DNA of 64,000 bases. Source: Candidatus Nanohaloarchaea archaeon. Its GTDB lineage: Archaea; Nanohalarchaeota; Nanosalinia; Nanosalinales; Nanosalinaceae. The stretch covers positions 143,460 through 207,459 of the forward strand of contig JACOQA010000003.1 in NCBI GenBank assembly GCA_014297435.1, given 5' to 3'. Under the pieces are notes generated by a model, which was given only the letters and a program-made list of their open reading frames with translations, ran no database searches and was not told the origin of the DNA. Positions 1-64,000 of this stretch are shown here, one piece after another (position 1 is the stretch's first letter; every line of letters starts with the position of its first letter). Position numbers and translations under genes: made by a program.

Positions 1-1
1 T

Positions 2-356
2 GATTTAGATTCCTTAGAATATCAGCTGGATAAAGGTCTTTTCTACGTAGCCGAAGAAGACAACGAAGTAATCGGTTTCGCCCACGCAGGTTCCCGAAGA
101 CGGAAGTAAAGCCAATCTCTACCGGATCTACGTTGATCCAAATTCTCAGAGAAAAGGTGCCGGCTCAAGGCTCTATGAGAAAATAGAGAATGAACTAAAG
201 GATAGAGATATCGAAGGAATTAGACTGGAAGTCGTGTCTGAAAATGAGAAAGGTTTCAGTTTTTACAGGAAGAACGGATTTGAAACAGTGAATGTGGAGA
301 CAGTTGAGTTGAAAGGCGATGAAGTGGACCAGAAAGTTATGGAGAAAGGGATCTAG
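2..356 (+). pseudogene. GNAT N-acetyltransferase, 5'-truncated by window edge, frameshifted
   Basis: The end of a GNAT-fold acetyltransferase. The first part reads in one frame from base 2 (strand pattern LFYVAEE then EVIGFAHA) and stops at 107-109. The second part continues in another frame from about base 93 (YRIYVDPNSQRKGAGSRLYE), carrying the acetyl-CoA binding motif Q/R-x-x-G-x-G, and ends at 354-356. The two halves make one continuous GNAT fold only if a single-base shift is allowed between about 82 and 107. It is either a decayed gene or a sequencing error. The true start lies outside the window, so substrate cannot be inferred. Confidence 0.7.
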
Positions 357-459
357 AGTTATGGTATTGAATACTTGATTATAAGTTTGCCTATTGAGGT
401 CAGTAAGCTCTTAGGAATCTAGTTCTTGAGAAAATAGGCTTCTCCCTAAACCCATTTAA

Positions 460-479
460 TTGTTACTATGTAATAACAA
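460..479. promoter_or_regulatory. Palindromic operator candidate before metallopeptidase gene
   Basis: Imperfect palindrome with perfect outer arms TTGTTA and TAACAA separated by 8 bases (8 of 10 positions symmetric). It begins at the end of a TATA-like element (CATTTAAT, about 453-460) and ends 3 bases before the ATG at 483. If the gene is leaderless, a protein bound here would cover the transcription start. Confidence 0.35.
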
Positions 480-482
480 AGT

Positions 483-1259
483 ATGTCGTTATTTGTTCAA
501 AGGCAGCAACGCGGTATAGAAGCCGAGTTCGAGGATATTTTGCTAAATGACCCGCTCGGCCATGGAGCTGAATTGAACGAAGAGGCAATTGAGGATATAT
601 TCAGGGTCATAGAACTAGCAGACCGAGAGATCAATCACGGCTTCGCGGAAAGAGACTATATCTTTGATCATGGAAGAGCTGCCTTTGACTCCGATAAAGG
701 AGGCGACAAAATCTCTATATCAATGGCTACAGAGTTCAAGCCCTTCAGACTCTGCCACGAGCTGGGACACAGCGCATACCATTCAGAGATACGGGAAAAA
801 GTACCTGAATCTGACCCGGAGCCGATAAGAACTTCCTATTCCGAAGCATTCGCTGAACTTACTGCCTACCACCTCTTCGATCAGGTAGAAATGGACTACT
901 CTGAATCCATACCAGAAAGAAACCCTTACACAAATCCTGATCAGACAAGATTCTACGCCGAACTCGTAGAGGAAGATATACCTGACTGGAAGGAACACCA
1001 TGAGAACTCAGATCTTCAGGTTGACTTACAGCACCACTCCGCAAACCTAATTGGTAGGAAGATGAGTGAGAAGGGATTAAACCCGAATAATGCCCTAGAC
1101 TCAACACAACAGTTCTTCTCATTAGTGCGTCAAGGCCTCGAAGCAGTTGTGGAACACGGCACAGAGCTCTACAGACAGGGAGAGCTCGAACAGATCTACC
1201 CGCAGGGAAAAGAGAGATACGAGGAGAGACTGGACCAGATAATAGAAAACAACTTCTGA
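483..1259 (+). CDS. Zinc metallopeptidase (HExxH), ImmA/IrrE-like or related gluzincin
   Basis: 258-residue soluble protein with a zincin motif CHELGH at residues 91-96 and a downstream glutamate helix (SEAFAELTAYH, about 30 residues later) that could give the third zinc ligand, as in ImmA/IrrE-type gluzincins. No signal peptide or membrane segment, so probably cytoplasmic. ImmA-like peptidases usually cleave repressors; whether this does is unknown. ATG start at 483 fits a leaderless transcript, and a palindrome (460-479) overlaps the presumed transcription start. The remainder is acidic and unrecognised. The family assignment is tentative; the peptidase call is firm on the motif alone. Confidence 0.65.
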   Translation: MSLFVQRQQRGIEAEFEDILLNDPLGHGAELNEEAIEDIFRVIELADREINHGFAERDYIFDHGRAAFDSDKGGDKISISMATEFKPFRLCHELGHSAYHSEIREKVPESDPEPIRTSYSEAFAELTAYHLFDQVEMDYSESIPERNPYTNPDQTRFYAELVEEDIPDWKEHHENSDLQVDLQHHSANLIGRKMSEKGLNPNNALDSTQQFFSLVRQGLEAVVEHGTELYRQGELEQIYPQGKERYEERLDQIIENNF

Positions 1260-1314
1260 CCCTCCAAAAGAACTATCAAAAGACCGTAAAAAATACCGAG
1301 AAACAAATTTATTT

Positions 1315-2529
1315 ATGGAGAAAGTCTTCCCCAAGTATGGCGAGGCATCGCTGGCAGACATTCCCGGAACAGTACTCTCCCTCTTTAATATAGAATCAGA
1401 CCTAACCCGGTTAGACGAAGATATAGTTAATTCAGAGGAAGACTACGAAAACGTAGTAGTAATTCTGATCGACGGTCTTGGACTAAACCAGTTAGAGAAT
1501 TTTTCAAGAGGTTTTTTTGAAGAAGCTAAACAATCTGGAGAGCTTAAGGGGATTACTAGTGTATTTCCGTCAGCGACCCCAGCCACGCTTACCAGTATTA
1601 ACACCGGCAAAACACCTAAAGAACATGGTTTGCTTGGATGGGAGATGTACTACGAGGAGATAGACTCGAATATCTTTACACTACCTTTTCTGACAACAGA
1701 GGGCGAAAAACCTCAAGATGCATTCGAGGAAGTTGACCCGAAGATGCTTTTCGAAGGCGAACCTATCTACCCAAGGCTTGAACAGAATGATGTAAACTGT
1801 TTTTCAGTAACTAAAGAGGATATTGTAGACAGCGAGTACACTGAGATGGTCAAAAAGGGGTCGGAGATAGTGCCTTACCTGAACACTGCCGATATGGCGC
1901 TACAAATCAGGAGAACCCTGGAAGAAAATGAAGGTAAAAAGTACATCTATGCTTACACGTCCGATATTGATTCGATCTCCCATATGCGGGGTCCGAAGAC
2001 TGAGGATGAGCGCAATCAGCTGGAGATGATCTCTGAGACCCTTAACAGAAATCTGGTTGAGGAGATGGATGAGGAAACAGCCGAGGACACTCTCGTGTTA
2101 ATTACAGCCGATCACGGCCAGATCGAGCATGATGAAAAGGTGGATCTCTTCCAGTGGGATAATGTAGGTGAAAGCCTGAAGACGGATGACAACGGCGACT
2201 TGATAACTCCGACAGGTAACGGAGGTCGCTCCATCTTCCTACATGTGAAAGAGGAGAAGCTCGATGAACTGCACAGCTTTCTGAACGAAAAGCTTGATGC
2301 AGAGGTAATGAAGACAGAGACAGCTCTAGAAGAAGGATACTTCGGTGAAGGAGAACTAGCAGATAATTTCAAGGCAAGAGCCGGAGAGTTAGTCATAGTT
2401 TCAAACGACAACAAAATTCACTGGGGTGAGCCCTGGAACCTTGAAGACATCGGGGTTCATGGAGGACTACATCAGGAAGAGATGAAGATTCCGTTGCTGA
2501 AGTTTGAGTTATCCGATTTAAGGAGGTAG
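1315..2529 (+). CDS. Alkaline-phosphatase superfamily phosphodiesterase / nucleotide pyrophosphatase
   Basis: 404 residues with type I phosphodiesterase/nucleotide pyrophosphatase motifs in order: first metal Asp in VVVILIDGLG (D53), the nucleophile region FPSATPATLTS (about 85-94) followed by GKTPKEHG, then TADHGQIEHD and a C-terminal GVHGG, which supply the other metal ligands. These enzymes hydrolyse phosphodiester or phosphoanhydride bonds with two metal ions. No signal peptide is visible, suggesting a cytoplasmic role. The substrate cannot be read from the sequence. ATG follows an A/T-rich stretch (AAATTTATTT) with almost no leader. Confidence 0.85.
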   Translation: MEKVFPKYGEASLADIPGTVLSLFNIESDLTRLDEDIVNSEEDYENVVVILIDGLGLNQLENFSRGFFEEAKQSGELKGITSVFPSATPATLTSINTGKTPKEHGLLGWEMYYEEIDSNIFTLPFLTTEGEKPQDAFEEVDPKMLFEGEPIYPRLEQNDVNCFSVTKEDIVDSEYTEMVKKGSEIVPYLNTADMALQIRRTLEENEGKKYIYAYTSDIDSISHMRGPKTEDERNQLEMISETLNRNLVEEMDEETAEDTLVLITADHGQIEHDEKVDLFQWDNVGESLKTDDNGDLITPTGNGGRSIFLHVKEEKLDELHSFLNEKLDAEVMKTETALEEGYFGEGELADNFKARAGELVIVSNDNKIHWGEPWNLEDIGVHGGLHQEEMKIPLLKFELSDLRR

Positions 2530-2586
2530 ATTTCAAAACCTAGAAATTGGGAAAAACTCAAAAATCGGCGTGAAAAACCTCTAAAT

Positions 2587-3189
2587 ATGAGAGATACCGT
2601 CAAGAAAGGCTACGAAGAAGGCGACTACGAAGGAGAGTATCGAGAGAACAGAGAGATAGTTGAAAAAGAAAAACAGCTGTTCAAGAAGCTTTCTGACAAC
2701 ATCAAAGGCGATAAAGTACTTGATCTGGGTTGCGGTACGGGCGTTCCTTTCGATCGTTACCTCGTTGACGAGGGCTTCGACTTGACAGGTATCGATATAT
2801 CAGAGAAACACATCAGAAAGGCAAGAGAAAACATACCTGAAGCCAAATTTCTTCAGGGAGACTTCTTTGATCAGGACTTCGGAGAGAACAGTTTCGATGC
2901 CGTAGTAAGTTTCTACGCTATCTTCCATATACCTAGAGAAGAACACCAGAAGCTTTTCGAAGAGGTGAGGCCCTGGTTGAAAGACGATGGAGCCCTACTT
3001 GTCACGATGGGTGCTGAAGAAATGGAGCAGCATAAAGAAGAAATAGGAGGAGGTGAACTTGTCTGGAGCTCCTACTCACGCGAGAAGAACAAAGAGCTAA
3101 TAGAAAAAGCCGGGTTCAATATTTTGGAAACGTACGTAGAGGATTGGCGCGAGGAAACACATCTATGGATACTTGCCGAGCCCAACTAG
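2587..3189 (+). CDS. Class I SAM-dependent methyltransferase
   Basis: 200 residues. Motif I VLDLGCGTG (44-52), motif II TGIDIS ending the second strand, and the acidic post-I region LQGDFFDQDFG with VVSFYAIFHI mark a Rossmann-fold SAM methyltransferase of the small-molecule type. No substrate-recognition domain is recognisable. It is followed at once by an oppositely oriented HD gene whose end overlaps by a few bases, so the two converge and are unlikely to be co-regulated. Confidence 0.85.
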   Translation: MRDTVKKGYEEGDYEGEYRENREIVEKEKQLFKKLSDNIKGDKVLDLGCGTGVPFDRYLVDEGFDLTGIDISEKHIRKARENIPEAKFLQGDFFDQDFGENSFDAVVSFYAIFHIPREEHQKLFEEVRPWLKDDGALLVTMGAEEMEQHKEEIGGGELVWSSYSREKNKELIEKAGFNILETYVEDWREETHLWILAEPN

Positions 3190-3827
3190 AAATCCTCACC
3201 ATCCATCTCCATCTCTATTCTTTCAATAGCTTGTTTATGCCTCTCTAAACGTTTCTCCGCCACTTTCTTAGTATAGTCAAAGTTAAGCTTCTTCATCTGT
3301 CCTCTATAGCGGTCAACTGCAGAGTCCCAGAAGTATTCTAGGCTATCATCAAAAGTTCTTTCGTGTTCGGCTGCGTAATGTATCTGCCGCCAGAGGTTGT
3401 TTACACCGAAGTTTGAAACCTTGTCAGCATCCTGCACAATTTTTCCTTCGACAGTTTGAGGTTCGGAGTGATGGTTCCTGATAATTCTTTGAATTTTCTT
3501 GAGCTGGTCTTCTGTAACAAAGTCAGAAACGTATTCCTCGATTATCTTGGCTCCTCTTTCATCGTGTCCTTCATGTCCTTCAAAAGGATCCATCTCACCG
3601 TCTTCAATATCCTCTTTTCTGCCGATATCATGGTAGAGAGCGGCGATCTCCAAAACGTTCTCATCTATCTCCTCACTTGTTTCGACGTTTTGTTTCAGTT
3701 TGTGTACGATCTCTAGAACCGTTTTAAGGTGTCTGTAACGGTAGTTCTTTCCCCCGGCTATCTCGGTATAGTTTGAGAACTCGTCTTTCAGCCTTGATTT
3801 AAGCTCTTCTTCGACCTCTTTCTCCAT
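3186..3827 (-). CDS. HD-domain phosphohydrolase
   Basis: 213 residues. Metal-binding HD signature: an early His in the first helix (YRHLKTVLEIVHKL), LYHDIGR with H66-D67, a pair of histidines IRNHHSE about 70 residues later and a final Asp in VQDADKVSNFG. These are the metal ligands of HD hydrolases, which act on nucleotides or other phosphoesters. Similar small archaeal HD proteins are usually annotated only at family level. Convergent with the methyltransferase gene; ATG start at 3827. Confidence 0.85.
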   Translation of the reverse strand: MEKEVEEELKSRLKDEFSNYTEIAGGKNYRYRHLKTVLEIVHKLKQNVETSEEIDENVLEIAALYHDIGRKEDIEDGEMDPFEGHEGHDERGAKIIEEYVSDFVTEDQLKKIQRIIRNHHSEPQTVEGKIVQDADKVSNFGVNNLWRQIHYAAEHERTFDDSLEYFWDSAVDRYRGQMKKLNFDYTKKVAEKRLERHKQAIERIEMEMDGEDF

Positions 3828-3890
3828 AGAATAGTTATTGGAACAGAAAATCTTACAAGTTTGAGTTGAAAGTTAAAGGGGTAAAAGTAG

Positions 3891-4005
3891 TCTGGCAGCG
3901 TCCCGGAACTCCCGCCTGTAAGGCAGTACCGACCGGATCGCTGAGGGACTTTACTTCCGTGTTCGGGATGGGTACGGGTGTAACCCCCTCGCTCTGACCG
4001 CCAGT
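3891..4005 (-). rRNA. rrf: 5S ribosomal RNA
   Basis: On the minus strand this reads as a full archaeal 5S rRNA: the conserved core ACCCGUACCCAUCCCGAAC followed by ACGGAAGUAAAG, then GCGAUCCGGUCGGUACUGCC. The ends pair as CUGGCGGU (from 4004) with GCUGCCAG (to 3892), forming helix I. A TATA box (TTTATAAG on the minus strand, 4026-4033) lies about 25 bases upstream, so it has its own promoter. It is not linked to the 16S gene at the other end of the window. Ends are good to a few bases. Confidence 0.93.
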
Positions 4006-4092
4006 ATCACAAATATCAGGTTTAACTCTTATAAACAGTGATGGCGTTTAAGTCACGAAACATTCAAGCCCTTCCTAAGGTAATCTTTGGTT

Positions 4093-4578
4093 ATGAGAAT
4101 TAGAACCGCGGATATCGAGGACAGAGAAATCTTGGCTCATGAGATGTGGATAGAACTTGCCGAGATGATGGAGCCTTACAGCGAAGCTAACGAGCTTAAG
4201 GAAGATCCTAAAGAGCTTGCTTTAAACGGATTCGAGAATGTTCTAGAAAGCGAAGATTACGAGACATTTCTAATCGAAAAAGACGGCAACGAAATAGGTT
4301 TCATGAACGTCAAGGTAGAGGAAAAAACCACTTTCAAGATGGATAAATGCTTGGACATAGTCGACCTTTTCATCAAAGAAGGTTTTCGTGGCGAGGGCTA
4401 CGGAACCAAGTTAGTTGAGAAAGCGGAAGAATACGCAGATAAAACCGGATGCGATTACATAACCGTTTCCGCCGAGTGGAAGAACAAGAAAGCACAGGAG
4501 TTCTACGAGAAGAAAGGTTTTAAGCAAAAGCAGGTTCAGTTCATCAAATTGAGGGATGAAAAATGGAGCAGGCGATAA
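4093..4578 (+). CDS. GNAT family N-acetyltransferase
   Basis: 161 residues. The GNAT core is clear: IEKDGNEIGFMNVKV (strands 2-3), CLDIVDLFIKEGFRGEGYGTK with the R-G-x-G-x-G acetyl-CoA pyrophosphate loop, and a C-terminal AQEFYEKKGFKQ typical of the last strand-helix pair. The ATG at 4093 was chosen over an upstream TTG at 4087. Its 3' end overlaps the following kinase gene by 16 bases, so the two are probably co-transcribed. GNAT plus APH-like kinase pairs resemble aminoglycoside-modifying genes, but a small-metabolite role is equally possible. Confidence 0.8.
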   Translation: MRIRTADIEDREILAHEMWIELAEMMEPYSEANELKEDPKELALNGFENVLESEDYETFLIEKDGNEIGFMNVKVEEKTTFKMDKCLDIVDLFIKEGFRGEGYGTKLVEKAEEYADKTGCDYITVSAEWKNKKAQEFYEKKGFKQKQVQFIKLRDEKWSRR

Positions 4579-5543
4579 AGGATAAGATTGAATCAGCTCT
4601 TGAAGAAAGTTTTGAGTGGACGAAAATTGAGAAAGGCTTAAACAGTGTTTACAGAATCTATTCCGGGAAAAAAAAGTTTATCGTGAAAGTTCATACTAAC
4701 GAAAACCTTGAATCCGAAAATTTCAAAGCCGAGCCACTCATTTACGATGCAATACAGGAAAAAACGGATGTTCCAAGCCCTAAAGTCATACATGAATCAC
4801 TTGATGACGAAGAGTTCAGCTTCTATGTCATGGAATTAATTGAAGGAGAGAATCCCGGACCAAGAAGAAAGAACTTGGAAATGGAAACCCTTGAAGACTT
4901 AATTTTCGAATACGGCAAGATTCTAGGGGAGATACATAGAGAAATAGGCTTCGAATCCTACGGAGAACTCGAAGGAAGTACGGACGGACCGACAGTCAGG
5001 GATAGTTCTGAGAACTGGAGGGATGAGCTCTCTGAAATATTCCATGTTTATAGGGATATTGTCGAAGACGAGTGGGATAACCCTCCGAAAATGGAAATAC
5101 CTGATAATTTGGGCTGTATACCTGAGAGACCTAAGCCCTCACTTATTCACGTAGACAACAGACTTGACAATCTTCTAGTCGAAGACAATCGGATAACCGG
5201 ATTTATTGACTGGAGTTTTACACGTACCGGTCATAACGAGTACGATCTCATACGGGCAGAATATCTGCTAATAGATTATGATCTAAGATTTCTTAGTGAG
5301 ACCAAAAAGGAAAGACTCAAAGAAAGCCTTTTCGGAGGGTATAGGGAGGAAATTGATCTGGATAAAGATTCTGGGTTCAAAGCAAGGAGACAGTTGTACC
5401 GGTATGCCCCGGTTTTCTGGCTGGCTGCAGGGTTTCAGAGCTGGGGTCAGGACCTAGAAAAAGATGCTTACCAGGAGATGCTCCAGTTGATTATTGAAAG
5501 CCTAAAGGAGGAAAAGCCAAAAAATCTTCCCTTCAACCAATAG
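4563..5543 (+). CDS. APH-type phosphotransferase (aminoglycoside/homoserine kinase-like)
   Basis: 326 residues with the APH fold: N-lobe lysine in KKFIVKVHTNEN, hinge YVMELIEGENPG, catalytic loop LIHVDNRLDNLL beginning at H196 (HxDxxxxN type) and metal-binding FIDWSF. This family transfers phosphate from ATP to small hydroxylated molecules (aminoglycosides, homoserine, choline, fructosamine). Starts inside the end of the preceding GNAT gene and ends two bases before the RNase P p29 gene, suggesting a GNAT-APH-p29 transcript. Substrate unknown. Confidence 0.8.
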   Translation: MEQAIKDKIESALEESFEWTKIEKGLNSVYRIYSGKKKFIVKVHTNENLESENFKAEPLIYDAIQEKTDVPSPKVIHESLDDEEFSFYVMELIEGENPGPRRKNLEMETLEDLIFEYGKILGEIHREIGFESYGELEGSTDGPTVRDSSENWRDELSEIFHVYRDIVEDEWDNPPKMEIPDNLGCIPERPKPSLIHVDNRLDNLLVEDNRITGFIDWSFTRTGHNEYDLIRAEYLLIDYDLRFLSETKKERLKESLFGGYREEIDLDKDSGFKARRQLYRYAPVFWLAAGFQSWGQDLEKDAYQEMLQLIIESLKEEKPKNLPFNQ

Positions 5544-5545
5544 TT

Positions 5546-5830
5546 ATGCCTATCACTCCTGAAAACCTTCCCCGCCACGAACTGATCGGACTTGAATGCG
5601 AAGTTGTAGAAGCAAAGGATGAGAACCTGATCGGATTGAAAGGCGAGGTTCTTGATGAGACTCAATCCCTACTAAGGATTGGTGATACGAAGGTCGAAAA
5701 GAAGATCTGCACTTTCGAATTCGAGCTTCCTTCAGGCGAAAAGGTCGAGCTGGACGGCAAACTGATTGATAAGAGACCTGAGGAACGTGTCGGGATGAAG
5801 CTTCCGGGCAAATGGAGTTACGTTGATTGA
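5546..5830 (+). CDS. rnp1: Ribonuclease P protein subunit p29 (RNP1)
   Basis: 94 residues, the usual size of archaeal Rpp29/Pop4. Conserved opening ENLPRHELIGLECEVVEA, then NLIGLKGEVLDETQSLLRI and a Sm-like beta barrel ending in IDKRPEERVG. It binds the specificity domain of RNase P RNA with Rpp21 for pre-tRNA 5' processing. In many archaea rnp1 sits between L29/SUI1 and S17; here it keeps its place upstream of uS17 but L29 and the rest of the upstream S10 operon are gone from this position, and a hypothetical gene plus a possible RNA intervene. Confidence 0.9.
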   Translation: MPITPENLPRHELIGLECEVVEAKDENLIGLKGEVLDETQSLLRIGDTKVEKKICTFEFELPSGEKVELDGKLIDKRPEERVGMKLPGKWSYVD

Positions 5831-5867
5831 ACGAGCCTTTTTGAATTTTTGTTACTAACTGGTATGT

Positions 5868-6155
5868 ATGGGAGAGGGGAACTACACTTCGATCGAAGAT
5901 TATTCTCAAGAAGGAGAGTTTGAGGTTGTGACTGCATTCAACCTTGTAAATGAATTTGATATGAATCCTGAGCCAGGGAAGATGTGGGCTGTAGCCGATT
6001 ATCTTATGAAGTCACTTCAGGGAAAGGACGAGGCTGATTCTTATGACGAAGCTATCCTCAAGTCGGCGAGAAACACCAGTATTGATCGTGGAGACAACCA
6101 ACTGGACCTAGCTTACGATACTATCGAGGAGCTTGGAAAGCTTTACCTCGACTAA
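5868..6155 (+). CDS. Hypothetical acidic protein, 95 residues
   Basis: Small, soluble, strongly acidic protein with no recognised domain; mostly helical by composition (segments AVADYLMKSLQGK and LAYDTIEELGKLYLD). It starts at ATG 5868 and lies between rnp1 and the uS17 promoter. The TTTTTGAATTTTTG tract just upstream could be the rnp1 terminator or part of a promoter. Codon use matches its neighbours, so it is likely real, but no function can be offered. Confidence 0.65.
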   Translation: MGEGNYTSIEDYSQEGEFEVVTAFNLVNEFDMNPEPGKMWAVADYLMKSLQGKDEADSYDEAILKSARNTSIDRGDNQLDLAYDTIEELGKLYLD

Positions 6156-6187
6156 ACCCCTTTTTAAAACTTTAGTTCTATTGTTGG

Positions 6188-6318
6188 GATAGCCGCTTGG
6201 AGTCGTGAATTGACGAAAGCCTATTGTCCGGGTTTTCAGATTGGAGCGATACTCCGGGAGCAGCGAGAGAAAAACCTCGTGTAGAACGTACAGTTTTTCC
6301 CGGGTAACTTACCAGTGG
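6188..6318 (+). ncRNA. Possible structured small RNA between rnp1 and uS17
   Basis: A gene-free 214-base gap holds a TATA-like TTTTTAAAAC (6160-6170), then about 130 bases with nested pairing: GATAG/CTATT enclosing a small hairpin, and GGTTTTC with GAGAAAAACC enclosing GGAG-CGATA-CTCC. A second TATA-like element (ACTTAAAAAG, about 6319) then serves uS17. The arrangement suggests an independent transcript of about 130 nt. I looked for box C/D, H/ACA, RNase P and SRP signatures and did not find a convincing set. Could equally be an unusual leader. Confidence 0.3.
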
Positions 6319-6369
6319 TTTACTTAAAAAGTTTACAATCGAACGAGACTACATCAGGGCTAAAGAACC

Positions 6370-6651
6370 ATGACAGAATCAATTGAAACCGAATACCCCG
6401 TTAGGGGAGGAACTTTCGTTGGGACGGTAGAGTCCACGAAGATGCAGAAATCCGCAACAGTAAGATGGGAGTACTCTGAGAAGGTTCCCAAGTACGAGAG
6501 GTACGAGAGAAGAAACACCAAGATAACGGTTCACGTGCCCGAAGACGTAGAGATCGAGGAAGGCGACGAAGTCAAAGTAGGAGAAACGAAGCCTATCTCG
6601 AAGACTAAAAGCCATGTTATAATCGAAAAAGTAGAAGACGGTGAAGAGTAA
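6370..6651 (+). CDS. rps17: Small ribosomal subunit protein uS17
   Basis: 93 residues. Oligonucleotide-binding fold with the S17 core FVGTVESTKMQKSATVRWEY, the basic loop VPKYERYERRNTKITVHVPE and the second-half signature GDEVKVGETKPISKTKSHVI. It binds helix 11 and helix 20 regions of 16S rRNA early in assembly. First gene of the spc-type operon here; a TATA-like AAAAAG stretch lies about 35-45 bases upstream, giving a short leader. Stop TAA runs straight into the uL14 ATG. Confidence 0.95.
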   Translation: MTESIETEYPVRGGTFVGTVESTKMQKSATVRWEYSEKVPKYERYERRNTKITVHVPEDVEIEEGDEVKVGETKPISKTKSHVIIEKVEDGEE

Positions 6652-7050
6652 ATGAAGCCGATCGGATCCAACATAACAAGAACACTGGATATCGGCGCAG
6701 AACTTACATGCGCAGATAACTCCGGAGCAAAGAAGCTAGAAATCATCGGAGTCAAGGCAAGACAGGGACGACGTTCCCGAAGGAACTCTGCAGGAATCGG
6801 AGACAAAGTAATGGTAAAGATCCTGAAGGGAGACCAGGAAGTCAAGAACCAGGTCTTCGAAGCAGTGATCGTCAGACAGGCAAAGGAATTCCAGAGACCT
6901 AACGGACTAAGAGTAGAGTTTGAAGACAACGCAGCAGTACTAGTGGAAGACACAGGACTTCCAAAAGGATCGGTTACAAGAGGACCTATCGCGAAAGAAG
7001 TCGTCGAAAGATACAGCCCGATCGGAAAGATCGCATCACAGGTGGTGTAA
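6652..7050 (+). CDS. rpl14: Large ribosomal subunit protein uL14
   Basis: 132 residues, normal length. uL14 signature GAELTCADNSGAKKLEIIGV near the N-terminus, the basic loop RQGRRSRRNSAGIGDKVMV and the C-terminal PIAKEVVERYSPIGKIASQ. It sits at the subunit interface (bridges B5/B8) beside uL3 and eL24. The ATG touches the uS17 stop codon, so translation is probably coupled. Confidence 0.95.
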   Translation: MKPIGSNITRTLDIGAELTCADNSGAKKLEIIGVKARQGRRSRRNSAGIGDKVMVKILKGDQEVKNQVFEAVIVRQAKEFQRPNGLRVEFEDNAAVLVEDTGLPKGSVTRGPIAKEVVERYSPIGKIASQVV

Positions 7051-7053
7051 AAA

Positions 7054-7788
7054 ATGGTAAACGAGACAGAGAACTGGAGTAGCAACTGGAAATCAAGCAA
7101 GAAACCTTCAAAACAGAGAAAGTACAGAGATAACGCACCTCTACACGTAAAGGACAAACTTGTTTCTGCACATCTAGACGAAGAACTTAGAGAAGAAGTC
7201 GGAACAAGAAACATGCCTCTCAGAACAGGAGACAGAGTAAGAGTTATGAGAGGAGACCAGAAAGGTGCAGAAGGAATCGTAAACAATATTGACAGAGAAA
7301 ATACTCGAGTCTACATCGATGGAGTTGAGAACGAGAGAACCGATGGTTCAACGAACCAGAAGGCTTTCCCTCCATCCAACGTACAGATCGTAGCACTAAA
7401 CATCGAAGACATCTCAAGGATCGAGAAATACGATGTCGAAGACTACGAAGAGATCAAAGTCGAAGAAGAAGAGCTCGAAGAAGCCCTAGCAGAAGATGAA
7501 GAAGAGAACGAGATGATGCAGCAGATGCAGGGCGGAGAATCAGGAGCTCACGAGCAGTTCGAAGAAGACGAAGAAGAAACAGAAGAAGTAGAGGAAGAGA
7601 CTGAAGAAACAGAAGAGGAAGAAGTTGAAGCCGATTACAGCGAAGTTGTTTCGCAGAACATCGGCGATGTAAAGGATTCAGTTCAGGAGATGGAAAGCCC
7701 TGACTACGATGCTCTGCTCGAAGCAGAGGAAGACAACAAGGACAGGAAAACCATGAAGGAATGGATCGAATCTCAAAAAGAGGAGTGA
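7054..7788 (+). CDS. rpl24: Large ribosomal subunit protein uL24 with long acidic C-terminal extension
   Basis: 244 residues, about twice the usual archaeal uL24 length of roughly 120. The N-terminal half is ordinary: N-terminal RNA-binding stretch, then the KOW motif RTGDRVRVMRGDQKGAEG and VYIDGVE. From about residue 130 it continues into a roughly 110-residue tail made largely of Glu and Asp runs with an amphipathic end (EAEEDNKDRKTMKEWIESQ). No frameshift is needed; the tail is in frame up to the gap before eS4. The core assembles at the exit tunnel with 23S rRNA; the tail is unexplained. Confidence 0.93.
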   Translation: MVNETENWSSNWKSSKKPSKQRKYRDNAPLHVKDKLVSAHLDEELREEVGTRNMPLRTGDRVRVMRGDQKGAEGIVNNIDRENTRVYIDGVENERTDGSTNQKAFPPSNVQIVALNIEDISRIEKYDVEDYEEIKVEEEELEEALAEDEEENEMMQQMQGGESGAHEQFEEDEEETEEVEEETEETEEEEVEADYSEVVSQNIGDVKDSVQEMESPDYDALLEAEEDNKDRKTMKEWIESQKEE

Positions 7789-7794
7789 TTTCAA

Positions 7795-8454
7795 ATGACA
7801 AAACACCAGAAAAGGCTTTCAGCACCTAAGCACTACCCTATCTCGAGAAAGGATAACACTTACGTCTCGACGATCAAGGGTTCAAGAAGTTTCGAAAACG
7901 CAATACCGACCGTCCTACTTCTCAGAGACGTACTTGAGTACGCGGACAACGAGAAGGAAGCGAAAAAGATTGTCAGAGACGGAAAAGTCTACAGAAACGG
8001 CGACAGGATCAGAGACGTAAAAGAAGGCGTAGGTCTTCTGGACGTCGTAACAATCCCTGAAACAGAGGAAGCCTTCAGAGCAGTAAGAAGAGGCAAGTAC
8101 CTAGAGTTCGTCGAAATTGAGGACGAAGAAAGGGTTGCCGCAAAAGTCGTTGACAAATCTGTTGAAGGAGATGAATACGTTTACAGGCTTCACAACGGAG
8201 AAAACTATGCTACTGGAGACGAGTTCTCCACAGGCTCAACGCTTGTTTTCAACGGCGGAGTCGAGGAACTAGAGCTCGAAGAAGGAGCAACAGTTCTAGT
8301 TGTCGATGGACAGCACGCCGGAGAGACAGCAGAGCTTGAAGAGATCAACGAAAGAGGAATGAACAAGAACACAGGTCTCGTGTCCACGGAAGAAAACTCT
8401 TTCGAGACACAGCTCGAAAACCTTGTAGCAGTTGGAGACCTGGAGGTCGAGTAA
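7795..8454 (+). CDS. rps4e: Small ribosomal subunit protein eS4
   Basis: 219 residues. Archaeal/eukaryotic eS4 with N-terminal KHQKRLSAPKHYPISRK, an S4-like RNA-binding segment (VLEYADNEKEAKKIVRDGKV), central domain and C-terminal KOW (LVVDGQHAGETAELEEI). Absent from bacteria, so it is a clear archaeal marker. Preceded by GAGG (Shine-Dalgarno-like) in the short gap after uL24. Confidence 0.95.
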   Translation: MTKHQKRLSAPKHYPISRKDNTYVSTIKGSRSFENAIPTVLLLRDVLEYADNEKEAKKIVRDGKVYRNGDRIRDVKEGVGLLDVVTIPETEEAFRAVRRGKYLEFVEIEDEERVAAKVVDKSVEGDEYVYRLHNGENYATGDEFSTGSTLVFNGGVEELELEEGATVLVVDGQHAGETAELEEINERGMNKNTGLVSTEENSFETQLENLVAVGDLEVE

Positions 8455-8457
8455 AAA

Positions 8458-8970
8458 ATGAGCGAGAACGTGATGAAGCAGATCGAGATCGGTAAAGTTG
8501 TAGTAAACATAGGAATAGGACAGGTCGGAGACGACGTTGAAAAAGCAGTCAACCTGCTTGAAAAACTTACAGACAAGCAGCCTGTCAAAGCAGAATCAAA
8601 GGAAGCTTCGAAGACGTTCGGAAAACGTTCCGGACTAAATATTGGAGCATTCGTAACCCTCAGAGGAGAGGAAGCAAGAGAGTTCCTCGAAAAAGTTCTT
8701 CCTGCAAAGGACGAGCTTGATGCCGACGCATTCGATGGAAACGGAAACTTCTCATTCGGTATCTCCGAGTACATTGATGTTCCGGGTGTAGACTACGATG
8801 CGGACATCGGCATGATGGGATTCGAGGTAGCAGTAAACCTCGAAAGACCTGGTTACAGGGTAAAGAAGAGAGACCACAAGCCAACCAGTGTTGGAAAAGA
8901 ACACCAGGTTTCCAACGACGAAGGAAGAGAGTTCGTCGATGAAAACTTCGAAGTCGAGGTGAACGAGTAA
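8458..8970 (+). CDS. rpl5: Large ribosomal subunit protein uL5
   Basis: 170 residues, normal archaeal length. KVVVNIGIGQVGDDVEKA, the LTDKQPVKAESKEASKTFG block and C-terminal DIGMMGFEVAVNLERPGYRV are uL5 landmarks. It contacts 5S rRNA together with uL18 and forms an intersubunit bridge. GGTCGAG ahead of the start provides a Shine-Dalgarno-like site within the eS4 end. Confidence 0.95.
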   Translation: MSENVMKQIEIGKVVVNIGIGQVGDDVEKAVNLLEKLTDKQPVKAESKEASKTFGKRSGLNIGAFVTLRGEEAREFLEKVLPAKDELDADAFDGNGNFSFGISEYIDVPGVDYDADIGMMGFEVAVNLERPGYRVKKRDHKPTSVGKEHQVSNDEGREFVDENFEVEVNE

Positions 8971-9195
8971 ATGTCATACGAGAAAGTACTAGACCAGATC
9001 AAGCACAAAGAAGGAAAGAGAAAGAAGTTCGAGAAGCACAACGCTCCCAAGGACAGGGACTACGGAAAAGCAAAGAAAGAATGCAGAAGATGCGGCAGAA
9101 CAGGGAAAGGAATTCTTTCCCAGTACGGACTTAACTACTGCCGTCAGTGCTTCCGCGAAATCGCAGAAGATCTGGGATTCAAACAACTAAAATAG
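8971..9195 (+). CDS. rps14: Small ribosomal subunit protein uS14, zinc-binding type
   Basis: 74 residues. Four-cysteine zinc ribbon [20 protein letters not shown] followed by RQCFRE, with the conserved final block [10 protein letters not shown]. Binds the 3' major (head) domain of 16S rRNA. Starts directly at the uL5 stop codon. Confidence 0.93.
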
Positions 9196-9208
9196 AGGTG
9201 AAGAAGAG

Positions 9209-9598
9209 ATGCAACACGATACACTGAGCGACGCACTTTCCGCAATCAACAACGCAGCGAGAAAGGGCAACAACTACGCAACAATCAGCCCTACAAGCAA
9301 TCTTATCCAGAACGTCCTACTCAAGCTTCAGGACGAAGGATACATCGGAGTCTTCGAACTTATCGAGGACGGTAAAGGTGGAAAGTACAAGGTAGAGGTC
9401 AAGGAAGCAGTAAACAAGTGTGAACCAGTCAAGCCTAACTTCTACGTTGGAAGCGACGAACACACAGAGTGGGCAAAGAGATACTTGCCTGCACGAAACT
9501 TCGGAAAACTCATAGTAACAACACCGAGAGGAGTTCTCACCCACGACGAGGCAGTTGAAGAAAACGTGGGCGGAAAGCTCCTTGGGTACGTCTACTAG
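9209..9598 (+). CDS. rps8: Small ribosomal subunit protein uS8
   Basis: 129 residues. DTLSDALSAINNAARKGN at the start and the C-terminal RNA-binding end NFGKLIVTTPRGVLTHDEA with GGKLLGYVY are diagnostic. In bacteria uS8 binds helix 21 of 16S rRNA and represses the spc operon; here it lies in the same operon position, but no regulatory mimic is visible. A GAGGTGA Shine-Dalgarno precedes ATG 9209. Confidence 0.95.
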   Translation: MQHDTLSDALSAINNAARKGNNYATISPTSNLIQNVLLKLQDEGYIGVFELIEDGKGGKYKVEVKEAVNKCEPVKPNFYVGSDEHTEWAKRYLPARNFGKLIVTTPRGVLTHDEAVEENVGGKLLGYVY

Positions 9599-9602
9599 GT
9601 GA
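9597..9602 (+). promoter_or_regulatory. Shine-Dalgarno site that fixes the uL6 start
   Basis: AGGTGA lies 8 bases before ATG 9611 and overlaps the uS8 stop codon. A GTG at 9599 inside this site could be misread as the start. The same GGTGA motif precedes many internal genes of the operon. Confidence 0.7.
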
Positions 9603-9610
9603 AAAAGAAA

Positions 9611-10135
9611 ATGAGAGAGACAGCAGACCTCAACGGATTCGAAGCCAACTACGAAGACGGCGTACTTGAAGTTGAAGGAAACGGCGAAACAGTTTCAAGA
9701 AAGCTTAACCACGCACGAATCGATGTAGAAGTCAAGGATGGAGAAGTAGTTTTCTCCTCAGACGAGAGCAACAAGACAGTTAAGTCAATCCTTGGAACTT
9801 TCAGGTCCCACGTCCAGAACATGGTCGACGGACTTGAAGATGAACACGTCTACCAGATGAAAGGTGTTTACGCACACTTCCCTATGGACATCGATGTAGA
9901 GAACGACCAGGTAGTGATCGGAAACTTCATGGGAGAAAGAAATCCTAGAAAGGTCGATATTGCTGAAGGCGCAGAAGTATCAGTAAACGGCGAAGACCTA
10001 GAAATCAGAGGTGCAGACAAAGAAGCAGTAGGACTTACCGCCGGACGTATCGAACAGGCATGCAAGAAAGGGAACCGCGATCCAAGAACGTTCCAGGACG
10101 GAGTCTACATTACAGACAAAGGTGAGAAAGAATGA
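9611..10135 (+). CDS. rpl6: Large ribosomal subunit protein uL6
   Basis: 174 residues from ATG 9611, chosen because AGGTGA stands 8 bases upstream; the GTG at 9599 would put the start inside that site. Two alpha-beta repeats: first with KTVKSILGTFRSHVQNMVDG, second with IDVENDQVVIGNFMGERNPR and GLTAGRIEQACKKGNRDPR. It binds near the sarcin-ricin loop of 23S rRNA. Its end overlaps eL32 by ATGA. Confidence 0.93.
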   Translation: MRETADLNGFEANYEDGVLEVEGNGETVSRKLNHARIDVEVKDGEVVFSSDESNKTVKSILGTFRSHVQNMVDGLEDEHVYQMKGVYAHFPMDIDVENDQVVIGNFMGERNPRKVDIAEGAEVSVNGEDLEIRGADKEAVGLTAGRIEQACKKGNRDPRTFQDGVYITDKGEKE

Positions 10136-10470
10136 GCGACGATTTCAAGAGAGAAGACAACCACAAGAAGACACAGACCCCTAGCTCGTGGAGAAAGCCT
10201 AAAGGAGGGCACTCCCGTGCACGTCTGAAGAAGAAAGGTGCGAACCCTCTTCCGAAGGCAGGTTACAGAACTGATAAAGATGTTAGAGGCAAGCATCCTT
10301 CCGGATATGAGGAAGTGCTTGTCCACAACACCTCCGACCTTGAGGAACTTGATGAAGAGACAGAAGCAGCACGAATCGGTTCAACAGTCGGAGACAGAAA
10401 ACGTGAAAAGATAGTTAAAAAAGCTGACGATGAAGGAATCCATGTGCTTAACAGAGGTGACGAAGAATGA
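10132..10470 (+). CDS. rpl32e: Large ribosomal subunit protein eL32
   Basis: 112 residues. Archaeal/eukaryotic eL32 core SSWRKPKGGHSRARLKKKG, then GYRTDKDVRGKHPSGYEEV and the C-terminal GSTVGDRKREKIVKKADDEG. It starts with a 4-base ATGA overlap with uL6 and ends with another overlap with eL19, in the position typical of archaeal spc operons. Confidence 0.93.
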   Translation: MSDDFKREDNHKKTQTPSSWRKPKGGHSRARLKKKGANPLPKAGYRTDKDVRGKHPSGYEEVLVHNTSDLEELDEETEAARIGSTVGDRKREKIVKKADDEGIHVLNRGDEE

Positions 10471-10910
10471 CCGACCTTAAATCACAGAAGAGAATGGCTT
10501 CAGAAGTACTTGACGTAGGAAAGAACCGTGTCTGGATCGATCCGGACAACACAGAGAAAGTAGAGGAAGCCATCACAAGGAACGACATCAGGAACCTGGT
10601 CGAGTCAGGAGTCATCCAGAAAAAAGATGTTAAAGGAACCTCGAAAGGTCGTGCAAGAGACAAGAAGAAGCAGAAAGCCAAAGGACGCAGAAAAGGTCAA
10701 GGAAACAGGAAAGGAAAGAAGACAGCAAGGAAAGATTCCAAAGAAGAATGGCAGGAAAAAATCCGTGCCATCAGGAAAAGACTCAAGGAAATGAAGGAAG
10801 AGGAAGAAGTTTCGAACGACGAGTACTGGGATCTTTACGACATGGCAAAGGGAGGATTCTTCCGTAACACAAAACACCTAGAAAACCACGTCGAGAACAA
10901 GCTAGAGTGA
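10467..10910 (+). CDS. rpl19e: Large ribosomal subunit protein eL19
   Basis: 147 residues. N-terminal eL19 block DLKSQKRMASEVLDVGKNRV with WIDPDNTEKVEEAI, a very basic middle KGRRKGQGNRKGKKTARK that penetrates rRNA, and the C-terminal WQEKIRAIRKRLKEMKEEE helix ending in YDMAKGGFFRN. One of the few strongly basic proteins in the window, as expected for an rRNA-buried protein. Confidence 0.93.
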   Translation: MTDLKSQKRMASEVLDVGKNRVWIDPDNTEKVEEAITRNDIRNLVESGVIQKKDVKGTSKGRARDKKKQKAKGRRKGQGNRKGKKTARKDSKEEWQEKIRAIRKRLKEMKEEEEVSNDEYWDLYDMAKGGFFRNTKHLENHVENKLE

Positions 10911-10916
10911 TTACAA

Positions 10917-11426
10917 ATGGCAGACACATCAAACTACGAACTACCTTTCAGGAGAAGAAGAGAACAGAAAACAGACTACAAACAGAGACTTGGACTTCTG
11001 AAATCAGGTAAGCCAAGAGCAGTTGTAAGAATCTCTAACAACCATACTAGAGTCCACCTCTCTCACTACAAACAGGAGGGAGATGAAAACACAGCTCAGA
11101 CACTTTCAAAGGAGCTTGAAGAGTACGGATGGGAGAACCATACAGGCAATCTTCCTGCCGCTTACTTGACAGGTTTCCTTGCAGGAATGAAGGCTGAAGA
11201 GGACGAAGCAGTTCTCGACCTAGGACTAAGAGAGAAAAACAAGGGCGGAAGAATGTTTGCCGCTCTCAAAGGATTGATCGATGCAGGAGTCGAAATCCCT
11301 GCAGGCGAATCCATCTTCCCATCCGAGGAAAGACTAAGGGGAGAACACATCGAAGAGATGACAGACAAAGAAGTACCTGCAAACTTCGATGAAACAAAGG
11401 AAGCAATCAGAGGTGAGTTCGAATAA
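10917..11426 (+). CDS. rpl18: Large ribosomal subunit protein uL18
   Basis: 169 residues. 5S rRNA-binding core QRLGLLKSGKPRAVVRISN, YLTGFLAGMKA and LDLGLREKNKGGRMFAALKG. Partner of uL5 on 5S rRNA. Its stop codon overlaps the uS5 start by one base (TAATG). Confidence 0.94.
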   Translation: MADTSNYELPFRRRREQKTDYKQRLGLLKSGKPRAVVRISNNHTRVHLSHYKQEGDENTAQTLSKELEEYGWENHTGNLPAAYLTGFLAGMKAEEDEAVLDLGLREKNKGGRMFAALKGLIDAGVEIPAGESIFPSEERLRGEHIEEMTDKEVPANFDETKEAIRGEFE

Positions 11427-12097
11427 TGTCACAGGAAATGGAAGAAGAGGAGATCTGGAAGCCACGCACCAAGCTAGGCGGAAAGGTCGCTAACGGAGAA
11501 ATCACAAAGATCACAGAAGCACTTGACTCCAAGTACCCAATCATGGAAGAAGAGATCGTCGACCAGCTTGTCGACCTGGACGAAGAGGTAATCTTGATCG
11601 GAGGAACACCAGGAAAAGGAGGCGGCGTAAGAAGAACTGTTTCAAAGAGAACATGCAGAATGCACAAGTCAGGAGGACGTTACTCCACAAACGCTATGGC
11701 AGTTCTCGGAAACAGAAGAAATGTTGTAGGACTTGGAGAAGGAGACGCAAACGATACAAGAGCAGCTATCGAATCCGCTTCAAGAGAAGCAAAGCTCAAC
11801 CTCATAAAGGTAAACAGAGGGAACGGATCCTGGGAAGACAGAGGAGACGACTCAACATCGATTCCTTTCAAAGTTACAGGAAAGTCCGGTTCTGTTGAAG
11901 TAGAGCTTAAGCCTGCACCGAGAGGAACAGGGCTTGCAGCATCAGAAGGAGTAAAGAAGATGCTTGAGCTTGCCGGAATCCAGAACATCTACGTTGAATC
12001 CCGAGGACAGACAAGAACACGGGAGAACATGATGAAGGCAACATTCGAAGCTCTCAAGAAGCTCAACGAATACGAATCACCAGGTGATGCAGAATGA
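11426..12097 (+). CDS. rps5: Small ribosomal subunit protein uS5
   Basis: 223 residues. Double-stranded RNA-binding fold followed by the S5 C-terminal domain: GKGGGVRRTVSKRTCRMH, GRNVVGLGEGDAND-like segment (NRRNVVGLGEGDANDTRAA) and PRGTGLAASEGVKKMLELAG. It sits at the mRNA entry channel and affects fidelity. It overlaps uL18 by one base and uL30 by ATGA. Confidence 0.94.
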   Translation: MSQEMEEEEIWKPRTKLGGKVANGEITKITEALDSKYPIMEEEIVDQLVDLDEEVILIGGTPGKGGGVRRTVSKRTCRMHKSGGRYSTNAMAVLGNRRNVVGLGEGDANDTRAAIESASREAKLNLIKVNRGNGSWEDRGDDSTSIPFKVTGKSGSVEVELKPAPRGTGLAASEGVKKMLELAGIQNIYVESRGQTRTRENMMKATFEALKKLNEYESPGDAE

Positions 12098-12441
12098 TCG
12101 CAGCAGTAAGAGTAAGAGGTCCAGTAGACCTTAACGAAACAGTGAACAACACACTCGACAACATCAACCTGAACACAAAAAACCAGGTTGTAGTCTTCGA
12201 GGAAAACGAAGCAATCATGGGAATGATGAACTCTGTAAAGGACTACATCACCTATGGAGAGATCTCCGATGAAGTAGTAGAGAAACTTGAGGAAAGAAAA
12301 GGAGAGAGTCTCGAGTCAGGAGATACAGTCAATCTTTCGCCTCCATCAGGAGGATTCGAAGACACGAAAAGAAACACGGGACAGGGCGGAAGCCTTGGAA
12401 AACGTGAAAATATCGACGAACTTTTAGAGAGGATGGTATAA
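12094..12441 (+). CDS. rpl30: Large ribosomal subunit protein uL30, short form
   Basis: 115 residues, shorter than the roughly 150 typical of archaeal uL30. Opening MIAAVRVRGPVDLNETVNNT and DYITYGEISDEVVEKL match the family, and the C-terminal GFEDTKRNTGQGGSLGKREN retains the archaeal extension. The middle part appears trimmed. Binds 23S rRNA domain II/V region. ATGA overlap with uS5. Confidence 0.9.
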   Translation: MIAAVRVRGPVDLNETVNNTLDNINLNTKNQVVVFEENEAIMGMMNSVKDYITYGEISDEVVEKLEERKGESLESGDTVNLSPPSGGFEDTKRNTGQGGSLGKRENIDELLERMV

Positions 12442-12867
12442 ATGACGAAGAGAAGATCTAAGAAGAATAAGTCCGGTTCTCACGGACACGGTTCATCGAA
12501 GAAAAACCGTGGAGCAGGAAGCAAAGGTGGAAGAGGTAACGCCGGAAGAGGAAAGAAGGCAAAACACCACAAGATGCAGTCAGGCGAAGTCCACGAGCTT
12601 GGAGAGAAAGGATTCAACTCCCGGAAGTCCGAGCAGGACGGCATCAACCTGAGAGACATCGACCAGAGAATCGACGACTTCGTAGAAGAAGGTTCTGCGG
12701 AAGAAACTGAGGACGGTTATGTCTTCCACGCTTCCGACGCAGGATACGAAAAGGTTCTCGGAAAAGGACAGCTCAGGAAGGACATCGAGATCCATGCCGA
12801 AGATTTTTCCAGCACGGCAGAAGAAAAGTTAAAAGAAGCCGGAGTTGAACCTGTAATAGAGGATTAA
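12442..12867 (+). CDS. rpl15: Large ribosomal subunit protein uL15
   Basis: 141 residues. Glycine/basic-rich N-terminus HGHGSSKKNRGAGSKGGRGN and GRGKKAKHHK that threads into 23S rRNA, then the globular end LGKGQLRKDIEIHAEDFS with TAEEKLKEAG. Begins directly after the uL30 stop and is followed 4 bases later by secY, the classic order. Confidence 0.93.
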   Translation: MTKRRSKKNKSGSHGHGSSKKNRGAGSKGGRGNAGRGKKAKHHKMQSGEVHELGEKGFNSRKSEQDGINLRDIDQRIDDFVEEGSAEETEDGYVFHASDAGYEKVLGKGQLRKDIEIHAEDFSSTAEEKLKEAGVEPVIED

Positions 12868-12871
12868 ACGA

Positions 12872-14260
12872 ATGTCGAAACTAGTCCAGGCAGCATCTTA
12901 CTTACCAAGCATCAAGGAACCCAAGAAAGAACAGTCATTAAGGAGAATGTTGACCTGGACCGGGATTGCCCTGGTTCTTTACTTTATAATGGGTTCGATC
13001 GATCTCTACGGCGCTAACGCCCAGTCGGTCGAACAAGCACTTCAGAGTTTGCAGACTTTCCAGACTATTCTAGGAGCTCAGATTGGTTCTATAATTACAC
13101 TAGGTATTGGACCTATCGTTACGTCATCGATTATCCTTCAGATGATGGTAGGTTCGGATCTCCTTCCATGGAATACTAACACACAGGAAGGAAAGATCAA
13201 GTTCCAGTCGGCGCAGAAGGTACTTGCGTACGGCTTGACAGTAATTGAAGCCTTCGGGTACGTTCTCTCAGGCACCTTCGGTAACGTTGCAGGAGACCCT
13301 ATGCTATTGTTCCTGCTAGCCGGACAGATAACACTGGGCGGATGGCTGATCATCCTGCTTGACGACATGGTCCAGAAATGGGGATTCGGATCAGGGGTAT
13401 CGCTGTTTATTGCAGCAGGTGTATCTAAAGCAGTATACATCTCAACTATCTCTCCACTTACATCCGCAGGAGAACTATTCTGGACTGTAGGAGGAAACCC
13501 TGTAGGACACATCATCCAGTTCTTCCTAACGTTCCAAGCATCATCCATAATCCCTGTAATATTCACAGTACTGGTCTTCGCAACAGTAGTTTACCTACAG
13601 GCTATGCGTGTGGAGATTCCGTTGACCTTCGGAAACGTCAGAGGGTTCGGTCAAAAATGGCCTCTGAAATTCCTCTACACCTCGAACATGCCTGTCATCC
13701 TGATCGCAGCACTTGTGTCTAACTTCAGGATACTTGGAACCACACTTGCCGGAACAAACGGTTGTTCAATCCTTGGATGTTTCCAGGGAGGACAGGCAAC
13801 ATCCGGACTCGTCGCATATCTCAGCGCTCCACAGAGCTTCGTGGATGGACTGATTAACGGAACAGTTCAGATGGTTGGAACCGGTGGACTTATGCACGTC
13901 CTAATCTACCTGAGTGTTTACACGTTAGGATCGATCATGTTCTCGATCTTCTGGATGAAGACCTCAGGACAGGACGCCGACTCTGTTGCGGAAGATATTC
14001 AACAGACCGGCATGAAAGTTCCAGGATTCAGGAAAGACAAACGAGTAATCAAGAAAGTACTCAATCGGTACATCCCAGGACTGACAGTACTGTCGGGAGC
14101 AGTTGTTGGACTCCTTGCAGGAATCGCCAACATTACAAACGCTGCAGGGGGCGGAACAGGAATCCTACTTACAGTCATGATCCTGTACCAGATGTATGAG
14201 CAGCTGGCTCAGAAACACATGGAGGAACTTCACCCAGCACTCAAGGACTTCATGTCCTAA
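12872..14260 (+). CDS. secY: Protein translocase subunit SecY
   Basis: 462 residues, ten hydrophobic membrane segments. Landmarks are GIGPIVTSSIILQMMVGSDL (plug and TM2), QKVLAYGLTVIEAFGYV, GGWLIILLDDMVQKWGFGSG, and the cytoplasmic loop VEIPLTFGNVRGFGQKWPLKF-like region followed by YTSNMPVIL. It forms the channel for secretion and membrane insertion with SecE and Sec-beta (not in this window). Last gene of the spc operon; followed by a T-rich tract that may end transcription. Confidence 0.95.
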   Translation: MSKLVQAASYLPSIKEPKKEQSLRRMLTWTGIALVLYFIMGSIDLYGANAQSVEQALQSLQTFQTILGAQIGSIITLGIGPIVTSSIILQMMVGSDLLPWNTNTQEGKIKFQSAQKVLAYGLTVIEAFGYVLSGTFGNVAGDPMLLFLLAGQITLGGWLIILLDDMVQKWGFGSGVSLFIAAGVSKAVYISTISPLTSAGELFWTVGGNPVGHIIQFFLTFQASSIIPVIFTVLVFATVVYLQAMRVEIPLTFGNVRGFGQKWPLKFLYTSNMPVILIAALVSNFRILGTTLAGTNGCSILGCFQGGQATSGLVAYLSAPQSFVDGLINGTVQMVGTGGLMHVLIYLSVYTLGSIMFSIFWMKTSGQDADSVAEDIQQTGMKVPGFRKDKRVIKKVLNRYIPGLTVLSGAVVGLLAGIANITNAAGGGTGILLTVMILYQMYEQLAQKHMEELHPALKDFMS

Positions 14261-14333
14261 CAAACCTCATTTTTACTCCTCCTCCTGAACAGCCTCCGAT
14301 TTAAAAGCCTTCTCCGCGAAGTTACTTGATAAG

Positions 14334-15068
14334 ATGGCATCGATACAGGGATTCCTAAACGTTTTATTCGGGTTCTATGATACGCTTTTCCAGCCGATAC
14401 TAAGTTTAGGACCGCTTCCCTCACTCGCAATCTTCTCCGGAATGTTAGCCGGAATGTTCTCGATAATATACTACATCTTCCTAGATATCGAGGCGATGGA
14501 TGAAATTAAAGAGAAAATTAACGAGAAACAGGAAAAACGGAAGGAAGCACAGAAGAACGATAACGTCGATGAAGCAACCGACCACATGAAGGAAGCTATG
14601 TCTCTGAATCAGGAGATGATGATGCTCAACTTCAAACCGATGATCGTGACTATGATTTGCGTAGCATTCATCTTCCCATGGCTTGGGGCAACATTCGCAC
14701 CATCAATCGATCTACAGCAGACATCTAACTCGACATTTGAAGGAGATTTCCAGTTTAACGGTCAAAACGAAAAGATAACTATAGTTAATGATACAGAGCC
14801 AGTGGTTAAGATGGATGATCAGAACGCTTTGATCGGCGGAGAGGTCAACGCCTTTGGTGTGGACTGGGATGTAGTCAGGTTCGGTGAAAAGAAAGGAGGC
14901 TTCTTCTCATCAGGCGGAGAAGGACACGTTTTGAAGATGAATGCCAGGTTCGTAGACCTGCCTTTCAGCATTCCGCTTGCAGGAGCAGCACTGAACTGGC
15001 TTGGAACCTACATCCTAATTTCGATGCCACTAACCTTCCTGTTCAGGAAGATGCTAGGAATCCAGTAG
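14334..15068 (+). CDS. EMC3/TMCO1-family (DUF106) membrane protein, putative insertase
   Basis: 244 residues with three membrane regions: LAIFSGMLAGMFSIIYYIFL near the N-terminus, a charged coiled-coil hairpin (MDEIKEKINEKQEKRKEAQ), then PMIVTMICVAFIFPWLGA and a C-terminal hydrophobic pair. This layout (TM, cytosolic coiled coil, TM, TM) is that of archaeal DUF106 proteins, homologous to EMC3, GET1 and YidC insertases. Between TM2 and TM3 is an extracellular loop longer than usual (about residues 125-215). In many archaea adk precedes and cmk follows this gene; both are missing here. Confidence 0.85.
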   Translation: MASIQGFLNVLFGFYDTLFQPILSLGPLPSLAIFSGMLAGMFSIIYYIFLDIEAMDEIKEKINEKQEKRKEAQKNDNVDEATDHMKEAMSLNQEMMMLNFKPMIVTMICVAFIFPWLGATFAPSIDLQQTSNSTFEGDFQFNGQNEKITIVNDTEPVVKMDDQNALIGGEVNAFGVDWDVVRFGEKKGGFFSSGGEGHVLKMNARFVDLPFSIPLAGAALNWLGTYILISMPLTFLFRKMLGIQ

Positions 15069-15124
15069 GTTTTCCCTCTCCATTTTCAGTTGATCAGATA
15101 AAAGTTTCTCAAAGAGGTTAAGTT

Positions 15125-16081
15125 ATGGATTGGTACACCCGGGACGAGGCAGAGACATCCGAGGAATACGGATCAATACCAGAAAAACGTTCTATCGAAG
15201 AACTGATGGATAAAGGATTTTTTGTAGTAGACAAGCCCTTCGGACCACAGTCAAAACAGGTCTCAACCTGGATAAAGAAAGAACTTAACCTGAAGAAGAC
15301 AGGTCACTTTGGAACACTTGACCCAAATGCTACAGGCGTACTACCTGTAGGAGTAAACTCGGGAACCCGCATAAACGATATACTATCTGGTTCAGACAAA
15401 GAATACATATTCGAAGCAGTTCTGCATGAGGAAAGAGAAGAAGACAAGATAAAGGAGAAACTACTGGAGTTCAAAGGCACGAACAAGCAGACACCTCCTG
15501 AAAAATCCGCTGTGAAAAGAGAGGAAAGAGAAAGAGAGGTATACGAAGTAGAACTGCTTGAAAAAGACGGCAAGAAAGTTCTTGGAAGAGTCAAATGCGA
15601 GTCAGGTTTTTACGTAAGAGTATTGATCACGCAGCTGGGAGAAAAACTTGACACAGAAGCAGAGATGAATGAGCTTAGAAGAACTAAACAAGACCATCTA
15701 TCCGAAGAAGACGCTAACACGTTACAAGATATTGTAGATGCTTACCACTTCTGGAAACAGGATGATAGAGAAAACGAGATCAGAGATATTCTGCATCCTA
15801 TCGAGAAAGCTGTGGAACATGTTCCGAAGATCGCAGTAAAGGACTCTGCGGTAAACGCTGTGGCTAACGGCGCGGATCTAGGTGCTACGGGGATTTCGAA
15901 GTTCCAGAGCGGTATAAAGGAGGGGGATACTGTTGCAATAACGACCTTGAAAGGCGAGCTTGTCGCGCTTGCAGAGGCAAGAATGAACTCAGAGAAACTT
16001 TACGATGAGGACGGAACCGCAGCCTCACCAGAATCTGTGCATATGGCTCCTGAAACCTATCCAAAACGGTGGAAACAGTGA
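15125..16081 (+). CDS. cbf5: tRNA/rRNA pseudouridine synthase Cbf5 (TruB family) with PUA domain
   Basis: 318 residues. Catalytic motif GHFGTLDPNATGVLP with the nucleophile Asp at residue 66, TruB motif ESGFYVRVLITQLGEKL, and a C-terminal PUA domain starting near VPKIAVKDSAVNAVANG and ending AITTLKGELVALAEA. In archaea it is the catalytic subunit of H/ACA RNPs (with L7Ae, Nop10, Gar1) and can also make pseudouridine 55 in tRNA alone. Its end overlaps the following HD gene. Confidence 0.93.
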   Translation: MDWYTRDEAETSEEYGSIPEKRSIEELMDKGFFVVDKPFGPQSKQVSTWIKKELNLKKTGHFGTLDPNATGVLPVGVNSGTRINDILSGSDKEYIFEAVLHEEREEDKIKEKLLEFKGTNKQTPPEKSAVKREEREREVYEVELLEKDGKKVLGRVKCESGFYVRVLITQLGEKLDTEAEMNELRRTKQDHLSEEDANTLQDIVDAYHFWKQDDRENEIRDILHPIEKAVEHVPKIAVKDSAVNAVANGADLGATGISKFQSGIKEGDTVAITTLKGELVALAEARMNSEKLYDEDGTAASPESVHMAPETYPKRWKQ

Positions 16082-16653
16082 TCGAAACACTTCTTAAAGC
16101 ACTAGAACTGAAGGATGAGAAACGTACCGGACAAGAAATCTACAATATATCTGAACCTGACTCTGTTGCCGGACATTCATGGAATGTTGTTTTCCTGACG
16201 ATGCTTTTTGGTGAGGGCGAAGATGTCAACATGAAGAAGGCTTTGAAGATCGCTACAGTGCACGATCTAGCTGAAGCCGAGACAGGTGATATCGCGAAGA
16301 GAGCCGACGAAGATAAACAGGATTTAAGCGACGAGGAGAAAGAAGTAGAAGAGTTCGAGGCGATAACAGGGCTTTCCGAATCACTGAACTCTCACGAGAT
16401 CAGGATGCTCTGGAAGGAGTACGAGGACTGCCAGACACCTGAAGCCAGACTGGTCAACGACATGGACCACATCGAGAAATGTCTGACGGCTTTGAAGAAT
16501 GAAAAAGAAGAAAATTATGATCCGGGAGAAAACGATACAGGGTTTGAGAACCTGGATGAGTTCTTCGAGACAGCTGAAAAAGAGTTCAAAACCGGTTTTG
16601 GAGAGGAGCTTTTCAACGAAATAAAATCACGTTACGAGGACGAAAGAGAATGA
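16078..16653 (+). CDS. HD-domain 5'-nucleotidase-like protein (YfbR/HDDC2 type), first of tandem pair
   Basis: 191 residues from GTG 16078, which makes a GTGA overlap with the cbf5 stop and has GGTGG upstream; another GTG at 16069 is possible. HD motifs: VAGHSWNVVFL (first His), VHDLAEAETGDI (HD pair), and a later DMDHIEKCLTAL Asp. YfbR-like enzymes dephosphorylate deoxynucleoside monophosphates. The next gene is a paralog and overlaps it by ATGA. Confidence 0.8.
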   Translation: MIETLLKALELKDEKRTGQEIYNISEPDSVAGHSWNVVFLTMLFGEGEDVNMKKALKIATVHDLAEAETGDIAKRADEDKQDLSDEEKEVEEFEAITGLSESLNSHEIRMLWKEYEDCQTPEARLVNDMDHIEKCLTALKNEKEENYDPGENDTGFENLDEFFETAEKEFKTGFGEELFNEIKSRYEDERE

Positions 16654-17222
16654 TTTCAGATGACCTAGACTTCATTCTTGAGTCATACAACGTAAAGGAT
16701 GAAGTGAGAACCGGATGGCTTTTCAAAGGTGTCCGCGACCCGGAATCCGTTGCATCTCACGTTTGGGGCGTCAAGTTTCTCTGTCTTCTCTACGCTGAAG
16801 AAGAGGATGTTGACGAGGGAAGAGCTGTGAAGATGGCGGTAATCCAGGATCTTCCTGAAGCCAAGACAGGAGATCTAGTTTCAGAAAAACATGCGGAAAG
16901 ATACGAGCTTACAGACGAAGAAAAAGACCGGAAGGAACGAGTCGCGATGCACGAACTACCTCCCGAAAATCGATTTGATGACATAATTGAACTCTGGGAG
17001 GAATATCAGGAAAGAGAGACGAGAACTGCGAGGTTCGTGAAAGATATGGATATGATCGATATGTGTTTCCAGGCTTTGAAGTATGAAATCGAACATAGAA
17101 GGTCTCCTGAAAAGTCGATGGACGAGTTCTTCGAATATACAGAACCACGGCTTAATACTGATACAGGTAAAGAGCTTTTTGAAGAGCTGAAATCTAGATA
17201 CGAGAAGGTCAAAAAGGAATAG
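16650..17222 (+). CDS. HD-domain phosphohydrolase, second of tandem pair
   Basis: 190 residues, paralogous to the preceding gene along its whole length: KDEVRTGW vs KDEKRTGQ, VASHVWGVKFL vs VAGHSWNVVFL, then an altered metal motif VIQDLPEAKTGDL in which the His of the HD pair is replaced by Gln, and KDMDMIDMCFQAL vs NDMDHIEKCLTAL. Loss of the HD histidine suggests weakened or lost catalysis, so it may act as a regulatory or structural partner. ATGA overlap with the first copy implies coupled translation. Tandem duplication followed by divergence is the simplest history. Confidence 0.8.
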   Translation: MISDDLDFILESYNVKDEVRTGWLFKGVRDPESVASHVWGVKFLCLLYAEEEDVDEGRAVKMAVIQDLPEAKTGDLVSEKHAERYELTDEEKDRKERVAMHELPPENRFDDIIELWEEYQERETRTARFVKDMDMIDMCFQALKYEIEHRRSPEKSMDEFFEYTEPRLNTDTGKELFEELKSRYEKVKKE

Positions 17223-17270
17223 GTTATAAGATGGTTTCCCGAATAAAAGTTCTATACTAGATAGCTTTGT

Positions 17271-17356
17271 GCCGGAGTGACTGAGTGGCTAAAGGTGCCG
17301 GTCTTGAGAACCGGTGAGGCACACGCCTCTCCTGGGTTCAAATCCCAGCTCCGGCG
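17271..17356 (+). tRNA. tRNA-Ser (UGA)
   Basis: Acceptor stem GCCGGAG/CTCCGGC with discriminator G73, as required for serine. Anticodon stem CCGGT/ACCGG with loop CTTGAGA, anticodon TGA. A long variable arm (GAGGCACACGCCTC) marks a type II tRNA. T-arm CTGGGTTCAAATCCCAG. No encoded CCA and no intron. Confidence 0.96.
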
Positions 17357-17415
17357 AACTCTTTCTTTTCCAAGCTAGAAAACTGTTTTAAACAACCATT
17401 TAACACGTTTTAGGT

Positions 17416-17829
17416 ATGGTTAAGACTGCCGAGGAGCTGATGGATGAACCTGACTTTATCGAAGCTGATGCCCCGATTGAAGAAGTAGAAAAAGAGTTCG
17501 AAGGCTCAGAAAACACGTTAATCGTAAGAAGAGACGATGAGCTCATCGGCGAAATACATGAAAACGCTCTCCTAAAACTACTGATTCCAGAGGAAAGGCT
17601 TGACGAAGAGAAAGTTATCGGAATCATAGGTTTTTCGTTCGATCAGAGCTATGTCGCGGAGAAGGCTGAAGATCTAGCCTCGAGACACGAAGTAACTGTT
17701 CCGAAGGACGAAGAACTAGGAGAGATAGCCTTTCTGATGGATCGTGAGGACATCCGTTCGCTTCCTGTAGAGGAAGATGGCGAGGTAGTTGGAGTTGTGC
17801 ATGAAAACCGTTTGATGGAGGAGATTTAA
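17416..17829 (+). CDS. CBS-domain-pair protein
   Basis: 137 residues made of two CBS repeats: first ADAPIEEVEKEFEGSENTLIV with RDDELIGEIHENALLKLL, second SRHEVTVPKDEELGEIAFLM with LPVEEDGEVVGVVHENRL. CBS pairs bind adenosine nucleotides and gate partner proteins. It lies one base upstream of a Kef-type antiporter gene, which itself lacks a TrkA-N/C regulatory domain, so it is probably that transporter's regulatory subunit. ATG follows a TTTTAGGT stretch, close to leaderless. Confidence 0.8.
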   Translation: MVKTAEELMDEPDFIEADAPIEEVEKEFEGSENTLIVRRDDELIGEIHENALLKLLIPEERLDEEKVIGIIGFSFDQSYVAEKAEDLASRHEVTVPKDEELGEIAFLMDREDIRSLPVEEDGEVVGVVHENRLMEEI

Positions 17830-17830
17830 G

Positions 17831-19036
17831 GTGGCGGCAGGACTCTCAACAAACACACTTTTCGCCTTAGCGATGGTTCTCTCAGTATCATTTATTGTCG
17901 GAGAACTCTTTGAACGGATAGGTCTTGAATCTATAATCGGATATATCATTTCGGGTTTGATGCTCGGTCCCGGAATAAAGAATCTTGCACCACACGTCCC
18001 TTTCCTTGAAACCTCTATGGCGATTTCAGCTTCCTCTTTGGCAGGTTTCGGAACCATTGGAGCCACATTAATTCTCTTCCAAGCCGGTTTAAGAGAAGAG
18101 AACGCCGCAGACATCTTCAGACACGAAAAAGGACTCGACCTAGGTGTAGGAATTCTTGTCGGCTCCTTCACATTTATTCTTGGCGCGCTTCTAATGTTCC
18201 CAGACGTACTAGGGCTTGAATCTATACAAGCAGCAGTATTTGTCGCACTTGGATACTCGATGGTAGATATCGGAGTGCCCTCCAAGATAATGCTTTCTAA
18301 AGGCTTGATGCGTGAAAAAATTGGACCTTACACAATCAAATCATCGGTCATCAACGTCACAGCCGGATTCGGAATACTTACCACGCTTGTACTTATATCC
18401 TCTGCTTCTATCGGAGACTTCGCAATCAAAATAGCCGGGATCTTCGGCTTTGCACTCGTCTTTTACATCCTACACGAGTTCATCCACCGTCTTGATGATT
18501 ACATCATAATGTTCGAGGAGACCGAGGCGCAGTTCGCTATTACGTTCGCTCTTCTCCTTTTCATGGCCTACTTTACCGAGTCAGTAGGTCTCTCCAGCGT
18601 GATAGGTGCTTTCTTCGCAGGAGTCATAATCTCCCGGAGCGAGTTCTCCGAATCCCGCTCATTCCAAGACAAGATACAAGCAATTGGAATGGGGCTCTTT
18701 ATCCCACTTTTCTTCGCATGGTTCGGTCTAGGACTCCAAATCTTTGGCTCCGGAGGAATGCTTGCAAACATGGAGGCCGCAACATTCCTCTTCCTGCTTT
18801 CGACAGTTTCGAAACTTGGCATCGGTTATGCGATCACCAAGTACCACGGAGTGAAGAAGTCGATGACGGTTGCTGGATCGCTTCTCAGCCTTGACATCGA
18901 GACGCTAGTTGTTATCCTGATCGGTATCGATCTAGGAATTCTAGGTTCAGAGATGCTTCAGATCTTCGCACCTTCCGTACTGTTCTCGACGATCACGATC
19001 GTCGGAATCTACTTTATCTTGGAGAGAAAGGCCTAG
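17831..19036 (+). CDS. CPA2/Kef-type cation:proton antiporter membrane subunit
   Basis: 401 residues, about twelve membrane segments. CPA2 features: ESIIGYIISGLMLGPGIKNL in the first helices, FGTIGATLILFQAGL, and YSMVDIGVPSKIMLSKGL where TM5/6 ion-binding residues lie, later FAGVIISRSEF. It ends after the last helix with no cytoplasmic nucleotide-binding domain. GTG start one base after the CBS gene stop. In a high-salt organism a Na+ or K+/H+ exchange role is likely, the ion being undetermined. Confidence 0.85.
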   Translation: MAAGLSTNTLFALAMVLSVSFIVGELFERIGLESIIGYIISGLMLGPGIKNLAPHVPFLETSMAISASSLAGFGTIGATLILFQAGLREENAADIFRHEKGLDLGVGILVGSFTFILGALLMFPDVLGLESIQAAVFVALGYSMVDIGVPSKIMLSKGLMREKIGPYTIKSSVINVTAGFGILTTLVLISSASIGDFAIKIAGIFGFALVFYILHEFIHRLDDYIIMFEETEAQFAITFALLLFMAYFTESVGLSSVIGAFFAGVIISRSEFSESRSFQDKIQAIGMGLFIPLFFAWFGLGLQIFGSGGMLANMEAATFLFLLSTVSKLGIGYAITKYHGVKKSMTVAGSLLSLDIETLVVILIGIDLGILGSEMLQIFAPSVLFSTITIVGIYFILERKA

Positions 19037-19090
19037 CCTGAAAGTTTGATTCTTAAAGGTTAGACTTTCTTCTTCATCTACGGAGTTTAT

Positions 19091-19163
19091 AGCCCCCTGG
19101 TGTAGTGGCCAATCATGAGAGGCCCTGGCCCTCTCGACGCAGGTTCGAATCCTGCGGGGGCTA
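19091..19163 (+). tRNA. tRNA-Gln (CUG)
   Basis: Acceptor AGCCCCC/GGGGGCT with A discriminator; the A1-U72 pair is the archaeal tRNA-Gln identity element read by GatDE amidotransferase. Anticodon stem AGAGG/CCTCT with loop CCCTGGC, anticodon CTG; note C instead of U at position 33. T-arm GCAGGTTCGAATCCTGC. 73 nt, no intron, no CCA. It serves as an intron-free template for judging the second tRNA-Gln. Confidence 0.92.
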
Positions 19164-19233
19164 AAACATTCTCTTTCCAGGTTTCTCTGAAGTTACCCGC
19201 ATACTTTACCGTAAAGCTTTCTAACATACTACT

Positions 19234-20160
19234 ATGAACTGGACTGCTGATGATTTACCGGATTTGAAAAGCAAGAAAATCATAGTTACAGGTGCGAACT
19301 CAGGACTTGGATTTGAGGCAGCTAAAGAGTTTGTCCTGAAAGGCGCAACAGTTATTATGGCATGTAGAAACATGGAAAAAGCTGAGGAAGCTGCTGAAGA
19401 GATCAAATCCGAAGATCTCGAAGGCTCACTCGACGTTTTGGAGCTTGATCTTGCCTCACTTAAATCTATCGAAAGCTTTGCCGAAGAATACAGAAAGAAT
19501 CATAATGAACTCCATGTTCTCTGCAACAACGCCGGTGTTATGGCTATTCCTCGAAAGGAGACTGAGAATGGTTTCGAGTACCAGTTCGGAGTTAACCACT
19601 TAGGGCATTTTGCGTTGACATCTGAGCTAGTAGAATTGCTTGAAAAAACAGAGGGCGAGACAAGAGTGGTGAATCAGAGCTCCGGGCTTCATGAGAGCGG
19701 AAGCCTTGACTTTGATGACTTGATGCTTGAAGACAATTACGATAAGTGGAAGGCTTACGGCAACTCGAAACTTGCGAACATTCTGTTCACTAAAGAGCTT
19801 GATAGAAGACTAAAGGAAAACGATCTGAATATTCGATCAGTTGCTTGCCATCCCGGATATGCCTCCACCAATCTTCAATATAAGGGACCGGAAGAGAGCG
19901 GAAGCAGATTAAGGTTGCTGGGAATGAAAGTAGCTAACAGTTTGTTCGCTCAGAGCGCGGCTAAAGGAGCTCTACCTATGCTTTATGCATCTACATCGCC
20001 TGATGTTCAAGGCGGCGAGTATATCGGACCTGGAGGCTTCAGGAATATGAGAGGTTATCCTGAGAAACAACAGCCTTCAAATGAAGCTCGAGACCTAGAA
20101 GTAGCAGAAAAACTTTGGAATAGATCTGAAGACTTGACAGGAAAGAGCTTCAATATTTAG
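19234..20160 (+). CDS. Short-chain dehydrogenase/reductase (retinol dehydrogenase-like)
   Basis: 308 residues. Rossmann nucleotide-binding motif VTGANSGLG (18-26), NNAGVM, FGVNHLGHFALT, active-site Ser in NQSSGLHESG and catalytic YGNSK (Y-x3-K), then HPGYASTNL. The length and extended loops match the RDH11-14/oxidoreductase WWOX-like group that uses NADP(H). Substrate unknown. Single gene between tRNA-Gln and a minus-strand group. Confidence 0.88.
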   Translation: MNWTADDLPDLKSKKIIVTGANSGLGFEAAKEFVLKGATVIMACRNMEKAEEAAEEIKSEDLEGSLDVLELDLASLKSIESFAEEYRKNHNELHVLCNNAGVMAIPRKETENGFEYQFGVNHLGHFALTSELVELLEKTEGETRVVNQSSGLHESGSLDFDDLMLEDNYDKWKAYGNSKLANILFTKELDRRLKENDLNIRSVACHPGYASTNLQYKGPEESGSRLRLLGMKVANSLFAQSAAKGALPMLYASTSPDVQGGEYIGPGGFRNMRGYPEKQQPSNEARDLEVAEKLWNRSEDLTGKSFNI

Positions 20161-20231
20161 ATACGTACCCCTAATTTTCTTACTTTAGTTCTCAGACAAT
20201 AAACAAGTAATATGTAGAACAGGACACGGCT

Positions 20232-20771
20232 TTAGTACAAGCCTCCCTGTAGACTTGATTCTACGGTTTCCTCCAACCGATTGTAAGCATTTTCATCTAC
20301 AGGATGTTCCTTAGGATCCAGACCCCGTGAAATAGGAAGGAAAATCTGTTCAACTACGTTTTTGGCGGCATTTTCAGCTTCCTCGACTTTTTCTACAGCT
20401 TGCTCTACCTCTTCAACCCTGCGCATATCACCTAGTTCCGCCATCAAACATTTGGTCTGGACTACAGACATGTTTTCAGGCTCTCCGAGAGCAGAGTAGG
20501 CTTCTCCAACCGGAATACCGGATTCTGTTAAATAATTCTTTTGATCTAGCTCGTCCTGAAGGTTCTCATATGCATCAACTGCCTTCCCCAAATTCTGATC
20601 CGAGTAATCTCCTTCATTTATGCCATATGGAAGATCTTCTAGCTCTCCTACCATCGATCTCAAGCTCTCAGCTTTATGCTGGTTCAGAGGTTCAAGTTCG
20701 TCAATAGCAGTATATAGATTGTCTATTGCGGCTTCTGCACCGGTTTTGGTATAACCCGGAAGGGCGATCAT
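20232..20771 (-). CDS. Hypothetical acidic helical protein
   Basis: 179 residues from ATG 20771 (a GTG at 20780 is the alternative). Helical and acidic, with a heptad-rich stretch VEEVEQAVEKVEEAENAAKN in the middle. No signal peptide, membrane segment or known motif. A minus-strand TATA box (GTTTATAACT at 20801-20810) lies about 30-35 bases before the ATG, supporting an independent transcript with a short leader. Unrecognised. Confidence 0.65.
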   Translation of the reverse strand: MIALPGYTKTGAEAAIDNLYTAIDELEPLNQHKAESLRSMVGELEDLPYGINEGDYSDQNLGKAVDAYENLQDELDQKNYLTESGIPVGEAYSALGEPENMSVVQTKCLMAELGDMRRVEEVEQAVEKVEEAENAAKNVVEQIFLPISRGLDPKEHPVDENAYNRLEETVESSLQGGLY

Positions 20772-20829
20772 TGAGCTCACACATTAGATTGTTACTCTAG
20801 AGTTATAAACGTATTGTTTCTCCCTTCAA

Positions 20830-21237
20830 TCAGAATATAACTTCCGACCTCAACCTTTCTCTCAACTCTTTCATGTCAAGAGGAAGCTCCGTAGGATCCA
20901 AGAATATTATATCCTCAATTACACGACCCATACACTCTGCCTGAAGATAACGTTGAACTTTGCTTTTCCTGTCGCCAGGAGAAAGATTGGTTTCAACCTC
21001 ATAGATGTGTGCTGTATCCGCATCGATGACATCAACAATCCATCCGTTCGGAACCTCAACTTCTGTCCTTACTTCGTGTCCTTCTTCCGCTAGAATGTTG
21101 TAGATCGCGGACTTGACCATGAAATGGCGGTACTCGTCGCCGTGCCTGTTGACACCCGATTTCTTGTTCCACTCCTTGTGACCGCCGCATTTCTCTATTA
21201 TACCCATCTTCTGTTTGAACAGTTCTTTCTTATTCAC
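20830..21237 (-). CDS. Hypothetical protein, possible PD-(D/E)XK nuclease fold
   Basis: 135 residues. The segment EVRTEVEVPNGWIVDVIDAD followed by AHIYEVETNLSPGDRKSKVQRYL resembles the core of a restriction-endonuclease-like fold (acidic strand, then an E-x-E strand, then a helix with Lys/Gln), but the third catalytic residue is Glu where Lys is usual. The N-terminus EKCGGHKEWNKKSG is unrecognised. Soluble, with conserved-looking helix RHFMVKSAIYNILAEEGHEV. Call is by pattern only. Confidence 0.55.
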   Translation of the reverse strand: MNKKELFKQKMGIIEKCGGHKEWNKKSGVNRHGDEYRHFMVKSAIYNILAEEGHEVRTEVEVPNGWIVDVIDADTAHIYEVETNLSPGDRKSKVQRYLQAECMGRVIEDIIFLDPTELPLDMKELRERLRSEVIF

Positions 21238-21293
21238 CGGTTACTCCTCTAAGAAAAAATTGGCAGGGATGCTTAACAGAGTAAAGGTTTTTC

Positions 21294-21638
21294 TCAGTTA
21301 GCGGCATCAGCTGTAACGTTTAACTCTTGCGAATTTTCAGGTATCTCAACATCTATACTGAAACGTCTTCTTTCACCCTGTTTCATGTTCGCAGTCTCAG
21401 AAAACTCGCCAAGCACCACCTCATTTGAGTCAAGGAACTGAGCAGTAACCTCAACCTCTCCAGCCGAACCGTTGTTGAGAACGGTTGCGGTAACTGTCGC
21501 ATCGTTCCCTATAAGGCTCTCTAAGGTTCCCTGTTCGAGACTAGAGCTTTCAACAATAGGATCTGGAACCGTTGCACCGCATCCAGCAGCCACGACAGGT
21601 AAAGCTAAAGCCAGTAAAACACCGATCTGCGTTTCCAT
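21294..21638 (-). CDS. Predicted lipoprotein with CARDB-like domain
   Basis: 114 residues. N-terminal hydrophobic signal ending in a lipobox-like AAGC (Cys about residue 20), then a beta-rich domain with NDATVTATVLNNGSAGEVEV and EFSETANMKQGERRRFSIDV, the alternating pattern of CARDB/NEW3-type surface adhesion domains. Probably membrane-anchored outside the cell. Lies just upstream, on the other strand, of the split tRNA-Gln gene. Confidence 0.7.
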   Translation of the reverse strand: METQIGVLLALALPVVAAGCGATVPDPIVESSSLEQGTLESLIGNDATVTATVLNNGSAGEVEVTAQFLDSNEVVLGEFSETANMKQGERRRFSIDVEIPENSQELNVTADAAN

Positions 21639-21773
21639 ATCCTGTTAACAGAGCCTACATAAAAATTGATTATTCCACTAAATAACATATTCTCGAGAGG
21701 TAGAGAAAGCAGGTTTCTTAAGAGTTAGAACCACTGGTTTCTATAGAGTTCAGCCCCCTGGTGTAGTGGCCAA

Positions 21774-21802
21774 ACCAAACTGATACTCCGGTTTGGGGTA
21801 AT
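21774..21802 (+). other. 29-nt insertion in the D-loop of tRNA-Gln(UUG)
   Basis: Placed by comparison with the intron-free tRNA-Gln(CUG) at 19091. It can form the hairpin CCAAAC-TGATACTCCG-GTTTGG. I could not build a standard bulge-helix-bulge at its borders, so it is either a non-canonical intron, an enlarged D-loop, or a disrupting insert. Confidence 0.6.
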
Positions 21803-21818
21803 TCATAGCGGCCTTTGG

Positions 21819-21876
21819 AACCTCAAGTTCTAGCTGAACGGGGATTAAGAAGATCTCTTGGTCTTCGATCGAAGAT
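21819..21876 (+). other. 58-nt tRNA intron at position 37/38
   Basis: Canonical archaeal intron site. The exon-intron junctions form a bulge-helix-bulge: outer helix GCGGC/GCCGC, central 4-bp helix CTTT/GAAG (one G-U), and 3-nt bulges GG^A and AT^A with the cuts between second and third bases. It should be removed by the tRNA splicing endonuclease. Confidence 0.85.
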
Positions 21877-21973
21877 AGCCGCTGACCCAGGTTCGAATCC
21901 TGGGGGGGCTATAAACTATCAGTTAGATTACCATGGTCAATAATGATGTAATAGTTACCACGAATTTTCTCAC

Positions 21974-22681
21974 ATGGAAATCTTGAATTTACTTCTTTCT
22001 GCCAAACTTCTGACATTAGCAGGTGCTATAGTAACTTTAAGCATATATTACCAGAGAAGATTCACAACAAGAAGTAGAATAGCGGATGCATTCCTACAGG
22101 AAGTGGGGAAAAATAGAGAAGGCATCAAAAACCTGAAACCCCATCTCAAACAGGCAAACATAACTCATGAAAAGCAAGTTCCTCTTCCTGGAAAATTTGA
22201 TTATCTGCCTGATGGGACTAAACTGCAGCGAACCGTTCCTGCATACTGGTTTCCAAAATACGAGAAAGGAGATATACCTCCTTCTTCTCGAATTTCAACC
22301 GCTGTATATAACGGGAACGCCTCTGAAATAACTCGATTCAGAAAATCAACCACCAATAAGCTGATAGACTATTACTACGATATAGAATTCATCAAATCAC
22401 TTATAGACAGATTGCATAAAGGTGAAGAACTAGCTCCTGCCGCCTATGGAGTTTTACCAACCAAAATCAACGACCTCACTCAAATAGAAGACTTGGAAAA
22501 GCTCTTGAAAACTGAGAAACGACGATTCCCTCGCTTACAGCGTCTGTTAAGAATCAGTAAGAGCAGATTAACTTCAAAGATTCCGGAACTCCATAGATTC
22601 CAGCCAAACAACCGCATTAATAGTGATAGCGAGAACCTCAGAGAGTCACACATTCTCTTTCAGAAAACCGATAGATTCTAA
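21974..22681 (+). CDS. Hypothetical membrane-anchored basic protein
   Basis: 235 residues. One N-terminal membrane segment (LLLSAKLLTLAGAIVTLSIYY), then a basic cytoplasmic-type region rich in Lys and Arg (for example KTEKRRFPRLQRLLRISKSR). Its charge is opposite to the acidic proteome around it, suggesting recent acquisition. No domain recognised. It begins 62 bases after the tRNA-Gln gene and is oriented like the integrase. Confidence 0.6.
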   Translation: MEILNLLLSAKLLTLAGAIVTLSIYYQRRFTTRSRIADAFLQEVGKNREGIKNLKPHLKQANITHEKQVPLPGKFDYLPDGTKLQRTVPAYWFPKYEKGDIPPSSRISTAVYNGNASEITRFRKSTTNKLIDYYYDIEFIKSLIDRLHKGEELAPAAYGVLPTKINDLTQIEDLEKLLKTEKRRFPRLQRLLRISKSRLTSKIPELHRFQPNNRINSDSENLRESHILFQKTDRF

Positions 22682-22736
22682 GACCTCCACTATATAACTC
22701 GGAGTTCGGTGACCGATTCGGTGCAAGTTAAAGCTA

Positions 22737-24056
22737 ATGGTCGCACCCGTTCCCAACACGATGGCAGCAGGCGACCCTAACGACTTCGACGAAAAACTGG
22801 CAAGCTCAATACAGAAGATAAAGACCTCCGACCAAATAAGCGAACACAACAAAGATGTTCTACTCGACTTCCACCAATTTCTAGAAGAAGACGGCTTATC
22901 TACAGGAAGAATTGAAAGGCCTCTTACTATCTGGAGAATTATACTGGTTCAGGGAAAAGAAGATTTCAAGCTAGATGAACCAGCAGAAGAAGACATCAAA
23001 CGAGTAGCAAAGAAGATCACGAACGGCGATCGAGAAGATGAAGACTTAATAGACGGAAAAGACAGAATTAAAGAAATGTCCGTAGGAACGCAAAGAGAGT
23101 ATCTAAAAGCTGTAAGAAAACTTGTTACAGGATACCTTGAGGATCGTAAAAGCAACTTCAAAGGTGAAAACCTGATTAACTTCACTCTTCCAAGCGAAGA
23201 AAAGCTACTGGAACCAGAAAAACTGCCACGCCCAGAACATATAGAACAAATGCTGAATAATGTAGAGAGCCTGAAGGTTAGAAACAAGGCTCTCATAATG
23301 ACTCTATGGGGTTCAGGTGGAAGAATATCGGAAGTGCTTAGCCTGAAATGGAAAGATGTTAACCTCTCAGACCAAGGCGGAATACTTCACTTCAGAGATA
23401 CAAAGAGAGGCGGCAAGAACAAGAAAACACATCGAAAAGTCCCTCTACTCGAAGGATATATTTACCTCCAACAGCTAAGAAACCATCACGAAGACGCAGA
23501 TGACCCAGAAGGATTTGTATTCCAGAACAGCCAGACAGGCGAACAACTCAAATCCTCAGCAGTCCGCAGACTACTTAATAGAATCCAAGAGAGGACAGAA
23601 ATGCCTGAAGAAATACGGACTAATCCGCACGCTATCCGTAAAGGTAAAGCTCGATACCTAGCGATGAAGGGATGGGAATACACCGACCTGTGTAAATTCT
23701 TCGGCTGGGAACTTGGAAGCTCAGTGCCAAAACGCTACATTAGACTCGCTGACGGAGACCTACAAATGAGAGCCAAAAAATTCTCCCGCAACCACAGAGT
23801 AGAGGAAGAAGAACTCAAAGAAGGCTACCACTTCGAACCCGTAAAGTGCCCTAGTTGCGGAGAACTACAGAGATGGGACAACAACACCTGCGAATGTGGA
23901 GAAGAGCTTACGGAAAGTGCCTACTTCGACCATGTCCGCATCGAAGAAACCACGCAGAAACTGCAGGCAGAAATTATCAAAGACCAGGTAGGACTCGACG
24001 ACGAGCAAATAAATGAAAAGGCGAAGGAACTGGTCAAGGAGGCGAAGACACTGTAA
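22737..24056 (+). CDS. Tyrosine recombinase / integrase with C-terminal zinc ribbon
   Basis: 439 residues (a second ATG at 22761 would remove 8). N-terminal SAM-like core-binding domain (about 20-150), then the catalytic domain: first Arg in WGSGGRISEVLSLKWKDV, Lys in DTKRGGKNKKTHRKVPL, HxxR in NPHAIRKGKARYL, and the nucleophile Tyr in SSVPKRYIRLADGD. In the H/W box position is a Trp (FFGWELG). A C-terminal CPSCGELQRWDNNTCECG zinc ribbon follows, as in many haloarchaeal integrases. Probably drives integration or excision of the island. A TATA-like CTATATAACT lies about 40 bases upstream. Confidence 0.9.
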   Translation: MVAPVPNTMAAGDPNDFDEKLASSIQKIKTSDQISEHNKDVLLDFHQFLEEDGLSTGRIERPLTIWRIILVQGKEDFKLDEPAEEDIKRVAKKITNGDREDEDLIDGKDRIKEMSVGTQREYLKAVRKLVTGYLEDRKSNFKGENLINFTLPSEEKLLEPEKLPRPEHIEQMLNNVESLKVRNKALIMTLWGSGGRISEVLSLKWKDVNLSDQGGILHFRDTKRGGKNKKTHRKVPLLEGYIYLQQLRNHHEDADDPEGFVFQNSQTGEQLKSSAVRRLLNRIQERTEMPEEIRTNPHAIRKGKARYLAMKGWEYTDLCKFFGWELGSSVPKRYIRLADGDLQMRAKKFSRNHRVEEEELKEGYHFEPVKCPSCGELQRWDNNTCECGEELTESAYFDHVRIEETTQKLQAEIIKDQVGLDDEQINEKAKELVKEAKTL

Positions 24057-24113
24057 GTAGATAATAGTGCGATAATCCAAAGCTATTTGCTACTACCGAC
24101 CAAACTACAACCT

Positions 24114-25568
24114 ATGCCTGACACAAACATCCCTACCGAGATTATACTGGAATTCTTGGAAGAGCAAGACTCTGAAATACGAGAGCGATACCAGAAATTT
24201 CGTGAAACAGAGTTAGCAGACGACGAAATCAAAATGACTGCTCTCGATAGAATAGGGACAGGCGAAGAAAAAGAACTATTTCCATTCCTGCTAAATACAG
24301 AAATTGGTATTCAGCAGTTTCAAGCGAGAAACTTTGAACTCATACCGACGGATTTCCTCTATTCCACAGGACTTTGCTTCTTCATATCAACCCTTGAAGA
24401 CCACACCATAGTTAGCCCTAACGGAGAAGAACTAAATAGAAGCCTATCAGACTTATACGGAGCAGAAATAATCTCCGACCCAGAAGATTTCTGGAATGTC
24501 TACTACGAAATGGAAGTCGCAAACACGCTTGTAAATGGAGGACTTAAGGCATACCCTATCGATGAAACTGCTGTAGAAGGAAATGGTGCGGATGTCCTGG
24601 TGAGAGAAAACGGAAGAGAGTTCTGGGTAGAATGCAAGAACAAAAGGAAATCAACACCTCACGAGTGGGATTTGGAAAGGTTAAGCAAGGAAGTAGCGGA
24701 TTCTGTATGGAGAGACCACGACCTGCTTTCAAAAATTGGAGAAGACAGTTTTGCGGTTAAAATATCTGGCTCGGACGATTTTTCCGACGAAATCTTAAAC
24801 AACCAACAGAATCGGCAGAAGTTCATCGAACTCGCAAGCGAAAAAGTCTCAAATCTGATTGAAAATAGAAAATCAGATACTAAAATAGAATTCAAAGGAT
24901 TCTCCCTCAAAATAGAGCTTATAGATTACTATGAGGGACGCTATAAAGTGGTGCTTGAGTCTGAACAAATGGAAGCTCTAAATAATAGAGGTAAGGTAGA
25001 AAAGGTCGTCAATCCTTTCCAGCACTTGGATTTCAACCCAGATGTTTTGGACGGAAACGGGCACGCCTATCCTTATATGGAAAAAACGGATAATGGAGAG
25101 GCTGTAGAAATATTCAACGCCTGTGCTTTCGTCCTTGATATCCCGTGGGATATACCATATCACCGCTGGGTCTACTCCACAATCAAAGATGTTAGAAAGC
25201 AGCACTCCGACCATTCTAACCTAATTATTTTCACGAAGATTCCTACTGGAGTGGTGAAGCAAATGATGAGGGAAGACGCTTCAGAACCTAATCATAATGG
25301 AGACATAGTCAAGAAGTGGGAAAGGCTTGAAGAAAAGATTATAGGCATATTTGGTCAAACTGACAGAGTTAAAGCCGTAGTTCTTACAACAGATATTGTT
25401 CAAGTAAGAGGGAAAAGTCAAAATCTCAGGAATCCTGTGAAACCTATCTACAATAGAAATGTTAAAGACCAGATACCAGACAAATTAGTTGAGATTTTGG
25501 ATGACAAGCCTCAGATAGAGAATACATTAAGAAACGCTAAGCTCGATGGTATACCTAAAGAGCGTTAA
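24114..25568 (+). CDS. PD-(D/E)XK nuclease-domain protein, unknown
   Basis: 484 residues from ATG 24114 (a TTG at 24087 is the alternative). A restriction-endonuclease-like core lies near residues 155-180: GADVLVRENGREFWVECKNK, giving the D...ExK triad. The flanking regions, including a long C-terminal part with SNLIIFTKIPTGVVKQMM and KAVVLTTDIVQV, are unrecognised but alpha/beta in pattern. It follows the integrase in the same direction with a 57-base gap. Could be a standalone nuclease of a defence or element-maintenance system; no methyltransferase or helicase partner is in the island. Confidence 0.65.
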   Translation: MPDTNIPTEIILEFLEEQDSEIRERYQKFRETELADDEIKMTALDRIGTGEEKELFPFLLNTEIGIQQFQARNFELIPTDFLYSTGLCFFISTLEDHTIVSPNGEELNRSLSDLYGAEIISDPEDFWNVYYEMEVANTLVNGGLKAYPIDETAVEGNGADVLVRENGREFWVECKNKRKSTPHEWDLERLSKEVADSVWRDHDLLSKIGEDSFAVKISGSDDFSDEILNNQQNRQKFIELASEKVSNLIENRKSDTKIEFKGFSLKIELIDYYEGRYKVVLESEQMEALNNRGKVEKVVNPFQHLDFNPDVLDGNGHAYPYMEKTDNGEAVEIFNACAFVLDIPWDIPYHRWVYSTIKDVRKQHSDHSNLIIFTKIPTGVVKQMMREDASEPNHNGDIVKKWERLEEKIIGIFGQTDRVKAVVLTTDIVQVRGKSQNLRNPVKPIYNRNVKDQIPDKLVEILDDKPQIENTLRNAKLDGIPKER

Positions 25569-25798
25569 ATTATGTCATAGATGTCGATCCCCCATTTCTC
25601 ACATTTTTTCTTTAATTCCGTGGCCTGTTTACGGACTTCCTTTTCCTTTTCCTTTCGAAGCTGTCTGTGCCTGTCCATCTCCTCGACAGCAGTATGATAT
25701 GCTTCTCCGACCTGCTTATTGCCCAGGTTGTTCTTCTCCAGCAGCTTCTTGTCGGTCTTGGTGATGTGGATGCTTGTTGTGCCTGTGTCAAAGCCCAT
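25565..25798 (-). CDS. Small hypothetical coiled-coil protein
   Basis: 77 residues. N-terminal part TTSIHITKTDKKLLEKNNLG, followed by a single long charged helix (MDRHRQLRKEKEKEVRKQAT). The N-terminus resembles the strand that opens ribbon-helix-helix or antitoxin-like proteins, but that is a weak impression. Convergent with the nuclease gene, overlapping it by 4 bases. Confidence 0.5.
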   Translation of the reverse strand: MGFDTGTTSIHITKTDKKLLEKNNLGNKQVGEAYHTAVEEMDRHRQLRKEKEKEVRKQATELKKKCEKWGIDIYDII

Positions 25799-26035
25799 AG
25801 AAAGTCAGACCGTATATTAGGCCTTAAACCTAATGGGTTGAAACAGAAAAACCAATTTTAGAAAACTCCTTTCAGCCAAATGCCTGGAAAAGCTACAGAA
25901 GAAAGGTTGAAACTGCTACAATTACCAAGGTAGATACACTGAAAGAGGGTAGAAAACTGCGAACCTAATACCTTCCGAAGCTCCAGACCTAATAGAATCA
26001 CGGTTTCCCGTAAACAGTTCTATGCTTCAGCTAGT
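25799..26035. other. Intergenic gap inside island
   Basis: 237 bases without a supported gene. Contains an inverted repeat ATTAGG-N7-CCTAAT (about 25816-25834) and two copies of GTTGAAAC 69 bases apart; no CRISPR array, tRNA or clear promoter could be supported. Confidence 0.5.
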
Positions 26036-27424
26036 TCAAGATACTTTCTCGTACGAACCTATTCCTGCTTCTGCTGCTATGTCTAATCCTTCGTTGTCGC
26101 TGGTCATGAATAGTCTGCCCTGTGAATTGTATTCTATCCATTTTCTGTCGAAGATGTAGGTGTCGAGTTCTTCTCTTACTTCTCTGGCTTCTGCCATCAC
26201 ATCGTGGTCTTCCATCATTTCTTCTACTTCATCTTCGCTCGGGCTGCCGACTTCGACATCTTCTGCATACCAGCCTTCAGAACTCATATCAGTTTTCATA
26301 GACTGTCTGATGTAGCTTTCAGTATATTCGTCTTCCATCCCTTCTGCTACTGTTTCTCTCAAGACATCGGCAGCTTCAAGCTTCATCAAGGCAGGTATAG
26401 CGTTGTCGTTGACATGGTATGAGCCTTCTATTTCAGAGAAAGTGTCTTCTATCTCTGGTGCTAACTTGACAGCTTGGTTGATTGTCTGTTCTGCGTATTC
26501 TTCTGGTGTGAGGTTGTAGTCGAATGCTTCCAGAAGTTCTTCTCCGAGTTGTTCAGCTTTTCCTCTGTATTCGTCTATGTGCTGGTTGATATGGTTTAGT
26601 CTCTTTTCTTTCATCCATCTGGGTGCGTCATGGTCTGATTCTGCCCAGGGCATTCCACTTTCTGTTGTTACAGGTTCTTTTTCCAGAATACGGTCTTCAT
26701 CCTTTCTTGCGATATTATCCATTAAGTCCGGGACTTCATTCCATTCTTCCATGTCTGCGTGGAATGGTGCTACTGCTCTTGCTATGTCTGTTCCTGTGGT
26801 TCTTTGTATGTATTCGTTGCTGAATTCTGCACTTCTTACGGACTCATTTCTTTTGTTTCGAATTATTTCTCGGTAGAACTGTTCTGTTCCTGGTTCTACA
26901 TCGAATGTTGGTATGTTTTCGTTTCGGTTTAGCCAGGCTTCTATTGGTCCTTCTGGAATGGATTCTACGGTTTCTGCTGGCATATTGACTCGGAGCATGT
27001 GGTTCTGGTCATCGTGCCTATAGTCTACGGTGAACCCTGTGATTGACATTTCTTCAGGTCGTGAAGCGTATTTTTCTGCTATTGTAGTGTGGTCTGCTAC
27101 TTCTTCGGCTATCTCTTTTAGGAATGGTTGGACTCTTTGTGGTGGTCCGTCTTCCCATTCTTCTTCTGACCATTCTTCGTTCCAGTCGAGGTCTGGGTCT
27201 GCTGCTTTCACATCGCCCAGCATTTTTCGGATGTGGGCTTTCATCAATCTGTCTTTTTCTTGTTCTGGATTTTCAAGACTATTACGCCGAGCTTGAACTG
27301 CGTTAACTGTGTTGTCTAAGTTTTGTGAGAACTTGTCGTCTGACATTAGTCGATGCCAGCTTGGGTGCTGTTCTAACGGCTGGAAGTAGCCGTTTATGTC
27401 TTCTCTCGTTAAATCCAGAATCAT
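26036..27424 (-). CDS. Hypothetical acidic protein, 462 residues
   Basis: Large soluble, very acidic protein with no recognised domain. It is rich in Trp and acidic runs (DLDWNEEWSEEEWEDGPP near residue 80), and in helical segments such as EQLGEELLEAFDYNLTPEEY. The DNA is unusual: the coding strand uses codons with A/G third bases far more than neighbours, so the plus strand appears T/C-rich. AGGTGA (27431-27436) precedes the ATG. Probably co-transcribed with the upstream 186-residue gene. Its position in an integrase island suggests an element-borne structural or accessory protein. Confidence 0.6.
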   Translation of the reverse strand: MILDLTREDINGYFQPLEQHPSWHRLMSDDKFSQNLDNTVNAVQARRNSLENPEQEKDRLMKAHIRKMLGDVKAADPDLDWNEEWSEEEWEDGPPQRVQPFLKEIAEEVADHTTIAEKYASRPEEMSITGFTVDYRHDDQNHMLRVNMPAETVESIPEGPIEAWLNRNENIPTFDVEPGTEQFYREIIRNKRNESVRSAEFSNEYIQRTTGTDIARAVAPFHADMEEWNEVPDLMDNIARKDEDRILEKEPVTTESGMPWAESDHDAPRWMKEKRLNHINQHIDEYRGKAEQLGEELLEAFDYNLTPEEYAEQTINQAVKLAPEIEDTFSEIEGSYHVNDNAIPALMKLEAADVLRETVAEGMEDEYTESYIRQSMKTDMSSEGWYAEDVEVGSPSEDEVEEMMEDHDVMAEAREVREELDTYIFDRKWIEYNSQGRLFMTSDNEGLDIAAEAGIGSYEKVS

Positions 27425-27430
27425 CTTTCT

Positions 27431-27436
27431 TCACCT
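27431..27436 (-). promoter_or_regulatory. Shine-Dalgarno site of the 462-residue gene
   Basis: AGGTGA on the minus strand, 6 bases before ATG 27424. It indicates an internal, non-leaderless gene and so links this gene to the one upstream in one transcript. Confidence 0.55.
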
Positions 27437-27482
27437 TATTTTTTGTTGTGGAGAGTGATTACTACTTGTTCAATTCTCTGCA

Positions 27483-28043
27483 TTATTCTCCTACAGTCCA
27501 AGACCTTTCTCCTGTAACTTCTTCCCGTGCATCTTTAACACTCATTCCTTCTTCAACAAGTTCCATAATCTCTCGATGTTCTGGGTTGATGTCTATGTCC
27601 GGGCTTGGAAGTTCGATGCCGTGTTCTTCGTAAGCTGCTTTTCTCACATCAAGGTATCTTCTCTTGGCATCGTATGCATTTTCGGTATCAGGCCAGTCGT
27701 TTTCTGTAAAGTCTTCCATTACTTGTCTCTCTGGGTCTTCATCCCCTGCTGTTACTGGTCTTTGCCCAGCAAGGAACTCTGCTCCTGAGTCGTATCCATG
27801 TTCCTCAAGCAGTTCTCCGAACTCGTCAATTACATCGTGTTCTTGAAGCTGCTCACTAACTTCGTCCAAAGCTTCATCGAGTTCTTCGTAAACCTCTTTA
27901 GCCTTTTCGGCAGGTCTTTTGACATGTTCTTCATCAACTTCTCCTTCATCATACATCTCAAGACGGCTTTCAACTTCACCTGTATAGAACTCTAATTCAT
28001 CTGCTGTTTCGTCCAAGTATTCTTGTTCAACGAAGTCTGCCAT
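27483..28043 (-). CDS. Hypothetical acidic helical protein, 186 residues
   Basis: Acidic, almost wholly helical: VEQEYLDETADELEFYTGEV, then KAKEVYEELDEALDEVSEQL and a C-terminal helix EIMELVEEGMSVKDAREEV ending TGERSWTVGE. No membrane segment. A TATA-like CTTAAAAGAT on the minus strand (28063-28072) stands about 25 bases before the ATG, so it is leaderless and first in a two-gene unit with the 462-residue protein. Function unknown. Confidence 0.6.
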   Translation of the reverse strand: MADFVEQEYLDETADELEFYTGEVESRLEMYDEGEVDEEHVKRPAEKAKEVYEELDEALDEVSEQLQEHDVIDEFGELLEEHGYDSGAEFLAGQRPVTAGDEDPERQVMEDFTENDWPDTENAYDAKRRYLDVRKAAYEEHGIELPSPDIDINPEHREIMELVEEGMSVKDAREEVTGERSWTVGE

Positions 28044-28142
28044 ATTGTGACTTTAAAGTGGCAAAATCTTTTAAGTGCTTCCCTACGAAAGGGAGTTCTT
28101 CTGTAACTTTATAATGAAAACAGGAGAGAAAACACCTGTGAG

Positions 28143-28161
28143 GCTCTGAAAAGAGCTTTTT
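28143..28161 (+). terminator. Hairpin followed by T run
   Basis: GCTCT-GAAA-AGAGC stem-loop followed by five T. It looks like an intrinsic-type terminator in the gap right of the island, though no plus-strand gene ends just before it. Confidence 0.35.
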
Positions 28162-28175
28162 GGAGAATGATAATT

Positions 28176-28283
28176 ATGTTAGAAGAATTAATCCAAAATA
28201 CAGAACGAGTTGTTTCTGAAAGCCAAAGTGGCTTGATCCTCATCAAAGCATTCTACTTGCTCGAAATAACTCATAAACTCTAA
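28176..28283 (+). CDS. Possible 35-residue microprotein
   Basis: ATG to TAA reading frame beginning MLEELIQNTERVVSES and ending in a hydrophobic stretch LILIKAFYLLEITHKL. It follows a hairpin/T-run and a TATA-like CTTTATAATG at about 28106, with GGAG 11 bases before the ATG. Length is short enough to be chance. It occupies part of the 363-base gap between the island and the parvulin gene. Confidence 0.25.
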   Translation: MLEELIQNTERVVSESQSGLILIKAFYLLEITHKL

Positions 28284-28325
28284 TTTTAACCAAAAAATTT
28301 AAACGTTATCTTGAGGTGGCAACAT

Positions 28326-28370
28326 AAACGGATCTTGGAGTCAATTCTCCTAGCTCAACAGCTAGAGTAA
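28326..28370 (+). ncRNA. Possible small RNA with two hairpins
   Basis: A TATA-like AATTTAAACG (about 28297-28306) is followed 20-25 bases later by two adjacent hairpins, GGAG-TCAATT-CTCC (28337-28350) and CTAGCT-CAAC-AGCTAG (28350-28365). A separate TATA (TGTATAAAG) then serves the parvulin gene as a leaderless start. This leaves a 40-50 nt transcript or a paused leader. Confidence 0.25.
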
Positions 28371-28406
28371 CTCATTTGTATAAAGATTCCAAACCCGAAA
28401 TAGTTT

Positions 28407-28688
28407 ATGACAGAAGTACGTGCATCACACATCCTTGTAGATAACGAAGAACACGCCAAGCAGCTAAAACTGAAGATTGACAGGGACGAAGCCAGTTTTG
28501 AAGATCTGGCGAAAGAACATTCCGACTGCCCTTCAAGCGAGAAAGGTGGCGACCTAGGCTTCTTCGGAAGAGGGAAGATGGCGAAACCCTTCGAAAGAAA
28601 AGCATTCGAGCTTGACGAAGGAGAAATTTCCGATCCTGTAGAGACCCAGTTCGGATGGCACCTCATTAAGAAGACCGGGGAGAAATAA
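28407..28688 (+). CDS. Parvulin-type peptidyl-prolyl isomerase
   Basis: 93 residues, a single rotamase domain with nothing attached: ASHILVDNEEHAKQLKLKI at the start, then SFEDLAKEHSDCPSSEKGGD, GFFGRGKMAKPFE and VETQFGWHLIKK. These match Pin4/PrsA-type parvulins; the conserved His pair (SHI and GWHL) is present. Cytoplasmic, with no signal peptide. TATA at about 28378 makes it leaderless. It is the first gene right of the island. Confidence 0.92.
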   Translation: MTEVRASHILVDNEEHAKQLKLKIDRDEASFEDLAKEHSDCPSSEKGGDLGFFGRGKMAKPFERKAFELDEGEISDPVETQFGWHLIKKTGEK

Positions 28689-28740
28689 ACCCGGTCCACC
28701 TTTATAAAATTTAACAGAGATTCATGGAGTACGGGTTATC

Positions 28741-29226
28741 ATGTCTGAAACACAGGAAGTTGTAAGGATCGCCAGAACCGGAATCGACGGCACCAAGCCT
28801 GTCGGAAAAGCACTGACAGGACTAAAAGGAGTAGGTGACATGTACGCTAACGCAGTCGCCGAGAACCTTGACGTCGACGAAGATCAGAAAATGGGAGACC
28901 TATCTGAAGAAAAAATTGACGAAATTGAAGAAATGCTAAAGAACCCTGACCAGTTAGAACTACCAAACTGGATCAGGAACAGAAGAAAAGAAAGAGAAAC
29001 TGGCGAAAACAACCACCTTATTGAGTCTGACCTTGAACTGAAAGAAGAGTTCGATATCAGAAGGATGAAGGAGATTGAATCCTACAAAGGTTGGAGACAC
29101 CAAAACGGACTTCCTGTACGCGGACAGAAGACAAAATCCTCATTCAGATCCGGTTCAAAGATCGGAGTCTCACGTGCAAGACTTCAGGAAGAAGCCTCAG
29201 AGGGAGGCGGCGGAGACGAGGAATAG
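28741..29226 (+). CDS. rps13: Small ribosomal subunit protein uS13
   Basis: 161 residues. Helix-two-turn-helix start RIARTGIDGTKPVGKALTGL with KGVGDMYANAVAENLDV, then SYKGWRHQNGLPVRGQKTKS, the head-of-16S binding tail. The C-terminus ends with a Gly/Glu-rich stretch. First gene of the S13-S4-S11-rpo3 block. Confidence 0.95.
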   Translation: MSETQEVVRIARTGIDGTKPVGKALTGLKGVGDMYANAVAENLDVDEDQKMGDLSEEKIDEIEEMLKNPDQLELPNWIRNRRKERETGENNHLIESDLELKEEFDIRRMKEIESYKGWRHQNGLPVRGQKTKSSFRSGSKIGVSRARLQEEASEGGGGDEE

Positions 29227-29237
29227 AGGTGTAAAAA

Positions 29238-29786
29238 ATGGTAAAGAAACTAAAACAACAGTACGAGACACCGAACGAAGGATGGAGCGAAGAAAGAATC
29301 AACAAGGAAGACCAGCTCCTAGAAGAATACGGACTGAAAAACAAGAGAGAAGTATACAAGGCAGAATCCAAGCTAAGAGGATTCAGAAGAGAAGCAAGAA
29401 AACTGATTGCTTCCGAAGACGAGGACAGAAGACAGGATCTCGTCAGAAAAACTCACTCGCTCGGACTCATCAAAGAGGACGGCGGGCTTGAAGACATTCT
29501 AACACTCAATACTACAGACCTTCTTGACCGAAGGCTTCAGACAGCTGTCGAGAGAAAAGGCTTCGCAGACACAGCACTCGAAGCAAGACAGCTTGTCAAC
29601 CACGGACACGTTGAAATTGAAGGGGACAGAGTAACTGTTCCAGGCTACCTTCTTACACAGGAAGAAGAGAAGAAAGTCACAGTAGAACTTCCAGAACCAG
29701 AGGAAGAACCTGAAGAAGTTGAGGAAGAGGTTGAAGAGGAATCTGAAACCGAAGAGAACGAAGAAGACGAGGAGGCTGAAGAATAA
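29238..29786 (+). CDS. rps4: Small ribosomal subunit protein uS4 with acidic tail
   Basis: 182 residues. Archaeal uS4 N-terminus with [20 protein letters not shown], an S4 RNA-binding domain [20 protein letters not shown] with [19 protein letters not shown], then a roughly 30-residue tail of almost pure Glu and Asp. The acidic tail parallels the one on uL24. Primary 16S 5'-domain binder. AGGTG Shine-Dalgarno in the gap after uS13; its stop overlaps the uS11 ATG. Confidence 0.95.
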
Positions 29787-30169
29787 TGACAAAGAAAGGT
29801 ATCGTAAACATCTACTCAAGCTTCAACAACACAATAATCCACATCACAGACGGAACCGGAGCTGAAACAATTTCCAGAATTTCAGCAGGAATGGTTACTG
29901 ACAAAGGAAGACTACAGGGAAGCCCTTTCCCAGCTATGAAGGCAGCTAAACAGGGAGTCGAGGAAGCTCTTGAGAAAGGAATCGAGAAGGTCGATATCCA
30001 GGTTAGAGCTCCCGGCGGACAGAAGCAGAAGATGCCAGGTAAAGGAGCTCAGCCAGCAATCAGAGCTATCTCAAGATCCGATCTAGAAGTCGGAAATATT
30101 GAGGATGTTACTCCTGTACCTCACGACGGATGCAAATCCAAGGGAGGAAAGAGAGGAAGAAGGGTCTAA
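29786..30169 (+). CDS. rps11: Small ribosomal subunit protein uS11
   Basis: 127 residues. [20 protein letters not shown] at the start, [20 protein letters not shown] and the C-terminal [20 protein letters not shown] are diagnostic. Binds the 16S platform at the mRNA exit. One-base overlap with uS4, three-base gap to rpo3. Confidence 0.95.
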
Positions 30170-30172
30170 AAA

Positions 30173-30745
30173 ATGGATATTGAGACCGTTGAAGAAACTG
30201 ATGACGTTTTGAAACTTGAAGTTTCTGGGATCAACGAAGCCATCGCAAACTCTCTAAGAAGGGCGATGATGGTCAAAGTCCCTACACTCGCAGTTGAAGA
30301 GCTTGATATTAATTCTAACGAATCAGCTCTCTACGATGAAATGCTTGCAAACAGAGTAGGACAGGTGCCTTTTACCATCCCTCAAAATGTAGACGAGGAA
30401 GACACGGTTCATATCGCACTTACTCAGGAAGGTCCTGGAACAGTTCTCGCCGAAGATCTTAAAGCGGATAACGATGAAGCTGAGCCTGTTAATCCTGAAG
30501 CAGTTATCGTAGATCTCAAAGAAGATCAGAAAGTTGATTTTGAGGCTACAGCAACCCTTGGAACAGGAGATGAGCACGCCAAACACCAGGGCGGAACAAT
30601 AGGTTACGAGAAACTGGACGATGGAGAGTTCAGGTTTAGAATCGAGTCGACTTCAGGTTACAGTAATGAGGAGCTTTTCGAGCAGGCTATCGAAGAGATC
30701 AGGAACGAGCTTGACGAGTTTGAAGAAGCTGTAGCCGAGCTTTAA
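30173..30745 (+). CDS. rpo3: DNA-directed RNA polymerase subunit Rpo3 (D), without Fe-S domain
   Basis: 190 residues, shorter than the 240-270 typical. The dimerisation domain is intact: INEAIANSLRRAMMVKVPTL, AVEELDINSNESALYDEML with NRVGQVPF, and the C-terminal STSGYSNEELFEQAIEEI helix. The central insert that holds the 4Fe-4S cluster in some archaea is absent and the protein contains no Cys. Pairs with Rpo11 to nucleate polymerase assembly. Last gene of this half of the S13 operon. Confidence 0.94.
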   Translation: MDIETVEETDDVLKLEVSGINEAIANSLRRAMMVKVPTLAVEELDINSNESALYDEMLANRVGQVPFTIPQNVDEEDTVHIALTQEGPGTVLAEDLKADNDEAEPVNPEAVIVDLKEDQKVDFEATATLGTGDEHAKHQGGTIGYEKLDDGEFRFRIESTSGYSNEELFEQAIEEIRNELDEFEEAVAEL

Positions 30746-30789
30746 CCTCATATCTATTTAACATTGTTCTCTAGTGTAATTGTTAGGCT

Positions 30790-31350
30790 ATGTCTTACGA
30801 CGGAGAACGTGAAATTGTTACACCGCATGATCAAACACGTGTAGAAGATCTCGCGACCGATATATCCGGAGTCGGAATAGGAATGAGCTCCGAGCATTAC
30901 GAAGTTGCGGAAGAATTTGATCCTGACCCCGGAGTCGTACCAATAGGAGGCTATGATCTGGACGATCTTGTTAAACATGAGATCGGAGAGATCCCGGGAG
31001 AGCTAAGACTTGTTAACGCAGATGAAGACAGGGCGATCTACCAGGGAAGAGCTACCGAGGTAGACGTGACTGCTGATGAAGATGGTTTCATAATCGGATG
31101 TACTGTCGACCAGAGACTCGGTTATAATCATAACGCTCCTTTAGTGGAGGCTGATGAGGTTCCTCCGTTCGCAGAGGTCCTCCAAGGAGAAATAAACGAA
31201 GACAGAGGAAACCGTTACGAATGGCGCGTAGGACCCGGAGAGACGGAAGTACTCGATCAGACTTTCGACGATCTTGCGTATACCGACCAGGTTCTATCAG
31301 AAAACTCGCGCTTCCTTTCAAGATATGAGGTAGGACCCGAAGAAAAGTAG
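30790..31350 (+). CDS. Hypothetical acidic protein interrupting the S13 operon
   Basis: 186 residues, acidic, soluble, beta-rich by pattern (EVDVTADEDGFIIGCTVDQR, NRYEWRVGPGETEVL). No family recognised. It lies where most archaea have eL18 directly after rpo3 and has its own TATA-like region (ATTTAACATT, about 30756). Followed by tRNA-Leu. Confidence 0.65.
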   Translation: MSYDGEREIVTPHDQTRVEDLATDISGVGIGMSSEHYEVAEEFDPDPGVVPIGGYDLDDLVKHEIGEIPGELRLVNADEDRAIYQGRATEVDVTADEDGFIIGCTVDQRLGYNHNAPLVEADEVPPFAEVLQGEINEDRGNRYEWRVGPGETEVLDQTFDDLAYTDQVLSENSRFLSRYEVGPEEK

Positions 31351-31401
31351 GTTCTTACCCTTCTTCTTTAACTCTTTAACCTCAGTTCTAATTTAGTAGA
31401 T

Positions 31402-31484
<83 letters not shown>

Positions 31485-31528
31485 AACTTGCTATATCTTT
31501 TTAACCAAGCTTCGACAATTCTCCGATA

Positions 31529-32479
31529 ATGGATATGGAAGAGGCTTTTCCCCGGCTCTCAAGCAAAAATAAGTCTGAAGATGAAGAGGATCTGAAGAAG
31601 AAGGTTGATGATGTTCTGGACGAGAAAGAGTCGGAATGGGAGGACACCTTTTCCAAGTACCAGGAGATGAACCGCCAATTACATGTAAAAGCGATGGCGG
31701 AAGCCCAGAGAAAGGTCCTCAGAGAGGTAATGGAAGATATGGTGGAGATGGTCGAGGATAGGACCGATGCCACTAAGGAAGAGCTTGAAGAAATGGTAGA
31801 AAACAGGACGGAAGAACTCGAAGAAGAGATAGAGTCGAACGCTGAAAAAATAGATGATTTAGAAGAGACGCACGAAGAAGATACGGAAGAGCTTGAAGAG
31901 AATATCAAAGAATCTAACAAGGACTTGCTTGAAAGAATTGATTCGACTAAGGAGAAGCTTAACGAGAGGATTGATTCGAACCGTTCCTTATTCAGGAAGA
32001 AATCAGATACTTTGACAGATAAAATAGATGAAGCCACGCTTAAACTTAAATCGATTGAGGAAACCGAAACACCTGAAGCACTGAGCGAAAAGGTTGAAAC
32101 CTTATCGGAGAAAGTTGAGAAGGTCGAGGAAGAGTCCCGAGAGGCTGATAACGCAGGCGTTGATACTGATGAGGTAGTGGAGAAAGTAAGAGAAAGGCTT
32201 GAAGTCGAGAAAATGAAACAGATTGAGGAATCGAACGATGATGAAGAGGAGTCTTCTGCATTAACACCTGGAAAGATTGATGAGTCGATGGAAGGAAGAA
32301 AAGTAAAGGTTGAAGGCAATCTCGAGTTCAGGAAGAAAGTAAAGGAATATAATTTCTACAAGATGTCGGAGAAAGGCGAACATGTTATTGTAAGATCGAA
32401 GGATCGTATTCCTTCAGGCAGACATGTCTTTGATGGAACTGTGAAGAAGATCAAGGGCAATCTTGTTGTCGACACATAG
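31529..32479 (+). CDS. Coiled-coil protein with N-terminal SEWED domain and C-terminal OB-like domain (short paralog)
   Basis: 316 residues. N-terminal region VDDVLDEKESEWEDTFSKYQ (about 27-46), a charged coiled coil from about 60 to 230, and a C-terminal domain of about 65 residues that begins LTPGKIDESMEGRKVKVEGN and continues GEHVIVRSKDRIPSGRHVFDG with a final strand GNLVVD. The strand pattern looks like an OB fold. Both end domains recur in the 1052-residue protein at 35234. No signal peptide or membrane segment. TATA-like TTTTTAACC at about 31498 makes it leaderless. It lies between the two halves of the S13 ribosomal operon. Confidence 0.75.
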   Translation: MDMEEAFPRLSSKNKSEDEEDLKKKVDDVLDEKESEWEDTFSKYQEMNRQLHVKAMAEAQRKVLREVMEDMVEMVEDRTDATKEELEEMVENRTEELEEEIESNAEKIDDLEETHEEDTEELEENIKESNKDLLERIDSTKEKLNERIDSNRSLFRKKSDTLTDKIDEATLKLKSIEETETPEALSEKVETLSEKVEKVEEESREADNAGVDTDEVVEKVRERLEVEKMKQIEESNDDEEESSALTPGKIDESMEGRKVKVEGNLEFRKKVKEYNFYKMSEKGEHVIVRSKDRIPSGRHVFDGTVKKIKGNLVVDT

Positions 32480-32552
32480 ACCGGTTTATAAAGTTCACCT
32501 TCTCTTTTGTGGATACCAGCAGTGGCATTTTGTTGCCGCGAGGTAGATTACT

Positions 32553-32903
32553 ATGGATGCTAAAGCAGATCCAACCAACCCGGTACTAGTCGAAACAATC
32601 GAGCTTCTCAAGGAGCAGGACGCACCTGTATACAGAGAAGCCGCAGAAAATCTTGGAAAAGTTAATAGAAGACGTCCGGAAGTCAACATTTCGGACATCG
32701 AAAGAAATACTGAGGAAGGCGACACCGTGATCGTTCCCGGAAAAGTCCTGGGAACAGGATACCTTTCGAAAGGTGTTAAGGTCGCAGCCTTCAAAGCCTC
32801 ATCCAGCGCAAAAGAAAAGATCAGTGAGGAAGGCGAGTTCAAGTTTATCGAGGATCTTGTAGAAGAAAATCCTAAAGGAGAAGAGGTGAAGATTCTAAAA
32901 TGA
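32553..32903 (+). CDS. rpl18e: Large ribosomal subunit protein eL18
   Basis: 116 residues, normal archaeal size. PTNPVLVETIELLKEQDAPV at the start, RRRPEVNISDIERNTEEGD, then VIVPGKVLGTGYLSKGVKVA and FKASSSAKEKI. First gene of the second half of the S13 operon; overlaps uL13 by ATGA. Confidence 0.93.
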   Translation: MDAKADPTNPVLVETIELLKEQDAPVYREAAENLGKVNRRRPEVNISDIERNTEEGDTVIVPGKVLGTGYLSKGVKVAAFKASSSAKEKISEEGEFKFIEDLVEENPKGEEVKILK

Positions 32904-33313
32904 CTGTAGTAGTAAACGCAGAAAACAAAGTTCTAGGAAGACTTGCATCAAATATCGCCAGAAAGATCAACGACGGAGAAGAAGTAAGAGTTGTTAACTC
33001 CGAGAAAGCAGTTATCTCCGGCGACGAAAAAGAAGTCAAGGAAGAGTACAAGACAAAATACGACAGAGGTGCAAGAGACTTCGGACCATACTACCCAAAA
33101 AGACCTGACAAGATCCTGAAGAGAACAGTAAAAGGAATGGTCGCAGACGGCGACGAAGACCACGTCAGAACCTACCTTGGAGTTCCTGAAGAGCTTGAAG
33201 ACTTCAAGGAAGTTGATGTCAAGGAAGGAGACGACCTTAAGAACAGGAACTATGTAAAACTTGGCGAGGTATCCAAGTTTATCGGATGGACTCCCTCGGG
33301 TGATCTAGAATAA
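32900..33313 (+). CDS. rpl13: Large ribosomal subunit protein uL13
   Basis: 137 residues. VVNAENKVLGRLASNIARKI at the N-terminus, GPYYPKRPDKILKRTVKGMV in the centre, and YLGVPEEL. Binds 23S rRNA domains II and VI. One-base TAATG overlap with uS9. Confidence 0.94.
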   Translation: MTVVVNAENKVLGRLASNIARKINDGEEVRVVNSEKAVISGDEKEVKEEYKTKYDRGARDFGPYYPKRPDKILKRTVKGMVADGDEDHVRTYLGVPEELEDFKEVDVKEGDDLKNRNYVKLGEVSKFIGWTPSGDLE

Positions 33314-33711
33314 TGACACACGCAAACGGAAAAAGAAAGACAGCAAAGGCAAGAGCTTCAGTTACTGAAGGAGAAGGAACCCTGAGGATCAACTCCCAGC
33401 CACTCAAAACATACAGAGAAATGTTCAGACAGAGAGTCAAAGAACCTCTCGTAATCGCAGGCGAAGATGTCTACTCCGACCTAGACATCGATGTAAACGT
33501 TGAAGGCGGAGGAATCCAGGCACAGGCAGAAGCCACAAGAATGGCAGTCGCCCGCGCACTTGTAGACCACACAGGAGACGACGATCTCGAGAGAGACTTC
33601 AGGGACTATGACAGGAACATGATAGTCGAAGATCCAAGAAGAACCGAGACACGCAAACCTTCGCAGTCCTCAAAGGGAGCGAGACACAAACAGCAGAAGT
33701 CGTACCGTTAG
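33313..33711 (+). CDS. rps9: Small ribosomal subunit protein uS9
   Basis: 132 residues. HANGKRKTAKARASVTEGEG, VEGGGIQAQAEATRMAVARA and the conserved basic C-terminal tail KGARHKQQKSYR, whose last Arg reaches the P-site tRNA. Directly follows uL13; Rpo10 follows after 12 bases. Confidence 0.95.
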   Translation: MTHANGKRKTAKARASVTEGEGTLRINSQPLKTYREMFRQRVKEPLVIAGEDVYSDLDIDVNVEGGGIQAQAEATRMAVARALVDHTGDDDLERDFRDYDRNMIVEDPRRTETRKPSQSSKGARHKQQKSYR

Positions 33712-33723
33712 AGGTATCCAAGA

Positions 33724-33921
33724 ATGCAAATACCAGTACGCTGCATGTCATGCGGCAAGGTAATCTCCGACAAATGGGAAGAGTTTAACGAGAGAGTCGA
33801 TGACGGAGAGGACAAGAAGGAAGTCCTTGACGACCTCGGACTAGAGAAGTACTGTTGTAGAACAGTCTTCCTTACCCACGTTGACACAGTAGAAGAAGTC
33901 GGAGAGCACAAGATCGTTTAA
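33724..33921 (+). CDS. rpo10: DNA-directed RNA polymerase subunit Rpo10 (N)
   Basis: 65 residues. Zinc-bundle motif PVRCMSCGKVISDKW with the CxxC pair and the second pair as adjacent cysteines in LEKYCCRTVFLTHVD. It supports the Rpo3/Rpo11 platform. Last gene of the operon; a terminator hairpin overlaps its end. Confidence 0.95.
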   Translation: MQIPVRCMSCGKVISDKWEEFNERVDDGEDKKEVLDDLGLEKYCCRTVFLTHVDTVEEVGEHKIV

Positions 33922-33935
33922 AGCGATCTTTTTTT
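33911..33935 (+). terminator. Terminator of the eL18-rpo10 operon
   Basis: AGATCG-TTTAAAG-CGATCT hairpin followed by seven T. The left arm lies in the last codons of rpo10 and the loop includes its stop codon. Confidence 0.6.
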
Positions 33936-33961
33936 CTCCCCTATTTTCCTAACAAGGATTT

Positions 33962-34348
33962 TTACTTTCTTCCAAGCTTCCTGAGCGCAGGAAGAACCAT
34001 CTCTAGATTAGGAGCTAGGTCTAATTCATCGAGTTCAGAGCCGTTGAACCATTCAAGTTTTCCAAATTTTTCTTCCTTCAGTTCAGGTTCTTCGCTGGTT
34101 TCGGCGAGGTAGCAGTGCCAGAGGAACAAAGTTCCATCATGTTCGAACTCTCCCGTGTAGAACGGCTTCCGTAGCTCCAATTCAACACCGATTTCTTCCC
34201 GTGCCTCTCTCACAGCTGCTTCGGTCGGGCTCTCCTCGCCCTCAACTTTTCCTCCGGGAACCTCCCAGTATCCTTCGTCTTCTCTATACAGAAGCAATAT
34301 CTTTTCGTTCTCTATGATTAAACTCCCAGCCAACTCAGTGTACTCCAT
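33962..34348 (-). CDS. Nudix hydrolase
   Basis: 128 residues. Complete Nudix box starting at G33 (GKVEGEESPTEAAVREAREE then IGVEL), preceded by YREDEGYWEVPGG. MutT-like proteins hydrolyse nucleoside diphosphates linked to X; substrate not determinable. Its ATG overlaps the stop of the ZIP transporter gene, so the two are one transcript. Confidence 0.92.
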   Translation of the reverse strand: MEYTELAGSLIIENEKILLLYREDEGYWEVPGGKVEGEESPTEAAVREAREEIGVELELRKPFYTGEFEHDGTLFLWHCYLAETSEEPELKEEKFGKLEWFNGSELDELDLAPNLEMVLPALRKLGRK

Positions 34349-35145
34349 TAGAAGAGAACTAGTGGAAGCATGGATAAGAAGCCTACGACCAGACCTGTAG
34401 CCATCTCCTTTTTACCGCCGCCTTCAAGGTCTTCGCCCTCCTCAAGTCCTTCAGGTATCAAATGGTGTACAACAAGTACAGACATGGCGCCTGCTGCAAA
34501 ACCGAAGCCGTACGGAAGGAAAGCTCTTGCTAAAGTAACGAAGTAGTATGCGATCACGGCACCTATAGGCTGCGGAAGCGATGAGAATACAGCCCACCAG
34601 ACCATACTGTACTTCGAAAGACCTAATCGTTTGATAGGTATCGAAATAGCAAGACCCTCCGGAATGTTGTGTATAGAAATAGCTATAGTCATGAAGACTG
34701 CCAAAACCGGTACTGTAAAACCAAGGAAATCGATTCCTGCAGCCAAATTAAGATCTGCGAACGAGACGCCAATAGCCACGCCCTCGGGAAAGCTGTGAAC
34801 CGTTAAAATACCTAGAATTAGTACAAGTTTCGTAAAATCTGCTTTCGGAAGCTCTTCGGGTTCATAATTAAACCTGTGGATAACCTTGTCCGCTATAAAA
34901 ACAAGTACCCCGCCCAGAAAACCACCAGTTAAAACCTGAAATATAGTTCCCTCAGCCAGACCTTCTAATACCAGACCGAACACAGATGCGGAGATCATTA
35001 TTCCCGAGGCTAGACCCCATAGTCCGACCGTCCACCTATCTGAAACTTCATCCTTGAAGAAGTATGGCAAAGCTCCTAAACCGGTCGCTAAAGCAGTTAT
35101 AAGTCCTGAGATAAAGACCAGCGTGAACTCTGCAAGCGTGGTCAT
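34348..35145 (-). CDS. ZIP-family metal transporter (GufA-like)
   Basis: 265 residues, about eight membrane segments. Metal-site motifs HSFPEGVAIGVSFADLN (TM4) and HNIPEGLAISIP (TM5), plus VVHHLIPEGLEEG in a later helix. ZIP proteins import Zn2+, Fe2+ or Mn2+. Starts with ATG and is followed by the overlapping Nudix gene. Divergent from the giant coiled-coil gene. Confidence 0.92.
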   Translation of the reverse strand: MTTLAEFTLVFISGLITALATGLGALPYFFKDEVSDRWTVGLWGLASGIMISASVFGLVLEGLAEGTIFQVLTGGFLGGVLVFIADKVIHRFNYEPEELPKADFTKLVLILGILTVHSFPEGVAIGVSFADLNLAAGIDFLGFTVPVLAVFMTIAISIHNIPEGLAISIPIKRLGLSKYSMVWWAVFSSLPQPIGAVIAYYFVTLARAFLPYGFGFAAGAMSVLVVHHLIPEGLEEGEDLEGGGKKEMATGLVVGFLSMLPLVLF

Positions 35146-35233
35146 AAACCAAAGTGTTTACTCCATGGTTAAGAGTGCTATGTTTCTGCGGGAACCATTT
35201 TAAGCCAGCCGAGCAAAAAACTTTCTACGGAAG

Positions 35234-38200
35234 ATGAGCCTGAAGCAGATAATCTCCGACCTCCGTTCAAGAGACGAAAAGTTCGAGAAAGAAATCGAGG
35301 AAGTCCAAAGCCAAGAGGAAGAGGAGATAGTTTCAGAAATTGACGAGGACATGAAGAGAATCGTCGAGCAGAAGAAATCAGAGTGGGAAGATGCATTTGA
35401 AAACTACAGAGAGGAAGACCGGGAAACTTTCATACAGGCTGTAGAACACATCAAAAACAACTTTATACAAGAACTGAGGAAGGACGTAAGACAGGTAACC
35501 GAGGAACACCATAAGGAAATAAGACAGAAACTTCTAGAGGAGCTGGATGAGTTCGAGGAGAACCAGAAAGAACTTAGCGAAGAGATCGAGCTAGAAGTCG
35601 AACACCAGAAACAAAGAATCGACAAGAGACTAGATGATAAGACGGAGGAGCTGGAGAAGCAGCTTGATCAGAAAATAGAAGAGTTAAACCAGGAAAGAGA
35701 AGATTTGGAGAAAAGCGTCGAGTCCAAATCTCAAGAAGTAGATGAAAAACTTGCAGAAGTAGATTCTAAACTTAAAGAAGCTAATGAAAGGATCGAATCA
35801 GGTCTCGAGTCTGAGAAGGAAGAGATAGAGCAACGGTTCGAACAACAGAACTCTGAACTTCAGAGAAGACAAAAGGAAGCTAAGAAAGAACTTGAGTCGA
35901 AGACTGAAGAGCTTGAAAATGAGATAAACGAAAAAGCAGAACAAGTTGAAAAAGAGTCGAGAGATCTACGTTCTAACTTTGGAGAGTTCAAACAGGACGT
36001 CAAGAGCAATATAGACGAACAAGAAGAGAAGATCGAAACAAGATTCAAACAGCAAAGAGAGAAGATCAAGAAGAAAGAAGAGGAACTGGATTCCAGATTC
36101 GAAGAGAGCCAGAAAAAGGTTGAGAAAACGCTAGAGGAAAAGGAAGAAGATTTAGAAGATAATCTAGAGAAGAAAAGCAGCAGTATAGATGAAAAAATCG
36201 ACCGGATAGAGTCCCAAATAGATGACCACGAGGAAAATGTTAGTTCACGTCTAGACCGGAGGGAGAAAGCCTTCGAAGAGAAGCAGAAACAACTTGAGAA
36301 AAAACTGGAGAAGAAAGAGGAAGAGTTGAATAGCCATCTAGAGGAGAAAAGTAACGAGCTAAACGAAGAAATAGATCAGATACGCTCCAAAGTCAAGAAA
36401 CACGAGGAAAATGTTGATTCCCGTTTCGAACAGAAGAAAAAAGAGTTGGAGGAGCGAGGAGATAAGTTAGAGAAGAAGGTCGAGGAAAACCACGACAACC
36501 TTGTCTCCAGGATCGAAACCAAGGAGAACGAAATAGATTCTGAACTTAAAGACCATCGACAAGAAGTGGATTCAAGGCTGGAAAACGAGTTTGAGAAGCT
36601 TGAAGACAAGATGGAACATGATAGTAAGCAACTAAGTGAAAAGTTCAAAGAAAAGTCAAAGCAGCTCGATCAGAGACTCGAGGACAAACTTGATACCGCT
36701 GTTTTCAAGAAGGAGAAACAAGAATTGTCGAAACAGATTTCAGAAATTGGAGAGGAACAGGAGAGAAACACTAGTCAGCTTCAGGACATAAACCAGGAAA
36801 TGGATAGTCTTAACGATAAACTAGATGATACAAAGGACGAATTCAATAATAGGATCGAATTTGAGAAAGAGTCACGTCAGGAAACCGTAGAAGAGCTTAA
36901 CCAGAAAATTGAAACGAAAGCGGACTCCAAAAAACTTGAGGAACGTGCACGTGAACTGGAGGACTCACTAGAGGAAACCTCTGAAGACCTAAGTAAAACA
37001 GAGGAAGAGTTTAACGGAAGACTTGAACAAAAGATAAGCGCAGAGGAGCTCGAAAATAGCATCAAATCAGCTAAAGAAGCTCTCTCAAACAGAATAGAGA
37101 AAAAAGCTGATAGCGAGGAAATCGAAGACAGTATAGAGGATCTTAGAAAAGAACTCAATGAATCAGAAGAGAAGATTGAAAACCATATAGAGACCAATAA
37201 AGAAAGATTAAGTTCGAAGGTAGAAGAGAAAGAACTTGACCAGAAAACGAAAGATTTGGAGGAAGAAATAGAGAAAATTGAGGAAAATGTCGAAAATTCA
37301 ATAGAGGACCAAGAAGAAAACATCGAGAGCTTTAGGTCTGATATTGAGGAAAGGATAGACGAAAAGCTGGAGGATTCGAAGGAGAAAAGAGAAGATATAA
37401 CAAAAAGGCTAAAACAGAAAGCAGAATCCTCAGAGATAGATAGCCTGAAAAAGGACATAGAGGATAGACCGAAGAACGAAAAGGTAGAAGAAAAGTTCGA
37501 AGAAGTTCTTGAAAACATAGCAGAGTATGAGAAGAAAGTTGAGGGAAATCAGGAGAACATAGATGATCTAAGTAAAGAATTAGAAAATAGAGTGGGCTCC
37601 GCAGCAGACAGAGAGGACCTGGAAGAACTCGAACAGAAACTAGAGGACTCTATAAGTGAAAAACCAGGAGAGGAAGAAATAAATGATCTAGAAAAGAAGA
37701 TTGAAAGCAAACCCGGTTTTGAAACCTTAGAGGAGGCTCTAAGGGAACGAATTGATTCAAAGGCTGACATTCAGAAGGTTGAAGATCTTGAGAAAAGACT
37801 TGAGGAAACAGCTGACGCAAGAATCGAGGACGAAATTGAAGAACTTGAAGAAAAAATCAGCGATGCTAAAGAAGTGGAGGAGGAACTTCAAACCGTGAAG
37901 AAGCGTCTTGAACAAATTGAAGAAAGCGATAACGCTACCGAATCAGATATTGAAAAAGTGAAACAGAGTCTCGAGAAAAAGATTCTAGAACCTAATGAAG
38001 TTAAGAGGATTGCTTCGAACACGCAGGAAGTTGAAAAGCTTGAGAAACGTATCAAGAATCTTGAAAACCAGGATCGCTCCGATCTAGAGAGAAGAGTCGA
38101 AAAGCTCGAGAAACAACTGGAACAGACCTCTAGCTCAACTGGGACAAGATCAAGACAGGAGAAAAAGGATTTCTTCGAGCCTTCAGATTTGGACAAGGGA

Positions 38201-38392
38201 ATGACAGGAAACAGGATGAAGGTAAAAGGAAAGTTGAACTTCCATGAGGAGACTTCGGGAACTTTCCTTTACTCTTTGAGAGGTTCTGATGACTGGGTTG
38301 TAGTGCGTTCAAGTCAGAAGTTAGAGGAAGGTTCTACAACACTTCAAGGAGAGCTGAAGATACATCACGGCGATCTCTACCTAGAGGTCTAG
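35234..38392 (+). CDS. Giant coiled-coil protein with SEWED N-terminal and OB-like C-terminal domains (long paralog)
   Basis: 1052 residues. N-terminal domain about 1-105 with VEQKKSEWEDAFENYREEDR; a nearly uninterrupted charged coiled coil from about 110 to 975 rich in Glu, Lys, Gln and Ser and nearly free of aromatic residues and of Pro/Gly breaks; a Ser/Thr linker (QTSSSTGTRSRQEKK); then a C-terminal domain of about 65 residues, DLDKGMTGNRMKVKGKLNF with DDWVVVRSSQKLEEGSTTLQG and GDLYLEV. The two end domains match those of the 316-residue protein at 31529, whose coil is far shorter. No Walker motifs (so not SMC/Rad50), no signal peptide or membrane segment. At 0.15 nm per residue an extended coil would be about 130 nm. 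Probably a cytoplasmic filament, scaffold or tether. Confidence 0.8.
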   Translation: MSLKQIISDLRSRDEKFEKEIEEVQSQEEEEIVSEIDEDMKRIVEQKKSEWEDAFENYREEDRETFIQAVEHIKNNFIQELRKDVRQVTEEHHKEIRQKLLEELDEFEENQKELSEEIELEVEHQKQRIDKRLDDKTEELEKQLDQKIEELNQEREDLEKSVESKSQEVDEKLAEVDSKLKEANERIESGLESEKEEIEQRFEQQNSELQRRQKEAKKELESKTEELENEINEKAEQVEKESRDLRSNFGEFKQDVKSNIDEQEEKIETRFKQQREKIKKKEEELDSRFEESQKKVEKTLEEKEEDLEDNLEKKSSSIDEKIDRIESQIDDHEENVSSRLDRREKAFEEKQKQLEKKLEKKEEELNSHLEEKSNELNEEIDQIRSKVKKHEENVDSRFEQKKKELEERGDKLEKKVEENHDNLVSRIETKENEIDSELKDHRQEVDSRLENEFEKLEDKMEHDSKQLSEKFKEKSKQLDQRLEDKLDTAVFKKEKQELSKQISEIGEEQERNTSQLQDINQEMDSLNDKLDDTKDEFNNRIEFEKESRQETVEELNQKIETKADSKKLEERARELEDSLEETSEDLSKTEEEFNGRLEQKISAEELENSIKSAKEALSNRIEKKADSEEIEDSIEDLRKELNESEEKIENHIETNKERLSSKVEEKELDQKTKDLEEEIEKIEENVENSIEDQEENIESFRSDIEERIDEKLEDSKEKREDITKRLKQKAESSEIDSLKKDIEDRPKNEKVEEKFEEVLENIAEYEKKVEGNQENIDDLSKELENRVGSAADREDLEELEQKLEDSISEKPGEEEINDLEKKIESKPGFETLEEALRERIDSKADIQKVEDLEKRLEETADARIEDEIEELEEKISDAKEVEEELQTVKKRLEQIEESDNATESDIEKVKQSLEKKILEPNEVKRIASNTQEVEKLEKRIKNLENQDRSDLERRVEKLEKQLEQTSSSTGTRSRQEKKDFFEPSDLDKGMTGNRMKVKGKLNFHEETSGTFLYSLRGSDDWVVVRSSQKLEEGSTTLQGELKIHHGDLYLEV

Positions 38393-38790
38393 ATTTCTGA
38401 CCTGATCTCTTCTGCTAATTTCTCTCCACTCTTTAGTTCAGTTCTATCATACTCAATTTCAATCTCTTCGCCAGTGTATCTTGGAGTTATATGGAAGTGC
38501 ATATGCATGACTTCCTGTCCAGCAACCTCCCCATTATTTTGCTCGACGTTTACACCTTCCGCGTTGAATGCATCTTTTACAGCGGTCGAAACTTTCACTA
38601 TACCGTTCCACATGTAGTCCATGTCGTGGGCTTCATGTATGGTTTCAACGTGTTTCTTTGGTACAACCAATGCATGACCTTTTGAAACCGGTTCTGCGTC
38701 AAGGAATGCGATTAGGTCGTCTGTCTCGTAAATCTTGTGCGAAGGTAGGTCTCCTTCGATTATTTTACAGAAAACACAGTCATCATTCAT
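38389..38790 (-). CDS. HIT-family hydrolase (HINT-like)
   Basis: 133 residues. Opening CVFCKIIEGDLPSHKIYETD, then LVVPKKHVETIHEAHD and the HIT triad HMHFH (residues 96-100). CxxC near the N-terminus may bind zinc. HINT enzymes hydrolyse adenosine phosphoramidates. Converges with the coiled-coil gene, overlapping by 4 bases. Confidence 0.92.
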   Translation of the reverse strand: MNDDCVFCKIIEGDLPSHKIYETDDLIAFLDAEPVSKGHALVVPKKHVETIHEAHDMDYMWNGIVKVSTAVKDAFNAEGVNVEQNNGEVAGQEVMHMHFHITPRYTGEEIEIEYDRTELKSGEKLAEEIRSEI

Positions 38791-38879
38791 GTAAAAACTG
38801 TTTATCTTCCAACTCTAAATAGTTGAATTCCAGAGCTTGACCACGTTTAAAAGTGTTGTACCCCCCTGTAAAGTTATAG

Positions 38880-38954
38880 GCGGCCGTGGTGTAGTCTGGC
38901 CAATCATTTCGGCCTTTCGAGCCGATGACCCGGGTTCAAATCCCGGCGGCCGCA
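38880..38954 (+). tRNA. tRNA-Glu (UUC)
   Basis: Acceptor GCGGCCG/CGGCCGC with A73. Anticodon stem TCGGC/GCCGA, loop CTTTCGA, anticodon TTC. T-arm CCGGGTTCAAATCCCGG. No intron or CCA. TATA-like GTTTAAAAG about 30 bases upstream. Confidence 0.95.
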
Positions 38955-38989
38955 TATCCTTTATCGTTTCTATAAAATCTAAGTAAAAT

Positions 38990-39472
38990 ATGGTCGAACC
39001 TCTTTCAGTAGCACTCGGAGCAGTTATCAAGGAAGGAAAAGTTCTTCTTGTCAAAAGAGAATCTAACAACTTCAAGAACCTTTACGGTTTTCCAGGCGGC
39101 AAAATAGAGGGCGAGGAGCATATCCGCGATGCGTTAAAAAGAGAAATTGAAGAGGAAACAGGCTTTGAAACAAGTCTTAAACGTCACTTAGGGACCGTGT
39201 CGGAAAAGATAGAGAATCCTGAAAGCCATTCTCCAGTATTATTACATTTCTTCGAGATGAAAATTGAAAGAAAAAGTTCTGAATCGGAAATGGAGACAAG
39301 TTGGTTTGAACTTGAAACAATATCACAAAATGAGAACTCTATTATCCCCAGCGGCTCTCAGATGATACAGGAAATTGTTAAGAATGGAAAAAGAGGCTAT
39401 TTCGAGAGCAACATAGTTAAGAAAAGCAAAAAAGCTTATTTAGATAGATTCGACAAAATAGGAAAGAATTAG
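38990..39472 (+). CDS. Nudix hydrolase
   Basis: 160 residues. Nudix box GGKIEGEEHIRDALKREIEE then ETGFE at about 36-60, preceded by VKRESNNFKNLYGFP. The opening SVALGAVIKEGKVLLVKRES is the usual first strands. C-terminal tail (about 125-160) is basic and unrecognised. Converges with the next gene, overlapping it by 4 bases. Substrate unknown. Confidence 0.9.
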   Translation: MVEPLSVALGAVIKEGKVLLVKRESNNFKNLYGFPGGKIEGEEHIRDALKREIEEETGFETSLKRHLGTVSEKIENPESHSPVLLHFFEMKIERKSSESEMETSWFELETISQNENSIIPSGSQMIQEIVKNGKRGYFESNIVKKSKKAYLDRFDKIGKN

Positions 39473-40071
39473 TGGATGTCGTGACCTCTTTCCCGGTCAC
39501 GCTGCCTAAGTGCCTCGTCCACTGATTTATCTTCGTGCTCTTCCGCCGAGTCAATTATGTCGCGTACTCTTTCGTTTCCAGAGTATTCGGGTCTTAGGTC
39601 GCCTCTAAACAGGTCTTCGAGGTCGTCCCATTTCTCCTTGTGGATCATCTCCTGTACATCCTCTCTTTTCAGCATGTCTACAACCTCTTCCCGATCCATC
39701 TCTTCTAGGTCCTGAACGATTCCTTGGTCCTCCATAAGGTTCTGTTTCCTTTTTACAGCGATCAGTCCGTTTACTACTCTGAGTGCGTCCATCATCTGGG
39801 CGTGTTCGTTGTGGTAGATCGCCATCTCGTCTTCAATAGATGCAATCTCTTCGGCCAGTTCTTCTTCAAGAAGATCGTCGTCCGTCCCTCTTAATCTTTC
39901 GAATTTTCTTCTTCTTTTCTCAGCCAGACCTTCATGCTTGTCTCTTTTTAGTTCCATGTCGGCACGGATCTCTGATTTTTCTTCCATAAGTTCGTCGAGA
40001 TCCATGTGCTCGATTTTTACAGCATCATCCTGCGTAAATCTGTCGATTATACCGCTTAATACAGCTACCAT
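39469..40071 (-). CDS. Hypothetical coiled-coil protein
   Basis: 200 residues, wholly helical: long charged helices at about 20-70 (DLDELMEEKSEIRADMELKR) and 75-125 (IYHNEHAQMMDALRVVNGLI), then MDREEVVDMLKREDVQEMIH. The shape is loosely like ESCRT-III/Snf7 proteins, but no family motif can be matched and I do not claim it. No signal or membrane segment. ATG at 40071 follows a TATA-like ATATT-rich stretch. Confidence 0.6.
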   Translation of the reverse strand: MVAVLSGIIDRFTQDDAVKIEHMDLDELMEEKSEIRADMELKRDKHEGLAEKRRRKFERLRGTDDDLLEEELAEEIASIEDEMAIYHNEHAQMMDALRVVNGLIAVKRKQNLMEDQGIVQDLEEMDREEVVDMLKREDVQEMIHKEKWDDLEDLFRGDLRPEYSGNERVRDIIDSAEEHEDKSVDEALRQRDRERGHDIH

Positions 40072-40103
40072 ATACCAATATTGAATATTTTGAACTAAAT
40101 AGG

Positions 40104-40415
40104 TTAACTATAGTTCTGCCTGAAAGCATTCCAGCGATACCTGAGGGTCTTGAAACATTCCTTCGCGGGATCACCCTGCTCAAAGAACATCCTCTTCCAA
40201 CCACTCTCCGTCTCAACCTTTATGTTGGGAAACATGGACTCAGGCTGGAATTCCAACGATTCAATCTTCGAGAAATGTAGTTTGTCCACAAGTTCATCAG
40301 AATCGAAGTTCTCTTCTATACGTTCCCAGTCCTGATTCTGATTCCTGTCTCTTTCGACATGTTCGGTCGAGACTGCTACCTCTCCAAGCTCGGAGTCGAA
40401 CTCATCATGCTCCAT
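40104..40415 (-). CDS. Hypothetical protein, 103 residues
   Basis: From ATG 40415 (a TTG ten codons upstream is possible). The second half, KIESLEFQPESMFPNIKVET followed by SGWKRMFFEQGDPAKECFKT and LRYRWNAFRQ, has the strand-strand-helix ending of PH-like domains (bPH/GRAM-like), which often sense or bind membranes or proteins. This is a pattern guess. Faces away from neighbours' functions. Confidence 0.5.
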   Translation of the reverse strand: MEHDEFDSELGEVAVSTEHVERDRNQNQDWERIEENFDSDELVDKLHFSKIESLEFQPESMFPNIKVETESGWKRMFFEQGDPAKECFKTLRYRWNAFRQNYS

Positions 40416-40456
40416 AACAGTATTTTTGAAACAATTACTTTTCAACTGTACGCCAA

Positions 40457-41155
40457 TTATTCTCCTTCGTAACTCCCTTCCTGTCTACGGAAAGGTTCCT
40501 CGTCCATCTCCTCTCTTACATGTGCAACTATTCCAGGAGTTCTCGCGATAATAAAGATTCCTTTTCCAAGCCTCCAATCCCAGCCGATCTCAGACATGAC
40601 AGCGGCTATAGCGCCGTCCACATTCAGAACCAGGTCGACCTTTTTGTCTGCAAGCTCTTGCTTCAATTCCAGCATATTCTCAATACTTTCGCCGTCAAAA
40701 CCGTTTTCACGTGCTTTCTCCAGTATTTTCTGGGCTCTCGGATCTTCTTCCTCGTAGACCTTGTGTCCTAAGCCAGGAACTCTTTCACCCTCTTCAAGCT
40801 TTTCCTCAACTATTTTTTCCGCAGACTTCGAAGACTGAACCAGTTTCATCGCCTCCTCGATCGCCCCGCCATGAGAGTCGCCTAAAGCAAGTATTCCGGC
40901 AGCTACCGAAGCATTCATCGAGTTCCCGCCGCTCTGAACCGTTCTAGCTGAAACAGTTGAAGGATTTCCAACACCATGGTCGATTGAGCTTGAAAGGACT
41001 GTATTGAATACTTCAGATTCCTCATCTGTAGGCCTCTCACCTTTCAGTATCAGGTAAATTGCATCGGAGAAACCCATCTCCATGACCTCCTCGAGTTTCT
41101 TTCCTCTTACTACAGCTTCTTCTCCCGACGATGAGATTTCTGTCTCCCAGTCCAT
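40457..41155 (-). CDS. Citryl-CoA lyase (citrate-synthase-like part of ATP-citrate lyase)
   Basis: 232 residues, much shorter than citrate synthase (about 370-430) and equal to the C-terminal citryl-CoA lyase domain of ATP-citrate lyase. Motifs: SIDHGVGNPSTVSARTVQSG, ALGDSHGGAIEEAM, the active-site His in VPGLGHKVYEEEDPRAQ, and VDLVLNVDGAIAAVMSEIG with the catalytic Asp. It cleaves citryl-CoA to acetyl-CoA and oxaloacetate. Its partners lie 0.6 kb away on the same strand (41777 and 43289), separated by a convergent lipoprotein gene. Promoter is divergent with that gene. Confidence 0.85.
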   Translation of the reverse strand: MDWETEISSSGEEAVVRGKKLEEVMEMGFSDAIYLILKGERPTDEESEVFNTVLSSSIDHGVGNPSTVSARTVQSGGNSMNASVAAGILALGDSHGGAIEEAMKLVQSSKSAEKIVEEKLEEGERVPGLGHKVYEEEDPRAQKILEKARENGFDGESIENMLELKQELADKKVDLVLNVDGAIAAVMSEIGWDWRLGKGIFIIARTPGIVAHVREEMDEEPFRRQEGSYEGE

Positions 41156-41206
41156 ACATAGTATTCAAAGCCATCAAAATAAATGAGTAGGGACGAAAAC
41201 ACGCTC

Positions 41207-41782
41207 ATGAAACTGAAACTTGTACTAGCTCTGGCGGTAGTTGCCTCCGGATGTATAGGATCAACGACATATACTTCGGAACAGGCATCAAACGCATTAC
41301 CTGAACTAGAAGACTTGAGATCATCAAGTTTCCACAGCCAGCTCGAAGATGGAAACCAGTACTCCTTAACTACGAATAATCAGGAAGAAAGAAAGACTGT
41401 CGAGAAAGAGAATCATACGATGTTCACAAGGCAGTTCATGATAATGCCAGAGAGCTCAAATATCCCTGTTGTAGAAAGTTCTGCACCTATAATTATCATA
41501 GGAAGCGTATACCATTTTAACGATACAAGCTCAGCAAAGCAGAACTACGACAAAGCAGTCTTCCAGAAGAAGGATGTTATTGCAGACGAAATCTGGCAGA
41601 TAGAAAACAGGAGCTTCGGACGCGTGGCCAAGATAAATGTTTCTTCAGGGTCCAAGCTTACTGAGGTAACCTCTAGGGAACAAAACGTTTACCTACAAGC
41701 AAGTACCGCCAATATCGAAGAATTCAAGGTTGATGAAGCCCGTGAAATCCTCAAGAGAATGCGGGAGAAACTGAAATCATAG
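41207..41782 (+). CDS. Predicted lipoprotein, unknown
   Basis: 191 residues from ATG 41207, chosen because the signal peptide MKLKLVLALAVVASGC starts there; an ATG at 41183 would add 8 charged residues before it. Lipobox ASGC with Cys16. The mature part contains APIIIIGSVYHFNDTSSAKQ and FGRVAKINVSSGSKLTEVTS; no known domain. Probably surface-anchored. It lies between two parts of the ATP-citrate lyase locus but on the other strand. Confidence 0.75.
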   Translation: MKLKLVLALAVVASGCIGSTTYTSEQASNALPELEDLRSSSFHSQLEDGNQYSLTTNNQEERKTVEKENHTMFTRQFMIMPESSNIPVVESSAPIIIIGSVYHFNDTSSAKQNYDKAVFQKKDVIADEIWQIENRSFGRVAKINVSSGSKLTEVTSREQNVYLQASTANIEEFKVDEAREILKRMREKLKS

Positions 41783-42667
41783 GATCTGCTTAAGTCTGTT
41801 CCCTATCTCGTGGTGTACCTCAACTACTTCCGCACCTGCATCTCTCAAGGCTTTCTTCTTCCCGGAAGGCGTTCCCCTGTCACCTCTTATTATTGCTCCT
41901 GCGTGGCCGTACTTCTTTTCCGGCATCGACTCCGTAAACTGTCCGGCAATAAAACCGACTAAAGGCTTCGAGAAACCACCTTTTCTGACCAGTTCGGCAG
42001 CTTTCTCCTCGTAAGTTCCGCCAAGCTCGCCGTACATCACTACTGCATCGGTCTGACTGTCCTCTTCGAACATTTCAAGAGCTTCACTGTAGCTTGTGCC
42101 ACAGAGAACATCACCGCCTATCGCCACGGCAGTAGAAACCCCGAAACCGGCCTGTCTCAAGACCCATGCTGTCTCTGTAGTCATACCGCCGCTTTTGGAG
42201 ACTAAACCGATTCTGCCTTTCTTGAAAACTTTTTCAGGGTTTGATCCTCCGATAGGTCCGATCTTGGTCTTTCCAGGAGATATTATGCCGACAGATGTAG
42301 GTCCGACCACGCGAACATTATTTCTTGAAGCCTTTCTGTAGATTTCGTAGGAGTCCTTTGTTGGAATCCTTTCTGTAACGATATTCAGGAGCTCTAAGCC
42401 GTTTTCGATAGCTTCGAAAGCTGCATCCTTAGCGGCAAAAGGCGGAACATAGATTAGAGAGGTATTGATCTCCGGGTGGTTTTCAAGAGCTTGTTTTACA
42501 GTATTATAGACCGGGACTCCAGCCGCTTCCTCACCTTTCTTTCCCGGAGTGACTCCTGCCACCACCTCAGTTCCGTACTCTATCATCTCTGGAACTTTCT
42601 CGGATGCTTCTCTACCCGTAATTCCCTGGACAAGAACTTTGGTATCTTCATCTACTAGTATAGACAT
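41777..42667 (-). CDS. ATP-citrate lyase / citryl-CoA synthetase subunit, succinyl-CoA synthetase alpha-like
   Basis: 296 residues. CoA-binding domain with VLVQGITGREASEKVPEMIE and VAGVTPGKKGEEAAGVPVYN, SLIYVPPFAAKDAAFEAIE, the ligase domain RIGLVSKSGGMTTETAWVLR, and the phosphohistidine region KYGHAGAIIRGDRGTPSGKK. By itself this could be SucD, but its partner at 43289 has the citrate-binding domain of ATP-citrate lyase, so it is the central part of AclB without the fused lyase domain. AGGTGA precedes ATG 42667 and the gene overlaps the HAD gene, so it is translated from the aclA transcript. Confidence 0.85.
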   Translation of the reverse strand: MSILVDEDTKVLVQGITGREASEKVPEMIEYGTEVVAGVTPGKKGEEAAGVPVYNTVKQALENHPEINTSLIYVPPFAAKDAAFEAIENGLELLNIVTERIPTKDSYEIYRKASRNNVRVVGPTSVGIISPGKTKIGPIGGSNPEKVFKKGRIGLVSKSGGMTTETAWVLRQAGFGVSTAVAIGGDVLCGTSYSEALEMFEEDSQTDAVVMYGELGGTYEEKAAELVRKGGFSKPLVGFIAGQFTESMPEKKYGHAGAIIRGDRGTPSGKKKALRDAGAEVVEVHHEIGNRLKQIL

Positions 42668-43292
42668 TTCTATTCACCTTCTCCGCTATTCTTTGGACCT
42701 CGAGACCCCCAATTTTCTCGTAATCTTCGTTCTTTCCGAATACTTTGTACTGCTCTACAAGAACAAAGCTCATTCCGACTTTGCGGCACGCCGGATCTCT
42801 TTCTAGGTTGTTCCCGAAGTAGACAAACTTACCTGGTCCGGAATCTCTTTTTTCGACAAAAGCCTCAAAGATCTCGGTTTCAGGCTTCTCCACACCAACT
42901 TCTTCAGATACAACCAGTCCTTTGTATGGAACTTCGTGAGATTCGAGTTGATCTCTGAACCATTCTTTGCCTTTCTGCGAGTTGTCGCTGATAAAACCAA
43001 TTTTACCGAACTTTTCCGAGCATTTTCTAAGGAACTTGAAGACACCTTTCTTCTCCATAAAATGCTTCTCTCTTTCTTCATACCTCTTAACGACTTCTTC
43101 AGGGTCGGTGCCGCTTAAACCGTGTTTTTCCATGTATCTCTCGACGTGAGACGGATTGTATATTCTGAAATTGTTTACATTGAAATGTGGAACCTCTTCG
43201 CCGTTCTCCCTGAAAACATCATCAATTAACTCATTCTGGAGTTTTGATGAAGGTATCAATGTATCTCCAATATCGAAGACTGGTGTTTTCAT
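42648..43292 (-). CDS. HAD-superfamily hydrolase
   Basis: 214 residues. Motif I is the DxGDT variant FDIGDTL (nucleophile Asp about residue 6; the second acidic residue is shifted), a helical cap (about 15-85), motif II GFISDNSQKG, motif III/IV in EEVGVEKPETEIFEAF and FGNNLERD. It is inserted between two ATP-citrate lyase genes and overlaps both by 4-20 bases, so all three are co-translated. HAD phosphatases often do metabolite repair; a link to citrate or CoA metabolism is only inferred. Confidence 0.8.
   Translation of the reverse strand: MKTPVFDIGDTLIPSSKLQNELIDDVFRENGEEVPHFNVNNFRIYNPSHVERYMEKHGLSGTDPEEVVKRYEEREKHFMEKKGVFKFLRKCSEKFGKIGFISDNSQKGKEWFRDQLESHEVPYKGLVVSEEVGVEKPETEIFEAFVEKRDSGPGKFVYFGNNLERDPACRKVGMSFVLVEQYKVFGKNEDYEKIGGLEVQRIAEKVNRNVYTSR
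42674..42679 (-). promoter_or_regulatory. Shine-Dalgarno site of the succinyl-CoA synthetase alpha-like gene
   Basis: AGGTGA on the minus strand, 6 bases before ATG 42667 and inside the HAD gene. It supports co-transcription of the three genes. Confidence 0.6.
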
Positions 43293-44401
43293 TCCCCAAC
43301 CATCTCCATCAAAGTCTCCGCAGTTTTAGTCATCGGAGTATCGTTCCTAAACAGCTTCATATTCAGTCCTAACTCTTCTCTTGTTTCTCTCAGGAGTTCG
43401 AAGGCTTCATCGGCTTGAGGACCATCACGCCTTACCACAATCGGGTAATCCGGTTTTTCCTCTCTAACAGCTTTGCAGAAACCTTTCATTGTCCTTAATA
43501 TGTTTGTATTATTCGCCGTCCCTCCAACATGCCAGAGACCGTTGAGATCTTTCGACATTACAATTTTTGAAAGCCTGTAAACTTTTTCTGAAGGAGGATT
43601 TCCACCGTACTCAGTGTAGTTCGCCGGAGAACCGCCGTATTCGATCAGTGCATCCATGTTAGTAAGTGAGGCGCCGCCACCACACAAAAGCATTCCTATA
43701 TTCCCTTCCAGCTCTGTATATTTTCCTGCTATCCCTCTGTGATCATTTTCATCTATCTTCTTCGCTTTCTTCTCTCTTTCAGTCTTCTTCCTTCCCATGT
43801 CAGACCGGTCTGGAAAGCTTCTTTCTCTCCTGTAGCCGGCATCGTCATCAAGATCAATCATAGCATCGAGCACGACTAGACCTTCTCCAGTTTTGGCTAG
43901 CGGGTTGATTTCGATCATCCTGGCATCTTGCTCGAGAAATGCTTTGTAGATCTTTGAGAGCGTTGAACCTAGCTCCACAATATCTTCTAGTGCCGTATTT
44001 TCTCCGATAAACTGTCTGAATTCGTGGGGCATACCTTCTTCGATAACAAGTTTTTCGACCTCTCTATCCTCGATACCTGAGCCTCCGGAGTCGGAGAAAA
44101 GCATTACCGGAGATCTTGTATCCGTATCGTAGAGAAAAGCTACGTAGTATTCTTTAGAAAAATCTAATTTGTTTTCAATAAGCACTTCTTCTACTTTCTG
44201 GTCGTTAACCTTGTTCCCTTCCATTTCTTCGGCGATATTTTCTGCTTTTTCCCGCGTATCAGCGAAACGGATACCGCCATCATCTTTCCTGTCCTTCGCA
44301 AGCACCTGAGCCTTTACAACAAACTCTCCGCTCTTTTTCCCCGGAGTTCTGAGACCGTAGTCTTCAAGAACTTTTTTGGCCTCGTGCTCGTAAAGCTTCA
44401 C
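43289..44401 (-). CDS. aclA: ATP-citrate lyase subunit A (ATP-grasp plus citrate-binding domain)
   Basis: 370 residues from GTG 44401, which gives MKLYEHEAKKVLEDYGLRTP, the normal start of this family, with a TATA box about 25 bases upstream. ATP-grasp domain (about 1-215) with EINPLAKTGEGLVVLDAMID. The C-terminal domain has the citrate-binding signature of ATP-citrate lyase rather than SucC: ALIEYGGSPANYTEYGGNPP, VGGTANNTNILRTMKGFCKA and PIVVRRDGPQADEAFELL. It forms citryl-CoA from citrate, CoA and ATP with the SucD-like subunit. First gene of the aclA-HAD-alpha operon. Confidence 0.9.
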   Translation of the reverse strand: MKLYEHEAKKVLEDYGLRTPGKKSGEFVVKAQVLAKDRKDDGGIRFADTREKAENIAEEMEGNKVNDQKVEEVLIENKLDFSKEYYVAFLYDTDTRSPVMLFSDSGGSGIEDREVEKLVIEEGMPHEFRQFIGENTALEDIVELGSTLSKIYKAFLEQDARMIEINPLAKTGEGLVVLDAMIDLDDDAGYRRERSFPDRSDMGRKKTEREKKAKKIDENDHRGIAGKYTELEGNIGMLLCGGGASLTNMDALIEYGGSPANYTEYGGNPPSEKVYRLSKIVMSKDLNGLWHVGGTANNTNILRTMKGFCKAVREEKPDYPIVVRRDGPQADEAFELLRETREELGLNMKLFRNDTPMTKTAETLMEMVGE

Positions 44402-44421
44402 AGCCCAAGGATTATCGGAGA

Positions 44422-44431
44422 GGTTTAAACC
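44422..44431 (-). promoter_or_regulatory. TATA box of the aclA operon
   Basis: GGTTTAAACC, a perfect 10-base palindrome centred about 25 bases before GTG 44401. It decides the start: the transcript would begin at or next to the GTG (leaderless), which excludes longer upstream readings beginning at TTG. Confidence 0.65.
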
Positions 44432-44485
44432 TTTGACCCAGAGAAAAGCAACAGGTTCTAAACTCCCCTCCCACAAAGATTCAGT

Positions 44486-45004
44486 ATGGTATATACGGGA
44501 CGAGGTGACAGGGGTAGAACAGATCTATCATCTGGTGAAAGGGTTTCGAAAAGTTCGGAGAGAATACAGGCATACGGTACTGTTGACGAGCTAAATTCGT
44601 TAGTAGGTCTATGCAGATCCTATACAGAAGACAAAAAGGAAGATCTTGAAGAGGTGCAGAACGAACTACACATACTTCAAGCCGAGTTAGCTAACCGTGA
44701 ACCCGATACTAAAGTGACTGAAGAGAATACGGAAAGGCTTGAACAGCTCTGTGATACCTATCAAAACGAATGCCCTCCTTTGAGAGATTTTGTTCTTGCA
44801 GGAGGAGCCAAGAGCGCCGCACACTTACATCATGCAAGAAGTGTAGCTCGTAGGGCTGAAAGAAAGATTGTTCGGTTAGATCAAGACGAACAGCTTAGAG
44901 AAGAAGTTCTGGCTTACATAAACCGTTTAAGCGATCTCTTCTTCCTTATGGCAAGACATGAAAACGCTCTAAAAGATGTTGAAGAGAAAAACCCTAATTA
45001 TTGA
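44486..45004 (+). CDS. PduO-type ATP:cob(I)alamin adenosyltransferase
   Basis: 172 residues. VYTGRGDRGRTDLSSGERV, then RIQAYGTVDELNSLVGLCRS, VLAGGAKSAAHLHHARSVAR with RRAER and the final YINRLSDLFFLMARHEN are the PduO motifs for ATP and cobalamin binding. It makes coenzyme B12 (adenosylcobalamin), used in archaea by class II ribonucleotide reductase or methylmalonyl-CoA mutase. Divergent from the aclA operon. No other cobalamin gene is nearby, so the cofactor precursor is probably scavenged. Confidence 0.92.
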   Translation: MVYTGRGDRGRTDLSSGERVSKSSERIQAYGTVDELNSLVGLCRSYTEDKKEDLEEVQNELHILQAELANREPDTKVTEENTERLEQLCDTYQNECPPLRDFVLAGGAKSAAHLHHARSVARRAERKIVRLDQDEQLREEVLAYINRLSDLFFLMARHENALKDVEEKNPNY

Positions 45005-45049
45005 TTTGGACTCTATCCTTGAAAGGGGGGATTCCAGAGGAGGACTTAG

Positions 45050-45664
45050 TCAAGAAGTCATAATTTGACTTGCTGCCTCCAACTCGTATTCGAATATGCC
45101 GTGTTTCGAACCTTCGAAAATCTTCTTGTCGACATCGGCGTTAAGATCTCTGAAAACCTCTTCTGTCTTTTCAACACGCTCCAAAGGGATGTGTGGATCG
45201 TTTTCGCTACAACCGATGAAAATGGAGATTTCCTCTAGATCGCCCTCAAACTCTCTTACCCCTTCACCTATCAGACCGCCGCTCAGAACTATCAAACCTC
45301 CGTAACTAGCAGGGTTTGATGCCACATATTCTGATGCGAGACACCCTCCCTGTGAGAAACCGAGCAGGTAGACGTTATCCTTTCCTACATGACTGGACGC
45401 CTTCTCGACAAGCGAATGAACCTTTCTTAGAGCCGAATCCAAGTCCGGCTGATTTTGTTCACGCGGTTCTAGAAAACCTCTTGGGTACCATTTACGGTTT
45501 GCTGCCTGTGGCGCTAGGTAAGCTGCTTCCGGAAGCTGTTTCTCCAAACGCATTATGCCGTGAGCGGTCGCTCCACGCCCATGAAGCATTATCACTACTT
45601 TATCCGCATCTTCAAGCTCGGAGCCTGAATCCAAAACTTCTGTATCTTGATGTATGTCTTTCAT
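45050..45664 (-). CDS. Carboxylesterase/phospholipase-type alpha/beta hydrolase (MhqD-like)
   Basis: 204 residues. Oxyanion region VVIMLHGRGATAHG, nucleophile elbow LLGFSQGGCLASEYVASNP with Ser in GFSQG, Asp in GCSENDPHIPLERV and His in GSKHGIFEYEL. The family includes B. subtilis MhqD. It overlaps the stop/start of a ring-cleaving dioxygenase gene upstream, the same pairing as mhqO-mhqD of quinone/thiol stress. Cytoplasmic. Confidence 0.87.
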   Translation of the reverse strand: MKDIHQDTEVLDSGSELEDADKVVIMLHGRGATAHGIMRLEKQLPEAAYLAPQAANRKWYPRGFLEPREQNQPDLDSALRKVHSLVEKASSHVGKDNVYLLGFSQGGCLASEYVASNPASYGGLIVLSGGLIGEGVREFEGDLEEISIFIGCSENDPHIPLERVEKTEEVFRDLNADVDKKIFEGSKHGIFEYELEAASQIMTS

Positions 45665-46572
45665 TTAATTTCCTCCTCTTTGAACTCTGGAAGGCTTTCA
45701 AGTATTTCCTCTCTCCTGCCCTGGAGATTTTCCGGGAGCACAAAGCTTGTTCCAAGCTCCTCTACAGATTCATCAGCAGTATAGCCTGGTCCCATACTTG
45801 AGAATTCGAATAGAATCCCTACCGAAGTTCGGGCATAAGTAGAGGTAAAGTACTTCCTTGAGATCGCTGGCGAAGGTCTTAAACCCAAGGATTTCAGTTT
45901 TTCTCTCATTTTCTCTACATCCTCTTCCTCTCCTGCTTTGAAAGCAACGTGGTGAACCGAACCTGTGCCCATAACTCCGCGGCTGGAGGTTTCCTCAACT
46001 TTTACGCCAGAACCATCTTCCATTCTGTAGAAACCGTCCTCTTGGCTTTTCATACCAAGCTCCTCGATTAACGGCGTAATATCGTCTTTTTCATTAACTG
46101 ATAGTGTGATATGAGACATTCCTCTTATCTGGTGTTTTTCTGGGACTTCGCTTCCGTCCCAAGACTTGAATTTATCGTTTCTCTGCACTAATCTTATCTT
46201 CAGACCATCCGGATCGTTAAAGACAAGTGTTTCCTCTTCATGCCAGGTTTCCTCATTGAAATCAATCTCTTCTGTTTCCAGTCTTTCTTTCCAGTAATCT
46301 ATCGATCCTTCAGATATGCTGAGACCTAGTTCTGTCACCATTCCTGCTCCTGCTTTGCCTTCTCTATCGGTCATACCCGGGAAGAATGTTATGCTGCTGC
46401 CGGGCGTTCCCTCACCATCCCCGTAGAAGAGGTGGTATACGTCCGGTGCATCGTGATTGACTGTTTTCTTCACCATTCTCATTCCCAGTACGTTTACGTA
46501 AAATTTGGCGTTTTCCGTAGGTTTTCCGGCTATAGCCGTGAAATGGTGCAGACCTTTAACCTCAGGAGTCAT
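45661..46572 (-). CDS. Ring-cleaving dioxygenase, glyoxalase/VOC family (MhqO-like)
   Basis: 303 residues in two VOC modules: first from GLHHFTAIAGKPTENAKFYV (metal His), second from IRGMSHITLSVNEKDDITPL, with GTGSVHHVAFKAGEEEDVEK supplying further metal ligands. C-terminal LFEFSSMGPGYTADESVEEL is typical of MhqO-type proteins. In bacteria they open hydroquinone or catechol-type rings in response to electrophilic stress. The ATG of the hydrolase overlaps its end, so the two form one operon. Confidence 0.87.
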   Translation of the reverse strand: MTPEVKGLHHFTAIAGKPTENAKFYVNVLGMRMVKKTVNHDAPDVYHLFYGDGEGTPGSSITFFPGMTDREGKAGAGMVTELGLSISEGSIDYWKERLETEEIDFNEETWHEEETLVFNDPDGLKIRLVQRNDKFKSWDGSEVPEKHQIRGMSHITLSVNEKDDITPLIEELGMKSQEDGFYRMEDGSGVKVEETSSRGVMGTGSVHHVAFKAGEEEDVEKMREKLKSLGLRPSPAISRKYFTSTYARTSVGILFEFSSMGPGYTADESVEELGTSFVLPENLQGRREEILESLPEFKEEEIK

Positions 46573-46675
46573 ACCTATTAATGTCTGAGTTAACCGGTTT
46601 ATACTCCGTGGCTACCTAGCTGTAACCCCTCTGACAAGCGTTAAGTAGGAACAAGTTGAACAGTTGTACAGAAGC

Positions 46676-47416
46676 ATGGAATGGCGATATATTCCGTTTA
46701 AGCATTACGAACCAGGCTTCAAGACAGGGCTTAACTCAGCTGCTATAGAGTCTGTATCGGAGACAGGTCAGCCTATTATCTTTTTGGCAGGCTGGAGCCC
46801 TGGTTGCGTTAACATAGGCTACTCGCAGGAAGTAGAGGAAGAAATTGATAAAGAAGAGTTCGAGAAACGGGATCTTGAACTAGTTAGGCGTCAAGGAGGG
46901 GGAGGAACCACGTATCTGACCGAAGAAGGAGAGATAACCTGGCATATAATCGTACCTAAGGACTACTTTCCGGGCGACGTTAACAGGATATACGAAAAAG
47001 TATGTGGAGAGATAGCTGAAGCTCTCGAAGCTTTAGGTATTGAGGCAGAGCATGAACCGATTAATGATGTTGTTTCTGAGAAAGGCAAGCTTTCAGGAGC
47101 TACACTCAAACAAGAAAAAGGAGTTATATACGTGGCAGGCACTCTAATCTACGAGACTGACCCAGAAGAAATGTTCACAGTTTTAACACCTAATGAGGAC
47201 AAGAAGAAGGACAAACAGATAGAGGAGTTTGAGGAAAGGGTTTCCTCGGTTTCTAAGGAATCAGATGCTTCTTTTGACGATACTAGACAGGCTTTGAAGC
47301 AGAAGCTGCTGGAAGATAAGAACTGGACCGAGTCTTCTTGGAAGGAAACAGAAAGAAAGAGTGCGGAAAAGCTGGCCGATAAATATTCTTCGGAAGAATG
47401 GATTTACAGAGAATGA
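46676..47416 (+). CDS. Lipoate-protein ligase A-like protein, first of tandem pair
   Basis: 246 residues from ATG 46676 (TTG 46664 is in frame but unlikely). BPL/LplA catalytic fold: ESVSETGQPIIFLAGWSPGC, then VRRQGGGGTTYLTEEGEITW (glycine-rich lipoyl-AMP loop) and the catalytic Lys in EKGKLSGATLKQEKGVIYVA. The C-terminal part (about 175-246) is a helical accessory region. It activates and transfers lipoate to lysine on E2 or H-protein. Overlaps a second ligase-like gene by ATGA. Confidence 0.88.
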   Translation: MEWRYIPFKHYEPGFKTGLNSAAIESVSETGQPIIFLAGWSPGCVNIGYSQEVEEEIDKEEFEKRDLELVRRQGGGGTTYLTEEGEITWHIIVPKDYFPGDVNRIYEKVCGEIAEALEALGIEAEHEPINDVVSEKGKLSGATLKQEKGVIYVAGTLIYETDPEEMFTVLTPNEDKKKDKQIEEFEERVSSVSKESDASFDDTRQALKQKLLEDKNWTESSWKETERKSAEKLADKYSSEEWIYRE

Positions 47417-48216
47417 CTGAAAACTACAGAGTCCATCAAGAGGAACAGGGGCAGACCGCAGGCATTGTCCTTGAGACAGCGGAAAGAGCTCTTGAGACGG
47501 AAGGATACTTCAGATCTTCTATAGTACATGATGAACCCGCACACTGGAACCTGAGCTATGTAAGCCAGCCAATACCCAGGGTACCGGAAGAACGGCAGGA
47601 AAGAAGGCTTTCTGGTGGGGGTGAACTACTTCATGAGAACAGTCTCTGCGCTATGAAGGCTATCGAGACACCTTCTTCGAAACAGAGGGTTGATTACGAG
47701 AGAAACTCTTTCGCAGCAGAATTTCTCGAAGCCCTAGAACAAGCAGGTGAATACGAAAAGACAGGCGTTCTTGTTGATGGAGAAGTGAAAGGCGTGGATG
47801 CCTCGGATACTGTAGCTTATTTTGCGCCCAAGGAAGGCGATATCTATGTAAGTCAAAACGGTGAACCCAACCCTTTAACAGATCCGCAGCTTGTAGGTCT
47901 CGGACTACCAGATATAGATCTCAAGGATGGAAACGTAGTGGTTGGGCGTGCATGCATGTATGAGGATCTTCCAGAGTCCCGACACCTTTACCCAGAAAAT
48001 GTGAGGAACTTCAAGGACTGGGAAAGCTATCTTGATGGTATTGAACCTGTGGAGAATTCAAGAGAAGTGCTTGAACTTCTTGAAGGAACTGATTCAACAA
48101 CTCTGAAAGCTGAAGAGTTTGCCGAATATTCGATTTTGCGGGCTGAGAGGTTGATGGAGCAGAGAGAAGAAGAGTTGAGGAACGGTAAAGGAAGACCGGC
48201 ATACCCTTGCTTCTAG
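47413..48216 (+). CDS. Divergent lipoate-ligase-like protein, second of tandem pair
   Basis: 267 residues from ATG 47413 (ATGA overlap with the first gene; an ATG at 47398 is possible). Same fold: RRLSGGGELLHENSLCAMKA corresponds to the glycine-rich loop, and DGEVKGVDASDTVAYFAPKE then DIYVSQNG aligns with the catalytic-lysine segment, but the Ser-Gly after the lysine is changed to Gly-Val. The rest has diverged. It may be a non-catalytic partner, a ligase for another acyl group, or an octanoyltransferase-like enzyme. Translational coupling suggests a heteromer. Confidence 0.75.
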   Translation: MTENYRVHQEEQGQTAGIVLETAERALETEGYFRSSIVHDEPAHWNLSYVSQPIPRVPEERQERRLSGGGELLHENSLCAMKAIETPSSKQRVDYERNSFAAEFLEALEQAGEYEKTGVLVDGEVKGVDASDTVAYFAPKEGDIYVSQNGEPNPLTDPQLVGLGLPDIDLKDGNVVVGRACMYEDLPESRHLYPENVRNFKDWESYLDGIEPVENSREVLELLEGTDSTTLKAEEFAEYSILRAERLMEQREEELRNGKGRPAYPCF

Positions 48217-48270
48217 ACATACCAGTTAAAAAACTGAAGCCTGAACTCTATTTCACACAGTTACCTTTTT

Positions 48271-48353
48271 GCGAGGGTAGCCAAGTGGTCAAAGGCGCAG
48301 CGTTGAGGGCGCTGTCCTGTAGAGGTTCCGGGGTTCAAATCCTCGCCCTCGCA
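48271..48353 (+). tRNA. tRNA-Leu (GAG)
   Basis: Acceptor GCGAGGG/CCCTCGC with A73. Anticodon stem CAGCG/CGCTG, loop TTGAGGG, anticodon GAG. Long variable arm (GTCCTGTAGAGGTTCCG) marks type II. T-arm GGGTTCAAATCCTC. No intron or CCA. Very similar to tRNA-Leu(UAA) at 31402 in the D-arm. Confidence 0.95.
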
Positions 48354-48455
48354 TTTCTAAATATAGTTTCTTCCAAGAACGACTTTAGATGTCTGAAAAC
48401 TATCGGTTAATTATCCAGTTTTACATTCAATTCCCTACAATTGTTATTCGGATGT

Positions 48456-50060
48456 ATGACGTCAAAACCGGATAAGATCGAAGTTCTCGACAGAACTGTA
48501 GTTCTTCTCGGAATAGTCTACCTGTTCGTCGCGTTTGGCACGCATGGAACAGCTTTCCTACCGGACATTTCTCACGGACTCGACCTGGATTTTGACGATG
48601 ACAATCTTTCCACCACCTCAGAGTTACTGGACTACTCGACCGACCCGTTCAACCCGGATACCGACTCTGACGGATTGATTGACGGTAGAGAAGTATCTAT
48701 CGGAACATCACCCACAAACAACGATACTGACAACGACAGTTTAACTGATTTTAAGGAAACTAAGATTTCGTCTTCACCACTAGAGAAAGATACGGACAAG
48801 GACGGAGTAAACGATGGAAAGGAAGTGAAGATAGGAACAACTCCTTCGAAAAAAGATTCGGATTCTGACGGTTTAGACGATGGCGAGGAGCTGGAGACCG
48901 GCACAGACCCATTAAACGAGGATACAGATAGAGATAACCTGACAGACAGCAGAGAGTTAGAACTGGGCATAAACCCTAAACGAAAAGATACTGATAACGA
49001 TGGTCTAGAAGATGGCGAGGAAATTAAGAGAGGCACTGAACCTGCAAAAACTGATACAGACAATGATGGAGTTGAAGACGGTAAAGAGGTTGAGAAAGGT
49101 CTAGATCCGAAAGATGACGATACTGATTCTGACGGGCTTGAAGATGGACAAGAAATAGAAGAAGGAACCGACCCTTTAGATCCTGACAGCGATTCGGACG
49201 GCTTGGAGGATGGAGAAGAAATGGAAGTAGGAACAGATCCTTTGAAATCCGATACCGATGAGGATTTGCTTGATGATGGTAGAGAAACCGAGCTAGCTAC
49301 AGATCCTTTGAACCCTGATACGGACGGCGACAAACTTATCGATGGAGTTGAAAAAAGGATAGAGACTTCTCCTCTGATCAGCGATACCGACGAGGACAAG
49401 ATACCGGATGGCGCAGAACTTTCAGAATCGGCTCCTTACCCTGACGCGGATCCTCAGAAACATGACATCTATGTTGAAGTTGATTGGATGGAGGGCTGTG
49501 ATCCTGAGGATTACGGTCTTGATGAACTGAAAGAAGTGTTCGAAAAGAGAGGTTATAAACTGCATATCGTTGAAAGCAACGAGCTTGCTGCCAGAGACCG
49601 GATCGACCCTGAAACCATCAAAGAGATCGCAAGAGACAATTTCGATAATAATAACAAAGGATATCACTATGCTATAGCCTCCAGAGATGTTTACAGCGAT
49701 GGAGATTCAGTTGGAGGAGTAGCGCTCTATGATAGACCTTACTTCGCGTTCGAGCCCTGTGGAAGCGAATACAGCCAGGATGATTGGGTTGAAAAATCGG
49801 GAAGAAGCACTTTTGCACATGAACTGGGACACTCCCTCGGTCTAGGTTCAGGAGTCTTCGAGGGCATTGATTCGGAAAAGATTTCTTTCGACAGCTACAG
49901 AAGTGTGATGAACTACAACGCACCCTTCGATTACGTGGAGTTCAGTCCTGGCGAACCGTTCGATGACTGGCAGAAACTGGAAGATGAGATGGTCATACCG
50001 CCTATAATCAATCTTGACTATAAAGTTGACAGTCAGAGAGTGCTTAGAGAATATGAATAA
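48456..50060 (+). CDS. Membrane-anchored calcium-repeat (TSP3-like) metalloprotease
   Basis: 534 residues from ATG 48456 (TTG 48441 is in frame). One N-terminal membrane segment (VVLLGIVYLFVAFGTHGTAF) anchors it; then twelve 22-residue repeats of the type DxDxDGxxDGxEx-x-GTDPL (about 60-325), which bind Ca2+ in thrombospondin type 3 and similar proteins; then a protease domain with FAHELGHSLGLGSGVF (H455, H459) and a Met-turn-like RSVMNYN. The third metzincin ligand expected six residues after H459 (HExxHxxGxxH/D) is Ser, which is odd. The repeats would form a stiff calcium-dependent stalk holding the protease away from the cell. Confidence 0.85.
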   Translation: MTSKPDKIEVLDRTVVLLGIVYLFVAFGTHGTAFLPDISHGLDLDFDDDNLSTTSELLDYSTDPFNPDTDSDGLIDGREVSIGTSPTNNDTDNDSLTDFKETKISSSPLEKDTDKDGVNDGKEVKIGTTPSKKDSDSDGLDDGEELETGTDPLNEDTDRDNLTDSRELELGINPKRKDTDNDGLEDGEEIKRGTEPAKTDTDNDGVEDGKEVEKGLDPKDDDTDSDGLEDGQEIEEGTDPLDPDSDSDGLEDGEEMEVGTDPLKSDTDEDLLDDGRETELATDPLNPDTDGDKLIDGVEKRIETSPLISDTDEDKIPDGAELSESAPYPDADPQKHDIYVEVDWMEGCDPEDYGLDELKEVFEKRGYKLHIVESNELAARDRIDPETIKEIARDNFDNNNKGYHYAIASRDVYSDGDSVGGVALYDRPYFAFEPCGSEYSQDDWVEKSGRSTFAHELGHSLGLGSGVFEGIDSEKISFDSYRSVMNYNAPFDYVEFSPGEPFDDWQKLEDEMVIPPIINLDYKVDSQRVLREYE

Positions 50061-50076
50061 AGAAGGGAAAGAAAGG

Positions 50077-50937
50077 TTAGCCGAAGATTCCGTTCAGAAG
50101 GTTCTGGACGAATCCTGGTCTGTTTGAGTTACTGTTTCCTGAAGGTCCTTTAGATCCTGTTTCCGCTTCAACCTCAACTTCTGTTCTGTTAACTTCGACT
50201 TCTGCTTCAACATCTGTGTCGTTTCCTTCACGTTCGATCTCTACATCAGCTCTTCCATTATTGCTTGAATTCCTTACTTCTCTAGCTCTATCACTGGCCT
50301 GTTCTGGAAGCTCTTCTCTTTCCCCATTTTCTGAGCGGAGCTCTCTAAGTTCTTCCTGAAGATCTCTAACTTTTTCTTCAAGTTCCTGAATTCTTTCTCT
50401 TGCTTCCTCCATGTTCTCTACTTCTTCCGTTTCTGTCTCGTTTGTTTCTCTTTCTGATTCGATCTCTTCTTCAAGCCGGAAAACTTCCCCGGATGATCCG
50501 TCAACTCTTACTTCGGCTTCTGCATCCATGCCGGAGATCATAAACTCGAACTTGTAGTAACCTTCTTCCTCCGTTGAAGATTCTTCAAGTTCCCATCTGT
50601 CACTTGAAAGAGCATCTGTCGCTTTCTGGAGTGCGTCTTCTTCGCTGACAGTTATCTCTGTGCTGTTGTCTGTGTCTCTCTCTATTTCGCGTTCTCCTTC
50701 CGTCTCTTCTTCATCTCTTTCGCGTTCTCGCTCTCTTTCTTCATTTTCTTCTGTATCTTCTATCTCGTTCTCTTCATCCTCGGTCTCTTCCTCTTCTTCA
50801 TCTTCTGTCTCATCATCTGAATCGTCCTCAGGCTCATCAATTGTCTGGTTATCAGGACCTGAGTCCTGAGCCATTGTCGGCGCGACCGCTAGCATTAAAG
50901 CCAACGCGAGCACCAAAGTCTTGGTTGTTGATTTCAT
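50077..50937 (-). CDS. Secreted very acidic PepSY-domain protein
   Basis: 286 residues. Signal peptide LVLALALMLAVAPTMAQ with cleavage after AQ, an Asp/Glu-rich stretch with Arg-Glu repeats (about 35-85), a PepSY domain (TVSEEDALQKATDALSS, YYKFEFMISGMDAEAEV, VDGSSGEVFRLEEE), a coiled coil (EARERIQELEEKVRDLQEEL) and a Gly/Asn-rich end. PepSY domains inhibit proteases or bind cell-surface partners. It lies downstream of the RND-NEW3 operon on the same strand and beside the protease gene. Confidence 0.8.
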   Translation of the reverse strand: MKSTTKTLVLALALMLAVAPTMAQDSGPDNQTIDEPEDDSDDETEDEEEEETEDEENEIEDTEENEERERERERDEEETEGEREIERDTDNSTEITVSEEDALQKATDALSSDRWELEESSTEEEGYYKFEFMISGMDAEAEVRVDGSSGEVFRLEEEIESERETNETETEEVENMEEARERIQELEEKVRDLQEELRELRSENGEREELPEQASDRAREVRNSSNNGRADVEIEREGNDTDVEAEVEVNRTEVEVEAETGSKGPSGNSNSNRPGFVQNLLNGIFG

Positions 50938-50981
50938 TGTAAGAAAGAAATGGGCAGAGTTAGTTGAAAAAATAAAAGGTA

Positions 50982-52196
50982 TCAGGAGATAAGTCCCCTG
51001 ATTCTATCCCTGAAATAAAAACCAGCTCCAACAACAACTAAAACTACTACGGCAGGTATCAAAGGTGTTGAAGAATCGTTGGATTCACTTTTAGAGACAG
51101 TGCTTTTTACTGTCGTGTCTTCTACGTAGACCTGTGTGTCTTTAACACCTCTGATCTCGAAGTCAAGAAGGTAGTCCTTAGCTACTGCACCGGTTTCCGT
51201 CTCTACTTCGAATACAGCTGTTCCGGTCTGATTAGGCTCCAATGTTCCGATGTACTTGCTTGATGAACTGTAGCTGAAAGGTAGGTCAGCCGAGTCAAGA
51301 ACTCTAATTCTCGTGGAGGAAGATTTCTCCGACCCTATATTCCTCAACTCTATCTTGAGCTGCTCTGTGCTGCCTGTTTTCAACTTGCTCTCGACGTTGA
51401 CTACTTCGAACCTTGGTTTCCCTGCCAGGTTGAAACCAAATTCAGTTTCTTCAGTAATCCTGGATGTTGACTGACTGCTATCTGTCGAATAAGCGATGTC
51501 TGTAGGGATCTGGATGCCTCCTACTTCAGCGCCCGGTTTTACATCGAAGTTGAAGCTTGCAGGTTTGACCTGTCCTGGCTGGATGTTGCCCAGTGCCTGT
51601 CTTGTTGAGAAGCTTGAGGTCTGTTCGAAGCCTTCCGGCAGATCAATGTTCAAAACCACGTTTTCAGCGGTTTTCTCCCCATTGTTTACGACCTCGAGAG
51701 TCATTTTTGCGTCTTCCGTGTCCGGTGTAAGCGTTGATGGAGAGGTCTTGAGGTTTGCCAGGTTCAACTCGATGTTTTGACTCTGGATCTGTACAGGGAC
51801 TTCTCTCGTTATTGATACGTCTCCCTGAGTTATCTTCAGTTTCAGATCGTTCATCCCGTCAGGTGCGTTATCAGCGACCAATAGTTCGGTTGAGATCTGG
51901 TACTCCTGTCCTGGAACTATGTTCCCTAGGGAGTGGTTTCGCTTCCTATCCGGCTTTAGTTCGAACGGGAAGGAGTCCACGATCTGTACTTTGACGTCTT
52001 TGGCTTCCGTGTTACCAGTGTTCCTTATTTTGAGGTTTATCTCTGCGTCTTCACCTGACTGAACAGGAACAGGATCCGTGTTAATTATTGATGGTTGTAT
52101 CTGTGTTGATGCTCTGTCGGATGTCGTTGTTTGCGCGGCGGCTCCTCCGACAAGAAGCAGTACCGCTGCCAGAATTGTGATTGTTTTCGTTTTCAT
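50982..52196 (-). CDS. Secreted NEW3/CARDB-repeat membrane-anchored protein
   Basis: 404 residues. Signal peptide TITILAAVLLLVGGAAAQ, three to four beta-sandwich repeats with the pattern AEINLKIRNTGNTEAKDVKV, MTLEVVNNGEKTAENVVLNI and QLKIELRNIGSEKSSSTRIR, and one C-terminal membrane helix (IPAVVVLVVVGAGFYF) with a short cytoplasmic tail. This is the COG1361/NEW3 surface-protein plan often found beside RND transporters in archaea. ATGA overlap with the second RND half, so it is made with it and may act as its external adaptor. Confidence 0.85.
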   Translation of the reverse strand: MKTKTITILAAVLLLVGGAAAQTTTSDRASTQIQPSIINTDPVPVQSGEDAEINLKIRNTGNTEAKDVKVQIVDSFPFELKPDRKRNHSLGNIVPGQEYQISTELLVADNAPDGMNDLKLKITQGDVSITREVPVQIQSQNIELNLANLKTSPSTLTPDTEDAKMTLEVVNNGEKTAENVVLNIDLPEGFEQTSSFSTRQALGNIQPGQVKPASFNFDVKPGAEVGGIQIPTDIAYSTDSSQSTSRITEETEFGFNLAGKPRFEVVNVESKLKTGSTEQLKIELRNIGSEKSSSTRIRVLDSADLPFSYSSSSKYIGTLEPNQTGTAVFEVETETGAVAKDYLLDFEIRGVKDTQVYVEDTTVKSTVSKSESNDSSTPLIPAVVVLVVVGAGFYFRDRIRGLIS

Positions 52197-53383
52197 TCTT
52201 GTGTTTCACCTTTAGCATTAATTTTGGACTTAAGTTTGGATAGAGTAAAGTTTTCAGTTCCGAAAGTGAAGTAGCGATCCCATATAACTAAGGCTGGAGG
52301 GATTACCGTAAATGCTGAGATGTAAGCCATTGTAGTTGTAAGTGTGAGCAGTGTGCCAAGATCTGAGAGGAACGTCACCCTTCCCACATTTAGTGAAAGG
52401 AATCCTATGTTTGCTGCAACTAAACCAACCGTCATAGGTGTTATAACACCTTTTATGGTTTCTTCCATCGATTTTTCGATTTCAAACGATTCTCTTTCCT
52501 CTATGTATCTTGCGATCGGCTGTATACCGAAGTCTATCGCCACACCGATACCCATAGTCAAAGCGCCTGAAGTAGCAGGACTCATGTTCAGACCTAGGTA
52601 GCCGAAGATTCCGAAACCGGTTGCAATACCGAAAATAAGGGTTAGCAGAGAGGTCATTCCGTAGAATATAGACCTGAAGAGAATTATAACAACCGCTATC
52701 ACTCCTAGGACTGCCACTATACCTGTTATTTGCATAGTCTGCTGCGTCTGGTTCTGGAAAGCTTGGTCGATGTAAGGTTGACCGGTATACGTTATTTCTA
52801 GACCTGCCGGCTTATCATGAACCCTTACTGTCTGCCTAATCATGTTAGCTACCTCGGTTTTTTCTCCGTTCGACAGCTCGTACGTGTTGATTTCTATTTT
52901 TCCGGCAGAGTAGTCCTCAGTTATATATTGACCCCATCTCTGCGATCCCAGTTGCTGGAAAAGTTCACGTGAATCGGAGATACCTGAAGGAATATCTTTA
53001 AACAGATCCGACGGGCTCGAAACTGTCTGAATCTCATCTACCATACTTAGATCGTTCGATACTGACTGGAAAAATCTTAATGCTTCTGGATCCCTTAGGT
53101 CCCTTACTTCAGTGGAGTTGGCACTTGAGGGACTTGTTTCAGCGAGCACAGTATATCTTGTGCCAGAGCTACTGGAGAACTCGGCTCCAATTCTGTCATA
53201 AGCTGCCATAACCGGGATTGAATCAGGTAAAATATCTTCCTGGCTCATCTCCTCTGTCTGAACCATGGAGGCGCCGGAGGCTAGCAAGAAAGCAGCTATA
53301 AGTGCTACTGTCAAGACTTTTACCGGGTTATCCTCTAAGAGGTTTGCGTAGCTTTCGAGCGCGGATTCAACTTTTCCATTCAT
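52193..53383 (-). CDS. RND/MMPL transporter, second half
   Basis: 396 residues: one N-terminal membrane helix (VLTVALIAAFLLASGASMV), an extracellular domain (about 45-215), then five helices starting QITGIVAVLGVIAVVIILF. The TM4 motif GIGVAIDFGIQPIARYIEE corresponds to the proton-relay helix of RND proteins. It has exactly half of the usual 12-helix RND protein. ATGA-type overlaps on both sides place it between the first half and the NEW3 protein. Confidence 0.88.
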   Translation of the reverse strand: MNGKVESALESYANLLEDNPVKVLTVALIAAFLLASGASMVQTEEMSQEDILPDSIPVMAAYDRIGAEFSSSSGTRYTVLAETSPSSANSTEVRDLRDPEALRFFQSVSNDLSMVDEIQTVSSPSDLFKDIPSGISDSRELFQQLGSQRWGQYITEDYSAGKIEINTYELSNGEKTEVANMIRQTVRVHDKPAGLEITYTGQPYIDQAFQNQTQQTMQITGIVAVLGVIAVVIILFRSIFYGMTSLLTLIFGIATGFGIFGYLGLNMSPATSGALTMGIGVAIDFGIQPIARYIEERESFEIEKSMEETIKGVITPMTVGLVAANIGFLSLNVGRVTFLSDLGTLLTLTTTMAYISAFTVIPPALVIWDRYFTFGTENFTLSKLKSKINAKGETQE

Positions 53384-54483
53384 TCCTTATCACCCTTCCA
53401 TCTCTCGTATTTTACGATTAGAGCCGGCGTTAGTAGAAGTGCTGCAGCCAAAGTCAACGCCTCTCCCAATGCAAGCGTTAAACCTAGATCCTGCATAAAT
53501 GAGATTGATGCGAGCAGCAGCGCCAGAAAGCCAACCAGATCAGTCATTGAGGATCCGAGAATTGCTCTTCCGGTATTAGGAACTGCTGTCATAATTCCTT
53601 CTTCTACGCCGTTTTCCTCTGTTTCCTCTACTATTCTTTCTGCGATAAATGATCCGTATTCGACGCCTAGACCTAGTAGCATGGATCCTATAGCGATGGT
53701 TGCTATGGTCATCGGGATGCCTAGGAGACCCATGGCGCCCATCGCCCAGAGAAGACCGATAAATAATGGGGCGAATGTTGCTGTTCCGTAAACAATACCT
53801 CTTACAGCCATGAGAAGAATCCATATCAGTAGTGAGGCGAGTGCGATTATCGTAACAGTATCAGATATTAGTACATCGGAAAGAGTACTTCTCATTACAG
53901 GAACTCCTGTGGTCTGAATATCTATTCCCGGGTACTTCGGCGATTGTTGTATATTTTCCTGTATAATATTTGTGGCGCTCTTTATGTTCTCTTCTGTCAT
54001 GTCGTTTGAGAGCTGTATGTACATAGTTGTCGCCGTGTAATCTCTGTTAGCGAAACTAGCAGAGGATCTTTCGAGAACCTGTTTAACTTCCTCTCCGGAC
54101 GAAGGGTTTTCGTTGAAAAGCATAGCCATCGAATTGACGGAGCTTATCGCAGGTTCATTCTGAAGCTCTTTCTCTAAGAAATTGAGTGTCCGTATCATTC
54201 TCGGATCCCGGACATCCGTTACATAGTTTTCCTCGAGACTTTCCTTGTTGGTCTCAAAAAGAACTATTATAGAGTCAGGGCTACCAAAATTGGATTCGAC
54301 TTTGTCTTGTGCCTCTATTGCAGGTATGTCATCCGGCAGACTTGACTGGAAGTCTGTCTGTAGCTGTATCTGTGGAAGACCTGCTGCAAGTACTAGTGTA
54401 AGCATGCCGCAGAACGCGATAATCTTGTTCGTATGTTCTAGGTGTGCTTCCGCCAGCATTTCTAGAGGCGACTTCATCAACAT
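53380..54483 (-). CDS. RND/MMPL transporter, first half
   Basis: 367 residues with the same plan: helix IIAFCGMLTLVLAAGLPQI, extracellular domain (about 50-205), then five helices from TVTIIALASLLIWILLMAV. TM4 motif MLLGLGVEYGSFIAERIVEE has Glu where MMPL proteins usually have Asp. First gene of the operon 53380-52193-50982. Leaderless: a TATA box lies about 25 bases before ATG 54483, and a perfect 14-bp palindrome abuts the TATA box. Together with the second half it would form one transporter, probably moving lipids or hydrophobic compounds. Confidence 0.88.
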   Translation of the reverse strand: MLMKSPLEMLAEAHLEHTNKIIAFCGMLTLVLAAGLPQIQLQTDFQSSLPDDIPAIEAQDKVESNFGSPDSIIVLFETNKESLEENYVTDVRDPRMIRTLNFLEKELQNEPAISSVNSMAMLFNENPSSGEEVKQVLERSSASFANRDYTATTMYIQLSNDMTEENIKSATNIIQENIQQSPKYPGIDIQTTGVPVMRSTLSDVLISDTVTIIALASLLIWILLMAVRGIVYGTATFAPLFIGLLWAMGAMGLLGIPMTIATIAIGSMLLGLGVEYGSFIAERIVEETEENGVEEGIMTAVPNTGRAILGSSMTDLVGFLALLLASISFMQDLGLTLALGEALTLAAALLLTPALIVKYERWKGDKE

Positions 54484-54505
54484 TAAGTTATTCTGTAGCC
54501 CAACC

Positions 54506-54513
54506 TTATAAAT
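54506..54513 (-). promoter_or_regulatory. TATA box of RND operon
   Basis: Minus-strand ATTTATAAGG centred about 26 bases before ATG 54483, predicting a leaderless mRNA. Confidence 0.65.
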
Positions 54514-54515
54514 CC

Positions 54516-54529
54516 TGAACGATCGTTCA
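54516..54529. promoter_or_regulatory. Perfect 14-bp palindrome, TetR operator candidate
   Basis: TGAACGATCGTTCA directly upstream of the RND operon TATA box, where TFB would bind. A related element (TGAACACGCATTCA) lies at 57442-57455 in front of the TetR gene. Binding here would block preinitiation complex formation. Confidence 0.65.
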
Positions 54530-54569
54530 GCATCCCAAGTTTCTTACACATCCAATATTAGTAAGTCGT

Positions 54570-55568
54570 GTGAACCGGCAAAGAAATTTCCTAATACTAC
54601 TCATTGGGATATCATTTCTGTTAATCGGAATGATGCTTGCACCTTATGCAGCCTATATTCTGATGGGTCTTCTGCTAGCCTATGTCGGAATGCCGCTTCA
54701 CAAGAAACTTACAAAACATATTTCAGGAGGATTTTCAGCAGGCGCCATAATTATACTAACTGTTCTGGCAGCAGTTATACCTGTCGGATTGATGGCAGGA
54801 AAAGTAGTTACAGATGCACAGGATGTTCTTGAAGACTCCCAAAACCTAGGGATTGACTTTGATCCTATAGAAAGAGAACTAGAGAGTTTAACGGGTAGAG
54901 ACTACGAGATAGATGACGGTGTTGAAAGGATTACCCAAAGAGCCACCTCCTGGATAACAGGAAGCCTATCAGGCATAATAGGCTTTGCCTCAGGCTTAGC
55001 TATAGGATTAACTATGATGTTTTTCTCCATGTTCTACGGTCTGAAAGACGGAAAGAGAGTGAAGTCGTGGACCAAGAGTCTCGACATAATGCCTCAGGAC
55101 ATACAGGAAGAGCTATACAGGAAAACAGGTAGAACCACGATGGCAGTGGTGAAGGGTCACGTCATTGTGGCAATAGCACAAGGCATAATAACCGGTATAG
55201 GCCTTTGGTTGGCTGGAGTACCTAACATCGGCTTCTGGACTCTTGCCATGATATTCCTTGGGTTCATACCTCTAGTAGGCACCATGTTGGTCTGGGTGCC
55301 AGCCTCTGCATGGCTGGTACTTACCGCTCAGATACCTCAGGCAGCCTTCCTCGTAGCATGGGGGCTAATAGTTGTGGGCGCCGTGGATAACGTCTTGAGA
55401 CCTTACCTGGTTGACGAAGAAGTCAATGTGCATCCGATATATGTTTTGTTCGGAGTTATTGGTGGAATCAGTGCTTTCGGAATCATAGGTCTTTTCCTAG
55501 GACCTGTAATTTTCGGGGTTTCGAAGAACCTCCTACAAGTCTATGCTGAGAAATACGACGCCCTCTGA
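54570..55568 (+). CDS. AI-2E/PerM family permease
   Basis: 332 residues, seven to eight membrane helices. FLILLIGISFLLIGMMLAPY at the start, an extracellular loop (about 85-125), then IIGFASGLAIGLTMMFFSMF, GHVIVAIAQGIITGIGLWL and GFIPLVGTMLVWVPASAWL, the conserved block of the family, and VDNVLRPYLV. Known members export autoinducer-2, or act as Na+/H+ antiporters in halophiles. GTG start at 54570. Divergent from the RND operon, so the palindrome between them may affect it too. Confidence 0.88.
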   Translation: MNRQRNFLILLIGISFLLIGMMLAPYAAYILMGLLLAYVGMPLHKKLTKHISGGFSAGAIIILTVLAAVIPVGLMAGKVVTDAQDVLEDSQNLGIDFDPIERELESLTGRDYEIDDGVERITQRATSWITGSLSGIIGFASGLAIGLTMMFFSMFYGLKDGKRVKSWTKSLDIMPQDIQEELYRKTGRTTMAVVKGHVIVAIAQGIITGIGLWLAGVPNIGFWTLAMIFLGFIPLVGTMLVWVPASAWLVLTAQIPQAAFLVAWGLIVVGAVDNVLRPYLVDEEVNVHPIYVLFGVIGGISAFGIIGLFLGPVIFGVSKNLLQVYAEKYDAL

Positions 55569-55611
55569 AGTTTTTAAACTGGGAATTTAAACAGGTAGAC
55601 AGGTTATAGTC

Positions 55612-56289
55612 GTGGAGAGAACGATCGAAGTTAAACAGCTTGAGAAAAGCTTCGGGGAGAAAAAAGCACTTACAGACATATCTTTTAACGTAGATGAAGC
55701 TGAGATAGTAGGTTTTCTCGGTCCAAACGGAGCCGGAAAGTCCACCACAATACAGATACTTACAGGGCAGATAGGAAGAGACTCAGGAGAAGTAAAAGTC
55801 CTGAATCTAGACCCTGAAAAGGAATCAGTTAATCTACGTGAAAAAATCGGCATTTTGCCGGAAAGAGAGGACCCTCCAAGCTTCTTGACAGGAAACGAGT
55901 ACCTAGACTTCGTCTCTGATATAAGAGAAGAGGAGATAGATAAGGACGAGTGGATTGAAAGACTTAGGATGGAAGGGAAGATGGATCGTCTTACACAAGA
56001 TCTGTCAAAGGGCGAAAGGCAGAAACTCCTGATTGCACAAGCCTTTTTCCACAATCCAGAGATCGTGTTTATCGATGAGCCTATGATCAATCTTGACCCG
56101 GTTATACAGGAAGAGGTCAAGACCATTTTTAAAGAGTTTGATGGAACAGTCTTTCTCTGCACCCACAACGTCGATCTAGCCGGAGAGGTATGCGACACAG
56201 TATACTTCATTGAGGACGGAGAGGTTACCGAGAAGCATGAAAACACGGATGAGTTGAAACAGAAGTTTCTTGATGCCTATGATTACTAA
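55612..56289 (+). CDS. ABC transporter ATP-binding protein
   Basis: 225 residues. Walker A GPNGAGKST (37-45), Q-loop region EKIGILPEREDPPSFL, signature LSKGERQ, Walker B EIVFIDEP and H-switch FLCTHN. The sequence resembles the multidrug/Na+ exporter (CcmA) class. GTG start. Overlaps the permease gene, with which it forms an exporter. Confidence 0.92.
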   Translation: MERTIEVKQLEKSFGEKKALTDISFNVDEAEIVGFLGPNGAGKSTTIQILTGQIGRDSGEVKVLNLDPEKESVNLREKIGILPEREDPPSFLTGNEYLDFVSDIREEEIDKDEWIERLRMEGKMDRLTQDLSKGERQKLLIAQAFFHNPEIVFIDEPMINLDPVIQEEVKTIFKEFDGTVFLCTHNVDLAGEVCDTVYFIEDGEVTEKHENTDELKQKFLDAYDY

Positions 56290-57436
56290 GAAGATGTTGA
56301 AGGAGGAGTGGCGTATGCATTCCAAGCTCTTCTCGGGAAGATCCTTCGCTGCTTTCCCGCTGATAATACTGGCTATATCGTTTTCAGCTTCTTACATACT
56401 AACTAACTTTTCTAGCCTAGGGATAGGAAGCCTAAACTGGTCTATCGGAGTTTTAGGAGTCTTTCTCGGGCTCTCTGTAGTTTCAATAGGTTTCTCATCA
56501 CGTGACGCCTTGAAAAATGTTCTCGGACCCGTGAACTTTCTTGTCTACTCTTCCAGAACTCTTCCGGTGAGCGAAAAACGTTTGCTAGCATCATTTCTGT
56601 TAAAAGATATTATTTACTACTTTTCGCTGTTCCTCGCACCGCTCTCAATAGGACTACTGCTGGGTTCAGGAATTCCCTCTCTCTATGGAGTGTTGCTAAT
56701 GCTTTTAGGTTTCCCTCTAGGTCTGTTCTTGGCAGTCTTGTTTACACGTTTCTCGCTAAAGCTGCCTATACCCGGAACCTCCTACAAGTCAAGAATTAAT
56801 CCGCTGGCGGAGAAGTCGGTTCTAGATGTTTCAAGGTCTTCAGGCGGATTATTGAAAATTGTGTTTTCGCTTGGTGTTTTAACCGGTTTTTACTGGTTTG
56901 TTGTATACTACTTTCCTCTTGCCGGACTCTTCCTGTCAAATCCGGTTTTATCTTTCAGCGTACTAATTGGAACAGTATCTCTTACGGTTTACAACTGGAT
57001 CAACCGTTTCGATTCGACAGAAGACTACATTTACCTGCCTTTGAACTCTCAAGACTTACTGAAAGCCAAGCAGGATACTTTCTTACTTGTCTCAATTCCT
57101 TTGACGACGATTTTCCTTCTTCTGCCTCTTCTTTATCACCCGACTAGTATTGAAATTGTTTTGCTTTCCTTAGCCTCCAGTTTCTGTCTGCAGGTATATA
57201 CTGTTGGAATGGCGTCTTACCTGACCGGCTTGAAGCCTAATTCGAGACTGTTCGACTCCAAGACCTTTGCCAAGTATATTTTGATGAATACGGGGGTCGC
57301 CCTTCCATTACTAGGTCTTTCAGTAGTTTACAGTCAGAGACTTACGTCACTGTTCCTTGTGGGACTTGGAGTTTCGGGTTTACTAGGCGTTTCTCTAGGT
57401 CGTCTGGCGGAGAGAAACCAGGAACGAACTAATTAA
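56279..57436 (+). CDS. ABC transporter permease
   Basis: 385 residues from ATG 56279 (ATG 56273 or TTG 56270 also in frame), overlapping the ATPase gene end. About ten hydrophobic segments, beginning after a basic amphipathic start (ITKKMLKEEWRMHSKLF) with FAAFPLIILAISFSASYIL. No conserved motif beyond the ABC-2-like layout. Downstream is a TetR gene in the same direction, a common exporter-regulator arrangement. Confidence 0.8.
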   Translation: MITKKMLKEEWRMHSKLFSGRSFAAFPLIILAISFSASYILTNFSSLGIGSLNWSIGVLGVFLGLSVVSIGFSSRDALKNVLGPVNFLVYSSRTLPVSEKRLLASFLLKDIIYYFSLFLAPLSIGLLLGSGIPSLYGVLLMLLGFPLGLFLAVLFTRFSLKLPIPGTSYKSRINPLAEKSVLDVSRSSGGLLKIVFSLGVLTGFYWFVVYYFPLAGLFLSNPVLSFSVLIGTVSLTVYNWINRFDSTEDYIYLPLNSQDLLKAKQDTFLLVSIPLTTIFLLLPLLYHPTSIEIVLLSLASSFCLQVYTVGMASYLTGLKPNSRLFDSKTFAKYILMNTGVALPLLGLSVVYSQRLTSLFLVGLGVSGLLGVSLGRLAERNQERTN

Positions 57437-57441
57437 AAATT

Positions 57442-57455
57442 TGAACACGCATTCA
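57442..57455. promoter_or_regulatory. TetR autoregulatory operator candidate
   Basis: TGAACACGCATTCA, sharing TGAAC-N5-TTCA with the palindrome at 54516-54529. It lies between a TATA-like AATTAAAAAT (57431-57440) and the leaderless ATG at 57464, so binding would cover the transcription start. Confidence 0.5.
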
Positions 57456-57463
57456 GTTACTTT

Positions 57464-58009
57464 ATGGGGCGGGAAGATTCGAAGCGACAGATAATGGACG
57501 CTACTTATAGAGCCCTGTGTAAACATGGTTACAGCGATCTTTCTATACAGCGGATTGCCGACGAGTTCGAGAAAGGAAAGTCTCTCATATACTACCATTA
57601 TAATGACAAGCAAGACCTGATGAACTCTTTCCTCGACCACATGATGGAGAGAATGGAGGAAGAAGACATGTTAAAAACCAGCAGATCAGCTGAAGAACAG
57701 TTTGACAGCTTATTAGACAAAACATTGGCGATAGAAGACGAGGAGATGTGGGAGTTCCGAAAAGCTCTAATGGAGATAGAGGCTCAAACACCTCACAACA
57801 AGGAATTAGCCGAGCGATTCAGGAAGATAGACAGAGTAGTAAAAGACAAGTTTGAGGAAGTACTAGCGGAAATGGATATTGAACGTCCGGAGGCAAAAGC
57901 GGAACTACTGATTTCAACTATCGATGGAATCATCAGCCGTAAAATGGGTCATGGAACTCCTAAAGACCTGGAAAAGATAAAGGAAGATATCAAGCAGACC
58001 TTCACCTGA
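57464..58009 (+). CDS. TetR-family transcriptional regulator
   Basis: 181 residues. N-terminal helix-turn-helix KQDLMNS-type domain: RQIMDATYRALCKHGYSDLS, then IQRIADEFEKGKSLIYYHYN (recognition helix ending in YYHYNDK). The C-terminal helical domain (about 60-180) would bind an effector and form the dimer. Downstream of an ABC exporter, and palindromes resembling each other precede both this gene and the RND operon 3 kb away. Likely represses efflux or membrane-transport genes and itself. Confidence 0.9.
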   Translation: MGREDSKRQIMDATYRALCKHGYSDLSIQRIADEFEKGKSLIYYHYNDKQDLMNSFLDHMMERMEEEDMLKTSRSAEEQFDSLLDKTLAIEDEEMWEFRKALMEIEAQTPHNKELAERFRKIDRVVKDKFEEVLAEMDIERPEAKAELLISTIDGIISRKMGHGTPKDLEKIKEDIKQTFT

Positions 58010-58050
58010 GTACCTCTCTAACTTAAACAAAGAAAGCTCAACTTTTACTC

Positions 58051-58302
58051 ATGAGGAAACTCTTTTTCGCCGCAGCAAGTTTATTTTCAGTTTCCAACGC
58101 TTTTGCACATTCAGGATCTCACGGAGCCCAGAAAGCTGTAGAACAAACAGAGTGCTTAGGAGATTCTATCTGCCGCTCCGCAGTTGATGTGATGGGTTAC
58201 GATCTCTTCGGAACAGGTTGGTGGGGAATGATTATAGGGTTAATAGGTTGGAGCATTGTTCTTCTAACGCTTCTATATGCCTGGAAATTGTTTCAAGACT
58301 AG
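58051..58302 (+). CDS. Small secreted/membrane protein
   Basis: 83 residues. Signal peptide LFFAAASLFSVSNAFA, a short extracellular part with HSGSHGAQ and two Cys (TECLGDSICRS, perhaps a disulfide), then one membrane helix MIIGLIGWSIVLLTLLYAWK. A SHOCT/copper-related small protein is conceivable from the His pair, but no family is recognised. Leaderless-type start. Confidence 0.6.
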   Translation: MRKLFFAAASLFSVSNAFAHSGSHGAQKAVEQTECLGDSICRSAVDVMGYDLFGTGWWGMIIGLIGWSIVLLTLLYAWKLFQD

Positions 58303-58337
58303 AGAATTAAAAACGGGGAGGAGAATATTTTAGCTAG

Positions 58338-59495
58338 ATGCATTTGTCTGACTGGGTTCAAAGGATCGATCTGGGGAAAGAAATCCAGGAAGTTTATCTA
58401 CACTCGTTCCTCTTCAAGCTAGGTATCAAACTTGTATCGATCTTTCTCCCTCTTTACATACTTGAGCTTGGATACAGTATAGAGATGGTTGTACTTTTCT
58501 TCATGACCTACTATGGAGGCTACCTATTTTTTAGCCTGATAAACGCCAAGATAGTTTCAAAAGTAGGTTACAAACATGCTTCTTTGCTTGCAAGCCCGTT
58601 CATACTCCTCTTCTACCTTGGACTTAGAAATCTATCAGGTAGCGGTCCATCACTCTACATAATGGCTCTTCTTGGAGGTTTTGCGTTCAATCTTTACTGG
58701 ACAGGCATGAACCCGGAGGTTGCAAGCAGCAGCCATAGTGAGGACCGTGAAAAAGAAACAGGCTTTTTCTTCTCAATGCCCTCTCTTGCCTCAATATTCT
58801 CACCTGTAGTTGGAGGTTTGATACTTGCCGTATTCGGATTCCCTACCTTGTTTCTTTTCACAGCGTCCATCGTTGGGTCGTCTTTTCTCCCGTTCTTATT
58901 CTCGGACGAACACAGAGACGGTATGGATTACAGCATACTAGAATTTATCTCTGAAGCAGAGCTAAGAGACTTCGCCACGTTTGCAGTAAAAGGAGCTAAC
59001 TCTATTGCCAAAAAGGTTCTTTGGCCTCTCTATCTGGCTGTAGTGCTTCAGGGATCGGTTAATATCGGCGGAGCCGGATCCTTTCTATCGCTGGGAAGTG
59101 CCTTCACCTCGGTCATGATAGGAAAACTGCTGACCGAAAGCAACAGAACCCTAGTTATTACAGGGGGAACTGCTGTGGCATCCCTATCATACCTCCTAAT
59201 GTCACTAGTAACAGAGCCGACTGCAGCATTCATGATTTCAGCCCTAAATGGCTTGAGCTACACTGCCATCTCTATCCCCATCTACAGCAAGGCGATGGAC
59301 CACTCTGAACAGAGCGACGTTATAGAGTACTTTGCGCTTAGAGAGATAGCATTATCTATAGGAAGAGTTTCTGCCTTGCTTATACTCCTTGGCGTTATTA
59401 GCTTTCTGCCTCAAGCAGCAGCGTTCAGATACGGGTTCGTATTCTTCGCCGCAGTTGTAATAATTATCGGATTTATGGGAAGCAGGATGGACTAG
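58338..59495 (+). CDS. MFS transporter
   Basis: 385 residues, about twelve membrane helices. First helix block LGIKLVSIFLPLYILELGYS, MFS motif A-like region INAKIVSKVGYKHASLLASP between TM2 and TM3, central cytoplasmic loop with DGMDYSILEFISEAELRDFA and a second half repeating the plan (TSVMIGKLLTESNRTLVITG). Substrate unknown. TATA-like TATTTTAG about 15-20 bases before ATG. Confidence 0.88.
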   Translation: MHLSDWVQRIDLGKEIQEVYLHSFLFKLGIKLVSIFLPLYILELGYSIEMVVLFFMTYYGGYLFFSLINAKIVSKVGYKHASLLASPFILLFYLGLRNLSGSGPSLYIMALLGGFAFNLYWTGMNPEVASSSHSEDREKETGFFFSMPSLASIFSPVVGGLILAVFGFPTLFLFTASIVGSSFLPFLFSDEHRDGMDYSILEFISEAELRDFATFAVKGANSIAKKVLWPLYLAVVLQGSVNIGGAGSFLSLGSAFTSVMIGKLLTESNRTLVITGGTAVASLSYLLMSLVTEPTAAFMISALNGLSYTAISIPIYSKAMDHSEQSDVIEYFALREIALSIGRVSALLILLGVISFLPQAAAFRYGFVFFAAVVIIIGFMGSRMD

Positions 59496-59526
59496 GAGTG
59501 TTAAAGCTTCATCCCGACTGGTTTTC

Positions 59527-59596
59527 TAGATGATGAGGTACTGACATCGTCTGACCTCGACAAGAGGGATGATGACGGTAACACCCACTGATCTCA
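59527..59596 (+). ncRNA. Box C/D small RNA
   Basis: All four boxes in order: C ATGATGA (59530-59536), D' CTGA (59551-59554), C' ATGATGA (59569-59575), D CTGA (59588-59591). The D'-C' spacer CCTCGACAAGAGG forms a short hairpin. Guides: 14 nt GGTACTGACATCGT before D' and 12 nt CGGTAACACCCA before D. By the fifth-base rule they would direct 2'-O-methylation of U in targets ACGAU^GUCAGUACC and UGGGU^GUUACCG. TATA-like TGTTAAAGC (about 59498) is about 28 bases upstream. Target RNAs not identified. Confidence 0.85.
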
Positions 59597-59670
59597 ACGC
59601 TAATTAAAAACTTCCCATCCAATTCTTCGATAGAAGCCAGCAAAGTTTTTCTCAAACGATTATTTCGTTT

Positions 59671-59745
59671 GGTGGAGGTAGGTTAGCTGGTCTATACTCC
59701 GACCTTGTGGCGGTCGGGACGCGGGTTCGAATCCCGCCCTCCGCC
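59671..59745 (+). tRNA. tRNA-His (GUG)
   Basis: Eight-base acceptor including G-1:C73 (GGTGGAGG with CCTCCGCC), the histidine identity feature. Anticodon stem CGACC/GGTCG, loop TTGTGGC, anticodon GTG. T-arm GCGGGTTCGAATCCCGC. No intron. Its 3' end lies in a 13-bp sequence repeated at 60606. Confidence 0.95.
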
Positions 59746-59747
59746 CT
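59735..59747 (+). repeat. Left copy of 13-bp direct repeat in tRNA-His 3' end (attL-like)
   Basis: CGCCCTCCGCCCT covers the last 11 bases of tRNA-His plus 2. An identical copy stands at 60606-60618. This is the signature left by tRNA-targeted integration. Confidence 0.6.
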
Positions 59748-59933
59748 ATTACAGACTGATTTCCTCGGAAACTTCTTAGAAAAGATTCAAGAAATTCAAA
59801 CATATGTCTGACTGCTCTCAAAGACCATTTATTATCTAAGAGACTGAGACTGTCGTCAAGAATTGATGAGAAAACGATGATAGAATATACACAAAATATT
59901 CTAGTATCGGAAATCGTTTCAAGGATTCCTGAT

Positions 59934-60482
59934 CTATAGAAGTCCCTCCTCTGTTGCTTTTTCATAAACGCCCTCGGCATACTGGTCAACATCATCCTGT
60001 AGGCTCTCTAGCGCTCTTGGATCCAGCCTATCGTAATCGCTCTCTTCTCTATCCATCGCGAGAATTGGAGCATGTTCCGAACCCCAAAACTCCTCCATAT
60101 CATTTTCAGCGGCAAGAAACATTCCCTCATTTAGTAAATCATCTTCTAAGTTGCTTAAATATTTCTTAGTACGGTCTGCTAGAGATAGGGCTTCAACAGC
60201 CCCTCTTGTGCTCCTAAGAGCTGTTTCTTGCCGGTATTGCTGAGGAAGATCTTCCCCCATCAGCGCATAAGTTACTCCCGTTTCCCAAGTTTCTTGAGGA
60301 TTTAAACCTTCCTCATCAGAAATTCTTACCCTTGCTTTACGGTTTACCTCATCAGATACCTCATCTTGCCTTCTAATTTTTAAAGCCGCTATAACGTTTT
60401 CTGGAGCTATCCCTTCAGGAGTTATTTCCATCTCTTTTTCGTATTTAGGCGACCTTCTAAATTCGGTCCAGTCATTTGTCAT
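59934..60482 (-). CDS. Hypothetical acidic protein within tRNA-His insert
   Basis: 182 residues, soluble, acidic and helical (VIAALKIRRQDEVSDEVNRK, ADRTKKYLSNLEDDLLNEGM, DDVDQYAEGVYEKATEEG). No recognised domain. The only gene between the duplicated tRNA-His ends. TATA-like ATAGTAAATTAAAGG region on the minus strand (about 60515-60530) upstream of ATG 60482. Confidence 0.6.
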   Translation of the reverse strand: MTNDWTEFRRSPKYEKEMEITPEGIAPENVIAALKIRRQDEVSDEVNRKARVRISDEEGLNPQETWETGVTYALMGEDLPQQYRQETALRSTRGAVEALSLADRTKKYLSNLEDDLLNEGMFLAAENDMEEFWGSEHAPILAMDREESDYDRLDPRALESLQDDVDQYAEGVYEKATEEGLL

Positions 60483-60605
60483 AGCGTTACTACTCTATAG
60501 TAATCTTCTTATACCTTTAATTTACTATCAGTCTATTTGGAAAATCCAAAAAGGGAAAAAACAAGTTACAACATCAAAGTAGACCGAACAGTTTCTTTGG
60601 AGGTG

Positions 60606-60618
60606 CGCCCTCCGCCCT
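60606..60618 (+). repeat. Right copy of 13-bp direct repeat (attR-like)
   Basis: CGCCCTCCGCCCT, identical to the tRNA-His 3' end at 59735-59747. The preceding TTGGAGGTG is also loosely like the tRNA 5' end, but no full tRNA is present. The rest of the 60483-60681 gap shows nothing supportable. Confidence 0.6.
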
Positions 60619-60681
60619 CGCAATTTTGGTTTTTCAGAATAATTAGTTCTCTTTAATATCTTAATATCTGTTTGTTGTCAG

Positions 60682-60903
60682 TTACTGGCTGACAAAGTAG
60701 GCTCCAATAATGGCGCTGACCGTTGCGAGGACCACAGATAGAACAATAGCTAAAGCTCCACGTCTCTCATCCCCGTCCATGTACCCTTTCAAACCAGAAA
60801 TCAAACCTATAATACCGAAAACTATGGGAATCACTACTAGCGAAAGCCCTGCAAATATAAGACCTAGATTGGTGTATTTACGACCTTCTGGGCGCTCATC
60901 CAT
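60682..60903 (-). CDS. Small two-helix membrane protein (DUF4190-like)
   Basis: 73 residues: short acidic/basic start, helix LIFAGLSLVVIPIVFGIIGLI, a glycine-rich loop (SGLKGYMDGDERRGA) and helix LAIVLSVVLATVSAIIGAYF. The LISGLKGY-type loop between two helices is the DUF4190 pattern. Function unknown. Confidence 0.65.
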   Translation of the reverse strand: MDERPEGRKYTNLGLIFAGLSLVVIPIVFGIIGLISGLKGYMDGDERRGALAIVLSVVLATVSAIIGAYFVSQ

Positions 60904-60960
60904 AATTTTTAACCGTAATTCCTCGTTTTTATATTATTAAGAGAGCCCGAACATCAAAAT

Positions 60961-61191
60961 TCACCTGTCTTTAGTTTTTAGATATGCCCCCAATATGCCT
61001 AACAAACCGAAGACAATCATGTGTCCTACTGCGAGCCTTAACCTTGCGGGACTGAAAGGCTCTCCCAAGGTGAGTATGCCTCCCCAGATAGGAAAATACT
61101 GGCTCAAAAGAAATCCGACAGCTATACCAATAATCCCAAACCGGATGTATACAGCTCTATCGGAGTCGTACCTGTTTTTTGGAACGAACAC
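60961..61191 (-). CDS. Small membrane protein, unknown
   Basis: 76 residues from GTG 61191. Two membrane helices (FGIIGIAVGFLLSQYFPIW and LAVGHMIVFGLLGILGAYL) with a short loop. No family recognised. First of three small minus-strand membrane-protein genes that may be one group. Confidence 0.55.
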   Translation of the reverse strand: MFVPKNRYDSDRAVYIRFGIIGIAVGFLLSQYFPIWGGILTLGEPFSPARLRLAVGHMIVFGLLGILGAYLKTKDR

Positions 61192-61238
61192 ACATTATAC
61201 TAGATTATACAAGTTAAAACTCTCAGGCCAGATATGAT

Positions 61239-61595
61239 TCATTTAATATGGTTCAGGAATACTGTAAGTGTGAATAGCACTAATCCGAAATCTCTAACTG
61301 CTAAAGCATACATACCGATTCTTACGACCTGCAAGGCGATTATCGAAAGCCAGAAAACGGTTAGCCCGGCAAAGTACTTTGTCTTTCTACCATAAACAAG
61401 CCCTGCACCCAGAAACGCCTCAAACAACCCTCCAAGCAGAACAAGGTTCTCGGCTGATATAGGAACTAACTGCAATACCAACCTTGGTTCGTAACCTGTC
61501 CAGTACTCAAGGATAAACAGCTTCGAGAGACCGGCTACGATCATAAATACGCCTAGAAATTTTGCTGGCACATTCTCGGCTTCAATATCAAACAT
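61239..61595 (-). CDS. DoxX-like/small four-helix membrane protein
   Basis: 118 residues with four hydrophobic helices: FLGVFMIVAGLSKLFILEYW, LVLLGGLFEAFLGAGLVYG, KYFAGLTVFWLSIIALQVVR and DFGLVLFTLTVFLN. The G-x-x-E in LLGGLFEAFLG is the DoxX/DoxD-like signature. Such proteins accompany redox functions. It is divergent from the cupredoxin gene. Confidence 0.65.
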   Translation of the reverse strand: MFDIEAENVPAKFLGVFMIVAGLSKLFILEYWTGYEPRLVLQLVPISAENLVLLGGLFEAFLGAGLVYGRKTKYFAGLTVFWLSIIALQVVRIGMYALAVRDFGLVLFTLTVFLNHIK

Positions 61596-61652
61596 TATTT
61601 TTGTAGTTGGACTCGGAAAGAGTTAAAACCCGCGGTAGACTATTTATCAGTT

Positions 61653-62093
61653 ATGAGAACTGAACTGTTTCTGTTGGCGGCGGTTATCGTGGCATCAGGA
61701 TGTATAGGTCAAAACACTTCTAACACCGATACTACCCCCAAACAGCCAGCAGAGACATCCAGTCCTACTAACATTTCCACAACCAATACTGTCGTTTACT
61801 ACACTGCTTCAGGTTTCCAGCCTCAGACAATAGATATCGAGAAAGGCGACACAGTTACCTGGGTAAACAACGCCTCGACTTCTATGTGGGTTGGTAGTGA
61901 CAGACACCCTACACACACCCAGTATTCGGGAACCAACACTAACGAGCACTGCCAGAGCGGCGATCAAAACCAGCCGGCTTTCGACCAGTGTTCTACAGGA
62001 GAACGTTTCAACTTCACGTTCGAGAAAGAAGGAGAATGGGGCTACCACAACCATAGAGCTGCAGGAGATACTGGAACAGTTGTAGTTAATTAG
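61653..62093 (+). CDS. Cupredoxin (plastocyanin/azurin-like) lipoprotein
   Basis: 146 residues. Signal LFLLAAVIVASGC with lipobox Cys18, a Thr/Ser/Pro linker, then a cupredoxin domain: FQPQTIDIEKGDTVTWVNNA, a His-rich loop WVGSDRHPTHTQY, and the copper loop GEWGYHNHRAAGDTGTVVVN. Two extra cysteines (HCQSGDQNQPAFDQC) flank an insertion and may form a disulfide or one may ligate copper. It likely carries electrons or binds copper on the outer face of the membrane. Divergent from the DoxX-like gene. Confidence 0.88.
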   Translation: MRTELFLLAAVIVASGCIGQNTSNTDTTPKQPAETSSPTNISTTNTVVYYTASGFQPQTIDIEKGDTVTWVNNASTSMWVGSDRHPTHTQYSGTNTNEHCQSGDQNQPAFDQCSTGERFNFTFEKEGEWGYHNHRAAGDTGTVVVN

Positions 62094-62096
62094 AAT

Positions 62097-62627
62097 CTAG
62101 ACCGGTTCAAGTTCTAGAGACCGAACCACTTCTTTCCAACCTCTTCTTTCAGAGTCCGAGACCTCTATTCTAACGCTGTATTCATTCTCTTCACTCGGGT
62201 CGGAAAAAATTCTATCGACTATTGATTTATTTGGGTAGCTTAAGCCTTCACCCCGAACTTCAAGACTGAAGTCTGAACCTCTATCCTCAACCGAAACAAC
62301 AGGATCCAAGTAATCGATCTCACCATGACGCCATTCCTTCTCCTTAGAGACCCAGATGTTGTCCGCAGAACAGCCATTAATCTGGCTCGACATTTTTGTG
62401 AGATGGTCGATTCCGACCCTGTAAACGTTGTTAAATGCGGCAAGCTGTTCCGGAGAACCATTATCTACGATTACAGAAAGATCTTCGACATCGTAGTGCA
62501 GCTCGTATACGTTCATACAGTCCTCTATTTCCCTACCTGCATCGACCATGAAGTCGACAAAACCTTTGACAGGTCTATCTGATCCAGGTAAATCGGTTCT
62601 GTAGGACTGCTCCATATTGTAAGACAT
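62097..62627 (-). CDS. Hypothetical protein, 176 residues
   Basis: Soluble, acidic, mixed alpha/beta. N-terminal part VKGFVDFMVDAGREIEDCMN, later strands FSLEVRGEGLSYPNKSIVDR and EYSVRIEVSDSERRGWKEVV. No family recognised. Converges with the cupredoxin gene with a 3-base gap. ATG 62627 (ATG 62615 also possible). Confidence 0.65.
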   Translation of the reverse strand: MSYNMEQSYRTDLPGSDRPVKGFVDFMVDAGREIEDCMNVYELHYDVEDLSVIVDNGSPEQLAAFNNVYRVGIDHLTKMSSQINGCSADNIWVSKEKEWRHGEIDYLDPVVSVEDRGSDFSLEVRGEGLSYPNKSIVDRIFSDPSEENEYSVRIEVSDSERRGWKEVVRSLELEPV

Positions 62628-62720
62628 TTTATGTTACCTTAGAACAACAATACTTTTACAGTTTTAGATTAGTTTTTCTGTCTACATCCTTTCTTATCTT
62701 CGGAAACCCAAACAAACTGT

Positions 62721-63377
62721 ATGATAGTTGCAGGCAAGTGCCCGCCCGAAAAGAAAGAACTGGAAGAAACCGAGAAAAAAGGATTCGAAAACATAGAACT
62801 GTTTATAGAGAGGAAGCATCTGGACTCGATGGATAAAACCCTCAAGAACCTGAGAGAATCCTCCTTGAAGACAGTTTCAGTTCACACACCACATGTAACG
62901 CTTGAGGAAGACGAATACCTGAAGAAAGCTGATCGATTAGCTGAAGAACTCAATGCATACCTCGTATTCCACACCGGGAAGTACGTACACTCCGAATACG
63001 AACAGGTCGAAGAACTTGATTTTAAGTCGGAACACGGATACGAGAATCAGCCCGGCGCCAGCATAAGATGTCTCGAAAACTGTGTTCTAAACCGAGATCA
63101 CGAACTCGTACTCGATGTCGCCCACCTATATATAGCCGAGGAAAACTACCTCGAAAGAACAAAATATCTCCTAGAAAACTATCAGGAAAAGATAGAGTTG
63201 ATCCATATGTGCGATTCCACCGAAATTAATGACGGAATTGCTTTCGGAGAAGGAGATCTCGACACGGAAGAATTATCTAAACTAATAAAGTCGAATTTTA
63301 ACGGCATAGTTGTTCTCGAAGTCATGCCGGAAGATCAGGAAGAAGCTCTCAAAAAGTGGCAGTCGTACCAAACCTAA
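62721..63377 (+). CDS. Sugar-phosphate isomerase/epimerase-like TIM barrel (AP-endonuclease 2 family)
   Basis: 218 residues. Barrel strands with SVHTPHVTL, AYLVFHTGKYVHSEY, ELVLDVAHLYIAEE, KIELIHMCDST and GIVVLEVMPE; the His, Asp, His and Glu at strand ends are in metal-ligand positions of xylose-isomerase-like barrels. About 60 residues shorter than typical endonuclease IV. Could be an isomerase or a nuclease-like enzyme. Near-leaderless ATG. Confidence 0.8.
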   Translation: MIVAGKCPPEKKELEETEKKGFENIELFIERKHLDSMDKTLKNLRESSLKTVSVHTPHVTLEEDEYLKKADRLAEELNAYLVFHTGKYVHSEYEQVEELDFKSEHGYENQPGASIRCLENCVLNRDHELVLDVAHLYIAEENYLERTKYLLENYQEKIELIHMCDSTEINDGIAFGEGDLDTEELSKLIKSNFNGIVVLEVMPEDQEEALKKWQSYQT

Positions 63378-63396
63378 TTTCAGACCATCACACCCT

Positions 63397-63403
63397 ATAT
63401 AAA
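63397..63403 (+). promoter_or_regulatory. TATA box, first promoter before 16S rRNA
   Basis: CTATATAAAG. Predicted start near 63425, at the 5' edge of the C/D-like RNA element. Confidence 0.6.
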
Positions 63404-63423
63404 GTTTTGACCTGAGTGTATGG

Positions 63424-63478
63424 ATGCGGACTGAACACGACATGCGTCGTGTGATGAAAGTCCCAGGGAGTCTGACCC
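63424..63478 (+). ncRNA. Box C/D-like (k-turn) RNA element upstream of 16S
   Basis: CTGA (63431-63434), hairpin ACACGAC-ATGC-GTCGTGT, then GTGATGA (63451-63457), a D'/C' k-turn that should bind L7Ae; a 14-nt guide-like AAGTCCCAGGGAGT and CTGA (63472-63475) follow. GGACT and AGTCC pair outside the k-turn. A standard 5' box C is missing. Either an unusual C/D sRNA or a processing element of the rRNA leader. It ends at a second TATA box. Confidence 0.5.
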
Positions 63479-63486
63479 TTTATAAG
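63478..63486 (+). promoter_or_regulatory. TATA box, second promoter before 16S rRNA
   Basis: CTTTATAAG, with a predicted start near 63510. The order promoter, k-turn RNA, promoter suggests tandem rRNA promoters as in haloarchaea. Confidence 0.6.
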
Positions 63487-63509
63487 TTTTAACTCAGACA
63501 GTCATGTTA

Positions 63510-63743
63510 CCCGCCACGGAGACGTGAGGGTGAAAGCCCGGAAGGGCCAAGATGAGCGTATATTATATTTACGTGATGTAGGAGAGACGGACCCGAGTAC
63601 AATTATTGTACTCATTTATTGCATGTAGCACACACTTTTGTGCGGTCGACAGTAGGGATACTGTCGTTTGAGAAGGTCTCTGACCTTCGATATACCCGTC
63701 CAACCCAACTATAAACTCGCTACAGAGTTGATTTTTGTTGGCA
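63510..63743 (+). other. Structured 16S rRNA leader
   Basis: No gene. Four perfect hairpins lie in series: GAGTACAA-TTA-TTGTACTC (63595-63613), GCACA-CACTTT-TGTGC (63628-63643), CGACAGTA-GGGA-TACTGTCG (63647-63666), GAAGGTC-TCT-GACCTTC (63672-63688), enclosed by GACGG/CCGTC (63586-63590 with 63696-63700). A further CCAAC/GTTGG stem abuts the 16S 5' end. A third TATA-like ACTATAAACT (63709-63717) is about 27 bases before 16S. Probably pre-rRNA processing structure. Confidence 0.6.
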
Positions 63744-64000
63744 ATTCCGGTTGATCCTGCCGGAGGCTACTGCTATCGGAGTCCGATTTAGCCATGCTAG
63801 TCCATCGAGTCTTTGACTCGAGGCAGATAGCTGAGTAACACGTGGCCAACCTGCCCTATGGATGAGGATAACCTCGCTAACGTGAGGCTAATACTCAATA
63901 GCAGACGGAAGTGGAATACTTCCATCTGTGAAATGTTCCGACGCCATAGGATGGGGCCGCGGCTGATTAGGTCGTTGGTGAGGTAACGGCTCACCAAGCC
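63744..64000 (+). rRNA. rrs: 16S ribosomal RNA, 5' part (runs off window)
   Basis: Begins ATTCCGGTTGATCCTGCCGG, the universal archaeal 16S 5' end, then the helix 3-6 region GAGGCTACTGCTATCGGAGTC and CTAGTCCATCGAGTC, and GGATGAGGATAACCTCGCTAAC. Continues beyond base 64000. The linked 5S is not near this end (it is isolated at 3.9 kb). Confidence 0.97.

Follow-up and report, generated by a model that had tools for sequence, protein, structure and literature searches.

Results

Two coiled-coil/OB genes and their surroundings

The window analysed here, a stretch of 64,000 nucleotides from a Candidatus Nanohaloarchaea archaeon, contains the two open reading frames that had been claimed by the initial annotation, both on the forward strand and with their lengths unchanged. 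The first (31529-32479) encodes a coiled-coil/OB protein of 316 aa, referred to as S, and the second (35234-38392) one of 1052 aa, referred to as L. S is formed by a conserved N-terminal helical segment (residues 22-82; 31592-31774), a strongly acidic coil (about residues 83-245; 31775-32263) and an OB-fold domain with a net charge of +6 (residues 246-316; 32264-32476). In L the conserved helical segment (residues 36-96; 35339-35521) is followed by a predicted straight coil (residues 101-480; 35534-36673), a second, heptad-like coil (residues 481-982; 36674-38179) and the OB-fold domain (residues 983-1052; 38180-38389). The coil between the common ends thus spans ~165 residues in S vs ~880 in L. 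Membrane segments are absent from both proteins, as had been stated, with Kyte-Doolittle maxima (19 residues) of -0.06 and 0.06, and no enzyme domain was recognised in either with Pfam or NCBIfam.

S is located amid ribosomal-protein genes, directly after a tRNA-Leu(TAA) (31401-31485, forward strand), a tRNA that also precedes S in the relative G007. The L locus is conserved between rps9/ZIP/HIT genes and citrate synthase, beside a tRNA-Glu(TTC) (38880-38954, forward strand). In the window a HIT gene lies between L and this tRNA, which directly follows L in most relatives, at 37-55 bp in G004, G006, G007, G008, G013 and G014 (loci L024, L027, L028, L029, L031 and L032); in G017 (locus L030) two tRNA-Glu genes adjoin tandem copies. 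TATA-like boxes, judged by eye, precede S, the downstream rpl18e, L and tRNA-Glu, and co-transcription of S with rpl18e is weakened by the presence of a box before each. That S lies amid ribosomal genes, and that S and L both neighbour tRNA genes, is only suggestive of function. Two further proteins were observed in the neighbourhood. A 186-aa protein between rpoD and tRNA-Leu (30790-31350) has no Pfam match, and no counterpart was seen at the same place in relatives. A 200-aa helical protein of no known family (39469-40071) is highly conserved, with 65-74% identity in several relatives, and is kept whether L is present or absent.

S and L have homologous ends

The proposal that S and L share both ends was borne out by local alignment (BLOSUM62), in which the N-ends scored 158 and the C-ends 102, values reached in 0 of 2000 shuffles in each case. 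Because coils resemble each other, a coil-window control was added: the first 75 residues of S scored 116 against the N-end of L, compared with a maximum of 71 against 1352 family coil windows. The N-ends of 10 of the 11 other family members (L included) also scored above 71 against S, the exception being the G005 protein. All 11 strong matches of the N-segment (E<1e-17) fall in coil-OB family proteins within the phylum, one of them a frame-split G017 copy, and the aromatic residues W51, F55, Y58 and F66 of L are kept. The segment had been described as a domain; its conservation in both proteins stands, but in the single-chain AlphaFold model of L it is part of a single unbroken helix (residues 3-129, pLDDT 93.2) with no separate globular domain. 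A search of the N-segment profile against the PDB gave nothing convincing (best E=0.09).

The C-terminal domain of L is modelled by AlphaFold as a five-stranded barrel (pLDDT 93.7), placed by Foldseek and VIA-align with the OB domains of AspRS, ExoVII, MCM and RPA (VIA-align Z 8.8-10.2, 1.5-2.4 Å rmsd over 65-70 residues; best Z 10.2 at 1.6 Å). The OB profile matches small OB proteins of the phylum (hhalign 97.0%, E=1e-10), and one of these has itself a match to PF01336 (8.2e-12); the OB domains of S and L alone gave no direct relevant match in Pfam. The "OB-like" label of the initial annotation was confirmed by the fold model, the structural matches and this profile match, which assign the C-terminal domain to the tRNA_anti-codon type of OB folds. 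A PDB match of the OB profile to haptoglobin (E=5e-4) was judged to be due to chance. The head of S has a net charge of +6 and +7 in two of the three S proteins, an unusual value next to an acidic coil, whereas the heads of intact L proteins are acidic (-3 to -11), and for this reason the S head would be the better candidate for the predicted nucleic-acid binding.

Outside the phylum, the A1 profile matched single-domain OB proteins, the OB domains of tRNA synthetases and of DHH proteins, a TM-anchored OB protein with a low-complexity linker in G133/G289 and, in G327, a protein without a recognisable OB domain; no coil-OB rod of the S/L family was among these matches. A membrane-anchored protein of a different archaeal family (L107:7318-8685 and L108:5362-6462) has a long low-complexity linker and carries the same "VRS" motif (GSAxVRSxKEI) in its OB end.

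Geometry of the coil

In L, a hydrophobic stripe with 3.63 residues per turn remains phase-locked over the 380 residues from 101 to 480 (power 68.7), and the overlapping stretch 111-525 gave a power of 48.9 against a maximum of 10.9 in 500 shuffles. When this latter stretch is folded on the 3.63 period, the hydrophobic residues fall mainly in 2 of 12 bins of 30 degrees each, forming a stripe of ~60 degrees; the coil is 20% hydrophobic and 54% charged. Weak internal repeats of 58 residues (174 nt), visible at the DNA level, occur in residues 101-480. Since the period is near the natural α-helix pitch, this part is expected to form a straight, hardly supercoiled rod with a narrow interface. Residues 481-982 are less regular, with a period of 3.48 and more Pro/Gly interruptions than 101-480, and among L orthologues the coil period differs from about 3.4 to 3.8.

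Distribution and length of the coil

A whole-genome search, on which the distribution is based, found the family in 9 of the 19 genomes of one Nanohaloarchaeota family. The remaining 9 genomes of the phylum gave no full-strength match, the other archaea searched contained no coil-OB rod of this family, and a related-locus scan of genome contigs with L gave nothing. A viral origin was rejected, as no relative was present in viral contigs and the PHROGs match is at the coil level only. The tree of OB domains separates S (window genome, G006 and G007) from L (support for L 82/92), and because of this split the duplication probably predates these genera. G004, G008 and G013 have L without S, and half of the family has neither. 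At the L locus, L is absent from the complete genomes G003, G009, G010 and G015 and from the draft of the same-genus G001. Since complete genomes of the same family are without them, S and L are dispensable in the lineage, and their patchy presence fits an accessory role; the same genomes disfavour a core role in division or at the chromosome, two settings that had been among those suggested initially.

The length of L at one and the same locus is 437 aa in G013, 473 in G004, 747 in G008, 890 in G007, 968 in G006 and 1052 in the window genome, and at least 983 aa in G014, where the gene is near the contig end. The proteins of G004 and G013, two species of one genus, have 81% identity; a single indel of 36 residues in the coil distinguishes them, with the ends kept. 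S lengths are steadier (316, 350 and 387 aa). Left out of this comparison were the G005 copies, two ORFs of 977 and 1023 that overlap, and the G017 copies, which occur in tandem with Ns and split frames; both cases are probably frameshifted assemblies.

These lengths bear on the molecular ruler proposed by the initial annotation (same ends, different spacing). In a ruler pair each of the two coil lengths would define its own functional distance between one pair of partners. The identical end types on coils that differ five-fold in length within one genome, together with the fairly constant length of S, speak for such a pair; however, L drifts from 437 to 1052 aa at one locus and by an indel within a genus, and genomes exist with L only or with neither gene, so that we consider this explanation unlikely. 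As the length of L varies while the ends stay, a fixed ruler is disfavoured, and S and L look like spacers or tethers instead.

Discussion

Pfam, NCBIfam, PADLOC and PHROGs gave no match identifying either end of S or L, in agreement with the earlier view that they belong to no described family, and a literature search did not find this coil-OB family described. S and L are true paralogues of a lineage-restricted family that, with the nearest published coiled-coil proteins compared by gene context, appears to be undescribed.

We propose, with middling confidence, that S and L are self-associating cytosolic rods which tether their OB heads away from an N-terminal partner, over a loosely constrained length. 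The aromatic-rich N-terminal helix would mediate self-association (probably parallel and dimeric) and/or the docking of a partner, the coil would extend as a long α-helical rod, and the OB domains would form a cluster of heads at its far end. The ligand of these heads may be a nucleic acid, likelier for S with its basic head, or else a protein, and the pair would act as tethers or scaffolds that keep this ligand at a distance from the N-terminal partner. The model builds on the observed homologous ends, OB fold, N-terminal helix, coil geometry, length drift, two old subfamilies and patchiness, and adds an oligomeric state, a ligand and a partner that we infer. A cytosolic tether or scaffold is the simplest reading because there is an OB head and neither a membrane segment nor a recognised enzyme domain. 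Whether the two paralogous OB-headed coils of freely evolving length represent a lineage-specific cytosolic RNA- or tRNA-binding scaffold of minute symbionts is doubtful.

If fully extended, the ~880 coil residues of L (0.15 nm each) would give a rod of ~130 nm, sizeable for a small cell and kept by a 1 Mb genome, in a lineage whose internal architecture is little known. Selection appears to act on the ends while the coil lengthens and shortens, and the S and L heads offer a clean target for finding out what gives the cytosol of DPANN symbionts its organisation.

A scaffold linked to tRNA, with anticodon-binding-type OB heads capturing tRNAs or synthetases, is quite unlikely. The anticodon-binding domains of AspRS and AsnRS are among the closest solved OB folds, tRNA genes adjoin S in two genomes (tRNA-Leu(TAA), upstream) and L in six (tRNA-Glu(TTC), downstream), and a Phe of S occupies what we take to be the place of the base-contacting Phe of bacterial AspRS. 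Nevertheless, the tRNA-Glu occupies the corresponding position in genomes that have no L, and has its own TATA-like box, the AspRS match is generic for OB folds, and the S of G006 and the L of G005 do not adjoin tRNAs. Ribosome tethering is suggested by gene position only.

The possibility that S and L are SMC-like or nucleoid-organising proteins, perhaps substituting for a missing SMC system, draws on SMC and ASRP models, which match weakly and at the level of the coil, and is in our opinion very unlikely. As the initial annotation had maintained, the proteins are not SMC: they lack an ATPase head and a hinge and gave no SMC_N match, and the SMC/Rad50 matches cover the coil only and are far below the cut-off. 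SMC_N proteins are present throughout the phylum (28 of 28 genomes), irrespective of whether S or L occurs, which rules out a replacement. Finally, an amphipathic protein that coats membranes or lipid bodies in the manner of an apolipoprotein is hardly credible, since the match of L to Pfam Apolipoprotein A1/A4/E (PF01442), 0.7 bits over the cut-off (90.7 vs 90; S under it at 19.2), and a coil period near 11/3 are opposed by a narrow stripe on a highly charged coil, without the broad non-polar face for lipid binding, and ZorA tails score alike, so that the match follows periodicity.

Comparison with known systems

S and L can be set beside several known proteins. The nearest published DPANN coils are the pilus-associated coiled-coil proteins (CCPs), which lie beside type IV pilus genes, with one or two per genome, and whose loci were included in that study only when beside pilus or flagella genes (PMC11291902). 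Long coiled coils in Nanohaloarchaeota are common to both, and S and L are set apart by gene context alone, as no pilus genes adjoin them; T2SSE had no match on the contig of the window (C9), and matched only on contigs C1, C8, C11 and C12. SMC/Rad50 proteins have a long coiled coil and coil-level HMM scores like S and L, which differ in having neither their ABC ATPase heads nor their hinge. ZorA of the Zorya defence has in common with this family an amphipathic intracellular coil of great length (HMM match E=3.6e-14), but the matches are confined to the tail and stop short of the OB end, and S and L are devoid of the MotA/ExbB/TolQ membrane domain. Both the ZorA and the Apolipoprotein matches follow the coil period, and the narrow stripe and the absent membrane domain speak against membership. 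The PF01336 OB domains of AspRS/AsnRS, RPA and the ExoVII large subunit have the same five-stranded fold as the S and L head, which in contrast terminates a long coil, is not joined to any enzyme domain and has no direct Pfam match. The small membrane-anchored PF01336 OB proteins found in many Nanohaloarchaeota (L033:8058-8399, 113 aa, and relatives) share the OB subtype and the genomes with S and L; unlike these, they carry an N-terminal hydrophobic anchor, have no coil and form a separate clade of the OB tree (98/99).
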